A DNA stretch of 35,859 nt. Origin: a virus. The notes under the pieces are model-generated. The model was not told the origin of the DNA, did not search any database, and saw only the letters and a list, made by a program, of their open reading frames with translations. Location: positions 1 through 35,859 of IMG/VR virus record IMGVR_UViG_3300034106_002112. One strand, written 5' to 3'. Below are positions 1-35,859 of the stretch, one piece after another. The position numbers were made by a program, and so were the translations under genes. How positions within the stretch are numbered: position 1 is the first letter of the stretch; each line of letters opens with the position of its first letter.

Positions 1-63
1 TTGGCAGAGCAGAACCCCAACATGGCGGTTGATGAACTGATGAAGATTGTGGAAGGCCCCTAA
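1..63 (+). CDS. C-terminal end of an upstream gene (partial)
   Basis: The first 63 bases read in frame 1 as 20 codons ending in TAA, with no stop before the left edge (last residues MKIVEGP). The next gene starts 2 bases after the stop, and its ribosome binding site (GGAAGG) lies inside this gene, so the two are probably co-transcribed and coupled. The fragment is too short to assign a function. From its position it is probably another structural gene. Confidence 0.6.
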   Translation: MAEQNPNMAVDELMKIVEGP

Positions 64-64
64 G

Positions 65-1651
65 ATGTTTTTCGACAACATTTACGGTATTGACCCCGGC
101 AAGGGTTTGGGAGGCACTTCTGGAGATCAAGAAGGCGATTTCCCGATGCCAACCAACCCACAGACTCCGGGCGCATTCGGCAACTCGTTTAATCAACTGA
201 CCCAGTTTTTGAACAACTCAAATCTGGCTCAGGCGATCCCGTTCCTCGGCTTGTCGGCCCTTGCCAGAAACTCCTCCTTCTTCAATCCTCCCCCCACCAA
301 GGTTGGGTACCAAGGCGGCATCCCTCAATACACCGCTACCCGCGAGCAGACTCCATACATCTCCGGCGCACAGAACGAAGCACTGCGTTTAAAGCAAGCG
401 GCGCAAGACGCCATGTCCACCGGGGCAACGCAGGAGCAGGTGCGTGAGGCAGCACAGCGCACTTACGGCATTTCTCCATCGCAGTTTGATCAGGCCATGC
501 AGGCACAGGGCACATACCGTCGCCCCGGCTTAGGAGGGATCACTTACTTCACCCCGATGCAGTACACGGGGACGGGGAAGATGATTGGCGGTCTTGGTGC
601 CGGGGAAACTGTTGGCGGTGGCGCGGTAATGCCGACCCCTGGAGTTGAAGGCTCTGGGCAAACCGGCGGCATCTCTACACTGCCCATTACGCCCGAGCGC
701 AGAACCGCACAGCAAGTCACCCCTGCACCCAAGCAGACTTACTCTCCTTATCAGACTGCCCAGGCAATCTATGACGTGCTCAACCCGGGCGGCGGGATCA
801 CTGGAACCCTGTCCCAAGCAAGGCAGGGTGCTTTAAACCGTGGCGTGTCGGCTGAACAGTTTGACACTGCCTTGATGCCTCGTCTGTCTCAGGCCATCCG
901 TGAGGCGCGGGAACAGATGCCCTCTGCAACCGACGCCCAGATTCGGGATGCGGCAGCACGTCGTTATGGCATTGATGCCGCCACGTTTGACAAGGCTGCT
1001 ACTCTGGCTGCACCAACCAACGCACAGATCAAGTCTCAGATTGCGGCAAACATCGATAAGCCCCAAGAGGTTGCTTGGCTTGCCAACACCTACGGACTTG
1101 ATACCAAAGAGTTGTCCGACATCACAGGGTTCACTGACAACCAAGTCAGGACTTACTTCGCCGATGCTGATGTGGCATTGCCTTCTGCCAATCAGGCGAT
1201 TGACAAGTTCACCGATGATCAAGTTGCCCAGGCTATCCGGGAGTCGATGAAGCAGGGGTTCACTCTCGCCCAATCAAAGCAGGGCGCGGAAGAGAAGTAC
1301 GGCGTATCCAAGGCGCAGATTGATCGCGTCACAAGCAAGGGCGGCTTTGCCGGTGGTGGCTACATGCCCGGTGGTATCGCCATGCTTGCCAAGGGCAGAT
1401 ACCTTAGAGGCAACGGCGACGGCGTATCCGATTCCATCCCTGCCCGCTTTGCAGGATCGGGCCAAGAGGCTCGACTGGCAGATGGGGAGTTTGTGATCCC
1501 TGCCCGCGTCGTATCTGAACTTGGTAATGGTTCATCCGATGCCGGTGCTCGTAAACTCTATGCGATGCTTGATCGTGTAGAGGCCCGGGCTAAGAAATCA
1601 AAGCGCGGCAAGCCATCTGGCGCAGACCGTGAACTGAATAAACTAGCGTAA
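65..1651 (+). CDS. Phage structural protein with YGI repeats and DGEFVIPA tail motif
   Basis: A 528-residue protein when started at ATG 65 (MFFDNIYG), which has GGAAGG about 9 bases upstream. An in-frame ATG 18 bases earlier lies inside the preceding gene and is less likely. The middle holds at least four diverged copies of a ~30-residue helical unit built around R/Y-YGI/V-x3-x-FD (RTYGISPSQFD, RRYGIDAATFD, NTYGLDTKEL, EKYGVSKAQID). The C-terminus has a Gly-rich stretch, then GDGVSDSIPARF and LADGEFVIPARVV. From memory, that tail segment is shared by structural proteins of many aquatic phages. The function is not established; a role in the tail or connector is inferred from position just before the ejection-type genes. 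Confidence 0.75.
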   Translation: MFFDNIYGIDPGKGLGGTSGDQEGDFPMPTNPQTPGAFGNSFNQLTQFLNNSNLAQAIPFLGLSALARNSSFFNPPPTKVGYQGGIPQYTATREQTPYISGAQNEALRLKQAAQDAMSTGATQEQVREAAQRTYGISPSQFDQAMQAQGTYRRPGLGGITYFTPMQYTGTGKMIGGLGAGETVGGGAVMPTPGVEGSGQTGGISTLPITPERRTAQQVTPAPKQTYSPYQTAQAIYDVLNPGGGITGTLSQARQGALNRGVSAEQFDTALMPRLSQAIREAREQMPSATDAQIRDAAARRYGIDAATFDKAATLAAPTNAQIKSQIAANIDKPQEVAWLANTYGLDTKELSDITGFTDNQVRTYFADADVALPSANQAIDKFTDDQVAQAIRESMKQGFTLAQSKQGAEEKYGVSKAQIDRVTSKGGFAGGGYMPGGIAMLAKGRYLRGNGDGVSDSIPARFAGSGQEARLADGEFVIPARVVSELGNGSSDAGARKLYAMLDRVEARAKKSKRGKPSGADRELNKLA

Positions 1652-1660
1652 GGACTAGAA

Positions 1661-2542
1661 ATGTCTAACGGAACCACCGCCACAAACCCGTTTTCCACGG
1701 CAGCATCTGCGTTTACACCCACGCTTGGCAAAGTGGCGGGGCAGGAGCAGACGCTCTCTAGTTACGCTGCTCCGTATATCACGGACATGCTTGGCAAGAC
1801 TGCCGCGCTGTCCAACACTCCATACCAGACCTACCAGGGACCGCTGACCGCAGGCGCTTCGCCGCTTCAGATGCAGTATTTCCAGGGTCTGGGGAATATC
1901 GGATTCCCCGGGCAACTGGGGCAGTCGTTTACATCGACTGGTGCGCCCACCATCCCGACGGCTTCGACCACGGGACCGACTCAGCCCACTTCTGCCGCAT
2001 CCGGTATCGCGGGTCAGTACATGAACCCGTATCTCCAGAATGTGCTTCAGCCACAACTGGAAGAACTGCGCCGTCAGTCTCAGATCGAGCAGATGCAGAA
2101 CGCCTCTCGGATGACCAAGGCAGGCTCGTTCGGCGGTGGTCGGCAGGCAATCCTTGATGCAGAGTTGCAGCGCAACCTGTTGAACACGATGGGCCGCACC
2201 ATTGGACAGGGTTACTCCACCGCATACGACAAGGCGATGGATCAGTTCAACCGTGAGCAGGCTCAGGGTATGGGTCTTGCGGGGATGTTGGGCAGTGCCG
2301 GTGCTACACAGCGAGAGATTGAAGCCCAGGGCATCGCGGCTGATCTTGGCGAGTTCAAGGAGCAGCGAGATTTCCCGTATAAACAGTTGCAGTTCCAGCA
2401 GGCCATGCTTCAAGGTATGCCGGTGGCAGCAACGAACTACGCCTACCAGGAGCCGAGCCCGTTCTCGGAAATGCTGACCGGCGCGGGCGGACTAGAGGCC
2501 CTATACAGGACATTGTTCCCCACCACCCCGACCAAAGGCTAA
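1661..2542 (+). CDS. Putative virion/ejection protein
   Basis: A 293-residue protein starting at ATG 1661, with AAGGA a few bases upstream and 9 bases after the previous stop. It has a low-complexity Ala/Thr/Gly/Pro N-terminus, then a long helical region containing SFGGGRQAILDAE and alternating Gln, Glu and Ala, which would suit a coiled coil. It shows no signal peptide or clear membrane segment. Similar proteins lie next to internal virion proteins in podovirus-like genomes, so a minor structural or ejected protein is the best guess. No catalytic motif is visible and the function is unproven. Confidence 0.65.
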   Translation: MSNGTTATNPFSTAASAFTPTLGKVAGQEQTLSSYAAPYITDMLGKTAALSNTPYQTYQGPLTAGASPLQMQYFQGLGNIGFPGQLGQSFTSTGAPTIPTASTTGPTQPTSAASGIAGQYMNPYLQNVLQPQLEELRRQSQIEQMQNASRMTKAGSFGGGRQAILDAELQRNLLNTMGRTIGQGYSTAYDKAMDQFNREQAQGMGLAGMLGSAGATQREIEAQGIAADLGEFKEQRDFPYKQLQFQQAMLQGMPVAATNYAYQEPSPFSEMLTGAGGLEALYRTLFPTTPTKG

Positions 2543-2550
2543 GGTAAATC

Positions 2551-4221
2551 ATGGACGGACAGACCCAGATTCCAGAAGCCCTGATGGGCGCGATGCTGAT
2601 TGAGCAGGGCTCTCAAAAGGGGCAGTTTCAGCCTGTTACCCGGGATGGTCAGCCTACAGTCGCTGCCCGTTTAATGCAGCAAGCCACACCTCAGCCGATG
2701 GGTGTTGGTCAGGCTATGGAGCAGGCAGGACTTGCCGCGCAGATTCAGGCTATGCAGGCGCAACAGGCTCAACAGGCTCTGATGCAGCAGGCGATGGCGC
2801 AGCGTCAACCTCAGATGTTGGCAGGCGGTGGCATTGCAGGACTGCGTGCGGACATCGATGGCTTTGCTGATGGCGGGATCATTGGGTACGCCGTTGCGGG
2901 CGACGTGGACGAGCAGCAGGCTATTGATATTGGCGCTGAGTTTGGTGGGTCTGTTCCCTCTTCAGACGAAATCAGGTTGCGTGTTCCTAGTCCTCGTGGT
3001 GAGAGGATGATGACTCCCGCAGAAATGCGGAATGAAGGTTATCCAGAGACATATATTCAAGGAAGGCTTGAGAGGGAAGGATTTGTCTCGCGCCCCTCTG
3101 CTCAGGCCGCTCCTGCTGCTACCTCTTCTAAACCACAACCGCAAGCCTCATCTCAAACTGAGCCACAACCGCAACCGCAAGCCAGTGCTCTTGCAAAAAT
3201 TCCGCTGAACACTCCTAGCGGGCGGACCTACAGCGCCGAGTCTCCGTCAGCAGGCATGTTCAATGCGGCCCGCGCTCGCTTGGGAATGATGGCTACTGAG
3301 CCAGTTTCTCCGCAACAAGGGATTGAAGCCTCACTTGCAATCCGTGAGGCGAACGATGCTTATCGCCGCCGTCTTGGCATGTTGACCGAGATGGAGGAGA
3401 TCAAGCGCCAGGAAGATGAGTCTCGTGCATTCACGGCGGAGCGCCAACAAATGTTGGATCGGCGTCGTCAAGAGGCTGCGGACAAGAGGCAGTCCGAACA
3501 ACTTGGTCGGTTCCTCCGTGGTGCTCGTGGCCGCACGTTGGGTGAAACGCTTGGTGCTGCCGAAGCCGCTCGTGAGGCGTTTGATGTGGGCATGCTCAAT
3601 CAAATCCGTGGGTTTGAAGACCTCAATCTTCAGATCAAGGGATTGCAGATTGAGAAGCAGAATGCGCTGAACAAGATGCGTAATGACATCGCAACTGGCG
3701 ATTTCAAATCGGCGATGGACAGCAAGCAGAAGGCTCAGAACGCCCAGAACGAACTCCTCAAGGCTTACGCCGAAATCGATCTTGCTCAGGGCAAGTCTCT
3801 TAGCCAAGAGGCAACAGCCCGCATGCAGGCTACGCCGCAACCTGGCGAAACCGAGCGCATGATGGCTAACTATCAGCGGTTGCTCCAACAAGACCCGACT
3901 GGTAAGGCAGCGCAAGAGTATTTGGAAACGGTTGGCGTATTCAAGGGTGCGGGCCGTCGTGTGCCCCCGCAAGAGGCCCGTCAGCGTTTGCTTGAAAACT
4001 ATGCTGACAACTGGGAAAAGATGGACTTCATGGAGAAGAAAGAACTCCAAAGCAAGGGCATCAAGACCTACGAGGACTACGTTAAGTACCGCGATAGAGT
4101 TGCCGGAGTTGCACCAAGCCAAAGCACGGGCTCTGGTGGCCCTGCCGTCGGCACTATCATGGACGGATACAGATTCAAAGGCGGCAATCCGGCAGACAAG
4201 AACAACTGGGAAAAGGTCTAA
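2551..4221 (+). CDS. Putative internal virion protein, Gly-rich and coiled-coil
   Basis: A 556-residue protein beginning 8 bases after the previous stop. The N-terminal ~90 residues are rich in Met and Gln. They lead into a Gly-rich segment (MLAGGGIAGL, FADGGIIGYA) resembling the small glycine-rich patches seen in phage ejection proteins. A Pro/Gln/Ser linker at about residues 185-215 precedes a long charged helix, about 270-430, with strong coiled-coil character. The C-terminus ends in MDGYRFKGG and NNWEKV, a tail I recall from similar phage proteins. The next gene starts 3 bases after the stop. The structural or ejection role is inferred from composition and neighbours. Confidence 0.65.
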   Translation: MDGQTQIPEALMGAMLIEQGSQKGQFQPVTRDGQPTVAARLMQQATPQPMGVGQAMEQAGLAAQIQAMQAQQAQQALMQQAMAQRQPQMLAGGGIAGLRADIDGFADGGIIGYAVAGDVDEQQAIDIGAEFGGSVPSSDEIRLRVPSPRGERMMTPAEMRNEGYPETYIQGRLEREGFVSRPSAQAAPAATSSKPQPQASSQTEPQPQPQASALAKIPLNTPSGRTYSAESPSAGMFNAARARLGMMATEPVSPQQGIEASLAIREANDAYRRRLGMLTEMEEIKRQEDESRAFTAERQQMLDRRRQEAADKRQSEQLGRFLRGARGRTLGETLGAAEAAREAFDVGMLNQIRGFEDLNLQIKGLQIEKQNALNKMRNDIATGDFKSAMDSKQKAQNAQNELLKAYAEIDLAQGKSLSQEATARMQATPQPGETERMMANYQRLLQQDPTGKAAQEYLETVGVFKGAGRRVPPQEARQRLLENYADNWEKMDFMEKKELQSKGIKTYEDYVKYRDRVAGVAPSQSTGSGGPAVGTIMDGYRFKGGNPADKNNWEKV

Positions 4222-4224
4222 GAA

Positions 4225-7200
4225 ATGGCTAAGCCTTGGGAACAGTTTCAGGATGAAAAGGGACCGTGGTCTCAGTTTCAAGAGCAACCCAAACCTGTTG
4301 CGCCGCAGTCCGGTGCGCTTGTCTCAGGCTTTAAGTCTTACCTCCCCCAACTTCAGGAAACCTACGGCGGCATCAAAGCGCTGTTGGGTGTCGGTGCTGA
4401 GCGTGCGCTTGGCAGGGGCACTGTCTCTGAAGCCCTCATGCGTAGCGGCGCAGAGTCGATGGCCGAGGCTGAGAAGCGCATGGCCCCGATTGCCACGCCT
4501 GAGCGGTCATCGTTCACCAATGCTTTGGACAAAGGTATCGGTTCCGTTCTGACCGAGTGGCTTCCCTATCAGGCAGGCTCTGGCGCGGCCAACCTGCTTG
4601 AGTCTCTTGGCGTGATGTTCGCCGGTGGTCTAGCCGGTACTGCCGTTGCCCCTGGTGCGGGCACGATTGGCGGTGCTGCAACCGGTCTCGTTGCCAAGGA
4701 AATGGCAAAGCGGGGCATCAAGGAAGCGACCGAGAAAGTCCTCAAAGAGTCTGGCGAAGAAGCGGCTAAGGCATTCTTGGAGCGTGAGGCCAAAGTTGCT
4801 ACAACTGAAGTGGGAAAGCAACTTGTAAAAAAGCAGGAACTTGCAAAGAAGATTGGCGAGACCGCTGCCCTTGGTGCTCAGGCCGGGTTCTACGGTACGG
4901 GACAGACGGCACAGCGTGCGTTTGAAGAAGCAGAGCGTCGCGGTGAGGCGATGTCTGACATTGAACTCTCCCGTGTCCTGCCTGCTGCGGCGGTGTCCAC
5001 AGCGGCTGAGTTCATCAGCGACAAGATTGGTCTGGGTGCGTTCAAAGGATTGGACAAGGCCAGTCAGAACTACGTTGGCAACATCGCTAGAAACATCTTG
5101 GTCACCGGCACCAAGGAAACGCCGACCGAGATCGTCCAGTCTATGGCCGAACGGTTTGGTGCGAAGTTATCACTCACTGACGCCGCAGCACTGAAGGAAT
5201 ATATCGACGCGACTGCCGCTTCGTATGGCATGTCCACCGTGCCTGGTACGGTTGGTGGTGTCCGTGGGACGATGGCCGCTCGTGAGCAGGCCAAGGCGGA
5301 GGCAGAGCGCCGTGCCCGTGAGCCGGAGGCTCCTGCCGCACCTGAAGTGGTAACGTTACCACCCACGGCTAAAGAGCAGATCGAAGAAGCCACTGGTGTG
5401 ACAGCACCGCCTGCCGGTGTCACGCCAATGACGGCAGAAGAGGCTGAAGCCGCAGGCGCTGCCGAACAAAGGGCAACTGCTGAACGCGCCCGTATCGCCC
5501 GTCTGCAACAGATGGCCGAAGCGGACATGGAGGCTCAGGAAGAGCGTGCCCGCCGCGAAGGTATTCAGCCTGTCGTTCCGCCCCGTGCTCCAACACCTGA
5601 GCGTACTGTTCCTCCCTTGGCCGAGCGAGAAATGCCGCAAGCCACGCCGATGGATGAGTTGCGGGCCAAGCAGGCAGAGGTGGATCGCCGTCGCCTTGAG
5701 GCAGGACTGCCCACTGGCGAGTCGTCCATGTTCCCCGGGTTCCAACCCCGTCCTCCTTTGGAGGGAGAGGCTCCCACTCCTGCCGCTCCTGAGTTGGTGG
5801 ATGAGCGCCCGATGACTGAGCGTGCGGCGCAGAACCGTTTGCTCGTTCTAAAGAACCTGTACAAGAACTCAGGCCGTGATCCTGAGAGCATTGCTATCGT
5901 TCCGCATCCCACAGTGCCGGATCGGTTTGCCATTCAATCGTTGGACCGCCCAGTTGAGTTAACCCCCAACCTGCCGGAGACTGCCGCACAGCGTGAGCCG
6001 TCGCCCAAGGTGCTTGATCCGGTTGAGGCATACGTCAACATTCAGCGCCGTACCAATACGGATGCGTCTCGTCGCTTTGTGCAGGATTGGGATGCAGGCA
6101 AGATCACCCGTGCCGATGTTGAACTGGCTCTTGAGCAAGAGAAGAAAGCAGGTCAGCCTCCGGCTCTAACGTACACCGCTGAAGGTGAGCGGGAGATCGA
6201 GCCTGCTGATCAATACAAACCACGTGGTGAGCGGTTTGTTCCGCCTTCTCCTCCGCCTGTCACTCCGCCAACGGTTACCGAAGAAGAGCCTCCGACAGAA
6301 GAACCTCCTGGTGGTGAGCCTCCTCCTCCCACAGTTGAGCCACCCAAAACGGTTGCAGAACTGCGGCAACGTTTGCCTGTCTTTTCGGACAATGCGAAGG
6401 TTCGTGCCGCCAATAACAATGCATCGTTTGAAGACTTGGCTAACGCTTTGTCTGCCAGTTCCAATCCAGTGACTGCTCGTGTTGGAGAACTTGCAAAGAA
6501 AATCTCCAAGGAAGTCAGGCTGTTGAAGCCCAAACGTCTGAACAGAGCCGGAACATATGCGGGCGTGTACAACCGCATGTCTGACACAGTGCAGATGGAT
6601 CCGAGATATGCGGGTGATGAATGGACAAACACACATGAGGTTGTGCATGCGTTGGTTGCCCGTTCTCAGGTCAACCCCACGCCGCGCCAGAGGCCCATCG
6701 TCAAACAGTTGGACGATCTGTATGAGTTTGTCCTGAAAGAGACCAAGCGTCGGGGCATCAACCCGAAGACGATGTATGGTCTGACGAACTCCCGCGAGTT
6801 TGCCTCTGAGGCGATGAGCAGTTCGGAGTTCCAGTTCTATCTGATGGGCATCCCCTACAAGGGCAAGCGCAGCGCATGGACTGAGTTCACTCGACTTGTT
6901 GCCAACCTGTTGGGAATTAAGGACACAAATGCCCTGACGGAGGCAATCAACCTCGTTGACCGTATTGCTCAGACCAAACGTGCTCCGTACTCATCAACTA
7001 TGTTTGGTGAGGTGGACTTCGGGCCTGATCGCCGTCCTCTCCTGCCGGACCTGACGCAGACGTTGTTCTTCCCTCAAACGGCACAGCAACGCGACCAAGG
7101 ATATGCAAGTCGCCTAAAGAATCCTGTGACGCTGAAGGATGGGACGCGCCTGTCTGGTTTTACTGATCCTGTTCAGCAAACAACGTTTTATGGGTATGAC

Positions 7201-10068
7201 AAAAACGGTGAGCGTCTGACGGTTCGCCGGGAGTTTGTCAACCCAGAAGACATCGTTTCGTCGAAAGATTCAAACCGTACTGCTGAAAAACTTAGGCAAG
7301 CATTGAAAGATGCGGGTGAGTTTGAGGCTATGGACTTTGCCGAGCGAGAAGAAGGTGAAGCGCCCACTCTGGCTGCCGGTGCCAAGCCGATGGACGTGGT
7401 TGGCTTCATGGGGATCAAACCTCAGAAGCAGGAAGAATCCACGGTTGACCGCACCAAGCGGTTCATCAAAGAGTTTAAGGAAGACCCTGAGTTCACCAAG
7501 TCTTCTATCGGCCAAGCCTTGAATGAGTTCAAGAACAAGTTTGAGAACAACGTGTTCTCGACTGACTCGGCCTTCAACAACAAGGTCCGCAGCGAACTGA
7601 TCAAGGACATCGATCAGAACAAAGATGTAATTGGCACGCTCATTGAGATGAGCCAATCGCAGACGGTTCACTCTGATGCACTGGGCGGTGTGTTCATCCA
7701 GATGGGTGGACTGCGCTACGACAACGATGCCAAGAAGTGGGTTGGGTTTGAAGAGAACAACAACTTCATCAACCTGTCCCGCAAGATCGATGACATCGCG
7801 GCCAAGTACAACTTGAGCAAAGAGGAGGCAATGCGGGTGGCTCATGCCAACTTCATTGCCCGTCGCCTGCGCTCGCTTCAGGATCGCAACGCTGAGATCG
7901 AAACGGAGATCGCCAACCTTCCCAAGGGTGACGAGAAGATCGCCAAACTCAGGGAATCGATTGTCAAGATTCACCTGAACGACGATCAGATCCAAGCCGG
8001 TCTTGACCTGTCCAACATGATGCCTGAGTTGAACGAAGTGTTCGACACTTGGAATGGCATCCGTACCAACACCGTCAAACTGCTGGTGCAGAGCGGCATG
8101 TGGAGCGATGAGACGGCCAACGCTATGTTGGATGTCATCGACTACGTTCCCTTCTACCGCGAAGAGCAGTTGGAAGCAGGCGAAGGTCCGAAGGAGTTCG
8201 TGCGTGGTCTTCAGGTCAAGGCCAAAGAGCACCGCCTCAAGGGCTCTGACAACCCGGTCAACGATGTGTTTGACAACATGGTGCGGTGGACGCAATACGC
8301 GGTCAACCGTTCCATCCGCAATCACAAGTCTCTGCAACTGATCGATCAGGCCGTCAACATCGATGTCATCGACGGCAAGATGGCAGAGCAGGTTAAGGAA
8401 TCGGGTGACAACGTTGTCCGCGTCTGGCGTGATGGCAAGCAGGAGTTCTACAAGTTTGCAGACCCGCTGTTTGCGGATGCATTCCTGCCCATCCAGAACG
8501 TCAGCATTCCGAGCCTGAAGATATTCTCGTGGTTCGCCAACCTGCTGCGTCAGTCGGTGGTTCTGTATCCGCTGTTCTCGGTGGCACAGGTGCCGCAGGA
8601 CTCGTTTGCCGCGATGTTCTCATCCGGCCTGCAACCCAAGTTTGCTTTCCGCATCCCATTCTTGGCGGTCAAGGAGTTTGTGCAGACGATCAGGAAGACC
8701 TCTGCCACTCACAATGAACTGAAGAAGTACGGTGCTGTGGGTGTGCGTGACTTCACCTCGACCGTGATCCGCGACGATGCTGAGATCGTGGCCGGTCTGA
8801 AGAAGGAAGAGGGTTGGGTCAAGAACGCTATCGCCAAGTTGGGCCACATCTCGATGGCGGCTGACAACGCTGTGCGGCAGGCGGTCTACGACGCGGCCCT
8901 GCAACAGGGTGTGTCCAAAGCAGAAGCCCTTGAGAAGGCGTTTGAGATCATCAACTTCCGCCGCCGTCCCAAGAGCGCATTGCTCAACATCGCAGGGCAG
9001 ACGATCCCGTTCTTCTATGCGTACCTCGCAGCACAGCGCGTGGCATACAACACGGTCACGGGCGTGGGCATCTCCCCGCAGGAACGCAAGGCAGGACTCA
9101 AGACTCTGGCCTACACCTCCTCTGCGGTGATGGCTCTGTCGTTCCTGTACGCGATGCTCAACGAGGATGACGAGGAGTATCAGAACACTCCGACCGCCCT
9201 GCGTGATCGCACCCTGACCGTGCCTGGTACTGACGGGTTCCGCATCCCGTTGCGCCCTGACTTCTTCCTGTTCCCCAAGATCGTCGGTGAGCATCTGTAT
9301 CACCTGATCACGGAGAACGGATTCAGTGATTCGGCCAAGGTCCGCACGTCCATGAAGGATGCGGCGCTGGGTGCAATCCTGTCTCCGACACCGTTCCCGC
9401 AGGCGATTAAGCCGGTGCTTGAGGTTGGTATCAACTACAACTTTTTCACTGGCCGTCCGCTGATCGGGTTCTTTGAGCAGAAGAAGGAAGCCGAGCGGCA
9501 GTTCAATGACAGCACGTCAGAGTTTGCCAAGGTGATTGGCAGCACTGGTCTAATCTCCCCGATTGCGGTTGATCATCTGATCCGGGGAATGTTTGGATCG
9601 GCAGGTGGCCTGTTCCTGTGGGGCACAAACACCATGATCCAGAGCGATCCCAATGTGGAGCGCCCTGAGTTGACGTTCCGAGATGCTTTGGCGGCGCTGC
9701 CTGGAACCAGTGGTCTGTTGTCCAAGCCTTCAGAGAATGCGCTGAAGAATGACTTCTATCAGTTGCGTGATGAAGTTGAGAAGGCCAAGAACACCTTCGA
9801 TGACTACAAGAAGTACAGCCCGCAGGGGTTGGAAGAGTACGTCAACAACGAGAAGGCGATGGCCCGACTGGCGATGGCAAAGCAGGTCGAGAAGATCTCT
9901 ACTCAACTGTCAAAGATCAGGACATCGATCAAGCAGATCAATCAGATGCCATCATCCATGATCTCTGCTGACGAGAAGGAGCAGGCGATCAAAGAGTTGC
10001 GTCAGGCCGAGAGAGACATGCTCAAGGCAGCAGGTGTGCCTGAGATGAGGAAAGCGGCGCAACTATAA
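4225..10068 (+). CDS. Giant polyvalent/ejection protein with HExxH motif and LPD38-like region
   Basis: A 1947-residue protein, the largest in the window. The N-terminus carries two W-x-QFQ units (PWEQFQ, PWSQFQ), followed by a Gly/Ala-rich hydrophobic stretch at about residues 120-165. A long Pro/Glu/Ala-rich linker spans about 340-690. A zinc-peptidase-like motif HEVVH is at residues 804-808, with SREFASEA at 856-863 offering a glutamate as third ligand. Residues ~1575-1720 (INFRRRP, then IPFFYAYLAAQ and a hydrophobic segment) resemble the large polyvalent protein-associated domain LPD38. Known polyvalent proteins of phages and conjugative elements are thought to enter the cell with the DNA. 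The same role here is inferred from size, domains and position. A GTGGTAACGTTACCAC palindrome lies inside the gene at 5347. Confidence 0.8.
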   Translation: MAKPWEQFQDEKGPWSQFQEQPKPVAPQSGALVSGFKSYLPQLQETYGGIKALLGVGAERALGRGTVSEALMRSGAESMAEAEKRMAPIATPERSSFTNALDKGIGSVLTEWLPYQAGSGAANLLESLGVMFAGGLAGTAVAPGAGTIGGAATGLVAKEMAKRGIKEATEKVLKESGEEAAKAFLEREAKVATTEVGKQLVKKQELAKKIGETAALGAQAGFYGTGQTAQRAFEEAERRGEAMSDIELSRVLPAAAVSTAAEFISDKIGLGAFKGLDKASQNYVGNIARNILVTGTKETPTEIVQSMAERFGAKLSLTDAAALKEYIDATAASYGMSTVPGTVGGVRGTMAAREQAKAEAERRAREPEAPAAPEVVTLPPTAKEQIEEATGVTAPPAGVTPMTAEEAEAAGAAEQRATAERARIARLQQMAEADMEAQEERARREGIQPVVPPRAPTPERTVPPLAEREMPQATPMDELRAKQAEVDRRRLEAGLPTGESSMFPGFQPRPPLEGEAPTPAAPELVDERPMTERAAQNRLLVLKNLYKNSGRDPESIAIVPHPTVPDRFAIQSLDRPVELTPNLPETAAQREPSPKVLDPVEAYVNIQRRTNTDASRRFVQDWDAGKITRADVELALEQEKKAGQPPALTYTAEGEREIEPADQYKPRGERFVPPSPPPVTPPTVTEEEPPTEEPPGGEPPPPTVEPPKTVAELRQRLPVFSDNAKVRAANNNASFEDLANALSASSNPVTARVGELAKKISKEVRLLKPKRLNRAGTYAGVYNRMSDTVQMDPRYAGDEWTNTHEVVHALVARSQVNPTPRQRPIVKQLDDLYEFVLKETKRRGINPKTMYGLTNSREFASEAMSSSEFQFYLMGIPYKGKRSAWTEFTRLVANLLGIKDTNALTEAINLVDRIAQTKRAPYSSTMFGEVDFGPDRRPLLPDLTQTLFFPQTAQQRDQGYASRLKNPVTLKDGTRLSGFTDPVQQTTFYGYDKNGERLTVRREFVNPEDIVSSKDSNRTAEKLRQALKDAGEFEAMDFAEREEGEAPTLAAGAKPMDVVGFMGIKPQKQEESTVDRTKRFIKEFKEDPEFTKSSIGQALNEFKNKFENNVFSTDSAFNNKVRSELIKDIDQNKDVIGTLIEMSQSQTVHSDALGGVFIQMGGLRYDNDAKKWVGFEENNNFINLSRKIDDIAAKYNLSKEEAMRVAHANFIARRLRSLQDRNAEIETEIANLPKGDEKIAKLRESIVKIHLNDDQIQAGLDLSNMMPELNEVFDTWNGIRTNTVKLLVQSGMWSDETANAMLDVIDYVPFYREEQLEAGEGPKEFVRGLQVKAKEHRLKGSDNPVNDVFDNMVRWTQYAVNRSIRNHKSLQLIDQAVNIDVIDGKMAEQVKESGDNVVRVWRDGKQEFYKFADPLFADAFLPIQNVSIPSLKIFSWFANLLRQSVVLYPLFSVAQVPQDSFAAMFSSGLQPKFAFRIPFLAVKEFVQTIRKTSATHNELKKYGAVGVRDFTSTVIRDDAEIVAGLKKEEGWVKNAIAKLGHISMAADNAVRQAVYDAALQQGVSKAEALEKAFEIINFRRRPKSALLNIAGQTIPFFYAYLAAQRVAYNTVTGVGISPQERKAGLKTLAYTSSAVMALSFLYAMLNEDDEEYQNTPTALRDRTLTVPGTDGFRIPLRPDFFLFPKIVGEHLYHLITENGFSDSAKVRTSMKDAALGAILSPTPFPQAIKPVLEVGINYNFFTGRPLIGFFEQKKEAERQFNDSTSEFAKVIGSTGLISPIAVDHLIRGMFGSAGGLFLWGTNTMIQSDPNVERPELTFRDALAALPGTSGLLSKPSENALKNDFYQLRDEVEKAKNTFDDYKKYSPQGLEEYVNNEKAMARLAMAKQVEKISTQLSKIRTSIKQINQMPSSMISADEKEQAIKELRQAERDMLKAAGVPEMRKAAQL
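5347..5362. promoter_or_regulatory. Intragenic copy of the GTGGTAACGTTACCAC palindrome
   Basis: A perfect 16-bp palindrome inside the polyvalent protein gene, read there as codons for VVTLP. The 14-bp core TGGTAACGTTACCA recurs at 15854, 21169, 28515 and 28585. The reading frame across the core differs from the copy in the ParB-like gene, so the repetition cannot come from a shared peptide. No promoter is obvious nearby. Confidence 0.5.
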
Positions 10069-10263
10069 GTCGTGGCGCACCCGGATTCGTTCTGCGATTT
10101 CCGGGTGCTCACCCTGACTCCACTCATCTGCGATGACGGCGCACGCCTCTCGCTCTTGGGCTGCGACCAATCTGGCGAACCGCTCTAGCATCGCCATGTC
10201 GTGATGTATGGGGGCATCAAAAGTCGATTGCCTTGCCATGCGGAGTATGTCGGCTTCGTTCAT
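10063..10263 (-). CDS. Small conserved phage hypothetical protein
   Basis: A 66-residue protein, the last gene of the leftward operon. It contains LERFARLVAAQEREACAVIADEW and ends in a charged helix. This RFAxLVA...EREACA pattern is common in small unknown phage proteins, and a related one occurs at 18245-18559. The start at 10263 overlaps the preceding HNH-like gene by 47 bases, and the 3' end overlaps the convergent polyvalent gene by 6 bases. The function is unknown. Confidence 0.6.
   Translation of the reverse strand: MNEADILRMARQSTFDAPIHHDMAMLERFARLVAAQEREACAVIADEWSQGEHPEIAERIRVRHDL
10077..10108. terminator. Hairpin between convergent operons
   Basis: GCACCCGGA (10077-10085) and TCCGGGTGC (10100-10108) form a perfect 9-bp inverted repeat around a 14-nt loop, a few bases after the stop of the long rightward gene. 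There is no T-run on either strand, so this is not a classical intrinsic terminator. Its position between convergent transcripts suggests a barrier or 3'-end structure. Confidence 0.4.
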
Positions 10264-10516
10264 CTTCTAGCCTTTCAATGGTGACAGCCAGCGCGTCCAT
10301 CTCGTCCATCTTCTTGATGGCCCACATCCGCTTTTGACCGTGCCATCCCATCAGTGATCCTTGGTGGCAGTCTTTGCATAGGGCCACGATGGTGTAGTGT
10401 TGGTTCTGCTTGATGTGGTGGGCGTCGCTCGGGCCGGGAGCATCACACACAGAGCAAGGCAGGGCCTTGACTCTGGCGTAGTGCGCCCTGGCTTTGGGTG
10501 GAATCTTATTGTTCAC
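10217..10516 (-). CDS. HNH-like zinc nuclease, small
   Basis: A 99-residue protein when started at GTG 10516, which overlaps the stop of the upstream 58-residue gene by 11 bases. Upstream in-frame codons exist but lie inside that gene. It has CSVC, then AHHIKQNQH and LCKDCHQG: two Cys pairs around a His-His motif, the layout of HNH-fold (Ref/Rap/DUF968-like) phage nucleases. The context of annealase, exonuclease and resolvase supports a role in DNA processing. The exact subfamily and activity cannot be told from the sequence alone. Confidence 0.65.
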   Translation of the reverse strand: MNNKIPPKARAHYARVKALPCSVCDAPGPSDAHHIKQNQHYTIVALCKDCHQGSLMGWHGQKRMWAIKKMDEMDALAVTIERLEDERSRHTPHGKAIDF

Positions 10517-10682
10517 TGTTCTCTGAGACCCAGACCAGAGTCTTATCCAACGCCTCTTTAATCTGAACAATATGCGGGAGAACATCGTAGTTCTTGTGGA
10601 GCAACTTATCGTTGATGTGCCTGAGTTCTTTGTCTACCGTGAGTAGGTAGGCAGACCAGTCGTGAAGTTCATTCCTTTGCAC
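10506..10682 (-). CDS. Small GTG-start protein, function unknown
   Basis: A 58-residue reading frame starting with GTG and beginning VQRNELHDWSAYLL. It lies between the RHH-like gene and the HNH-like gene, overlapping the first by 14 bases and the second by 11. That fits the tight overlaps of the rest of this operon and fills an otherwise empty stretch. It looks mainly helical and charged, with no recognisable domain. It is a real gene on context grounds, but the function is unknown. Confidence 0.6.
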   Translation of the reverse strand: MQRNELHDWSAYLLTVDKELRHINDKLLHKNYDVLPHIVQIKEALDKTLVWVSENSEQ

Positions 10683-10986
10683 GGCGTTTTCCTTTCGTGT
10701 TCTGAGGGACGATCATGGGCTCGGCCAGTGCTTCGACATGCTCGGCAACGGTATTGCCCAAGATGCCGATGCTCTTGCACCACTGATCATCATGGACAGC
10801 CGCGATGACATCTCGGACGCCCTTGTTGTAGCCGCCATTGAAGGAGTCATCGCCTTCGATGATCATGGTGATGGCATCACGAACCAGAGCCGTTGCCTTG
10901 CGGTCCTTGGCTGCGGCCTTGAGTTTGAGATAGATGTCCTCTCGGAGGTGAACCGAGTAGGGGATTAGGCGTTTTGTTGTTTCCAT
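10669..10986 (-). CDS. Ribbon-helix-helix-like DNA-binding protein
   Basis: A 105-residue protein started at ATG 10986 (METTKRLIPYSVHL). A longer in-frame extension would run back through the upstream gene and is rejected. Residues ~1-45 read strand (LIPYSVHLR), helix (EDIYLKLKAAAKD) and helix (ATALVRDAITMII), the pattern of Arc/MetJ-type RHH domains. The C-terminal half is of unknown fold and ends in basic residues. It overlaps the upstream gene by 22 bases. It may regulate this operon or another phage promoter; the target is unknown. Confidence 0.6.
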   Translation of the reverse strand: METTKRLIPYSVHLREDIYLKLKAAAKDRKATALVRDAITMIIEGDDSFNGGYNKGVRDVIAAVHDDQWCKSIGILGNTVAEHVEALAEPMIVPQNTKGKRRAKE

Positions 10987-11387
10987 TGCTGATAATCTTC
11001 GTTGATTTGAATGAACCGTCCACGGGCCTTGGCGTTCTCTTTGAGTTCGGATCGAGACTGGATGTCCAGTTCTGCTCGCAACCACTCAACAGCGTTTTGA
11101 TCTGAAGGTTCAGGGATCAAATCCTGAATGAACAACCAGTCGGCAAAACTCTGTTCACGGCAAATGATCCCGGCCAGTCGGATCAGGTCGCGAGACAGCG
11201 CGTCCTCCCTGTTCATGGGCTTGTCGTTATCGCCAAGACGAACCATGACGGTCTGATACCTGGCACCGACAAAGTCCCTGAACAGGGCGGCGGGGACTTC
11301 ATCAGGGTGGACGCGGAGGGTCAGGACATAACCCTCCTTGTCCTGCTTCATGGCGATCTTGACGGACTCAAAATTGAGCGTTTCCAT
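10965..11387 (-). CDS. Conserved phage hypothetical protein
   Basis: A 140-residue protein whose start overlaps the previous stop as TGATG. It begins METLNFESVKIAMKQDKEGYVLTLRVHPDEVP and carries VRLGDND and LAGIICREQSFADWL. Similar proteins with a C-REPxFxxxL-like helix sit beside annealase genes in other phages, as I recall. No catalytic motif is visible. Operon position suggests a recombination or replication accessory role, but nothing more can be claimed. Confidence 0.65.
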   Translation of the reverse strand: METLNFESVKIAMKQDKEGYVLTLRVHPDEVPAALFRDFVGARYQTVMVRLGDNDKPMNREDALSRDLIRLAGIICREQSFADWLFIQDLIPEPSDQNAVEWLRAELDIQSRSELKENAKARGRFIQINEDYQQWKQQNA

Positions 11388-11656
11388 CAGAAGGGAATTT
11401 CAGAATCGTCAAGCGGTGGAGCGGACTTTGCAGGCGCTTCTTCCTTCTTCTTGTACGAGTCGTAAGCCAGAGAGATGAAGTCACCGTACTGGCCCGAGCG
11501 GTTCCACCCGCTGAGTTTGATGGTGATCTCATCGCCCTGCTCCTCAAGGAGTTGCTTGACGAGCGACCGCTCAAGGGTGATGGACCCCTTATGGTCAGGC
11601 TGTTTGTCCTTCTTGTACTGGTTGGGCGACAGACGCCCGCTGTTGGAATAACTCAT
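11387..11656 (-). CDS. Small SSB-like protein with acidic tail
   Basis: An 89-residue protein starting in an ATGA overlap with the annealase gene. The body (SGRLSPNQYKKDKQPDHKGS, then ITIKLSGWNRSGQYGDFISLAY) resembles short OB-fold proteins of phages, with alternating strands and a trailing linker of Ala, Pro and Lys. The last residues are DDSEIPF, close to the DDDIPF tip that bacterial SSB uses to bind partners. With the annealase immediately upstream, a single-strand binding role is likely. The short length is below classical SSB, so a divergent family is possible. Confidence 0.6.
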   Translation of the reverse strand: MSYSNSGRLSPNQYKKDKQPDHKGSITLERSLVKQLLEEQGDEITIKLSGWNRSGQYGDFISLAYDSYKKKEEAPAKSAPPLDDSEIPF

Positions 11657-12324
11657 GCGAACTTCTCCTTCTTGGCTTTGAACACGGACATCAGGTCATC
11701 ATAGTCAGACTTACTCGCGGTCTTGAGTTTGTCGAACTGAGCGCGGTTGACTTGGAAGATCTGCATGACATCGGCCTTGGACGTGGTTTCGTCCAGCAGT
11801 TTGGCTGTAGCCACGCAGACATCGCTGACCCACTCCGGCCCTTCGTTAGCCTTGACAGTCCAGTCCCGCTGTTGGGGTTTGGGCTCGACCTTGGGAGCGG
11901 GCTTTGCGGCAGGCTTAGGCGCGGGCTTTGCCTCTTCATCTTCACCGTCTGGCAGGTCTTCACCTTTGTAGACGTACAGACCGAGGCCGTGCAACGCGAT
12001 AGCCTTGACCATGCACCGCATCATGGCGGTGTTCACGGCGAAGGCGTTCGGGTTGGTGATGGCCTCATTCTTGTGGTTCATCACGGGCAACTGGCAGGTC
12101 ATGGGCTTGCCGTTCATGGTGACCGTCACCCATACGAGCGCGGTCCCATTGACATCCATGTATGCCTGCTTGACTCCGTCACCACGGTCGAAGGAGTGAA
12201 CCTCAAACGTGGCGGCGGGATCAATCTTCAGAGCCTCGCCCCATGCGTGCGCCCATGAGAGATAGGACAGGTTGCCCTTCTTCTCAAGCAGGTCACTGAT
12301 GTTGACGGTTTGTAGATCGCTCAT
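11653..12324 (-). CDS. Sak-type single-strand annealing protein (DUF1071)
   Basis: A 223-residue protein. The N-terminal ~125 residues (NLSYLSWAHAWGEAL, YMDVNGTALVWVTVTMNGK, LPVMNHKNEAI, NTAMMRCMVKAIALHGLGLYVYKGEDL) match the Sak/DUF1071 group of phage annealing recombinases. A Lys/Pro/Ala-rich linker (about 135-155) leads to a helical C-terminal domain. Such proteins pair complementary single strands during phage recombination, usually with an exonuclease and an SSB, and both are present here. The start overlaps the upstream stop as ATGA. The family call is good; activity is inferred. Confidence 0.85.
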   Translation of the reverse strand: MSDLQTVNISDLLEKKGNLSYLSWAHAWGEALKIDPAATFEVHSFDRGDGVKQAYMDVNGTALVWVTVTMNGKPMTCQLPVMNHKNEAITNPNAFAVNTAMMRCMVKAIALHGLGLYVYKGEDLPDGEDEEAKPAPKPAAKPAPKVEPKPQQRDWTVKANEGPEWVSDVCVATAKLLDETTSKADVMQIFQVNRAQFDKLKTASKSDYDDLMSVFKAKKEKFA

Positions 12325-12599
12325 TGACGTGCCTTCCGTGTAGTCTTCTTAGCAGCGGGGCGACGACCACGGCGCTTGGCCGGGGTGCCATCCTTCCTCA
12401 AGCCATAGGGCGCATCGGTCTGCGGCAGATTCACAACCGGCAGCGTCAGCACTTCCACCTTGGGGGTATCAATGCTGATGGCCTGATCGATTTGCGGGCC
12501 GGTGAGTTTGGTCATCAGATCATTGACCTCCAACCACGGACGGCTGACGAGGGCGCTGACGATGGTCTTGATGTCTTCGTTACTCAGGTTGACTTGCAT
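12321..12599 (-). CDS. Small protein with basic tail, possibly DNA-binding
   Basis: A 92-residue protein. It begins MQVNLSNEDIKTIVSAL and ends in a strongly basic tail (AKRRGRRPAAKK). A Lys/Arg/Pro tail of this kind is common in nucleic-acid-binding proteins. AAGGAAAAAG lies just upstream of the start. It overlaps the nuclease gene by 20 bases and the annealase gene by 4, so it is translated within the recombination cassette. There is no recognised domain. Confidence 0.6.
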   Translation of the reverse strand: MQVNLSNEDIKTIVSALVSRPWLEVNDLMTKLTGPQIDQAISIDTPKVEVLTLPVVNLPQTDAPYGLRKDGTPAKRRGRRPAAKKTTRKARQ

Positions 12600-13491
12600 T
12601 TTCTTTTTCCTTCAGATAGGTCTGATACTGGTTACAAAACTGGCTCACTTGGCAGTACGACTTGCACCGCGTTCGTTCACCTTCTCTCACTTCCAAGATG
12701 AAACTCTCACCCTTCTTGGCCTTTGATTGCGCCTGGGCGAGGGCTTCATCCGCTGCCTCGCGTGTCTCATGGACACTCTTGGCTCGCACGTTGCCGTCCT
12801 TCTTGACGGCGTAACTGGTCTTCTTCTCCCACATGTCGTCTGCTGTGCACTCGGGCATATCTCCACCGGCATGGGTAGCGAAGTACGCTTCGTTGTGCAG
12901 GGCCAGACGGCTCTTGATGTAGGCTTCCTGCTCCTCATACGACCACAGAGGGATCTCTATGGTTGCGATGGGGGACGGAGGATAACCTTCCTTGGTCTGT
13001 GCTTCACGGGCCGACCAGTCGCGGATGATGGCGATGATCTGTGCGCCCTTGACGGGTACGCCCTTGGCCCTGGCAATGAGCCACGCATAGACGTTCAGTT
13101 GGTTGTGCCAATCCTGCTTCTCATTCATTACCGACCACGCGCCAGTGACCTTGTAGTCGGAGATGATGATGCCGTCCTCAAATACTTCCTGAAGATCCAT
13201 CTGACCCGACAGAGTCCAACCATCGAAGATGGCATACAGGCGTTGCTCAACGATGTGATGGTCGTCCTTGCCGTGCTCCAAGATGCCGTGCACGGCGGAG
13301 CCAAACAGTTGCCACACCATCTCAGACGCATCAGTCTCCAACTCCTCCCAGTGCTTGTGCTTCAACTGCACGATCCTGGGTGAGGTCAACAACTCAGTGG
13401 CTGAGATGTGTGACTCGCCCTTGCTGTAGGTCGGACGATGGATGACGTTGATGAACGTCTGAGGAAGGTTGAACTTGTTGGTCAGTTTCAT
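12580..13491 (-). CDS. PD-(D/E)XK nuclease, Cas4/RecB-like
   Basis: A 303-residue protein. Nuclease motifs seen are H68 (FGSAVHGILE), D99 in SGQMDL, D112-x-K114 in SDYK, and Q131-x3-Y135 (QLNVYAW), the layout of RecB/Cas4-family exonucleases. Four Cys follow the core: C215, then C276, C280 and C286 in CKSYCQVSQFC. They could hold an iron-sulfur cluster as in Cas4 and AddB, although the first Cys lies after rather than before the core. It probably resects DNA ends to feed the Sak-type annealase two genes downstream. It overlaps its neighbours by 4 and 20 bases. Confidence 0.8.
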   Translation of the reverse strand: MKLTNKFNLPQTFINVIHRPTYSKGESHISATELLTSPRIVQLKHKHWEELETDASEMVWQLFGSAVHGILEHGKDDHHIVEQRLYAIFDGWTLSGQMDLQEVFEDGIIISDYKVTGAWSVMNEKQDWHNQLNVYAWLIARAKGVPVKGAQIIAIIRDWSAREAQTKEGYPPSPIATIEIPLWSYEEQEAYIKSRLALHNEAYFATHAGGDMPECTADDMWEKKTSYAVKKDGNVRAKSVHETREAADEALAQAQSKAKKGESFILEVREGERTRCKSYCQVSQFCNQYQTYLKEKENASQPE

Positions 13492-13943
13492 GCCGCAGCC
13501 CTATCCTCATCGCCGCCCCTCTTTGCCAACTTCTCCTCAACGGCCAAGAGAAGTTCAGCCAAGTCTTGATCCAGTAGGTGCAACTTCTTGTTCCACCGTT
13601 GGATGGTCAACTTGATGTCCCGCAGGAGTTCGTCCTTCATACCGTCATCGCCCATGACATATGTGGTCAGACGGTAGCCGCCGCCGTTCTCACGATCAGT
13701 GGGCAGGCTGACGAAAGCACGGATCTCTACTGGCTCATTCTCGACCAGTCTGATCTTGCACCGTTGAATCAGTGCTCGGGCCTCTTGCTTGCGGTACGCC
13801 TCTGCCGCTTTGGTGTCGTCCCAAGTGAAGTGCTTGTGCAGGATGCTGTCTTCATCCCGCGCCAGTTCGATCACTTGATCGACCATCAACATACCGCCGT
13901 TTTGCTTGGCGATCTTTGTCAGATATTTCCGTTCCAGTTCCAT
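13488..13943 (-). CDS. Conserved helical phage protein next to the nuclease
   Basis: A 151-residue protein started at ATG 13943, where AAAGGAGATAGAG gives a strong Shine-Dalgarno 6 bases upstream. The reading frame stays open further upstream only because the pentameric array lacks stops, so that extension is rejected. The sequence (MELERKYLTKIAKQNGGMLMVDQVIELARDED, later WDDTKAAEAYRKQEAR) is helical and charged, ending in EEKLAKRGGDEDRAAA. Its stop overlaps the nuclease start as ATGA. The first 60 residues could be a small winged-helix or HTH fold. The function is unknown. Confidence 0.7.
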   Translation of the reverse strand: MELERKYLTKIAKQNGGMLMVDQVIELARDEDSILHKHFTWDDTKAAEAYRKQEARALIQRCKIRLVENEPVEIRAFVSLPTDRENGGGYRLTTYVMGDDGMKDELLRDIKLTIQRWNKKLHLLDQDLAELLLAVEEKLAKRGGDEDRAAA

Positions 13944-13960
13944 CTCTATCTCCTTTGGTT

Positions 13961-15085
13961 TAAATGCCTGCCTTGCCAAACCTGAACGAGACATGCCGTG
14001 CCTCGCCTGCCTGTCCACTCCATGTTGCGCCTCTCCGTTCCACGCCCGGCCTTGCCTGCCTCGCCGTTCCATACCCGACCAAGCCCTGCCTTACCTGCCT
14101 AGCCTTGCCGTTCCTCGCTGCGCCACGCCTTGCGACACCTCGCCTGCCTTGCCTGACCATGCCTTGCCCAGCCTCGCCACGCCTGCCGTGCCGATCCTGA
14201 ACTTGCCAAGCCGGTCCTTTCGATGCCACGCCTGCCCCACCGCTCCATACCTAGACAAGCCCATCCTCGCCTGCCAGTCCGGTCCACACCGCACCATGCC
14301 TTGCCCAGCCTCGCCTCGCCTGCCTCTCCACGCCAGACCAATCCAAGACGCACCACGCTTGTCCTTGCCTGCCGTACCAAGCCCTGCCTCGCCGCACATT
14401 GCCGCGCCCTTCCATGCCTGCCATGCCTGACCTCGACCATCCTTGCCTGCCAGACCTGACCTAGCCCCGACTTACCCCGCAGAGCCATGCCTGCCATACC
14501 TTGCCTGACCTCGACCATCCTCGCCACACGTTGCCTTGCCTGCCCCGCCACGATAGGGAGATAAATGCCTGCCTTGCCTGCCCTCGCCACGCCTTGCGTT
14601 GCCTGCCACGCCCGACCTCTCCGTACCATTCCATGACACACCAAGCCTGCCTAGCCTGAACATACCGGGCCTCACCAGAACTCAACGTTCCAGTCGTTGC
14701 CTGCGTCGCCAGTCCCCGCCTCGCCATGCCAATCTCTTCCACGCCACGCCTGACCTGCCTTGCCTGTCCGGTTCGAGCCAAGCCCCGCCCCGACTTGCCT
14801 GCCTTGCCCTGCCTGTCCCGACCCCGCCTCACCAGGCCGTGCCGTGCCGGTCCCCGCCGTGCCTGCCTCACCGGTCCAAGCCCCGCCACACCGGGCCTTT
14901 CCATACCTGCGTTGCCGTACCCCGCCCAGCCGGGCCTTTCCAGACCAGATCACGCCTTTCCCGGCCGATCCTGGCCTGCCTTGCCCTACCTCGCCCCTCC
15001 TATCCGAACCGTGACAACCCATGCCTCGCCTGCCGTACCTCGCCGGGACAGACAGCGCCTATCCCGGCCTTTCCTTACCGGCCTT
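13961..15085. repeat. ~1.1-kb non-coding array with 5-nt period (NNNCC)n, phase resets by TGCC
   Basis: This stretch is built almost entirely of 5-base units ending in CC (mostly NNGCC) on the + strand, i.e. GGNNN on the - strand. The five-base phase is broken only by isolated 4-base units TGCC. In the first block these fall at 13969, 14008, 14057, 14096, 14145, 14184, 14233, 14272, 14321, 14370, 14419, 14448, 14492 and 14541. The spacings are 39 and 49 alternating four times, then mostly 49. The content of the units varies while the phase is kept. A 17-base start (TAAATGCCTGCCTTGCC) occurs at 13961 and again at 14562, marking a second, less regular block. Long Gly/Ala/Arg/Gln reading frames here are by-products of the period. 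The role is unknown. Confidence 0.9.
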
Positions 15086-15743
15086 ATTGGATCTTGAACT
15101 TCTTGATCACTTCCTTCTCGCGGTCAGAAGGAACCACTTGGAACAGACCGAACCCGCATCCGGCAGAAGCCTTGCTGTCGGGACGGCCTGCACCGATACC
15201 CACTTGCATCCCGCACCGGGAGACAAGGTTCAAGACATCGGCCATCTTGAACTGGTCCATGTCGTAACGGACACGCAGACGCGCAGCCCAGTTGCGATAC
15301 ATGGGACGGGAACGCACATCGACCACGCCCGTGGCATTGCGGGTATGAGCGGTGTACACATGGCTCTCGCCGTAGACGCGAACCAGAGGAACGCCATCGT
15401 TCTTGTCAAAGCCATCGGCCTCAACGAACGCTGACAACTTTGCAAGGGTCATCTTGAACCCGACGAGGCGGCAGGCGCTGATCATCGCGGCACGGAATGC
15501 TGCGGCGTTCATGCCTTCCCAACCCTCGCCACTGCGGTAGCGGGCCTCTTCTGCTTCCTTGTCGTAGTCCCGTGCATCGCGGACCTTCTTGTTCTTTGCT
15601 GACTGGCCCTCGGCCATCTTGGCCATCAGTTCGGCCTTCTTGCTGAACCGCTCCACCACCAGCGGCGCAGTGCCCTCGATGAAGAAGTCGGTGACCCCGA
15701 ACTTGGGCGGGGTGATGATGCAGGTTTCTTCCTTGACAGACAT
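15084..15743 (-). CDS. Conserved phage protein, first gene of the leftward operon
   Basis: A 219-residue protein from ATG 15743, preceded by TAGGAGAG with 6-base spacing; an upstream in-frame ATG overlaps the promoter and is rejected. It begins MSVKEETCIITPPKFGVTDF and contains FRAAMISACRLVGFKMTLAKLS, FVEADG and a C-terminal VGIGAGRPDS segment. I recall this as a well-conserved protein beside annealase genes in other phages, without a known function. It is the first gene after the strong promoter at 15800-15828, so it is probably expressed early and in quantity. The 1.1-kb array separates it from the rest of the operon. Confidence 0.75.
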   Translation of the reverse strand: MSVKEETCIITPPKFGVTDFFIEGTAPLVVERFSKKAELMAKMAEGQSAKNKKVRDARDYDKEAEEARYRSGEGWEGMNAAAFRAAMISACRLVGFKMTLAKLSAFVEADGFDKNDGVPLVRVYGESHVYTAHTRNATGVVDVRSRPMYRNWAARLRVRYDMDQFKMADVLNLVSRCGMQVGIGAGRPDSKASAGCGFGLFQVVPSDREKEVIKKFKIQ

Positions 15744-15799
15744 GTTTACTCTCCTATGTTGGTTGATTAAGCCACCGTCTGACTGATGACTTGGGGTAC

Positions 15800-15828
15800 A
15801 ATGTATCAGGCAGAAATGCATCTGTCAA
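15800..15828 (-). promoter_or_regulatory. Sigma70-like promoter of the leftward recombination operon
   Basis: On the - strand, TTGACA (15823-15828) is separated by 17 bases from TACATT (15800-15805), about 55 bases upstream of the ATG at 15743. The -35 is a perfect consensus. A stem-loop and the repeated palindrome lie directly upstream, so the promoter is probably regulated. Confidence 0.75.
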
Positions 15829-15832
15829 CACC

Positions 15833-15853
15833 CCTAGCAACCTAACTGCTAGG
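15833..15853. promoter_or_regulatory. Inverted repeat CCTAGCA-N7-TGCTAGG
   Basis: A perfect 7-bp inverted repeat with a 7-base centre, lying between the -35 box of the leftward promoter and the palindrome at 15853. It is a candidate second operator for the divergent control region. Confidence 0.5.
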
Positions 15854-15868
15854 TGGTAACGTTACCAC
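15853..15868. promoter_or_regulatory. GTGGTAACGTTACCAC operator candidate in the divergent control region
   Basis: A perfect 16-bp palindrome in the 142-base gap between the leftward operon and the rightward resolvase gene. It lies 25 bases upstream of the leftward -35 box and 17 bases upstream of the resolvase ATG, so a bound protein could affect both directions. Confidence 0.65.
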
Positions 15869-15885
15869 TTGAGTAGGTGTTTTCC

Positions 15886-16242
15886 ATGAGATTCATCATG
15901 CCGTGGCCCCCGACGACCCTCAGTCCCAACGCTCGGGTGCACTGGTCTAAGTTGGCGAAGGCCAAGAAGGAGTACCGCTTGGCGTGCGCCTGGACGGCCA
16001 TCTCTCAGGGGGCTAGGCGGATCGATGCTGCGGGGCTGCATGTGAGCCTGACGTTCCATCCTCCGAGCAAGAGGGCCATCGATCTGGACAACTGTCTGGC
16101 CCGGTTCAAGGCCGGGATCGACGGCCTGGTGGACGTGTTGCAAGTAGACGACAGTAAGTGGAGGCTGACGATCCAGAAAGCGGATGAAGTTGGGGGATTT
16201 GTCAAGGTCGAATTACTTGAAGTTATCCCACCAAAGGAGTAG
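15886..16242 (+). CDS. rusA: RusA-family Holliday junction resolvase
   Basis: A 118-residue protein from ATG 15886, with GAGTAGG 8 bases upstream; a GTG 9 bases earlier is possible. RusA features are the N-terminal PWPPTTLSPNARVHWSKLAKAKK, then FHPPSKRAIDLDN (Asp66 and Asp68) and VDDSKW (Asp88-Asp89), the acidic cluster that binds metal. Length is near the usual ~120. Enzymes of this family cut four-way junctions and debranch DNA before packaging. It is transcribed away from the annealase operon but shares its control region, and a terminator follows at 16302. Confidence 0.9.
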   Translation: MRFIMPWPPTTLSPNARVHWSKLAKAKKEYRLACAWTAISQGARRIDAAGLHVSLTFHPPSKRAIDLDNCLARFKAGIDGLVDVLQVDDSKWRLTIQKADEVGGFVKVELLEVIPPKE

Positions 16243-16301
16243 CATCGGCGTGCGCTGTTGAGGGCGCAAGTGTTCAGTTACTCTCCTCCTTGAGAAAGGT
16301 T

Positions 16302-16329
16302 GACCTCGCTCCGGCGGGGTCTTTTTTTT
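16302..16329 (+). terminator. Intrinsic terminator after rusA
   Basis: GACCTCGC and GCGGGGTC (one G-T wobble) form an 8-bp stem with a 4-base loop, followed by eight T. It lies 60 bases after the resolvase stop and separates that transcript from the small RNA promoter downstream. Confidence 0.85.
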
Positions 16330-16341
16330 GCCCGGTCAAAA

Positions 16342-16356
16342 ACGACACCGTGTCGT
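16342..16356. promoter_or_regulatory. Palindrome ACGACAC-C-GTGTCGT, operator candidate
   Basis: A perfect 7-bp inverted repeat with a single central base, ending 14 bases upstream of the -35 box of the small RNA promoter. Its position suits a repressor or activator site. Confidence 0.5.
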
Positions 16357-16369
16357 ATTTGGAGGGGGC

Positions 16370-16399
16370 TTGACAAGGGGGATTTCTTTCCCTCACAAT
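16370..16399 (+). promoter_or_regulatory. Sigma70-like promoter for the predicted small RNA
   Basis: TTGACA (16370-16375) is followed after 18 bases by CACAAT (16394-16399), predicting a start near 16406. The -35 is consensus; the -10 matches four of six bases. No open reading frame starts before the terminator about 110 bases later, so the product would be a short untranslated RNA. Confidence 0.6.
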
Positions 16400-16405
16400 T
16401 CGATC

Positions 16406-16520
16406 ACTGCTTTGTTGGCACTTAGCAGGAAGAGCCGCTAGATCAGACTCCGACCCCTTTGGGGTCTCACCTGCCACTACAGGTGAAGTGCCAACGGGGT
16501 CTGTTCTAGCGGTTTTTTTT
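16406..16520 (+). ncRNA. Predicted ~115-nt structured small RNA with pseudoknot and terminator
   Basis: The segment between promoter and T-run folds by eye into several perfect helices. CTGCT/AGCAG (16407-16411 with 16424-16428) forms a hairpin. Its loop holds GTTGGCACTT (16414-16423), which is fully complementary to AAGTGCCAAC (16486-16495). A long helix CCGCTAGA-T-CAGACTCC (16435-16450) pairs with 16497-16512 (one T-T mismatch, one G-T), directly followed by eight T. Inside it are hairpins GACCCC-TTT-GGGGTC (16452-16466) and TCACCTG/CAGGTGA (16467-16486). The loop pairing crosses the long helix, so the full fold is a pseudoknot. No known RNA family is recognised. Expression is predicted, not shown. 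Confidence 0.6.
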
Positions 16521-16778
16521 CGCCCGTTGAGCGACGACACAGACGGTTGCCCCGCAGCTACCTCACATGCGGGAGCCATAACCCGGGCTTGAAAGGGTAC
16601 ACGGTATGCCGCAAGGCTAGGGGGCAGTTCCTGAATAATCCGTGCGGCTGGTTGAATCGTCAAGCCGGGGGCACAACGTAACCAATCGTTGGCATGACGA
16701 TCCCGTAAGGGGGTGACGCCTGATCCCTTCCTATCTCCCGCTGTGGGGGTAGGGGGGGTTTTTGGGTGATAAATATCA
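16521..16778 (+). other. Non-coding gap with further hairpins upstream of the HNH gene
   Basis: No convincing gene is present. Small stems are visible: CCCGCA/TGCGGG (16551-16572), GCC-GCAA-GGC with a GNRA-type loop near 16608-16617, TTGA-ATCG-TCAA near 16652-16663, and ATCGT/ACGAT near 16685-16701. A G-run and T-run follow at 16742-16763. This could be an RNA leader of the HNH gene or a second RNA. A - strand reading frame (16274-16663) crosses the terminator and the small RNA and looks spurious. Confidence 0.4.
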
Positions 16779-16790
16779 AATACATGTATT
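16779..16790. promoter_or_regulatory. Palindrome AATACATGTATT upstream of the HNH gene
   Basis: A perfect 12-bp palindrome 12 bases upstream of the GTG start, in an A/T-rich patch that contrasts with the G-rich surroundings. It could overlap a promoter -10 region or serve as an operator; a clear -35 is not seen. Confidence 0.4.
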
Positions 16791-16802
16791 AAGGGGGATG
16801 GC

Positions 16803-17327
16803 GTGCCTAAAAAAGAGGCAAACGAACTTTCTTCCGTCGCTCGTGCGCTCGTCTACTTGTCCGGCTCAAGTTTCAAGGGGATGGGCGTATACGCACAGGC
16901 GTTGCCTTACGCTCTCAAGGTCTTGGGAAAGGACACTTGGTCAGGGTCTGCAAAGAACTTCTTGAAGGCAAACCTAGAGCCACTCAAGGCCCATGTCTCT
17001 GATAACAGGAAGCAACTAGCGGCTGTGCGGGCTGAAAGAAAAGCCAGACGCCAACCAAGAGTTCGGACTGTCAGTCCTGCGGTGGCTTCTGATTCCTTCC
17101 TTGAAACCTACGAGTGGCGCAAGTTAAGGATGCAGGCGCTGAAGAAGTATGGGCCGAAGTGCATGTGCTGTGGGGCTACGCCCGCCACCGGAGCGGTGAT
17201 GAACGTAGACCACATCAAGCCGAGGAAGTTGTTCCCTCACTTGGCCTTGGAGTTAAGCAACTTACAGATCCTTTGCCATGAATGCAATCACGGCAAAGGA
17301 AACTGGGATCAGACCGACTGGCGCTGA
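16803..17327 (+). CDS. HNH endonuclease, free-standing
   Basis: A 174-residue protein from GTG 16803, with AAGGGGGA upstream. Residues 1-90 are basic and helical with no known domain. Residues 98-168 form a classic HNH fold: EWRKLRMQALKKYG, then C120-x2-C123, VDHIKP (D136, H137), LSNLQILC, and C158-x2-C161-N162-H163. Such enzymes are often mobile homing nucleases or assist DNA packaging. It sits alone between a structured non-coding region and a leftward gene, not near the terminase, so homing or DNA processing is more likely than packaging. It overlaps the convergent gene by 19 bases. Confidence 0.85.
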   Translation: MPKKEANELSSVARALVYLSGSSFKGMGVYAQALPYALKVLGKDTWSGSAKNFLKANLEPLKAHVSDNRKQLAAVRAERKARRQPRVRTVSPAVASDSFLETYEWRKLRMQALKKYGPKCMCCGATPATGAVMNVDHIKPRKLFPHLALELSNLQILCHECNHGKGNWDQTDWR

Positions 17328-17548
17328 TCGGCGCTCACGAACAGGCGCCCGTCTTTTCCGCACGGTCCTCTTGTGCGGTTGTCGATGCAGGTACCGATGC
17401 CTTTACTGGCTGTGAAGGGGTTGGCGGCGCAGCGCATGACCAAGTTGCCAGAGTAGATGCGAGCACGGTCTTCGCTCGGTCGGTAATGCTTACATCTCTT
17501 ACAGAGTTCACGATCCTTGTCCCATGTGTACTTCGGCAGGACGAACAT
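17309..17548 (-). CDS. Small Cys-rich zinc-binding-like protein
   Basis: A 79-residue protein, the last gene of the second leftward operon. It has C-x2-C in ELCKRCKHYRPSED, then MRCAANPF, GTCIDNR and GPCGKDG, giving five Cys arranged like small metal-binding phage proteins that I recall as common and uncharacterised. It converges on the HNH gene with a 19-base overlap and overlaps the upstream gene by 41 bases. The function is unknown. Confidence 0.65.
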   Translation of the reverse strand: MFVLPKYTWDKDRELCKRCKHYRPSEDRARIYSGNLVMRCAANPFTASKGIGTCIDNRTRGPCGKDGRLFVSADQRQSV

Positions 17549-17780
17549 TCTCTTGGTCCTTGATTTGCTGCTCTAGTTCTTTAATTCGCTCGTAGGCGCA
17601 CACGTAGTGCTCCGGCCCTTGCGCCCAACAGTTGTGGTGATGACTGCCGATCTGATTGATGTAGTCGTTGATCTCTTTGGCCAGTCTGTCCCCGTCTAGG
17701 GTGAGACGGCCTTCGGGCGTGACGGTGTCAACTCTACGCAAGAGTGCGTGGCAGCGCATGAGAAGGGTGATGTGTTTCAC
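17508..17780 (-). CDS. Small hypothetical phage protein
   Basis: A 90-residue helical protein with a His-rich patch (GSHHHNCWAQGPEHYVCAYERIKELEQQIKD). The pattern resembles small phage proteins of unknown role with a Cys/His-containing centre. It starts in an ATGA overlap with the preceding gene. No signal peptide or membrane segment is seen. Confidence 0.6.
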   Translation of the reverse strand: MKHITLLMRCHALLRRVDTVTPEGRLTLDGDRLAKEINDYINQIGSHHHNCWAQGPEHYVCAYERIKELEQQIKDQENVRPAEVHMGQGS

Positions 17781-17980
17781 TGCCGATCCTTTATGTTGCC
17801 AAGCCGCTGCCAGATGAGTTCTGCCTCCTCGGGGGGAACCTCTGTCGAGTTCTCAAACAGAGTGCCGTCCTCCATCATCTGTTTAATCGCGGCCATCATC
17901 TCGTCCAGTTCTTCCTGTGTGCCTTCAAAGTTGTCGAAGGCTCCAGGTGCAATCTCAAGTTTCAGTTTCTTGTCTGTCAT
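17777..17980 (-). CDS. Small acidic hypothetical protein
   Basis: A 67-residue protein, strongly acidic, predicted all-helical (EELDEMMAAIKQMMEDGTLFEN, EEAELIWQRL). Small acidic phage proteins sometimes mimic DNA or bind host enzymes, but nothing here proves that. It overlaps its neighbours by 4 and 26 bases. Confidence 0.6.
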   Translation of the reverse strand: MTDKKLKLEIAPGAFDNFEGTQEELDEMMAAIKQMMEDGTLFENSTEVPPEEAELIWQRLGNIKDRQ

Positions 17981-18248
17981 GTTTGTTCCTCAATCGAATC
18001 AGTTCGTCAAGCATCCGCTCCATCTGGTCTGCGGCGTGTAGGTAAAACGGGCTGATGGGGATTTTGTTTGCGAGGGTTCTCATCATGCCGATGGTCACTT
18101 GCACTGATCTCTCAGACACTCCCCGCTTTTCCTTGGGTTCTCGCGCCGCCTGTATCTGAGCCAGTATCTCTGCCCCGCGCTTGCGGTGGTACTCGCGCTC
18201 TTCCTTAGTCTGCTTGGGCTTCTGGTTTGCGTTGTGGTCGCCGCTCAT
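17955..18248 (-). CDS. Small basic hypothetical protein
   Basis: A 97-residue protein with a basic N-terminus (KPKQTKEEREYHRKRGAEI) and a helical C-terminus (LHAADQMERMLDELIRLRNKHD). There is no recognised domain. It overlaps the upstream gene by 4 bases (ATGA), consistent with translational coupling. Confidence 0.6.
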   Translation of the reverse strand: MSGDHNANQKPKQTKEEREYHRKRGAEILAQIQAAREPKEKRGVSERSVQVTIGMMRTLANKIPISPFYLHAADQMERMLDELIRLRNKHDRQETET

Positions 18249-18559
18249 TCCTGCCCCCTTGCTCTGATGATGGATGCAGTTATGTGCAGTCCCTCTTCAT
18301 CACACACCTTCGCACACGCCTCACGCTCGGCTAGACAGCATGGCTTGTTCGGCTGGCCTTCTCGTGCCTCCATCAAGTCCATCAACTTCAGGTATCTGTT
18401 TTGCCATGTTGCTTCGACTTGCACGGCAACAAGGGCGGCGAAGCGTTCAAGATATGGTGTCAGGTCGTGCCCTTCCACCCAAGCGGAAGCACAGCCGCCG
18501 TCCCAATGACAAACAAGTTTTGCCTCGACTGCCAGTCGGATGATGTCGTCTCGGGTCAT
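18245..18559 (-). CDS. Small hypothetical protein, related to the 10063-10263 gene
   Basis: A 104-residue protein from ATG 18559 (MTRDDIIRLAVEAKL); the longer open frame upstream is a shadow of other genes. It contains LERFAALVAVQ and AEREACAKVCDEEG followed by ASIIRARG, the same pattern as the small protein at 10063-10263. The two probably belong to one widespread phage family of unknown function. It overlaps the upstream gene by 4 bases. Confidence 0.6.
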   Translation of the reverse strand: MTRDDIIRLAVEAKLVCHWDGGCASAWVEGHDLTPYLERFAALVAVQVEATWQNRYLKLMDLMEAREGQPNKPCCLAEREACAKVCDEEGLHITASIIRARGQE

Positions 18560-18744
18560 GTGCTTTCCTTCATTTGATCTTGCAGCGCATCCCTGTAGCC
18601 TTCGTAGTGGGCCATCCATATCCACCCTTCCATCTTCTTGGTGCGGGGTTCGATGACGCCTTCCTTGACCTTCTGAAGAAACTGCTCCTTGCAGGTGTTG
18701 GCGTACTTGGCGGCTTTGATGTGGATGACTTCTTGCGGGGTCAT
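18556..18744 (-). CDS. Small hypothetical protein
   Basis: A 62-residue protein beginning MTPQEVIHIKAAKYANTCKEQF and containing WIWMAHYEGYRDAL. It is helical, with aromatic residues and no known domain. Four-base overlaps on both sides tie it to the operon. Confidence 0.6.
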   Translation of the reverse strand: MTPQEVIHIKAAKYANTCKEQFLQKVKEGVIEPRTKKMEGWIWMAHYEGYRDALQDQMKEST

Positions 18745-19349
18745 GCTTCACCTCCAATCCCGTGTGCGCGTTCGATGGCTCTGATGATCTTGATTCCCTT
18801 TTGTGAAACCGGGCCTGCCCCGCCGTTGCAGCCAAAGTGGTAGCGCAGCACTTCGTCCAACAGAATCTCCTCATCCGTCAGCGGCTTGCGCTGCGGTGGG
18901 TGGGTGTAGAGGGGTATCTTCCACTTCAGGCTTTGCGGAGGAAACTGAAACCGCATTGTTGTGTTCATCCTGATTGAACCGTATGGCGATTCCAGCCACG
19001 CCACCGGCTGCTCCGGCTGCTCCGGCTGCTCCCGCATCTCGTCCTCGGCCTTGATGCGTCCCTCTCGCAAGCCCAACTTGAACCCATCGTTCACGCCACG
19101 CCGGTACTCGGACATGGGCATGTCTGCAATGCGCTGCGTCACTTGAGGGGAGGGGGCAGACTGCCACCCCCCTTCTGGCTCCTCCTGACCAACTTGTAAG
19201 GATTCCTTACCAGTTGCCTGCTCCGGCTGCTCCAGCGCGGACTCAAGCGTGGCGATCAGATCGTTCAGTTGCACAGCGTCTATGTCGCGGCCACTACTCC
19301 ACTTGCCCAACGCCTCAAGCGCCTGCTGCGCTGCTGTTCGTAGGCTCAT
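18741..19349 (-). CDS. Hypothetical phage protein with Glu-Gln-Pro repeats
   Basis: A 202-residue protein from ATG 19349 (MSLRTAAQQALEALGKW), which overlaps the previous stop as ATGA. The N-terminal motif RTAAQQALEAL is common in unknown phage proteins, as I recall. The middle is low complexity: three tandem copies of a 9-base unit (CCGGCTGCT on +, 19004-19030) give EQPEQPEQP. The C-terminal ~50 residues contain LTDEEILLDEVLRYHFG and a short helix. The variable middle suggests slippage; the function is unknown. Confidence 0.6.
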   Translation of the reverse strand: MSLRTAAQQALEALGKWSSGRDIDAVQLNDLIATLESALEQPEQATGKESLQVGQEEPEGGWQSAPSPQVTQRIADMPMSEYRRGVNDGFKLGLREGRIKAEDEMREQPEQPEQPVAWLESPYGSIRMNTTMRFQFPPQSLKWKIPLYTHPPQRKPLTDEEILLDEVLRYHFGCNGGAGPVSQKGIKIIRAIERAHGIGGEA

Positions 19350-19663
19350 ACCCCTGCACCCCTTCTGCAAGGCCAAACCCTCTCCAATGCATTCTTTGCT
19401 AGGGATTCGGCAGTGAAATGGCGAGTCTGCGGGTTGTCCACAAGGTAGCGCCGCACGATGTCGTGGGCCTGCCCAAGAGTGACATTCTTCGGAGGGCAGA
19501 CTGAAATGTTCGTCCAGACATCTGCCACCCCGGCCACAAAACCAAGCGCCAAACTTCGATCAGAAAACTCTCCGTCCATCTTCTGCAACAGATCGTTGCC
19601 CGAATAGAACTCTGCTTGGGCGGTGCCGCTGCACAGCGCCAAGACTGCAATCCATTTCTTCAT
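19346..19663 (-). CDS. Exported Rap1a/Tai-like protein
   Basis: A 105-residue protein from ATG 19663. It has a clear signal peptide (MKKWIAVLALCSGTAQA, likely cut before EFYSG). The mature part reads SGNDLLQKM, then LGFVAGVAD, CPPKNVTLGQAHDIVRRYL, NPQTRHF, LAKNAL and VWPC. This follows the Rap1a/Tai pattern, known from periplasmic immunity proteins against type VI secretion amidase toxins and from phage genomes. Two Cys could form a disulfide. A periplasmic role during infection is inferred. The start overlaps the stop of the upstream membrane microprotein as ATGA. Confidence 0.75.
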   Translation of the reverse strand: MKKWIAVLALCSGTAQAEFYSGNDLLQKMDGEFSDRSLALGFVAGVADVWTNISVCPPKNVTLGQAHDIVRRYLVDNPQTRHFTAESLAKNALERVWPCRRGAGV

Positions 19664-19779
19664 ACCATTCCCCACAAGTAAGTCAGCAGCATCATCAGCG
19701 TCACGAACGGGGCGAGGAACACCACGACCAAGACGGTGATCAGCCAGTACAGGACGATGAATTCACCAAGCCATTTCAT
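19660..19779 (-). CDS. 39-residue single-helix membrane protein
   Basis: ATG 19779 opens a 39-residue frame (MKWLGEFIVLYWLITVL and so on) made mostly of one or two hydrophobic helices with little charge. Both ends overlap neighbours by 4 bases (ATGA). Its place directly before an exported protein suggests an envelope role, such as a holin-like, superinfection or Rap1a-partner function; this is inference. Confidence 0.6.
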   Translation of the reverse strand: MKWLGEFIVLYWLITVLVVVFLAPFVTLMMLLTYLWGMV

Positions 19780-20024
19780 GTGCCCTCCATGAAGTCAAAC
19801 ACTTCCTGATCGATGGTTCTCTCAACCTGCGGATAGGTACGAACCAACTTATCCAGCTCCGCAGACGGATTGCCATCCAAGTCCAACAACTCCCACTCCC
19901 CACATCCACCCTCAGCGGGGTAGCAGTTATCAGGCGGGCCGCTGATGAAGGCCGGGCGGTACGGCTCCCATGCAGTCACTCGGACGATGCAGGGGATGTC
20001 GCAACAAGTTGTTTCAAATTCCAT
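19776..20024 (-). CDS. Small hypothetical protein
   Basis: An 82-residue acidic protein beginning MEFETTCCDIPCIVRVTAWEPYRPA, with ELLDLDGNPSAEL and a C-terminal acidic helix. It resembles small uncharacterised phage proteins with a Y/W-rich beta core. It overlaps the microproteins on both sides. Confidence 0.6.
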   Translation of the reverse strand: MEFETTCCDIPCIVRVTAWEPYRPAFISGPPDNCYPAEGGCGEWELLDLDGNPSAELDKLVRTYPQVERTIDQEVFDFMEGT

Positions 20025-20124
20025 GCTTCACTCCTATGAAGATCACAAGGAAGATGACTGCTGCTACCGCAATCGCGGCAACGCAACCCAATAAATCCAT
20101 GCCGTCGTCTTCATAGCGGTGCAT
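20014..20124 (-). CDS. 36-residue single-helix membrane protein
   Basis: ATG 20124 overlaps the previous stop as TGATG and opens a 36-residue frame. MHRYEDDGMDLL is followed by a strong hydrophobic helix (GCVAAIAVAAVIFLVIFIGV) and a short basic end. It overlaps the next gene by 11 bases. Predicted inner-membrane microprotein of unknown role. Confidence 0.55.
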   Translation of the reverse strand: MHRYEDDGMDLLGCVAAIAVAAVIFLVIFIGVKHGI

Positions 20125-20315
20125 CACTTCACCCTCCTGACCTTGGCCCAATCCGGCGTGCGAGTCTCAACATACACAGGTTCCCGGCCTGCGCTTGGCG
20201 GAGTCCATCCGGTGTAGCGATGCCATGTAGCCTGCACATCCGCGCCTGATCGCCACTTGAAATCGGGGTGACCCACAGGAATCCACGGCATCGTCTTCTT
20301 TGCGTCGTTGCTCAT
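20124..20315 (-). CDS. Small hypothetical protein
   Basis: A 63-residue protein from ATG 20315 (MSNDAKKTMPWIPVGHPDF), with GGTGAGG just upstream. It contains WHRYTGWTPPSAGREPVY and a basic end. Rich in Trp and Pro; no known domain. Its start sits 7 bases after the stop of the upstream membrane gene. Confidence 0.55.
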   Translation of the reverse strand: MSNDAKKTMPWIPVGHPDFKWRSGADVQATWHRYTGWTPPSAGREPVYVETRTPDWAKVRRVK

Positions 20316-20322
20316 GGTTACC

Positions 20323-20484
20323 TCACCTAAACCACAGGTAAAAGCCATGCAGGATGCCGATGGGGAAGAGCAAGGCGCCCGCGATCAGGAAGCCCCACAG
20401 ACCCTCTGCAAAGCAGGTAAAGATGTGCGTGAACCAAGCGATAACGCTGGCTCCAATCAAGATCGTGGTCAATGTGTCGTTCAT
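20323..20484 (-). CDS. 53-residue membrane protein with two helices
   Basis: ATG 20484 has a strong site (AAGGAGAGAG) just upstream and encodes 53 residues: MNDTLTTILIGASVIAWF, a short polar turn, then GLWGFLIAGALLFPIGIL and FYLWFR. Two predicted transmembrane helices. Holin-like size and shape, but no lysis gene is nearby, so the role is open. Confidence 0.6.
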   Translation of the reverse strand: MNDTLTTILIGASVIAWFTHIFTCFAEGLWGFLIAGALLFPIGILHGFYLWFR

Positions 20485-20494
20485 TTCTCTCTCC

Positions 20495-20596
20495 TTAAAA
20501 AGGTGCTGGTGGACACTTCGACGGATCGAACTTCGGCTTCTTGTATGGCTGACCCTTGTAGGTCGGGAAGGGCCAGACCGGGGGGTGCTTTTCCAT
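20495..20596 (-). CDS. 33-residue Pro/Lys-rich microprotein
   Basis: ATG 20596, with AGGAGAGAAC upstream, opens a 33-residue frame (MEKHPPVWPFPTYKGQ and onward, ending CPPAPF). It is the first gene behind the leftward promoter at 20622-20648. Very short; the good ribosome site and position are the reasons to keep it. Confidence 0.45.
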   Translation of the reverse strand: MEKHPPVWPFPTYKGQPYKKPKFDPSKCPPAPF

Positions 20597-20621
20597 GTTC
20601 TCTCCTGAAGTGAGCGGCCAT

Positions 20622-20648
20622 CTTATACATCTTTCTACCTGATGACAA
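20622..20648 (-). promoter_or_regulatory. Leftward promoter candidate of the small-gene operon
   Basis: On the - strand TTGTCA (20643-20648) and TATAAG (20622-20627) are 15 bases apart, shorter than ideal. It lies 26 bases upstream of the first small gene and back to back with the rightward promoter at 20666. Confidence 0.45.
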
Positions 20649-20665
20649 GGGGGTGAACCTACCCG

Positions 20666-20694
20666 TTGACAGCGATGCCCGTTCGCAGTACTAT
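20666..20694 (+). promoter_or_regulatory. Sigma70-like promoter of the replication operon
   Basis: TTGACA (20666-20671), 17 bases, TACTAT (20689-20694), predicting a start near 20701. The -35 is consensus. This places the transcript start about 25 bases before the GTG at 20726 and excludes the longer N-terminus of that gene. Confidence 0.75.
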
Positions 20695-20725
20695 GCACCC
20701 CTCCCAAACAACGAAAGGACATGGA

Positions 20726-21514
20726 GTGATCAAGTCAGTCAACATCAAGGCCATCCGCATCGATGGCGGCACGCAGTCTCGCGAGAAGTTGGATCAGGTC
20801 GTGGTCAGCGAGTACGCAGAACTGTTCAAGGAGGGCGTGGAGTTCCCGCCGATCTCGGTCGTGCATGACGGAACGGAGTATTACCTGGCAGACGGCTTCC
20901 ATCGATTGCTCGCGGCTCAACACGCAGGGAAGGCTTCGATCAACTGCGATGTGATCACCGGGACTCTTCGGGATGCGGTGCTGTACTCCCTGTCGGCCAA
21001 CCATTCTCATGGTCTGCGCCGATCCATTGAGGACAAGCGCAAGGCCGTGATGACCATGCTTGAGGACATCGAATGGTCTGAGTGGTCAGACCGGGAGATC
21101 GCCCGCCAGTGCCATGTCTCGCACCCCTTCGTGCAGAAGATGCGGGCCGCGATGCAGAAGCCCGAGACTGGTAACGTTACCACTTCCAAGGCCAAGGCTG
21201 AACCGAAAGAGAAGCCCGTCGAGGTCGAACCTGAGATCGAAGAGCACGATCAGAAGCAGGAAGTGATCGACGAACTGGTTCAAGAGAATCAGAAGTTGAC
21301 GCAGCGTCTTGCCATCGAACTGATGGAGGCCACGCCCGAGGAGAAGCAGTCGGCTGAGAAGTTGATCGAGGAACTCCGCGAGGAGATCAGGCTTCTCAAG
21401 ATCGAGAACCAAGCCCTGACCGTTAGCCGCGACACCTTCCAATCTGAGAACGGGCAGATGAAGAAGCAGATCAAGATGCTTCAGAAGAAGTTGAAAGACG
21501 CCGGGGTTGAGTGA
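20726..21514 (+). CDS. ParB-like protein with N-terminal ParB/Srx domain and coiled coil
   Basis: A 262-residue protein from GTG 20726, with AAAGGA 6 bases upstream and a promoter that rules out earlier starts. Residues ~1-95 carry a ParB N-terminal domain, including YYLADGFHRLLAA (GxHR motif, residues 56-60), the nucleotide-binding motif of this fold. Residues ~100-145 look like a helix-turn-helix (SDREIARQCHVSHPFVQKM). After a Lys/Glu/Pro linker, residues 190-262 form a coiled coil. It begins a replication operon with helicase and primase, so origin binding, segregation or a regulatory role are all possible. The palindrome at 21169 is inside this gene. Confidence 0.8.
   Translation: MIKSVNIKAIRIDGGTQSREKLDQVVVSEYAELFKEGVEFPPISVVHDGTEYYLADGFHRLLAAQHAGKASINCDVITGTLRDAVLYSLSANHSHGLRRSIEDKRKAVMTMLEDIEWSEWSDREIARQCHVSHPFVQKMRAAMQKPETGNVTTSKAKAEPKEKPVEVEPEIEEHDQKQEVIDELVQENQKLTQRLAIELMEATPEEKQSAEKLIEELREEIRLLKIENQALTVSRDTFQSENGQMKKQIKMLQKKLKDAGVE
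21169..21182. promoter_or_regulatory. Intragenic copy of the TGGTAACGTTACCA palindrome
   Basis: A perfect 14-bp copy inside the ParB-like gene, read there as codons for GNVT in a frame different from the copy at 5347. It may bind the same regulator or act as a roadblock. A parS-like role for the ParB-like protein is an alternative. Confidence 0.5.
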
Positions 21515-22989
21515 TGGGTCTGAACCTGCGTCCATATCAGGAGCAGACCCTTGAGGCCCTTCGTCAAGGGTTCGCGCAGGGCAAGCGCAGTCAGATCCTC
21601 TACGCCCCCACGGGCGCGGGGAAAACTGAGATGGCAATTGCTCTGCTTAACGCGACAAAAGTCAAGGGCAACAAGGCCGCGATGCTTCTTGACCGCATCA
21701 TCCTTTGCGACCAAACGAGCCAACGCCTGGAGCGGTACTCCATCGATCATGGGGTACTGCAATCAGGGCATTGGAGGTATCGACCCTACGAGAACATCCA
21801 AGTCTGCTCGGCTCAGACCCTTGAGCGGCGCGGCTCTTTCCCCGGGCTGAACCTTCTCATCGTGGACGAAGCCCATCAGACCCGGGAGCAGACAGTCGAG
21901 TTCATCAAGGCCAACCCCGATGTCCGGGTGATCGGCTTGACCGCAACCCCTTTCACCAAGGGACTCGGCAAGATTTACGAGAATGTTATCTCGACAGTCA
22001 CCACCAAAGATTTGGTGGAGCAGAAGGTCTTGGTTCCCCTTCGCGTGTTCATCTCCAAGGAGATCAACATGGAGGGCGCGAAGAAGGTAGCCGGGGAGTG
22101 GTCGCAGGATGAGATCACCAAGCGGGGCATGGTCATCACCGGTGACATCGTTGCCGAGTGGGTGAAGAAGACGCACGAGATCTTTGGCAAGCCAGTCAAG
22201 ACCATCGTTTTCTGTGCAGGGGTTGATCACGGCACAGATCTGATGCGGAAGTTCGCAGAGCAGGGCTACAACTTCGTATCCATTTCGTACCGGGACGACG
22301 ATCAATTCAAGCGGGATGTGATCGAGGATTTCAGCAAGCCCGACACAGAGATTCACGGGCTGATTGCCACGGACATCCTGACCAAAGGCTTCGATGTTCC
22401 CGATGTCCTGATTGGTATCTCTGCTCGGCCTTTCTCAAAATCTCTGTCCTCTCACATCCAACAGATGGGCCGGATCATGCGCGGCTCACCCGGGAAAGAG
22501 TTCGCGGTTTGGCTCGACCACTCCGGCAACTACCTTCGATTCCGAGATGATTGGGAGGAGATCTTCCAAAACGGTGTCCATGAGTTGGATGACGGCAAGG
22601 AGAAGGCCAAGAAGGAACCCTCCGAGAAGGAGAAGAAAGACTCCACTTGCCCCGTGTGTGAGGCTCTGTGGCCAAGTGGATCGGATACATGCACCAACTG
22701 CGGCCATGTGCGGGAGCGGAAGTCTCAGGTTGTGTCTGTGCCTGGTCAGATGGAAGAACTCGGCGCGATGCAATCTCACGCGACCAAGCAGGATTGGTGG
22801 TCGATGCTCAACTGGTACATCCAGTATCAGGGATGGTCGAACGGGCGTGCTGCTCACACCTACCGGGAGAAGTTTGGCGTGTGGCCTAGAGGTCTTCACT
22901 CTCATCCCAAAGCACCCTCTCCCGAGATTGAGAAGTTCATCAAGCAAAGGCTTCGCGCCTACATCAACAGGATCAAGAAGGGTTACTGA
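21514..22989 (+). CDS. SF2 DNA helicase with zinc-binding insert
   Basis: A 491-residue protein from ATG 21514, overlapping the previous stop as TGATG. Motifs seen: Walker A APTGAGKT (31-38), DEAH (118-121), TATPF (143-147), ATDILTKGFDVP (285-296) and QMGRIMRG (317-324). Four Cys (379, 382, 393, 396) form a zinc-ribbon-like knuckle (CPVC, CTNC) in the C-terminal part, before a Trp-rich helical end (DWWSMLNWYIQYQG). It probably unwinds DNA in phage replication or recombination. The zinc knuckle may direct DNA or partner binding. Confidence 0.9.
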   Translation: MGLNLRPYQEQTLEALRQGFAQGKRSQILYAPTGAGKTEMAIALLNATKVKGNKAAMLLDRIILCDQTSQRLERYSIDHGVLQSGHWRYRPYENIQVCSAQTLERRGSFPGLNLLIVDEAHQTREQTVEFIKANPDVRVIGLTATPFTKGLGKIYENVISTVTTKDLVEQKVLVPLRVFISKEINMEGAKKVAGEWSQDEITKRGMVITGDIVAEWVKKTHEIFGKPVKTIVFCAGVDHGTDLMRKFAEQGYNFVSISYRDDDQFKRDVIEDFSKPDTEIHGLIATDILTKGFDVPDVLIGISARPFSKSLSSHIQQMGRIMRGSPGKEFAVWLDHSGNYLRFRDDWEEIFQNGVHELDDGKEKAKKEPSEKEKKDSTCPVCEALWPSGSDTCTNCGHVRERKSQVVSVPGQMEELGAMQSHATKQDWWSMLNWYIQYQGWSNGRAAHTYREKFGVWPRGLHSHPKAPSPEIEKFIKQRLRAYINRIKKGY

Positions 22990-23822
22990 TGGAGTTCGTT
23001 CAGTTCTGCCGTGCCCACGGCATCCTGATTGACAGCGTGCCCCCCTTGGGGGTTTGGAAGCGATTCCCAACAGACGATCACCCACACAAGCGCAACGGCG
23101 CGGTCAAGTTCATGGGCGATCACGGCTTCGTGCAGAACCACGCTACGCAGACAGAAGTTTCTGTATGGAAGTCGGATAAGCCCACCACTTTTGATCCTGC
23201 GAAACTGGCTCGCGTGGTTCAGAAGGCGCAGGACGATACCGAGCGGCGGCAGCGGGAAGCGGCACAGAAAGCACAGTTCATCATGGACAGGTGCGATCAA
23301 GCCCGACATGACTACCTCAAGGCCAAGGGTTTCGAGGATCAGATCGGCTTCGTATTACCCGCCGATGGCAAGCAAACCTTGGTGATCCCCATGCGGGTTG
23401 CCGGGAAGTTGGTCGGTTGCCAGTTGATCGACCAGGAGGGCGGTAAGAAGTTTCTGTTCGGGCAGCGGACTTCACAGGCCGAGTTCATCTTCGATAACAA
23501 GGGGCCGCACATTTACTGCGAGGGCTACGCCACGGCACTTTCAATCCGCGCTGCTCTCAAGTCATTGAAGAAGCAGTACACCCTCCATGTCTGCTTCTCG
23601 GCAGGGAACATGGAAAAGGTCGCGTTAGTGCACGGCCCGGGCTTCGTGGTAGCGGACAACGACGAAAGCAAAACAGGGGAAGAATCCGCGAAACGGATTG
23701 GCTTCCCCTATTTCTTGCCCCCCACAGTCGGGCACGATTTCAACGATATGCAGAGAGAAGTTGGCCTACTCAGGTCTGCGATGGCGTTGGACAAACTACT
23801 GCGGACGCGGAAGGTAGGCTAG
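22989..23822 (+). CDS. TOPRIM-domain primase
   Basis: A 277-residue protein starting in a TGATG overlap with the helicase gene. The N-terminal 100 residues have SVPPLGVWKRFPTDDHP, as in phage DNA-processing primases. The TOPRIM core shows CEGYATALS (Glu178), then VVADNDESKTG (Asp223, Asp225) and GHDFND (249-254). There is no zinc-finger cluster of the DnaG type and no helicase domain, so it probably works with the SF2 helicase next to it. The 3' end overlaps the convergent small gene by 27 bases. Confidence 0.85.
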   Translation: MEFVQFCRAHGILIDSVPPLGVWKRFPTDDHPHKRNGAVKFMGDHGFVQNHATQTEVSVWKSDKPTTFDPAKLARVVQKAQDDTERRQREAAQKAQFIMDRCDQARHDYLKAKGFEDQIGFVLPADGKQTLVIPMRVAGKLVGCQLIDQEGGKKFLFGQRTSQAEFIFDNKGPHIYCEGYATALSIRAALKSLKKQYTLHVCFSAGNMEKVALVHGPGFVVADNDESKTGEESAKRIGFPYFLPPTVGHDFNDMQREVGLLRSAMALDKLLRTRKVG

Positions 23823-24008
23823 AGGCTCGACCTTCACCCGTTCCGGGTTGTGCATCTCACAGTCAAGCACTCTGCCCAGCAACTCCATGCCGAGGGTGTA
23901 GGAGTTCATTCCCGGCCCGTAGTGGTCTGCTTGGATGCGAAGGTATCCCTTCTCATCTTCGTAGATGTAGATGCCGAAGAAGGTTTTGGATTTATCCATC
24001 GAACCCAT
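23796..24008 (-). CDS. Small hypothetical protein
   Basis: A 70-residue protein. ATG 24008 has GGGAG 5 bases upstream; a second ATG at 23999 is possible. It contains TFFGIYIYEDEKGYLRIQADHYG, a beta-rich segment. Last gene of the third leftward operon; convergent with the primase gene. Confidence 0.55.
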   Translation of the reverse strand: MGSMDKSKTFFGIYIYEDEKGYLRIQADHYGPGMNSYTLGMELLGRVLDCEMHNPERVKVEPLAYLPRPQ

Positions 24009-24192
24009 GATACTCCCGCATGGGGTCTAACTCCAACTCCGCCTGGAGTTTGCATTCATCCACCTCCCGTGGGGTGAGGGCGCTTTCCAACACTTTGGAC
24101 AGACGGACTGCTGCCACCATGTCCTCATGCGTCCGCGCTCTGGCTCCCATGAGGTAGGCCGAGACAAGGGCTTGCTTCTTATCCGGCTTCAT
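23992..24192 (-). CDS. Small hypothetical protein
   Basis: A 66-residue helical protein (MKPDKKQALVSAYLMGARARTHEDMVAAV, then LTPREVDECKLQAELELDP). It overlaps both neighbours. No known domain. Confidence 0.55.
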   Translation of the reverse strand: MKPDKKQALVSAYLMGARARTHEDMVAAVRLSKVLESALTPREVDECKLQAELELDPMREYHGFDG

Positions 24193-24358
24193 TTTCTACC
24201 TCTTGAATCAACTCAAGTTCCCAACAGGCATCGTTGATATCGGCGCGGTCATGCTCGATTTCCTGCCATGCCTTCTCATCGGCCTCCTCTTTTGAGTTGG
24301 CCTCCACGGTAACGGTGATGTATGAGGTGCGGCGGTATTCCACTTCGTAGACTCTCAT
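24179..24358 (-). CDS. Small hypothetical protein
   Basis: A 59-residue protein from ATG 24358 (MRVYEVEYRRTSYITVTVEA); the open frame upstream is a shadow. One beta-rich half and one acidic helical half (EIEHDRADINDACWELELIQEV). It starts in an ATGA overlap. Confidence 0.55.
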   Translation of the reverse strand: MRVYEVEYRRTSYITVTVEANSKEEADEKAWQEIEHDRADINDACWELELIQEVENEAG

Positions 24359-24681
24359 ACTGCCACCTCTGCCAGTTCGTCGGGGACTTCCACTTCGTTG
24401 CCAATTACGGAACCCACATAGCACCGCATGGCTGCAATCAATGGCGTTGGGCCGTCCTCTCCCCATTCCCCCAATTTTTCGGCTCGCCATATTGGTAGCC
24501 CGTTATCGACTGCATCGTGCCCAATGAAATACAGATCAATCCTCTCGCGCTCAATGATCGGGCCACCCCATGCCCAATCTGTTGAGTATTGGTACAGCGT
24601 CGAATCCAACAGCGTGTCCTCACACTTTGCCACCAGCCAATCAAGAGCGGCCCCGGTCAGTTCGTTGGTCTTGATCTTCAT
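24355..24681 (-). CDS. DUF2591-like phage protein
   Basis: A 108-residue protein starting MKIKTNELTGAALDWLVAKCED, the typical beginning of DUF2591 proteins, which are common in phages of Proteobacteria. It also has AMRCYVGSVIG near the end, another conserved patch. The family function is unknown. It overlaps both neighbours by 4 bases. Confidence 0.75.
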   Translation of the reverse strand: MKIKTNELTGAALDWLVAKCEDTLLDSTLYQYSTDWAWGGPIIERERIDLYFIGHDAVDNGLPIWRAEKLGEWGEDGPTPLIAAMRCYVGSVIGNEVEVPDELAEVAV

Positions 24682-24881
24682 GCTGTTGCTCCTTCAGGGT
24701 GTTTGATTTCGCAATAAAGCGCAACCCCGTGGTCATAGCCCCGGCGATAGGCCCACAGAGAGCGGGTGTCCTCTCCGATCAGACCCTCATGCAATGCAAC
24801 TTCTGACCCGTTCATCAGTCCATCATCGATGCCCAGTTCGTATGCGTCCAACAGAGTCAATTCATTTGGTTCGATCTTCAT
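24678..24881 (-). CDS. Small hypothetical protein
   Basis: A 67-residue protein from ATG 24881 (MKIEPNELTLLDAYELGIDDG), with AAGGAAAG upstream. It opens like the DUF2591 gene next to it (MKIxxNELT), perhaps from local duplication of a start region. A Trp/Tyr-containing helix (WAYRRGYDHGVALYC) follows. Confidence 0.55.
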   Translation of the reverse strand: MKIEPNELTLLDAYELGIDDGLMNGSEVALHEGLIGEDTRSLWAYRRGYDHGVALYCEIKHPEGATA

Positions 24882-24892
24882 TTCACTTTCCT

Positions 24893-25105
24893 TCAATTGT
24901 TGCGTTGTAGATACAGATTAAAAAACTGCGTAAACAGATCCGGGAAAGCGGCCCGCAGTCGCGCCCGATTCTGGGGATCGGCTGCGATGTACGCATCGCC
25001 AATCGCGGCGGCAAAACTTCCGCCTTCTTCCATCACCCACGCTGCGTGTAGGTAGTCGTTATCGTTACTTGGTCGCTGAACCAGTTGCACTAGGTTGTCT
25101 TTCAT
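24893..25105 (-). CDS. Small hypothetical protein
   Basis: A 70-residue protein from ATG 25105 (MKDNLVQLVQRPSNDNDYL), preceded by GGAG. It contains AAIGDAYIAADPQNRARLRAAFPDLF, a pattern like the widespread short phage proteins that end in a helix after RAAFP. It overlaps the upstream gene by 41 bases. Confidence 0.55.
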   Translation of the reverse strand: MKDNLVQLVQRPSNDNDYLHAAWVMEEGGSFAAAIGDAYIAADPQNRARLRAAFPDLFTQFFNLYLQRNN

Positions 25106-25262
25106 CTTTTGCTCCATCGTTGAATGTGCCCATTGCCCGGTCAATCTCGCCCTGTTCAAACCCACGCCAATACTGGCGCAGTTCTTCACCCCTGTAGGTA
25201 GGGTCGGGCGCGATATCCCCGAAGTGATATCCGGCTAGGTAGCCCTGTTTGTATGCGCTCAT
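25065..25262 (-). CDS. Small hypothetical protein
   Basis: A 65-residue protein from ATG 25262 (MSAYKQGYLAGYHFGD), with QYWRGFEQGEIDRAMG. The G-Y/F repeats with YxxG resemble small phage proteins with a YxxGxxxG helix. It starts 2 bases after the previous stop. Confidence 0.55.
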   Translation of the reverse strand: MSAYKQGYLAGYHFGDIAPDPTYRGEELRQYWRGFEQGEIDRAMGTFNDGAKDERQPSATGSATK

Positions 25263-25264
25263 GG

Positions 25265-25810
25265 TCAATACAGGCAGATTTGGTATGAGGAAAAGTTGGC
25301 GCGATAGGTTACGGTCTTATCGTCTTCTTGTATCTTTCTCCCTGCGTCCTTGCACATCTCAATGTTCTGATCCTCCATCGGTTTCAAGTCTTCATCCGTG
25401 TAGGAAAAGTCCAATACTTTCTTACTCGTCTTATCCAAAGTAACTACCCCGTTACCGCATCCGCGATACTTGTGGTCAAGGTTACTGGGGATTCGATAGG
25501 TCGGCGCTCCAAGTTTTGTCATCATTGCAATAGAAAATTCTTCATGTGTGCAGGGCTTGCCATCCAGTAGCAACTCCCACGAAAGATAGCCAGTTGCTTC
25601 GTCATCCAAACAGTCTCGTGTTACACGGCCTTCATGGAATGCATAGACGATGGTTTCCCCTTCCAATCCCATGTATTCCTCTGCTTCTTCGGGCACGAAG
25701 AAACTGCCGCAGGGTATCCATTCAGACCCCACGAAAATGGAACTCTTGTATATCTCAAGGGGAAAGTCTTTCGACTCCCCTCCCTGATGAGTTATGCGGA
25801 CAGAAAACAT
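25265..25810 (-). CDS. Hypothetical protein, 181 residues
   Basis: MFSVRITHQGGESKDFPLEI starts the frame, with AAAGGGTGACG upstream. Four Cys and a beta-rich appearance are seen; the C-terminal half (TLDKTSKKVLDFSYTDEDL) is acidic. No domain recognised. The A/T content is somewhat higher than its neighbours. Confidence 0.55.
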   Translation of the reverse strand: MFSVRITHQGGESKDFPLEIYKSSIFVGSEWIPCGSFFVPEEAEEYMGLEGETIVYAFHEGRVTRDCLDDEATGYLSWELLLDGKPCTHEEFSIAMMTKLGAPTYRIPSNLDHKYRGCGNGVVTLDKTSKKVLDFSYTDEDLKPMEDQNIEMCKDAGRKIQEDDKTVTYRANFSSYQICLY

Positions 25811-25823
25811 TTCGTCACCCTTT

Positions 25824-26009
25824 TTAATGGTAAGACCGGGCTTCTTTGCGCCCGCGCTCGACTAGATACCGGGCTTCTGCCCGATCTTCTACGCTCTCGG
25901 CTTCAATCATGCGGCGGATGATTCCTGCCACCGCGCGCGCCTGGTCAGTACTGGCGGCTTTTTCATACTTGTAGCCCATCTGAATATATTTTGCTTCTGC
26001 GTGGATCAT
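25824..26009 (-). CDS. Small hypothetical protein
   Basis: A 61-residue basic helical protein from ATG 26009 (MIHAEAKYIQMGYKYEKAA, ending in EARSYH), overlapping the microprotein stop as ATGA. An upstream in-frame TTG is less likely. Unknown function. Confidence 0.5.
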   Translation of the reverse strand: MIHAEAKYIQMGYKYEKAASTDQARAVAGIIRRMIEAESVEDRAEARYLVERGRKEARSYH

Positions 26010-26119
26010 GGTGTCATTCTCCAAAAATAAACGACCAATGGTGCACCGACGAAAACCGCCAACAGCACCGCCCCTAAAACGTCCATTGCGCCCTTGCGCC
26101 GCTCTTCAAATGTTGGCAT
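26006..26119 (-). CDS. 37-residue membrane microprotein
   Basis: ATG 26119 has AGGAAG 5 bases upstream (ATG 26131 would give 41 residues and an ATGA overlap). MPTFEERRKGAMDVLG precedes a hydrophobic helix (AVLLAVFVGAPLVVYFW). Predicted single-pass membrane protein, like those in the 20-kb cluster. Confidence 0.5.
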   Translation of the reverse strand: MPTFEERRKGAMDVLGAVLLAVFVGAPLVVYFWRMTP

Positions 26120-26127
26120 TTGCTTCC

Positions 26128-26388
26128 TCATTTGATCCGTTGAATGGTCATGTTGTCGTTATAGAACACCCGGCCCATGTCAATCGGGTTTGTGGTCAAG
26201 TGTTCCAACAATTGCTCGAATGTCATCAACTCCCCGATTTCATATCCCCAATAGTCCCTATCTTCATCAAATAGGTTTGTGTCCCCGTACATATCGCGCA
26301 GGGATTCTCGCGTGTGCACTTCCACGTTGTCCCCGTCCCATGTGCACAGAAAAACGGGTTTTTCACCCGAAACTATGAAGGGATACAT
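26128..26388 (-). CDS. Small acidic hypothetical protein
   Basis: An 86-residue protein from ATG 26388 (MYPFIVSGEKPVFLCTWDG), rich in Asp and Tyr. No known domain. It follows the 57-residue gene by 2 bases. Confidence 0.5.
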   Translation of the reverse strand: MYPFIVSGEKPVFLCTWDGDNVEVHTRESLRDMYGDTNLFDEDRDYWGYEIGELMTFEQLLEHLTTNPIDMGRVFYNDNMTIQRIK

Positions 26389-26390
26389 GC

Positions 26391-26564
26391 TTAACACCCC
26401 ATCGCGGCATCTTCCACCGCATTTACTAGCCCGTCAAAATCTTCGCTCGGCCCAAGCAAATCCGCCAGTGCGAAAACGATCTCAGGGTCAACCCCGCAAC
26501 AGTCCGCCAGGTCTAGCAAATACTCGCGGCGGGAATCGAATCCGTGTTCCTGATAGATACTCAT
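26391..26564 (-). CDS. 57-residue conserved phage protein
   Basis: ATG 26564 opens a frame beginning MSIYQEHGFDSRREYLLDLA and continuing with FALADLLGPSEDFDGLVNAV. The MSIYxExG...YLxxLA...LADLLGPxEDFDGL pattern is one I recall as widespread in small phage proteins. GGGG lies just upstream. The function is unknown. Confidence 0.65.
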   Translation of the reverse strand: MSIYQEHGFDSRREYLLDLADCCGVDPEIVFALADLLGPSEDFDGLVNAVEDAAMGC

Positions 26565-26574
26565 TTTTTACCCC

Positions 26575-27234
26575 TTAGTGTTTCGGATAGGACACATTTT
26601 TGATATCGCGATTCCAACAGTCGCGACACTCTCCGCACTTTCCGCCGCGCGTGTATGCTTCACACTCCGACCCGATCGGCGCGTTTGCTTTGTGTACGGT
26701 AGAAGTGTTCCCGTCATATGCGGGAGGGTTCCCGTCTATCATTGCGCCCGACAGTCGCACGCATAGGTTCGGCGGGAAATCCCCGAAAACTTCCCGGTAG
26801 CGGTAGATCAGGCCCTTTTCTTTTGTAGGTAGCCAGAATGCCACGCTAGGCAAGGCTTCCGCGATTCGGACGATATCCAGTAGGTGTTGGAAGGATTGAA
26901 GGTCGCCCGCATCGTGCCACCTGAAATAAGTTTCACCCGATCGGCGGATCAGAAAAACCATTGAATCCGCCCACGATATGGACGACAGGCCCGAAAACCG
27001 TTTTTCGTGCGCGGCTTGTACGGACGGGTAGGAATAGTTGTCGCGCATGGCATAGCAATCCGCACAAACCGAACCCGGGACAAGGGCTAGTTTTCCGCCA
27101 ACATTACATTTTTTGGCAGAGATTCCATAGGCAAGCCCGGGCATTTTTGACGGTTTGCCTAGACTGCCAGTAATGGATTCGGCACGGGTTTTGTTCAGTC
27201 TGCGCGGCGGAATCGCGAACAGTATGGTTTGCAT
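26575..27234 (-). CDS. GP88-like phage protein with Cys clusters
   Basis: A 219-residue protein from ATG 27234 (MQTILFAIPP), where GGAGAG gives a good site; the longer frame upstream is rejected. It has C43, then CADCYAM (C57, C60) and, near the end, CEAYTRGGKCGECRDCWN. These match the GP88 family pattern (CPG...C..CYA), whose members are of unknown function and carry metal- or Fe-S-type Cys clusters. The central FRWHDAGDLQSF segment is also conserved in my memory of the family. Activity unproven; a radical or metal-dependent enzyme is possible. Confidence 0.7.
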   Translation of the reverse strand: MQTILFAIPPRRLNKTRAESITGSLGKPSKMPGLAYGISAKKCNVGGKLALVPGSVCADCYAMRDNYSYPSVQAAHEKRFSGLSSISWADSMVFLIRRSGETYFRWHDAGDLQSFQHLLDIVRIAEALPSVAFWLPTKEKGLIYRYREVFGDFPPNLCVRLSGAMIDGNPPAYDGNTSTVHKANAPIGSECEAYTRGGKCGECRDCWNRDIKNVSYPKH

Positions 27235-27252
27235 GGTTACTCTCCCAGTTGA

Positions 27253-27268
27253 CTCCCCCGAAGGGGAG
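27253..27268 (-). other. Hairpin with TTCG loop between two leftward genes
   Basis: On the - strand CTCCCC-TTCG-GGGGAG forms a 6-bp stem with a stable UUCG-type loop, 9 bases after the stop of the 27278 gene and 19 bases before the GP88-like ATG. No T-run follows, so it is more likely an mRNA-stability or processing element than a terminator. Confidence 0.5.
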
Positions 27269-27277
27269 CGGTTTGTT

Positions 27278-27535
27278 TTAGGCATGGAAACGTGGAAGAC
27301 GACGGACAAACGCGTCACGGTTTGTGTGCGTTTCTTTGATGCGATACGCGACTCCGGCGGACTGAAGGGCGCGGATATACAGACCCGCGTCGCAATCCTC
27401 TTCTAGCCAAACCGTATCGCCGTCACGGTATGAGTAGGCAGACACTTTGTCCGTCAGTCCATAGGCGCGAAGGGATTGGATATCGGCGGCAATCCATCCG
27501 TGACCCGGGTCTTGGATGTAGTCAAGGGTAAGCAT
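27278..27535 (-). CDS. Conserved phage hypothetical protein, first gene of operon
   Basis: An 85-residue protein from ATG 27535 (MLTLDYIQDPGHGWIAADI), with GGAG upstream. It has KVSAYSYRDGDTVWLEEDCDA and THTNRDAFVRRLPRF, a pattern I recall as widely conserved in phages and plasmids (PGHGW...YSYxxGDxxxLEEDCDA...HTNRxxFxR). It is the first gene of the leftward cluster. Function unknown, probably a small beta-rich regulatory or antidefence protein. Confidence 0.7.
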   Translation of the reverse strand: MLTLDYIQDPGHGWIAADIQSLRAYGLTDKVSAYSYRDGDTVWLEEDCDAGLYIRALQSAGVAYRIKETHTNRDAFVRRLPRFHA

Positions 27536-27569
27536 AGAGACACTCCATGTAGGTGATAGGACAGTCGCT

Positions 27570-27598
27570 ATCCTATGTGTTGCATAGAGTGTGTCCAA
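27570..27598 (-). promoter_or_regulatory. Leftward promoter candidate of the 23.8-27.5 kb cluster
   Basis: TTGGAC (27593-27598) and TAGGAT (27570-27575) are 17 bases apart on the - strand. An inverted repeat ATAGGA (27556-27561) / TCCTAT (27571-27576) covers the -10 box, so a repressor could block it. Confidence 0.5.
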
Positions 27599-27663
27599 TT
27601 GATTGTTCTAATGGGCGCCTGGTGGTCGATAGGCTGGGGCTATGCGCGCTGGGGGCGTGTTGC

Positions 27664-27692
27664 TTGATGTTCCGGCTTTGTTCCCCTATGAT
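27664..27692 (+). promoter_or_regulatory. Sigma70-like promoter of the packaging operon
   Basis: TTGATG (27664-27669), 17 bases, TATGAT (27687-27692). It points to TerS at 27735 and would start near 27699. A small hairpin GCCC-GAA-GGGC (27713-27723) lies in the leader just before the TerS start, where it may limit translation. Confidence 0.65.
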
Positions 27693-27734
27693 GGAGGCCG
27701 CAACTAACGCAAGCCCGAAGGGCAACAGTCCAGT

Positions 27735-28496
27735 ATGAAACTCACTAGAAAGCAAATAAGGGAAGGTCTGACAACAGTCCCTGTGGAGAACATCCTAGGT
27801 AAAGACGTTTCCCGGGAACTAACCGCCAAACAAAAGCGGTTTGCCCTTGAGGTAGCCAAGGGCGCCACTAAGGCTGACGCATATAGGACAGCATACAAAG
27901 CAGACGCCAGTCGCAACACCCTAGTGTCCAAACCGTACCTCTTGGCACGCGACGAAAGAATCAGGGCTGAGGTCGATGCCTACGAACAGGCAATAGAAGC
28001 GGCGAGATATAGAACCCCTGCCGCTCTAAGAGAATTGGTAATCCAATCCCTAGTTTCTGTAGTAATTAACCCGGAAACAAAAGATAGCGTAAAGGTAGCG
28101 GCGGCCAAGGTATTGGGAACCGTGACGGAAGTTGCCGCATTTACTGAGCGTAAAGAGGTTAAGACGATATCCAGTAGCGAAGACGCTAAGGCTAATGTGA
28201 TGGCCGAACTAAAGCGGTTAATCCGTGACGGCGCGCAGGATGCCACCATTGTGGAAACCCAAGCGGCGGATTTACTGGCGGAACTATCGGCGGAATCGAA
28301 CCCGGCCCCCGGCTCTGTGGAATCAGCGCAGGACGAACCCCACCCCAGCGCCACCCCCCAGGCGCTGCATTTGGAGTCCCGCGCACATATGCATACTATC
28401 CCACCCGAAGTGTCGGTACCCCCACCCATTTTGGACTCCACCAACGCGACCCCCACCCCCTCAGATAGGGAGACCCCCCCGTCATCTTCTATTTAG
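27735..28496 (+). CDS. terS: Terminase small subunit
   Basis: A 253-residue protein. Residues ~28-80 (LTAKQKRFALEVAKGATKADAYRTAY, then LVSKPYLLARDERIRAEVDAYE) follow the N-terminal DNA-binding region of Terminase_2-type small subunits, followed by a helical oligomerisation region. The last ~75 residues are Pro/Ser/Glu-rich and C-rich at DNA level, probably disordered. It recognises the packaging start site and hands the DNA to TerL. TerL is not directly adjacent, because a regulator gene lies between. The start has a weak ribosome site, with a hairpin in front. Confidence 0.8.
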   Translation: MKLTRKQIREGLTTVPVENILGKDVSRELTAKQKRFALEVAKGATKADAYRTAYKADASRNTLVSKPYLLARDERIRAEVDAYEQAIEAARYRTPAALRELVIQSLVSVVINPETKDSVKVAAAKVLGTVTEVAAFTERKEVKTISSSEDAKANVMAELKRLIRDGAQDATIVETQAADLLAELSAESNPAPGSVESAQDEPHPSATPQALHLESRAHMHTIPPEVSVPPPILDSTNATPTPSDRETPPSSSI

Positions 28497-28513
28497 GTAC
28501 CATAGATGTGGGG

Positions 28514-28529
28514 GTGGTAACGTTACCAC
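28514..28529. promoter_or_regulatory. GTGGTAACGTTACCAC palindrome upstream of the LexA-like gene (copy 1)
   Basis: A perfect 16-bp palindrome 81 bases upstream of the ATG at 28610. Paired with the copy at 28585, spaced 70 bases apart, it makes a two-site operator candidate for a regulator gene, possibly autoregulatory. Confidence 0.65.
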
Positions 28530-28584
28530 ATGACATAAAGTGCTTTAAGAAACGCTCGTAAGTTGTTGATTTTCCGTGGCAGGG

Positions 28585-28598
28585 TGGTAACGTTACCA
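28585..28598. promoter_or_regulatory. TGGTAACGTTACCA palindrome upstream of the LexA-like gene (copy 2)
   Basis: A perfect 14-bp palindrome ending 11 bases before the ATG, where it could overlap the ribosome site or the promoter. No clear Shine-Dalgarno is visible, so bound protein here may control both transcription and translation. Confidence 0.65.
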
Positions 28599-28609
28599 GA
28601 TGACACAAA

Positions 28610-28963
28610 ATGGTTGAAGAAACGGGTGCTAAGTTGTTGATTTTGAAGGGAAAAGACGCGATTCGTCGGCCGACGGTGGTGGTTGGGGCGAAGGAGATGA
28701 GGCGTGTTTGGGGGGATAGGGGTGAGTTGGAGGTGGGTATGAGTCCGGCGCAGAGGGAGGTTTTTTTGGTGGTGGATGAGTGGTGGAAGAAGTATGGGTT
28801 TGCGCCTTCGTTGAGGGATATTGCGTATGTTCGGGGGAAGATGGGGTTGGGGAATACGAAGAAGATTGTTGATAGGTTGGTGGAGTTGGGTGCGTTGAAG
28901 AGGTTGGATGGCCGTCGGAGGTCTGTTCGGCCTGTGTATGTGAACTTTAAGAATCTGGAATGA
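28610..28963 (+). CDS. LexA-like winged-helix DNA-binding protein without peptidase
   Basis: A 117-residue protein. Residues 44-109 (MSPAQREVFLVVDEWWKKYG, FAPSLRDIA, VRGKMGLGNTKKIVDRLVELGAL, then RRRSVRP) match the N-terminal winged helix of LexA. The catalytic serine-lysine peptidase half is absent, so it cannot self-cleave. It probably binds the palindromes just upstream as a repressor; this is inferred. The DNA here is strikingly G/T-rich, unlike terS. The stop overlaps the TerL start as ATGA. N-terminal residues 1-43 are basic with no domain. Confidence 0.75.
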   Translation: MVEETGAKLLILKGKDAIRRPTVVVGAKEMRRVWGDRGELEVGMSPAQREVFLVVDEWWKKYGFAPSLRDIAYVRGKMGLGNTKKIVDRLVELGALKRLDGRRRSVRPVYVNFKNLE

Positions 28964-30465
28964 AGTTAGAAGAGTTGATTGATAGGTTGCCTGTTGCGGA
29001 GCAGGAGGCTTTATTGGCTCAGGTGGCTGAGTACAGGGAGGCTTTGGAGAGGGAGAAGTCTCAGAAGTCGTTCATGCACTATGTGAAGACGATGTGGCCG
29101 GGGTTTGTGCATGGTCGGCACCATGCTTTGATGGCCAAGAAGTTTGAGGAGATTGCTGAGGGGAAGGTTAAGAGGCTGATTATCAATATGGCCCCCCGGC
29201 ATACTAAGTCTGAGTTTGCGAGTTATCTGTTGCCCTCGTGGTTTTTGGGTAGATTTCCCAATAAGAAGGTGATTCAGACGAGTAATACGGCTGATTTGGC
29301 TGTGAACTTTGGTCGCAAGGTCAGAAACTTGGTGATGAGCGAGCAGTATGCGGGCGTTTTTCCTGATGTTTCGCTGAGGCAGGACTCCAAAGCGGCTGGC
29401 CGGTGGGCTACTAACAAAAATGGGGAGTATTTTGCGATTGGTGTGGGTGGAACTGTGACGGGTAAGGGCGCGGATTTGTTGATCATTGATGATCCGCACT
29501 CGGAACAGGAGGCTGCACTGGCGGCGGGGAACCCGGAAGTGTTTGACAAGGTGTATGAGTGGTACACCTCTGGTCCAAGACAGCGTTTACAGCCTGGTGG
29601 GGCGATTGTGGTGGTGATGACTCGGTGGTCTGAGAAGGATTTGACCGGTCGGATCATCAAGGATGCGGCTTCTCGGGACAAAACCGAGGAGTGGGAGGTT
29701 ATTGAACTCCCGGCGATCATGCCTTCTGGCAAACCTTTGTGGCCGGAGTTCTGGTCTTTGCCGGAATTGGAGGCTTTGAGGGAAGAACTTCCCCCGGCCA
29801 AGTGGAATGCTCAGTATCAGCAGAGCCCAACGGGTGAAGAGGGCGCGATTGTCAAGAGAGAGTGGTGGAATGTCTGGGAAAAGGACGATCCGCCGCAGTG
29901 TTCGTTCATCATTCAGTCGTGGGATACCGCGTTTACGAAGTCAGAACGGGCCGACTTCTCGGCTTGCACGACTTGGGGCGTGTTCCATAAGGATGAGAAC
30001 GAAAGAGACCCCCACTTGATCTTGTTGGATGCGTTTCAGAAGCGCATGGAGTTCCCGGAACTAAAGGATAAAGCATTTGACATGTACAAAGAGTGGGAGC
30101 CGGACGTGTGTCTGATCGAAGCCAAAGCGGCAGGGGCTCCTCTTGTGTACGAACTTCGGGCGATGGGACTGATTGTTTCTGAGTACACCCCGACCCGGGG
30201 GACTAAGAAGATTCCTAACGACAAATTTGCCCGTTTGAACTCAGTAGCGGATATATTTCGCTCTGGAAAGGTCTGGGCTCCAGACAGGAGATGGGCCAGG
30301 GAAGTGATTGAACAGATGGCTTCGTTCCCAAATGCGGATCACGACGACTTGGTGGACTCAACAGTCCAAGCCATGCTGCGCTTTCGAGCAGGTGGCCTGA
30401 TCAAACTGGAATCGGATGAGAACGATTCCTCCCCCGTTCAGCCCCGTAGGGCTGCGTACTACTGA
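28960..30465 (+). CDS. terL: Terminase large subunit
   Basis: A 501-residue protein. ATPase motifs: APRHTKS (78-84, Walker A-like) and LLIIDDPH (173-180, Walker B). RNase H-fold nuclease motifs: SWDTAF (D322), CLIEAKAAG (E387) and HDDLVDS (461-467). It packages DNA into the prohead and makes the cut. Its first ~300 bases share the G/T-rich codon style of the regulator upstream, then drift to the style of the portal gene. It overlaps the LexA-like gene by 4 bases and the portal gene follows after 8 bases. Confidence 0.95.
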   Translation: MKLEELIDRLPVAEQEALLAQVAEYREALEREKSQKSFMHYVKTMWPGFVHGRHHALMAKKFEEIAEGKVKRLIINMAPRHTKSEFASYLLPSWFLGRFPNKKVIQTSNTADLAVNFGRKVRNLVMSEQYAGVFPDVSLRQDSKAAGRWATNKNGEYFAIGVGGTVTGKGADLLIIDDPHSEQEAALAAGNPEVFDKVYEWYTSGPRQRLQPGGAIVVVMTRWSEKDLTGRIIKDAASRDKTEEWEVIELPAIMPSGKPLWPEFWSLPELEALREELPPAKWNAQYQQSPTGEEGAIVKREWWNVWEKDDPPQCSFIIQSWDTAFTKSERADFSACTTWGVFHKDENERDPHLILLDAFQKRMEFPELKDKAFDMYKEWEPDVCLIEAKAAGAPLVYELRAMGLIVSEYTPTRGTKKIPNDKFARLNSVADIFRSGKVWAPDRRWAREVIEQMASFPNADHDDLVDSTVQAMLRFRAGGLIKLESDENDSSPVQPRRAAYY

Positions 30466-30473
30466 GGATTTAT

Positions 30474-32894
30474 ATGGCAACCAATATCGACCCGGCAATG
30501 GTTCCCCTTCTCCCAGAAGAGATGGGAGATGAACCAATGGTTGAGATTGAAATCGAAGATCCCGAATCTGTCAAGATTGGGGTTGGTGGTTTAGAGATTG
30601 AATTGGAGCCGGAAGCAGAGACTGCCGAAGACTTCGATGCCAACCTCGCGGAATACATGGACGAGGGAGACCTACAAGGTCTGGCCTCCGAACTGATTGG
30701 TCTGGTAGATGCGGACATCAACTCCCGCAAAGACTGGGCAGACATGTATGTCAAAGGACTTGAAGTCCTGGGCATGAAGTACGAAGAACGTGCTGAACCC
30801 TGGCTTGGAGCCTGCGGTGTCTACTCTCCAATCCTGACTGAAGCAGCCATCCGCTTCCAGTCAGAGATGATCACCGAGACCTTCCCGGCTCAAGGCCCGG
30901 TCAAGACTCAGATCATTGGTGAAGTCACTCGCAAAAACGAAGATGCGGCAGAACGTGTCCGTGATGACATGAACTACCGCTTGACGGACGAGATGATCGA
31001 GTACCGCCCGGAGCATGAGCGCCTGCTGTACTCCCTCGGTCTGGCCGGAGCAGCGTTTAAAAAGGTCTACTACGACCCGACCATTGGACGCCAGACGGCT
31101 CCGTACATCCAAGCAGAAGACATGATCATCCCCTATGGGGCTGCCAATGTTTACACCGCAGAGCGCGTCACCCACGTGATGCGTAAGACGGAAAATGATT
31201 TAAATAAATTGATGGCTGCGGGCTTCTACCGTCACACCGAACTGGGTGAGCCGGTCAGAATCTTCACGGACATTGAGAAGAAGAAGGCGGAAGAGCAGGG
31301 CTACACCCTTACCGATGATGATCGGTATCAGGTGCTTGAGATTCACGTTGATTGGAATCTGAAGGGCTATGAAGATACGGATGATGAAGGCGAAGAAACG
31401 GGGATCGGCCTCCCATACGTCATCACCATCGAACGAGGTACCTCAACGGTTCTATCAATCCGACGGAACTGGGATGAGCGAGACCCCCGAAAACTCAAAC
31501 GACAGCACTTCGTTCAGTACACTTATATCCCTGGCTTTGGTGCTTATGGCCTTGGCTTCATTCATATTGTTGGTGGCTATGCTCGTGCAGGGACCGCGAT
31601 TATTCGCCAGTTGGTGGACGCAGGCACACTCAGCAATCTGCCGGGTGGACTCAAAACCAGAGGTCTTCGTGTCAAGGGCGACGACACGCCTATCGCACCG
31701 GGTGAGTTCCGAGATGTAGACATCCCCTCGGGGGCGCTGCGTGACAACATCATGCCGCTCCCATACAAGGAGCCAAGCCAAGTTCTAGCGGCTCTCCTTG
31801 AAAAGATCACCGATGAAGGCCGTCGCCTTGCTGCTATTGGTGATTTGAAGTTCAGCGATATGTCGTCCCAAGCACCAGTGGGTACGACGTTGGCTCTGCT
31901 TGAGCGGCAACTCAAGACGATGTCTGCTGTTCAGGCTCGCGTGCATGCAAGCCTGAAGATGGAGTTCAAACTCCTGAAGCAGATTATTCGGGACTACATG
32001 CCGCCGGATTATTCCTACATTCCCGTAGGAGGAAACCGCGCTGCCAAGCAGTCTGACTATGACTTGGTTGAGGTGATCCCGGTCTCTGATCCAAACGCCG
32101 CCACGATGGCGCAGCGGATCATGCAGTACCAAGCCGCTCTCCAGTTGGCTCAGGGCGCTCCTCAAATCTATGACCTACCCAACCTGCACCGGCAGATGTT
32201 GGAAGTTCTTGGCATCAAGAACGCAGAGAAGTTGGTCCCTGTTGAGGAAGACCAGAAGCCTCGTGACCCGATCAGCGAAAATATGTCATTCCTGACGGGC
32301 AAGCCAACAAAGGCATTCATCTACCAGGACCATCAGGCCCACATCGCCACTCACATGGCGTTGCTCCAGGACCCGATGGTGGCTCAGATGATCGGGCAGT
32401 CTCCGATGGCCCAACAGATGGGCGCAGCCATCATGGCTCACGTCGCAGAGCACATGGCCTTTGCGTACCGTCAACAGGTCGAAGAACAGTTGGGCGTGCC
32501 GCTTACTCCGCCCGATGCTGAACTGGATGAGCAGACAGAGGTGCAAATCTCCCGTCTGGTTGCTCAAGCCTCTCAGCAACTGCTCCAGTCCAACATGGGT
32601 AAGGCTCAACAGGCCCAAGCCCAACAGATGGCGCAAAACCCGCAACTGCAAATGGCTCAGGCAGAACTGCAACTCCGTGCTCAAGAACTGCAACGCAAGG
32701 AGCAGGACAGTGAGCGCGACTTTGCTATTGCTCAAGAAAAGATTCGCTTGGAGCGTGAGCGCATTGAAGTTGAGAGACAAAAGGAGCAAGCCCGTCTGGC
32801 AAACCAGAACCGTCAGGCCGACAAGAAAATGCGGGCTGACATGCTCAAGACAGTAATGAAGCCACGCCCCAAGCCGGGCATTCCAAAACAGTGA
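30474..32894 (+). CDS. Portal protein
   Basis: An 806-residue protein directly after terL. It has an acidic N-terminal ~70 residues, then the conserved ADINSRKDWADMY, PWLGACGVYSPILTEAAIRFQ and YSLGLAGAAFKKVYYDP. These are typical of long podovirus portals (P22-like). The C-terminal ~130 residues are Gln-rich and coiled-coil (QAQAQQMAQNP, ERERIEVERQKEQ), which may form the barrel above the portal ring. The ring would be the DNA entry point and tail attachment site. The family is clear from order and sequence; the exact subfamily is not. Confidence 0.85.
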   Translation: MATNIDPAMVPLLPEEMGDEPMVEIEIEDPESVKIGVGGLEIELEPEAETAEDFDANLAEYMDEGDLQGLASELIGLVDADINSRKDWADMYVKGLEVLGMKYEERAEPWLGACGVYSPILTEAAIRFQSEMITETFPAQGPVKTQIIGEVTRKNEDAAERVRDDMNYRLTDEMIEYRPEHERLLYSLGLAGAAFKKVYYDPTIGRQTAPYIQAEDMIIPYGAANVYTAERVTHVMRKTENDLNKLMAAGFYRHTELGEPVRIFTDIEKKKAEEQGYTLTDDDRYQVLEIHVDWNLKGYEDTDDEGEETGIGLPYVITIERGTSTVLSIRRNWDERDPRKLKRQHFVQYTYIPGFGAYGLGFIHIVGGYARAGTAIIRQLVDAGTLSNLPGGLKTRGLRVKGDDTPIAPGEFRDVDIPSGALRDNIMPLPYKEPSQVLAALLEKITDEGRRLAAIGDLKFSDMSSQAPVGTTLALLERQLKTMSAVQARVHASLKMEFKLLKQIIRDYMPPDYSYIPVGGNRAAKQSDYDLVEVIPVSDPNAATMAQRIMQYQAALQLAQGAPQIYDLPNLHRQMLEVLGIKNAEKLVPVEEDQKPRDPISENMSFLTGKPTKAFIYQDHQAHIATHMALLQDPMVAQMIGQSPMAQQMGAAIMAHVAEHMAFAYRQQVEEQLGVPLTPPDAELDEQTEVQISRLVAQASQQLLQSNMGKAQQAQAQQMAQNPQLQMAQAELQLRAQELQRKEQDSERDFAIAQEKIRLERERIEVERQKEQARLANQNRQADKKMRADMLKTVMKPRPKPGIPKQ

Positions 32895-32901
32895 GGTTTA
32901 A

Positions 32902-33099
32902 ATGGCAACCACTGCGTTTTCCGTGGTATTGAAAGACATTGAGGAGACTCGGGAATCCATCGCCCGAGCCCTTATAGATGGTGGTGCTCGGGACTATGCC
33001 GAGTACCGCAGTATGTGCGGAGAGGTCCGGGGTCTCTCTACCGCACACATGTTTATCACCGACCTCGTGCGAAAGATGGAGAAAAACGAAGATGAGTGA
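32902..33099 (+). CDS. Small hypothetical protein between portal and GroES-like gene
   Basis: A 65-residue helical protein (MATTAFSVVLKDIEETRES, then GARDYAEYRSMCGEVRGL). It starts 7 bases after the portal stop with GAGG upstream. Such small genes are often found here in related phages. It overlaps the next gene by 8 bases. Function unknown; a head or connector accessory is possible. Confidence 0.65.
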   Translation: MATTAFSVVLKDIEETRESIARALIDGGARDYAEYRSMCGEVRGLSTAHMFITDLVRKMEKNEDE

Positions 33100-33496
33100 A
33101 ATCCTCCTGAGTACTGGCGAAGACGCTGTCCCAACTACCCTGCCCGAGACGGCAGAGGAAAAGGCCAAGCAACTTCCCGATCCTTCCACCTACCACCTGC
33201 TCTGTGCGCTACCAGAGATTGAAAGGGAGTATGAGAGCGGGATCGTCAAGTCAGGGCAGACCATGCACTTCGAGGAAGTCATGTCCCCTGTACTGTTTGT
33301 GATGAAGATGGGGCCGGACGCCTACGGCGATAAGAGCCGCTTCCCCAGTGGACCCTCGTGTAAACCGGGCGACTTCGTTCTGGTTCGACCCAACACAGGC
33401 ACCCGCGTGAAGATTCACGGGCGTGAGTTCCGCATCATCAATGACGACAGCGTGGAAGCCGTGGTGCAAGACCCGCGTGGCATCTCGCGGGCATAA
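33092..33496 (+). CDS. GroES-like co-chaperonin
   Basis: A 134-residue protein from ATG 33092. The C-terminal ~85 residues match a Cpn10/GroES beta-barrel: EYESGIVKSGQTMHFEEV (mobile-loop position), GPDAYGD, then CKPGDFVLVRPNTGTRVKIHGREFRIINDDSVEAVV. It is longer than host GroES because of a ~40-residue N-terminal extension. Known phage co-chaperonins (T4 gp31) help GroEL fold the capsid protein. Its place in the head operon, before scaffold and capsid, supports that. It overlaps the preceding gene by 8 bases. Confidence 0.75.
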   Translation: MSEILLSTGEDAVPTTLPETAEEKAKQLPDPSTYHLLCALPEIEREYESGIVKSGQTMHFEEVMSPVLFVMKMGPDAYGDKSRFPSGPSCKPGDFVLVRPNTGTRVKIHGREFRIINDDSVEAVVQDPRGISRA

Positions 33497-33506
33497 GGAG
33501 GATCAC

Positions 33507-34457
33507 ATGCCACTTGATCAAGAAGCGTTTAAATTCCCAGACGAGCAGTCTGAGGAAAAGAAACAAGACGAGATTCAGTTTGAAGTCGAGGGTGAAAGCG
33601 AGCCTGAGATTGAGGTGGTGGACGATACCCCTCCAGAGGATCGTGACCGCCCCCCGATGAAGGAGCCTCCCTCGGAGGTGACGGATGAGGAACTTGCCCA
33701 GTATTCAGACGGGGTTAAGAAGCGCATCCAACACTTTTCTAAGGGTTATCACGAAGAGCGCCGGGCAAAAGAGGCTGCTTTCCGTGAGCGGGAAGAGGCT
33801 GTGCGGCTTGCACAACAACTCATGGAGGAGAACAAGAAACTCCAGAGTTCGCAGGGGCAGACTCAACAAGTTCTTTTGGATCAAGCCAAAAAGGTTGTCC
33901 AAAACGAGGTTGAAGAGGCCAAGCGCAAATACAAGGAAGCCTATGAATCAGGTGATGCCGATGCGTTGGTAACAGCCCAGGAAGAACTGACGGCAGCAAA
34001 GATTCGGGCAGACCGGGTTAATAATTTCAAGCCCGCCCCTTTACAAGAAGAAAAACCTGCGGTACAACCCGCACCACAACCAGTTCAGCAAGAACAGGTT
34101 CAAGTCGATCCCAAAGCCTCTGCGTGGCAAGAAGCCAATCCGTGGTTTGGTACAGACGACGAGATGACTGCTCTTGCACTGACGGTTCATCGAAAACTTG
34201 TGGAAAGTGGGGTAAGTCCAACCAGTGATGAATACTATGACCGCATCAATAACCGGATGCGGCAGGTCTTCCCAGATGCGTTCCCCTCTGAGAAGCCGGT
34301 AAAGAAATCATCTGTCGTGGCACCTGCGACCCGAAGCACAGCGCCCAAAAAGATCGTGCTGACCAAGTCCCAAGTAAATATCGCCAAGCGGCTCGGACTG
34401 ACGAATGAGCAGTACGCCCGTGCGGTTGCGGAAGAAATGAGGAAACAAAATGGCTGA
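33507..34457 (+). CDS. Scaffolding protein
   Basis: A 316-residue protein from ATG 33507, with a perfect AAGGAGG 5 bases upstream; the earlier frame is inside the GroES-like gene. It has an acidic, disordered N-terminus (DEIQFEVEGESEPEIE), a long coiled coil (ERRAKEAAFREREEAV, QVLLDQAKKVVQNEVEEAKRK), a Pro/Gln linker, and a basic C-terminus (VVAPATRSTAPKK). This composition and place before the capsid gene are typical of scaffolding proteins, which guide coat assembly and then leave. Confidence 0.8.
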   Translation: MPLDQEAFKFPDEQSEEKKQDEIQFEVEGESEPEIEVVDDTPPEDRDRPPMKEPPSEVTDEELAQYSDGVKKRIQHFSKGYHEERRAKEAAFREREEAVRLAQQLMEENKKLQSSQGQTQQVLLDQAKKVVQNEVEEAKRKYKEAYESGDADALVTAQEELTAAKIRADRVNNFKPAPLQEEKPAVQPAPQPVQQEQVQVDPKASAWQEANPWFGTDDEMTALALTVHRKLVESGVSPTSDEYYDRINNRMRQVFPDAFPSEKPVKKSSVVAPATRSTAPKKIVLTKSQVNIAKRLGLTNEQYARAVAEEMRKQNG

Positions 34458-34896
34458 ACGTACCCCCCGTGATTTGGAAACCCGAGCAAAGATGGAGCGC
34501 CCCAAGCAGTGGATGCTTCCTGAACTGCTGCCGAGCCCCAACCCCGAGGACGGCTACGAGTTCCGTTGGATTCGGATCAGTACTCTGGGTACTGCCGATC
34601 CCGGCCATATTTCTTCAAAACTCCGCGAAGGTTGGGAGCCTGTAAAAGCCTCGGAGCATCCCGAAATCCAGATCATGGCAACTGGGGAAAAGCCCCGGTT
34701 CCCAGACAGTATCGAGATCGGTGGACTCTTGCTTTGCAAAACACCCAAAGAGTTTGTTGACCAACGCAACTCGTACTATCAGCGTCAAACTGATGGTCAG
34801 ATGCAGTCGGTCGACAACGCCTTCATGCGCGAGAACGATCCACGGATGCCCGTCTTCAAGGAGCGGCGCTCTGAGGTGAAGTTTGGACGCGGTTAA
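34450..34896 (+). CDS. Conserved phage protein in the head operon
   Basis: A 148-residue protein overlapping the scaffold gene by 8 bases. It begins MAERTPRDLETRAKMERPKQW and contains YEFRWIRISTLGTADPGHISSKLREGWEPV and FPDSIEIGGLLLCKTPKEF. This pattern occurs between scaffold and capsid genes of similar phages, as I recall. A head-assembly role is inferred; no catalytic motif. Confidence 0.7.
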   Translation: MAERTPRDLETRAKMERPKQWMLPELLPSPNPEDGYEFRWIRISTLGTADPGHISSKLREGWEPVKASEHPEIQIMATGEKPRFPDSIEIGGLLLCKTPKEFVDQRNSYYQRQTDGQMQSVDNAFMRENDPRMPVFKERRSEVKFGRG

Positions 34897-34915
34897 ATCA
34901 TCTTAGGAGTCCAAC

Positions 34916-35785
34916 ATGGCTTACCCCTCTGTTGACGCCGCATATGGTTTCAAGCCGATCAATGAACTGAACGGCCTACCTTATGCTGGTGCAATCCGCC
35001 AGATTCCGATTGCTCGGAACTACGGAACCGCCATTTTCAATGGCGACCTCGTTGAACTGATTGCCAACGGCACTGTTGTGCTGACTGGCATGACCACTTC
35101 GACCACCACGACGGCCCGCGCCGGTCAGGTTGGTATCTTCGTGGGCTGTTCGTACACCAACCCCTCGACGGGTCAGAAGTTGTTTGCCCAGTATTACCCC
35201 GGTAATATCCTGGCCAACGACATCGTGGCCTACGTGGTGGATGATGACCGCGCAGTGTTCAAGGCAGTGATGATTGGTCAGCCCTCCGCAGGTCTGAGCA
35301 ACACCGCCACCACCGTCGGCTATGCCACCCAGGCTTTCGTTGGCAACAACGTGTACTGCGTGACGGGCACCGCCGGTAGCACCTCAACGGGTAACTCCGC
35401 GATGGGTGTGTCGGGCGATCAGCCTAGCAACGGTACCGGTAACGTGACTGTTGCCACGGGCCTGCCTTTCCGTGTTGTGGGCGTTGTGCCTGAGACTGCT
35501 GTGACCCTGACCGGCACCGGCAGCACCTCTGGTTCTTCGACCACGGTGACGCTGACCGCTGCTGTGACTGGCCTTCAGGCTGGCATGCAGTTGATCTGCC
35601 CGACTGGCACTGGCTCTCTGGCCGGTAACTTCATCACGGTGACGAACGTGAACACGACGACCCTCACGGTGTCGAGCGCGATCACGCTGGCCTCTGGCTC
35701 TGAACTGACCTTCGTGGGCTTCCCCGAAGTTTTGGTGAAGTGGAACCAGGGTTATCACTCGTATGCCTTTGCAACCGGCATCTAA
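34916..35785 (+). CDS. Putative capsid decoration/structural protein
   Basis: A 289-residue protein with AGGAG upstream of ATG 34916. It starts MAYPSVDAAYGFKPINELNG and is mostly beta strand with many Thr, Gly, Ser and Val (TGTGSTSGSSTTVTLTAAVTG). The Thr/Ser-rich centre is typical of surface-exposed phage head or fibre domains. It lies 13 bases before the capsid gene, so a head decoration role is likely. Confidence 0.65.
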   Translation: MAYPSVDAAYGFKPINELNGLPYAGAIRQIPIARNYGTAIFNGDLVELIANGTVVLTGMTTSTTTTARAGQVGIFVGCSYTNPSTGQKLFAQYYPGNILANDIVAYVVDDDRAVFKAVMIGQPSAGLSNTATTVGYATQAFVGNNVYCVTGTAGSTSTGNSAMGVSGDQPSNGTGNVTVATGLPFRVVGVVPETAVTLTGTGSTSGSSTTVTLTAAVTGLQAGMQLICPTGTGSLAGNFITVTNVNTTTLTVSSAITLASGSELTFVGFPEVLVKWNQGYHSYAFATGI

Positions 35786-35798
35786 GGAGTAACTCAAA

Positions 35799-35859
35799 AT
35801 GGCAATTTCTCGTGCCCAACTACTGAAGGAACTCCTGCCGGGTCTGAACGCCCTGTTTG
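35799..35859 (+). CDS. Major capsid protein, N-terminus (cut off by window edge)
   Basis: ATG 35799 with AAGGAG upstream encodes MAISRAQLLKELLPGLNALF before the window ends. This opening (SRAQ..KEL.PGLNALF) is typical of major capsid proteins in this type of phage. Position after scaffold and decoration genes agrees. Only 20 codons are visible. Confidence 0.8.
   Translation, partial: MAISRAQLLKELLPGLNALF

Follow-up and report, generated by a model that had tools for sequence, protein, structure and literature searches.

A very likely VIPR locus in a virus genome, with guides closed by GGCA units and targets in the recombination genes of other phages

Viral Interference Programmable Repeat (VIPR) systems were presented in a preprint of April 2026 (PMC13142463), and according to its main text they consist of a phage-borne RAMP protein (Vipr), an accessory gene and vrRNAs built of alternating GGY and NN elements. 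In that account the NN letters pair with double-stranded DNA and one base per unit, mostly the codon wobble position, is skipped. The same text describes that Vipr-vrRNA complexes bind dsDNA and repress transcription, and that the accessory protein of Escherichia phage SUSP1 enhances protection; seven types are distinguished, with vap1-6 as published accessory genes.

We analyzed a stretch of 35,859 nucleotides from a virus (IMG/VR record IMGVR_UViG_3300034106_002112, here called the window), in which a long array of GGNNN units lies between two genes of the same strand (Table 1). It is very likely that this locus is a VIPR system, composed of Vipr, a guide-RNA array and an accessory protein, which would block genes of rival phages by means of guides that skip 1 nt. 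Vipr homology, a RAMP fold, tandem GGY/NN units with variable NN letters and targets in competing elements were all found, and from our own analysis the reading is based on the relationship of genes and folds, the array grammar, the skip rule, in-frame targets, the lack of a self-match and the turnover of guides.

Table 1. Features of the window around the array (positions are those of the window)
Feature	Position	Strand	Remarks
Sak single-strand annealing protein (PF06378)	11653..12324	-	context gene
PD-(D/E)XK exonuclease gene	12580..13491	-	same strand, downstream context
accessory gene in vap position, 151 aa	13488..13943	-	PHROG 15946
vrRNA array	13967..15083	-	about 24 guides built of GG(Y)NN units, with a 4-nt unit at the end of each guide
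guide 20, GA-GT-AA-GT-GC-GA-AC-AA-TA	14100..14144	-	EVKVAETKY, gene directly upstream of Sak4 (PHROG 2480)
odd array segment lacking consecutive GG units, GGCATTTATCTCCCTATCGTGGCGG	14545..14569	-	25 nt
guide 0, AA-AA-CG-TA-GC-CT-CC-GA-AC	15035..15079	-	decodes to KNRYALP[DE]T of other phages' Sak4-like annealases
vipr, RAMP-family guide-RNA-binding protein, 219 aa	15084..15743	-	PHROG 4652

The window shares with the type II system of SUSP1 a Vipr of the same PHROG, the GGY/NN units and the 1-nt skip, and, as far as the main text of PMC13142463 and the entry PDB 36pp describe it, also a two-gene phage locus with targets in competing elements. However, SUSP1 carries four separate vrRNAs of ~100 nt with structured tails, whereas the window has 24 tailless guides placed head to tail and separated solely by a 4-nt GGCA unit, which is not so in SUSP1. 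A structured 3' tail per guide was not found in the window array, nor was there any Rfam match, and this lack of tails counts against the VIPR reading. The accessory families differ as well, since vap1 of SUSP1 belongs to PHROG 5926. With separate tailed vrRNAs and another accessory family in type II, the window locus is not a type II VIPR. Judging from its mention in the main text, the architecture called 'staggered arrays with overlapping vrRNAs' (PMC13142463, fig. S18), a continuous GGY/NN array with phase shifts at intervals, is probably that of the window array. Class 1 CRISPR-Cas systems (Csm3/Cas7) have the RAMP fold of the RNA-binding subunit and the modular turnover of guides in common with this locus, but here the pairing is non-contiguous and the phage itself is the carrier; neither a repeat-spacer array nor Cas1 or Cas10 was seen. 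TIGR-Tas systems also have phage-associated tandem guide arrays, as here, with a different protein family and repeat plan.

By homology, the gene upstream of the array encodes Vipr. The window protein falls into PHROG 4652 (E=7.4e-19), which PHROGs lists as of unknown function, and so does SUSP1 Vipr when its sequence is taken from the SUSP1 genome (E=1.4e-96). The sole convincing match of the family profile to a solved protein was chain D of PDB 36pp, 'SUSP1 Vipr protein', with E 6.5e-9 for a profile of 4 sequences and 3.8e-12 for one of 70. The AlphaFold2 model of the window Vipr (mean pLDDT 90) had as top PDB matches in Foldseek exclusively Csm3/Cas7-type RAMPs (Csm, Cmr and type VII subunits), with probabilities up to 1.00 and modest TM-scores of about 0.35-0.5, and the family alignment showed G178, G182, R187 and G199 as invariant residues, in keeping with a RAMP fold of RRM core and with its glycine-rich loop. 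Pfam and NCBIfam gave nothing useful for Vipr or the accessory protein of the window, and PADLOC had no match for either. The accessory protein gave a confident predicted model of alpha/beta type, which in the fold search had only weak, winged-helix-like and DNA-binding-like matches; on the basis of this model the protein may bind DNA. Matches of the accessory gene to TALE proteins, from a repeat-rich profile search, were weak, covered 29 residues and were not credited.

On the minus strand the array is a run of GGNNN units whose register is unbroken except at the 4-nt units. This bears out the strict 5-nt period with 4-nt phase breaks reported in the first-pass annotation. The lag-5 autocorrelation was 0.504 (z=14 against 500 dinucleotide shuffles), and at lags 39, 44, 49 and 88 z was 16, 15, 15 and 13 with the same shuffles, so that the check proposed there, autocorrelation against shuffled sequence, returned peaks at 5, 39, 49 and 88 far above the controls. 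The window contains 44 occurrences of (GGNNN)4GG, all of them on the minus strand and within the array, against an expectation of 0.24. Segmentation gave about 204 five-base and 24-26 four-base units. Every reset position given in the first-pass annotation was correct, and ten further resets lie at 14570, 14604, 14648, 14702, 14756, 14800, 14864, 14908, 14977 and 15031; the letters TGCC assigned to them are those of the plus strand, and the transcribed strand reads nearly always GGCA (CGCA at 14702 and 14908). The spacing of resets equals 5n+4, where n counts the units from one 4-nt unit to the next and ranges from 5 to 13 with mode 9. After the first eight it had been described as mostly 49 nt, and in fact it varies from 29 to 69 nt. 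Nor did the suggested higher-order repeat of 88 nt hold: with the unit letters shuffled and the geometry kept, the autocorrelation at 39, 44, 49, 88 and 98 was unchanged (z of 0.27, 0.04 and 0.09 between observed array and shuffles at 39, 49 and 88). There is thus no 88-nt sequence repeat, and the period is merely the alternation of guide lengths of 7 and 9 units, an alternation (9-7-9-7) that is not kept in the close relative L012.

GG is present in 172 of the 204 five-base units of the window array and strict GGY in only 135, which is a further point against the VIPR reading; clade-wide, unit positions 1 to 3 are G in 93%, G in 91% and C or T in 91%. Tandem Repeats Finder missed the array because the letters vary from unit to unit, and the early judgement that simple slippage would not account for it agrees with an array of guide RNAs. 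The first base of the array follows immediately on the vipr stop codon, and its last base is separated from the start codon of the accessory gene by 23 nt, which include an apparent ribosome-binding site of that gene. The odd segment inside the array is identical in L012, and its first letters are similar to those at the array's 3' end, GGCAGGCATTTA; as far as its letters suggest, it is possibly the join or scar left where two arrays were fused, or else it has a control function. That the array instead codes for a repetitive protein is hardly conceivable, even though frames are open through parts of it for up to 183 codons and genes have been annotated inside the homologous arrays of Donkeykong and UmaThurman. 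The three frames of the transcribed strand contain 7, 4 and 4 stops, in agreement with the non-coding assignment made from the start, any frame is broken by the mixture of 5-nt and 4-nt units, and the genes called in the two phages have no PHROG match.

For decoding, the resets were taken as guide ends and the NN letters were read by the published 1-nt-skip rule. Guide 0 was searched as a pattern with 1-nt skip and 17 fixed bases, the last base being omitted, and matched 32 IMG/VR contigs, near-duplicates among them. All 32 matches share one reading frame and fall on the KNRYALP[ED] codons of a single protein family, which by PHROGs is a Sak4-like ssDNA annealing protein (four members tested), and the skipped base is the wobble position throughout. 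All nine dinucleotides were matched in 11 of the 32 contigs, whereas the same dinucleotides in shuffled order matched no IMG/VR contig. Among phages fetched by Sak4 protein similarity, guide 20 matched exactly (18/18) at nine sites, all within the gene immediately upstream of Sak4. As guide 0 had been picked after a one-mismatch local match and guide 20 not beforehand, the weight lies on the contrast of 32 to 0 and on guide 20.

In a first pool of 226 loci with few target phages, skip 1 was only slightly above shuffles, and because of this weak signal target phages were fetched. In this target-phage pool 2 of the 21 testable window guides were exact at skip 1, a low number that also speaks against the VIPR reading, and at skips 0, 2 and 3, as well as in 40 shuffles, window guides of at least 7 units gave no exact match. 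Across the clade, leaving guide 0 aside, 17 guides were exact at skip 1, where shuffles averaged 0.4, and no guide was exact at skips 0 and 2. At skip 3 there were four exact matches, which were set aside because arrays had probably matched themselves (L248 and L084 are one contig). Scans gave no exact match for guides 7 and 16, and a scan of genome contigs gave 5 matches, with Sak4 in only 2, so single matches in large collections prove little. The NN composition fits codon positions 1-2 best among the six frames. Going by these matches, the NN letters are read with a 1-nt skip in alignment with the wobble position. No match between guide and target runs past the reset or is carried on by the following guide, which identifies the 4-nt unit as a delimiter. 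Two versions of an analysis of substitution rates by unit position are not counted as evidence: in the first unrelated guide pairs were mixed in, and in the second (Y changes of 23% vs 5-9% elsewhere) the pairs had been selected on NN similarity.

Alternatively, the array could be an element acting at the DNA level, through two-layer G-quadruplexes or as a protein-binding scaffold for recombination near the Sak and exonuclease genes, and the NNN letters would then not matter. A GG every 5 nt, leaving loops of 3 nt, and the recombination genes adjoining the array would suit such a role, but the decoded NN letters agree with codon positions 1-2 of particular genes much more often than shuffled ones do, and array and vipr gene occur together from phage to phage, and we consider this alternative very unlikely. 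G-quadruplexes are not needed to explain the array; the other early proposal, a protein that reads the GG spacing, was right, in that the RAMP protein Vipr holds the GGY positions by the published model.

Related arrays have targets at several sites of Sak4, in the gene upstream of it, in a serine integrase and in an SSB-like gene, all of the same phage lineage. VIPR as such is already known (April 2026). What is new here concerns how guides are delimited, which genes they target and how they turn over: the GGCA guide end, targets in Sak4 and its neighbours and CRISPR-like turnover between near-identical phages are absent from the main text of PMC13142463. The window adds independent, sequence-only support for the 2026 guide code from a phage lineage far from the characterised ones. 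It also supplies a concrete grammar, with GGCA as the guide end, and a list of targets drawn chiefly from genes that serve recombination and integration in rival temperate phages. A phage genome becomes readable, as a beginning, for which rivals it attacks. When some guides of two other arrays (L188, array at 2, vs L065 5285; L202 vs L146 4429) are decoded, they agree, apart from 1-2 mismatches, with the accessory gene (VEDVLDEAR) or the vipr gene of other VIPR phages, which suggests VIPR aimed against VIPR of other phages.

In the VIPR reading, the array would be transcribed with the neighbouring genes and the transcript would be cut into, or serve in some other way as, individual vrRNAs with about 5-13 GGYNN units and a GGCA end. 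Vipr subunits would coat the RNA so that the GG(Y) of each unit is held by protein and the two variable bases are exposed. Each such dinucleotide would pair with two bases of the DNA and leave one target base unread, on coding DNA the wobble position of the codon. The complex would then block expression of genes of a rival phage in the same cell, namely the Sak4-like annealase and its upstream neighbour, and the window phage would be spared by its own use of a different annealase, Sak. RNA expression, Vipr binding, DNA recognition and repression are taken from the work on relatives (PMC13142463), whereas RNA processing at GGCA, the effect on rivals and the role of the accessory protein are what we infer.

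Arrays beside homologs of both genes were found by blastn and tblastn in Mycobacterium and Gordonia phages and in Cyanophage Cy-LDV1. Among 94 IMG/VR loci fetched by the vipr gene, 92 have the array and the contigs of the other two end at the gene; the accessory gene adjoins vipr in 92 of the 94. Conversely, 120 IMG/VR stretches fetched by DNA pattern alone contained vipr in 100, the accessory gene in 90 and at least one of them in 108, as listed on the strand of the main array. An assembly artefact, envisaged earlier as a possible origin, is excluded, since at least 120 IMG/VR stretches and sequenced phages of Mycobacterium, Gordonia and cyanobacteria carry like arrays next to genes of this family. 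The array lies before, between or after the two genes depending on the locus and is therefore not the leader of either. In Cyanophage Cy-LDV1 a second, short GGNNN array follows the accessory gene (L009, 7430-7590). Annotated hypothetical proteins lie largely on VIPR arrays in Mycobacterium phage Donkeykong (gp48; L010, 5438-5824) and UmaThurman (gp40; L011, 5907-6230) and are probably not real genes.

In L012, whose Vipr is 98% identical to that of the window, 13 of the 24 guide segments are in common, mostly in the same order within blocks, and guides have been gained and lost one by one between the two relatives. RNA decoys of Cas proteins exist, and with Vipr being a RAMP the array RNA might be a passive sponge or scaffold for it, for example an anti-CRISPR decoy, and hold no guides. 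The exact in-frame skip-1 matches to competitor genes and the single gains and losses argue against such a sponge, which we regard as highly improbable. Returning to VIPR guides, we raise as a tentative and rather doubtful possibility that the arrays gain and lose whole guides in a CRISPR-like manner without a Cas1-like gene, perhaps by way of the adjacent Sak and exonuclease, and serve as an adaptive, heritable memory of rivals. If true, phages would record their rivals in the form of the first two codon positions of target genes. The source of new guides without an adaptation protein is now a testable question.

The annealase and nuclease setting noticed at first was correct. Sak of the window is the functional counterpart of the targeted Sak4 but belongs to another family, and no Sak4 homolog was found among the window ORFs, in a virus record that may be incomplete so that Sak4 elsewhere is possible. 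No window guide matches the window genome better than shuffled guides do. The absence of a self-match and the presence of Sak instead of Sak4 fit, at the level of sequence, a pattern of conflict between phages in which a phage attacks recombination genes of rivals which do the same task with another protein family.

Elsewhere in the window, the 12-bp palindrome GGTAACGTTACC occurs five times (5349, 15855, 21170, 28516 and 28586), three of them as GTGGTAACGTTACCAC. The copy at 15855 lies between the divergent vipr and RusA genes, and those at 28516 and 28586 precede terminase genes; the palindromes are candidate operator or modification sites. A short perfect tandem repeat, (CCGGCTGCT)3.2, is present at 19004-19032. 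Between 28501 and 29500, over the gene 28610-28963 and the start of the large terminase, the GC skew reaches +0.57 as a result of G/T-rich wobble usage, and it is possible that this region was recently imported.
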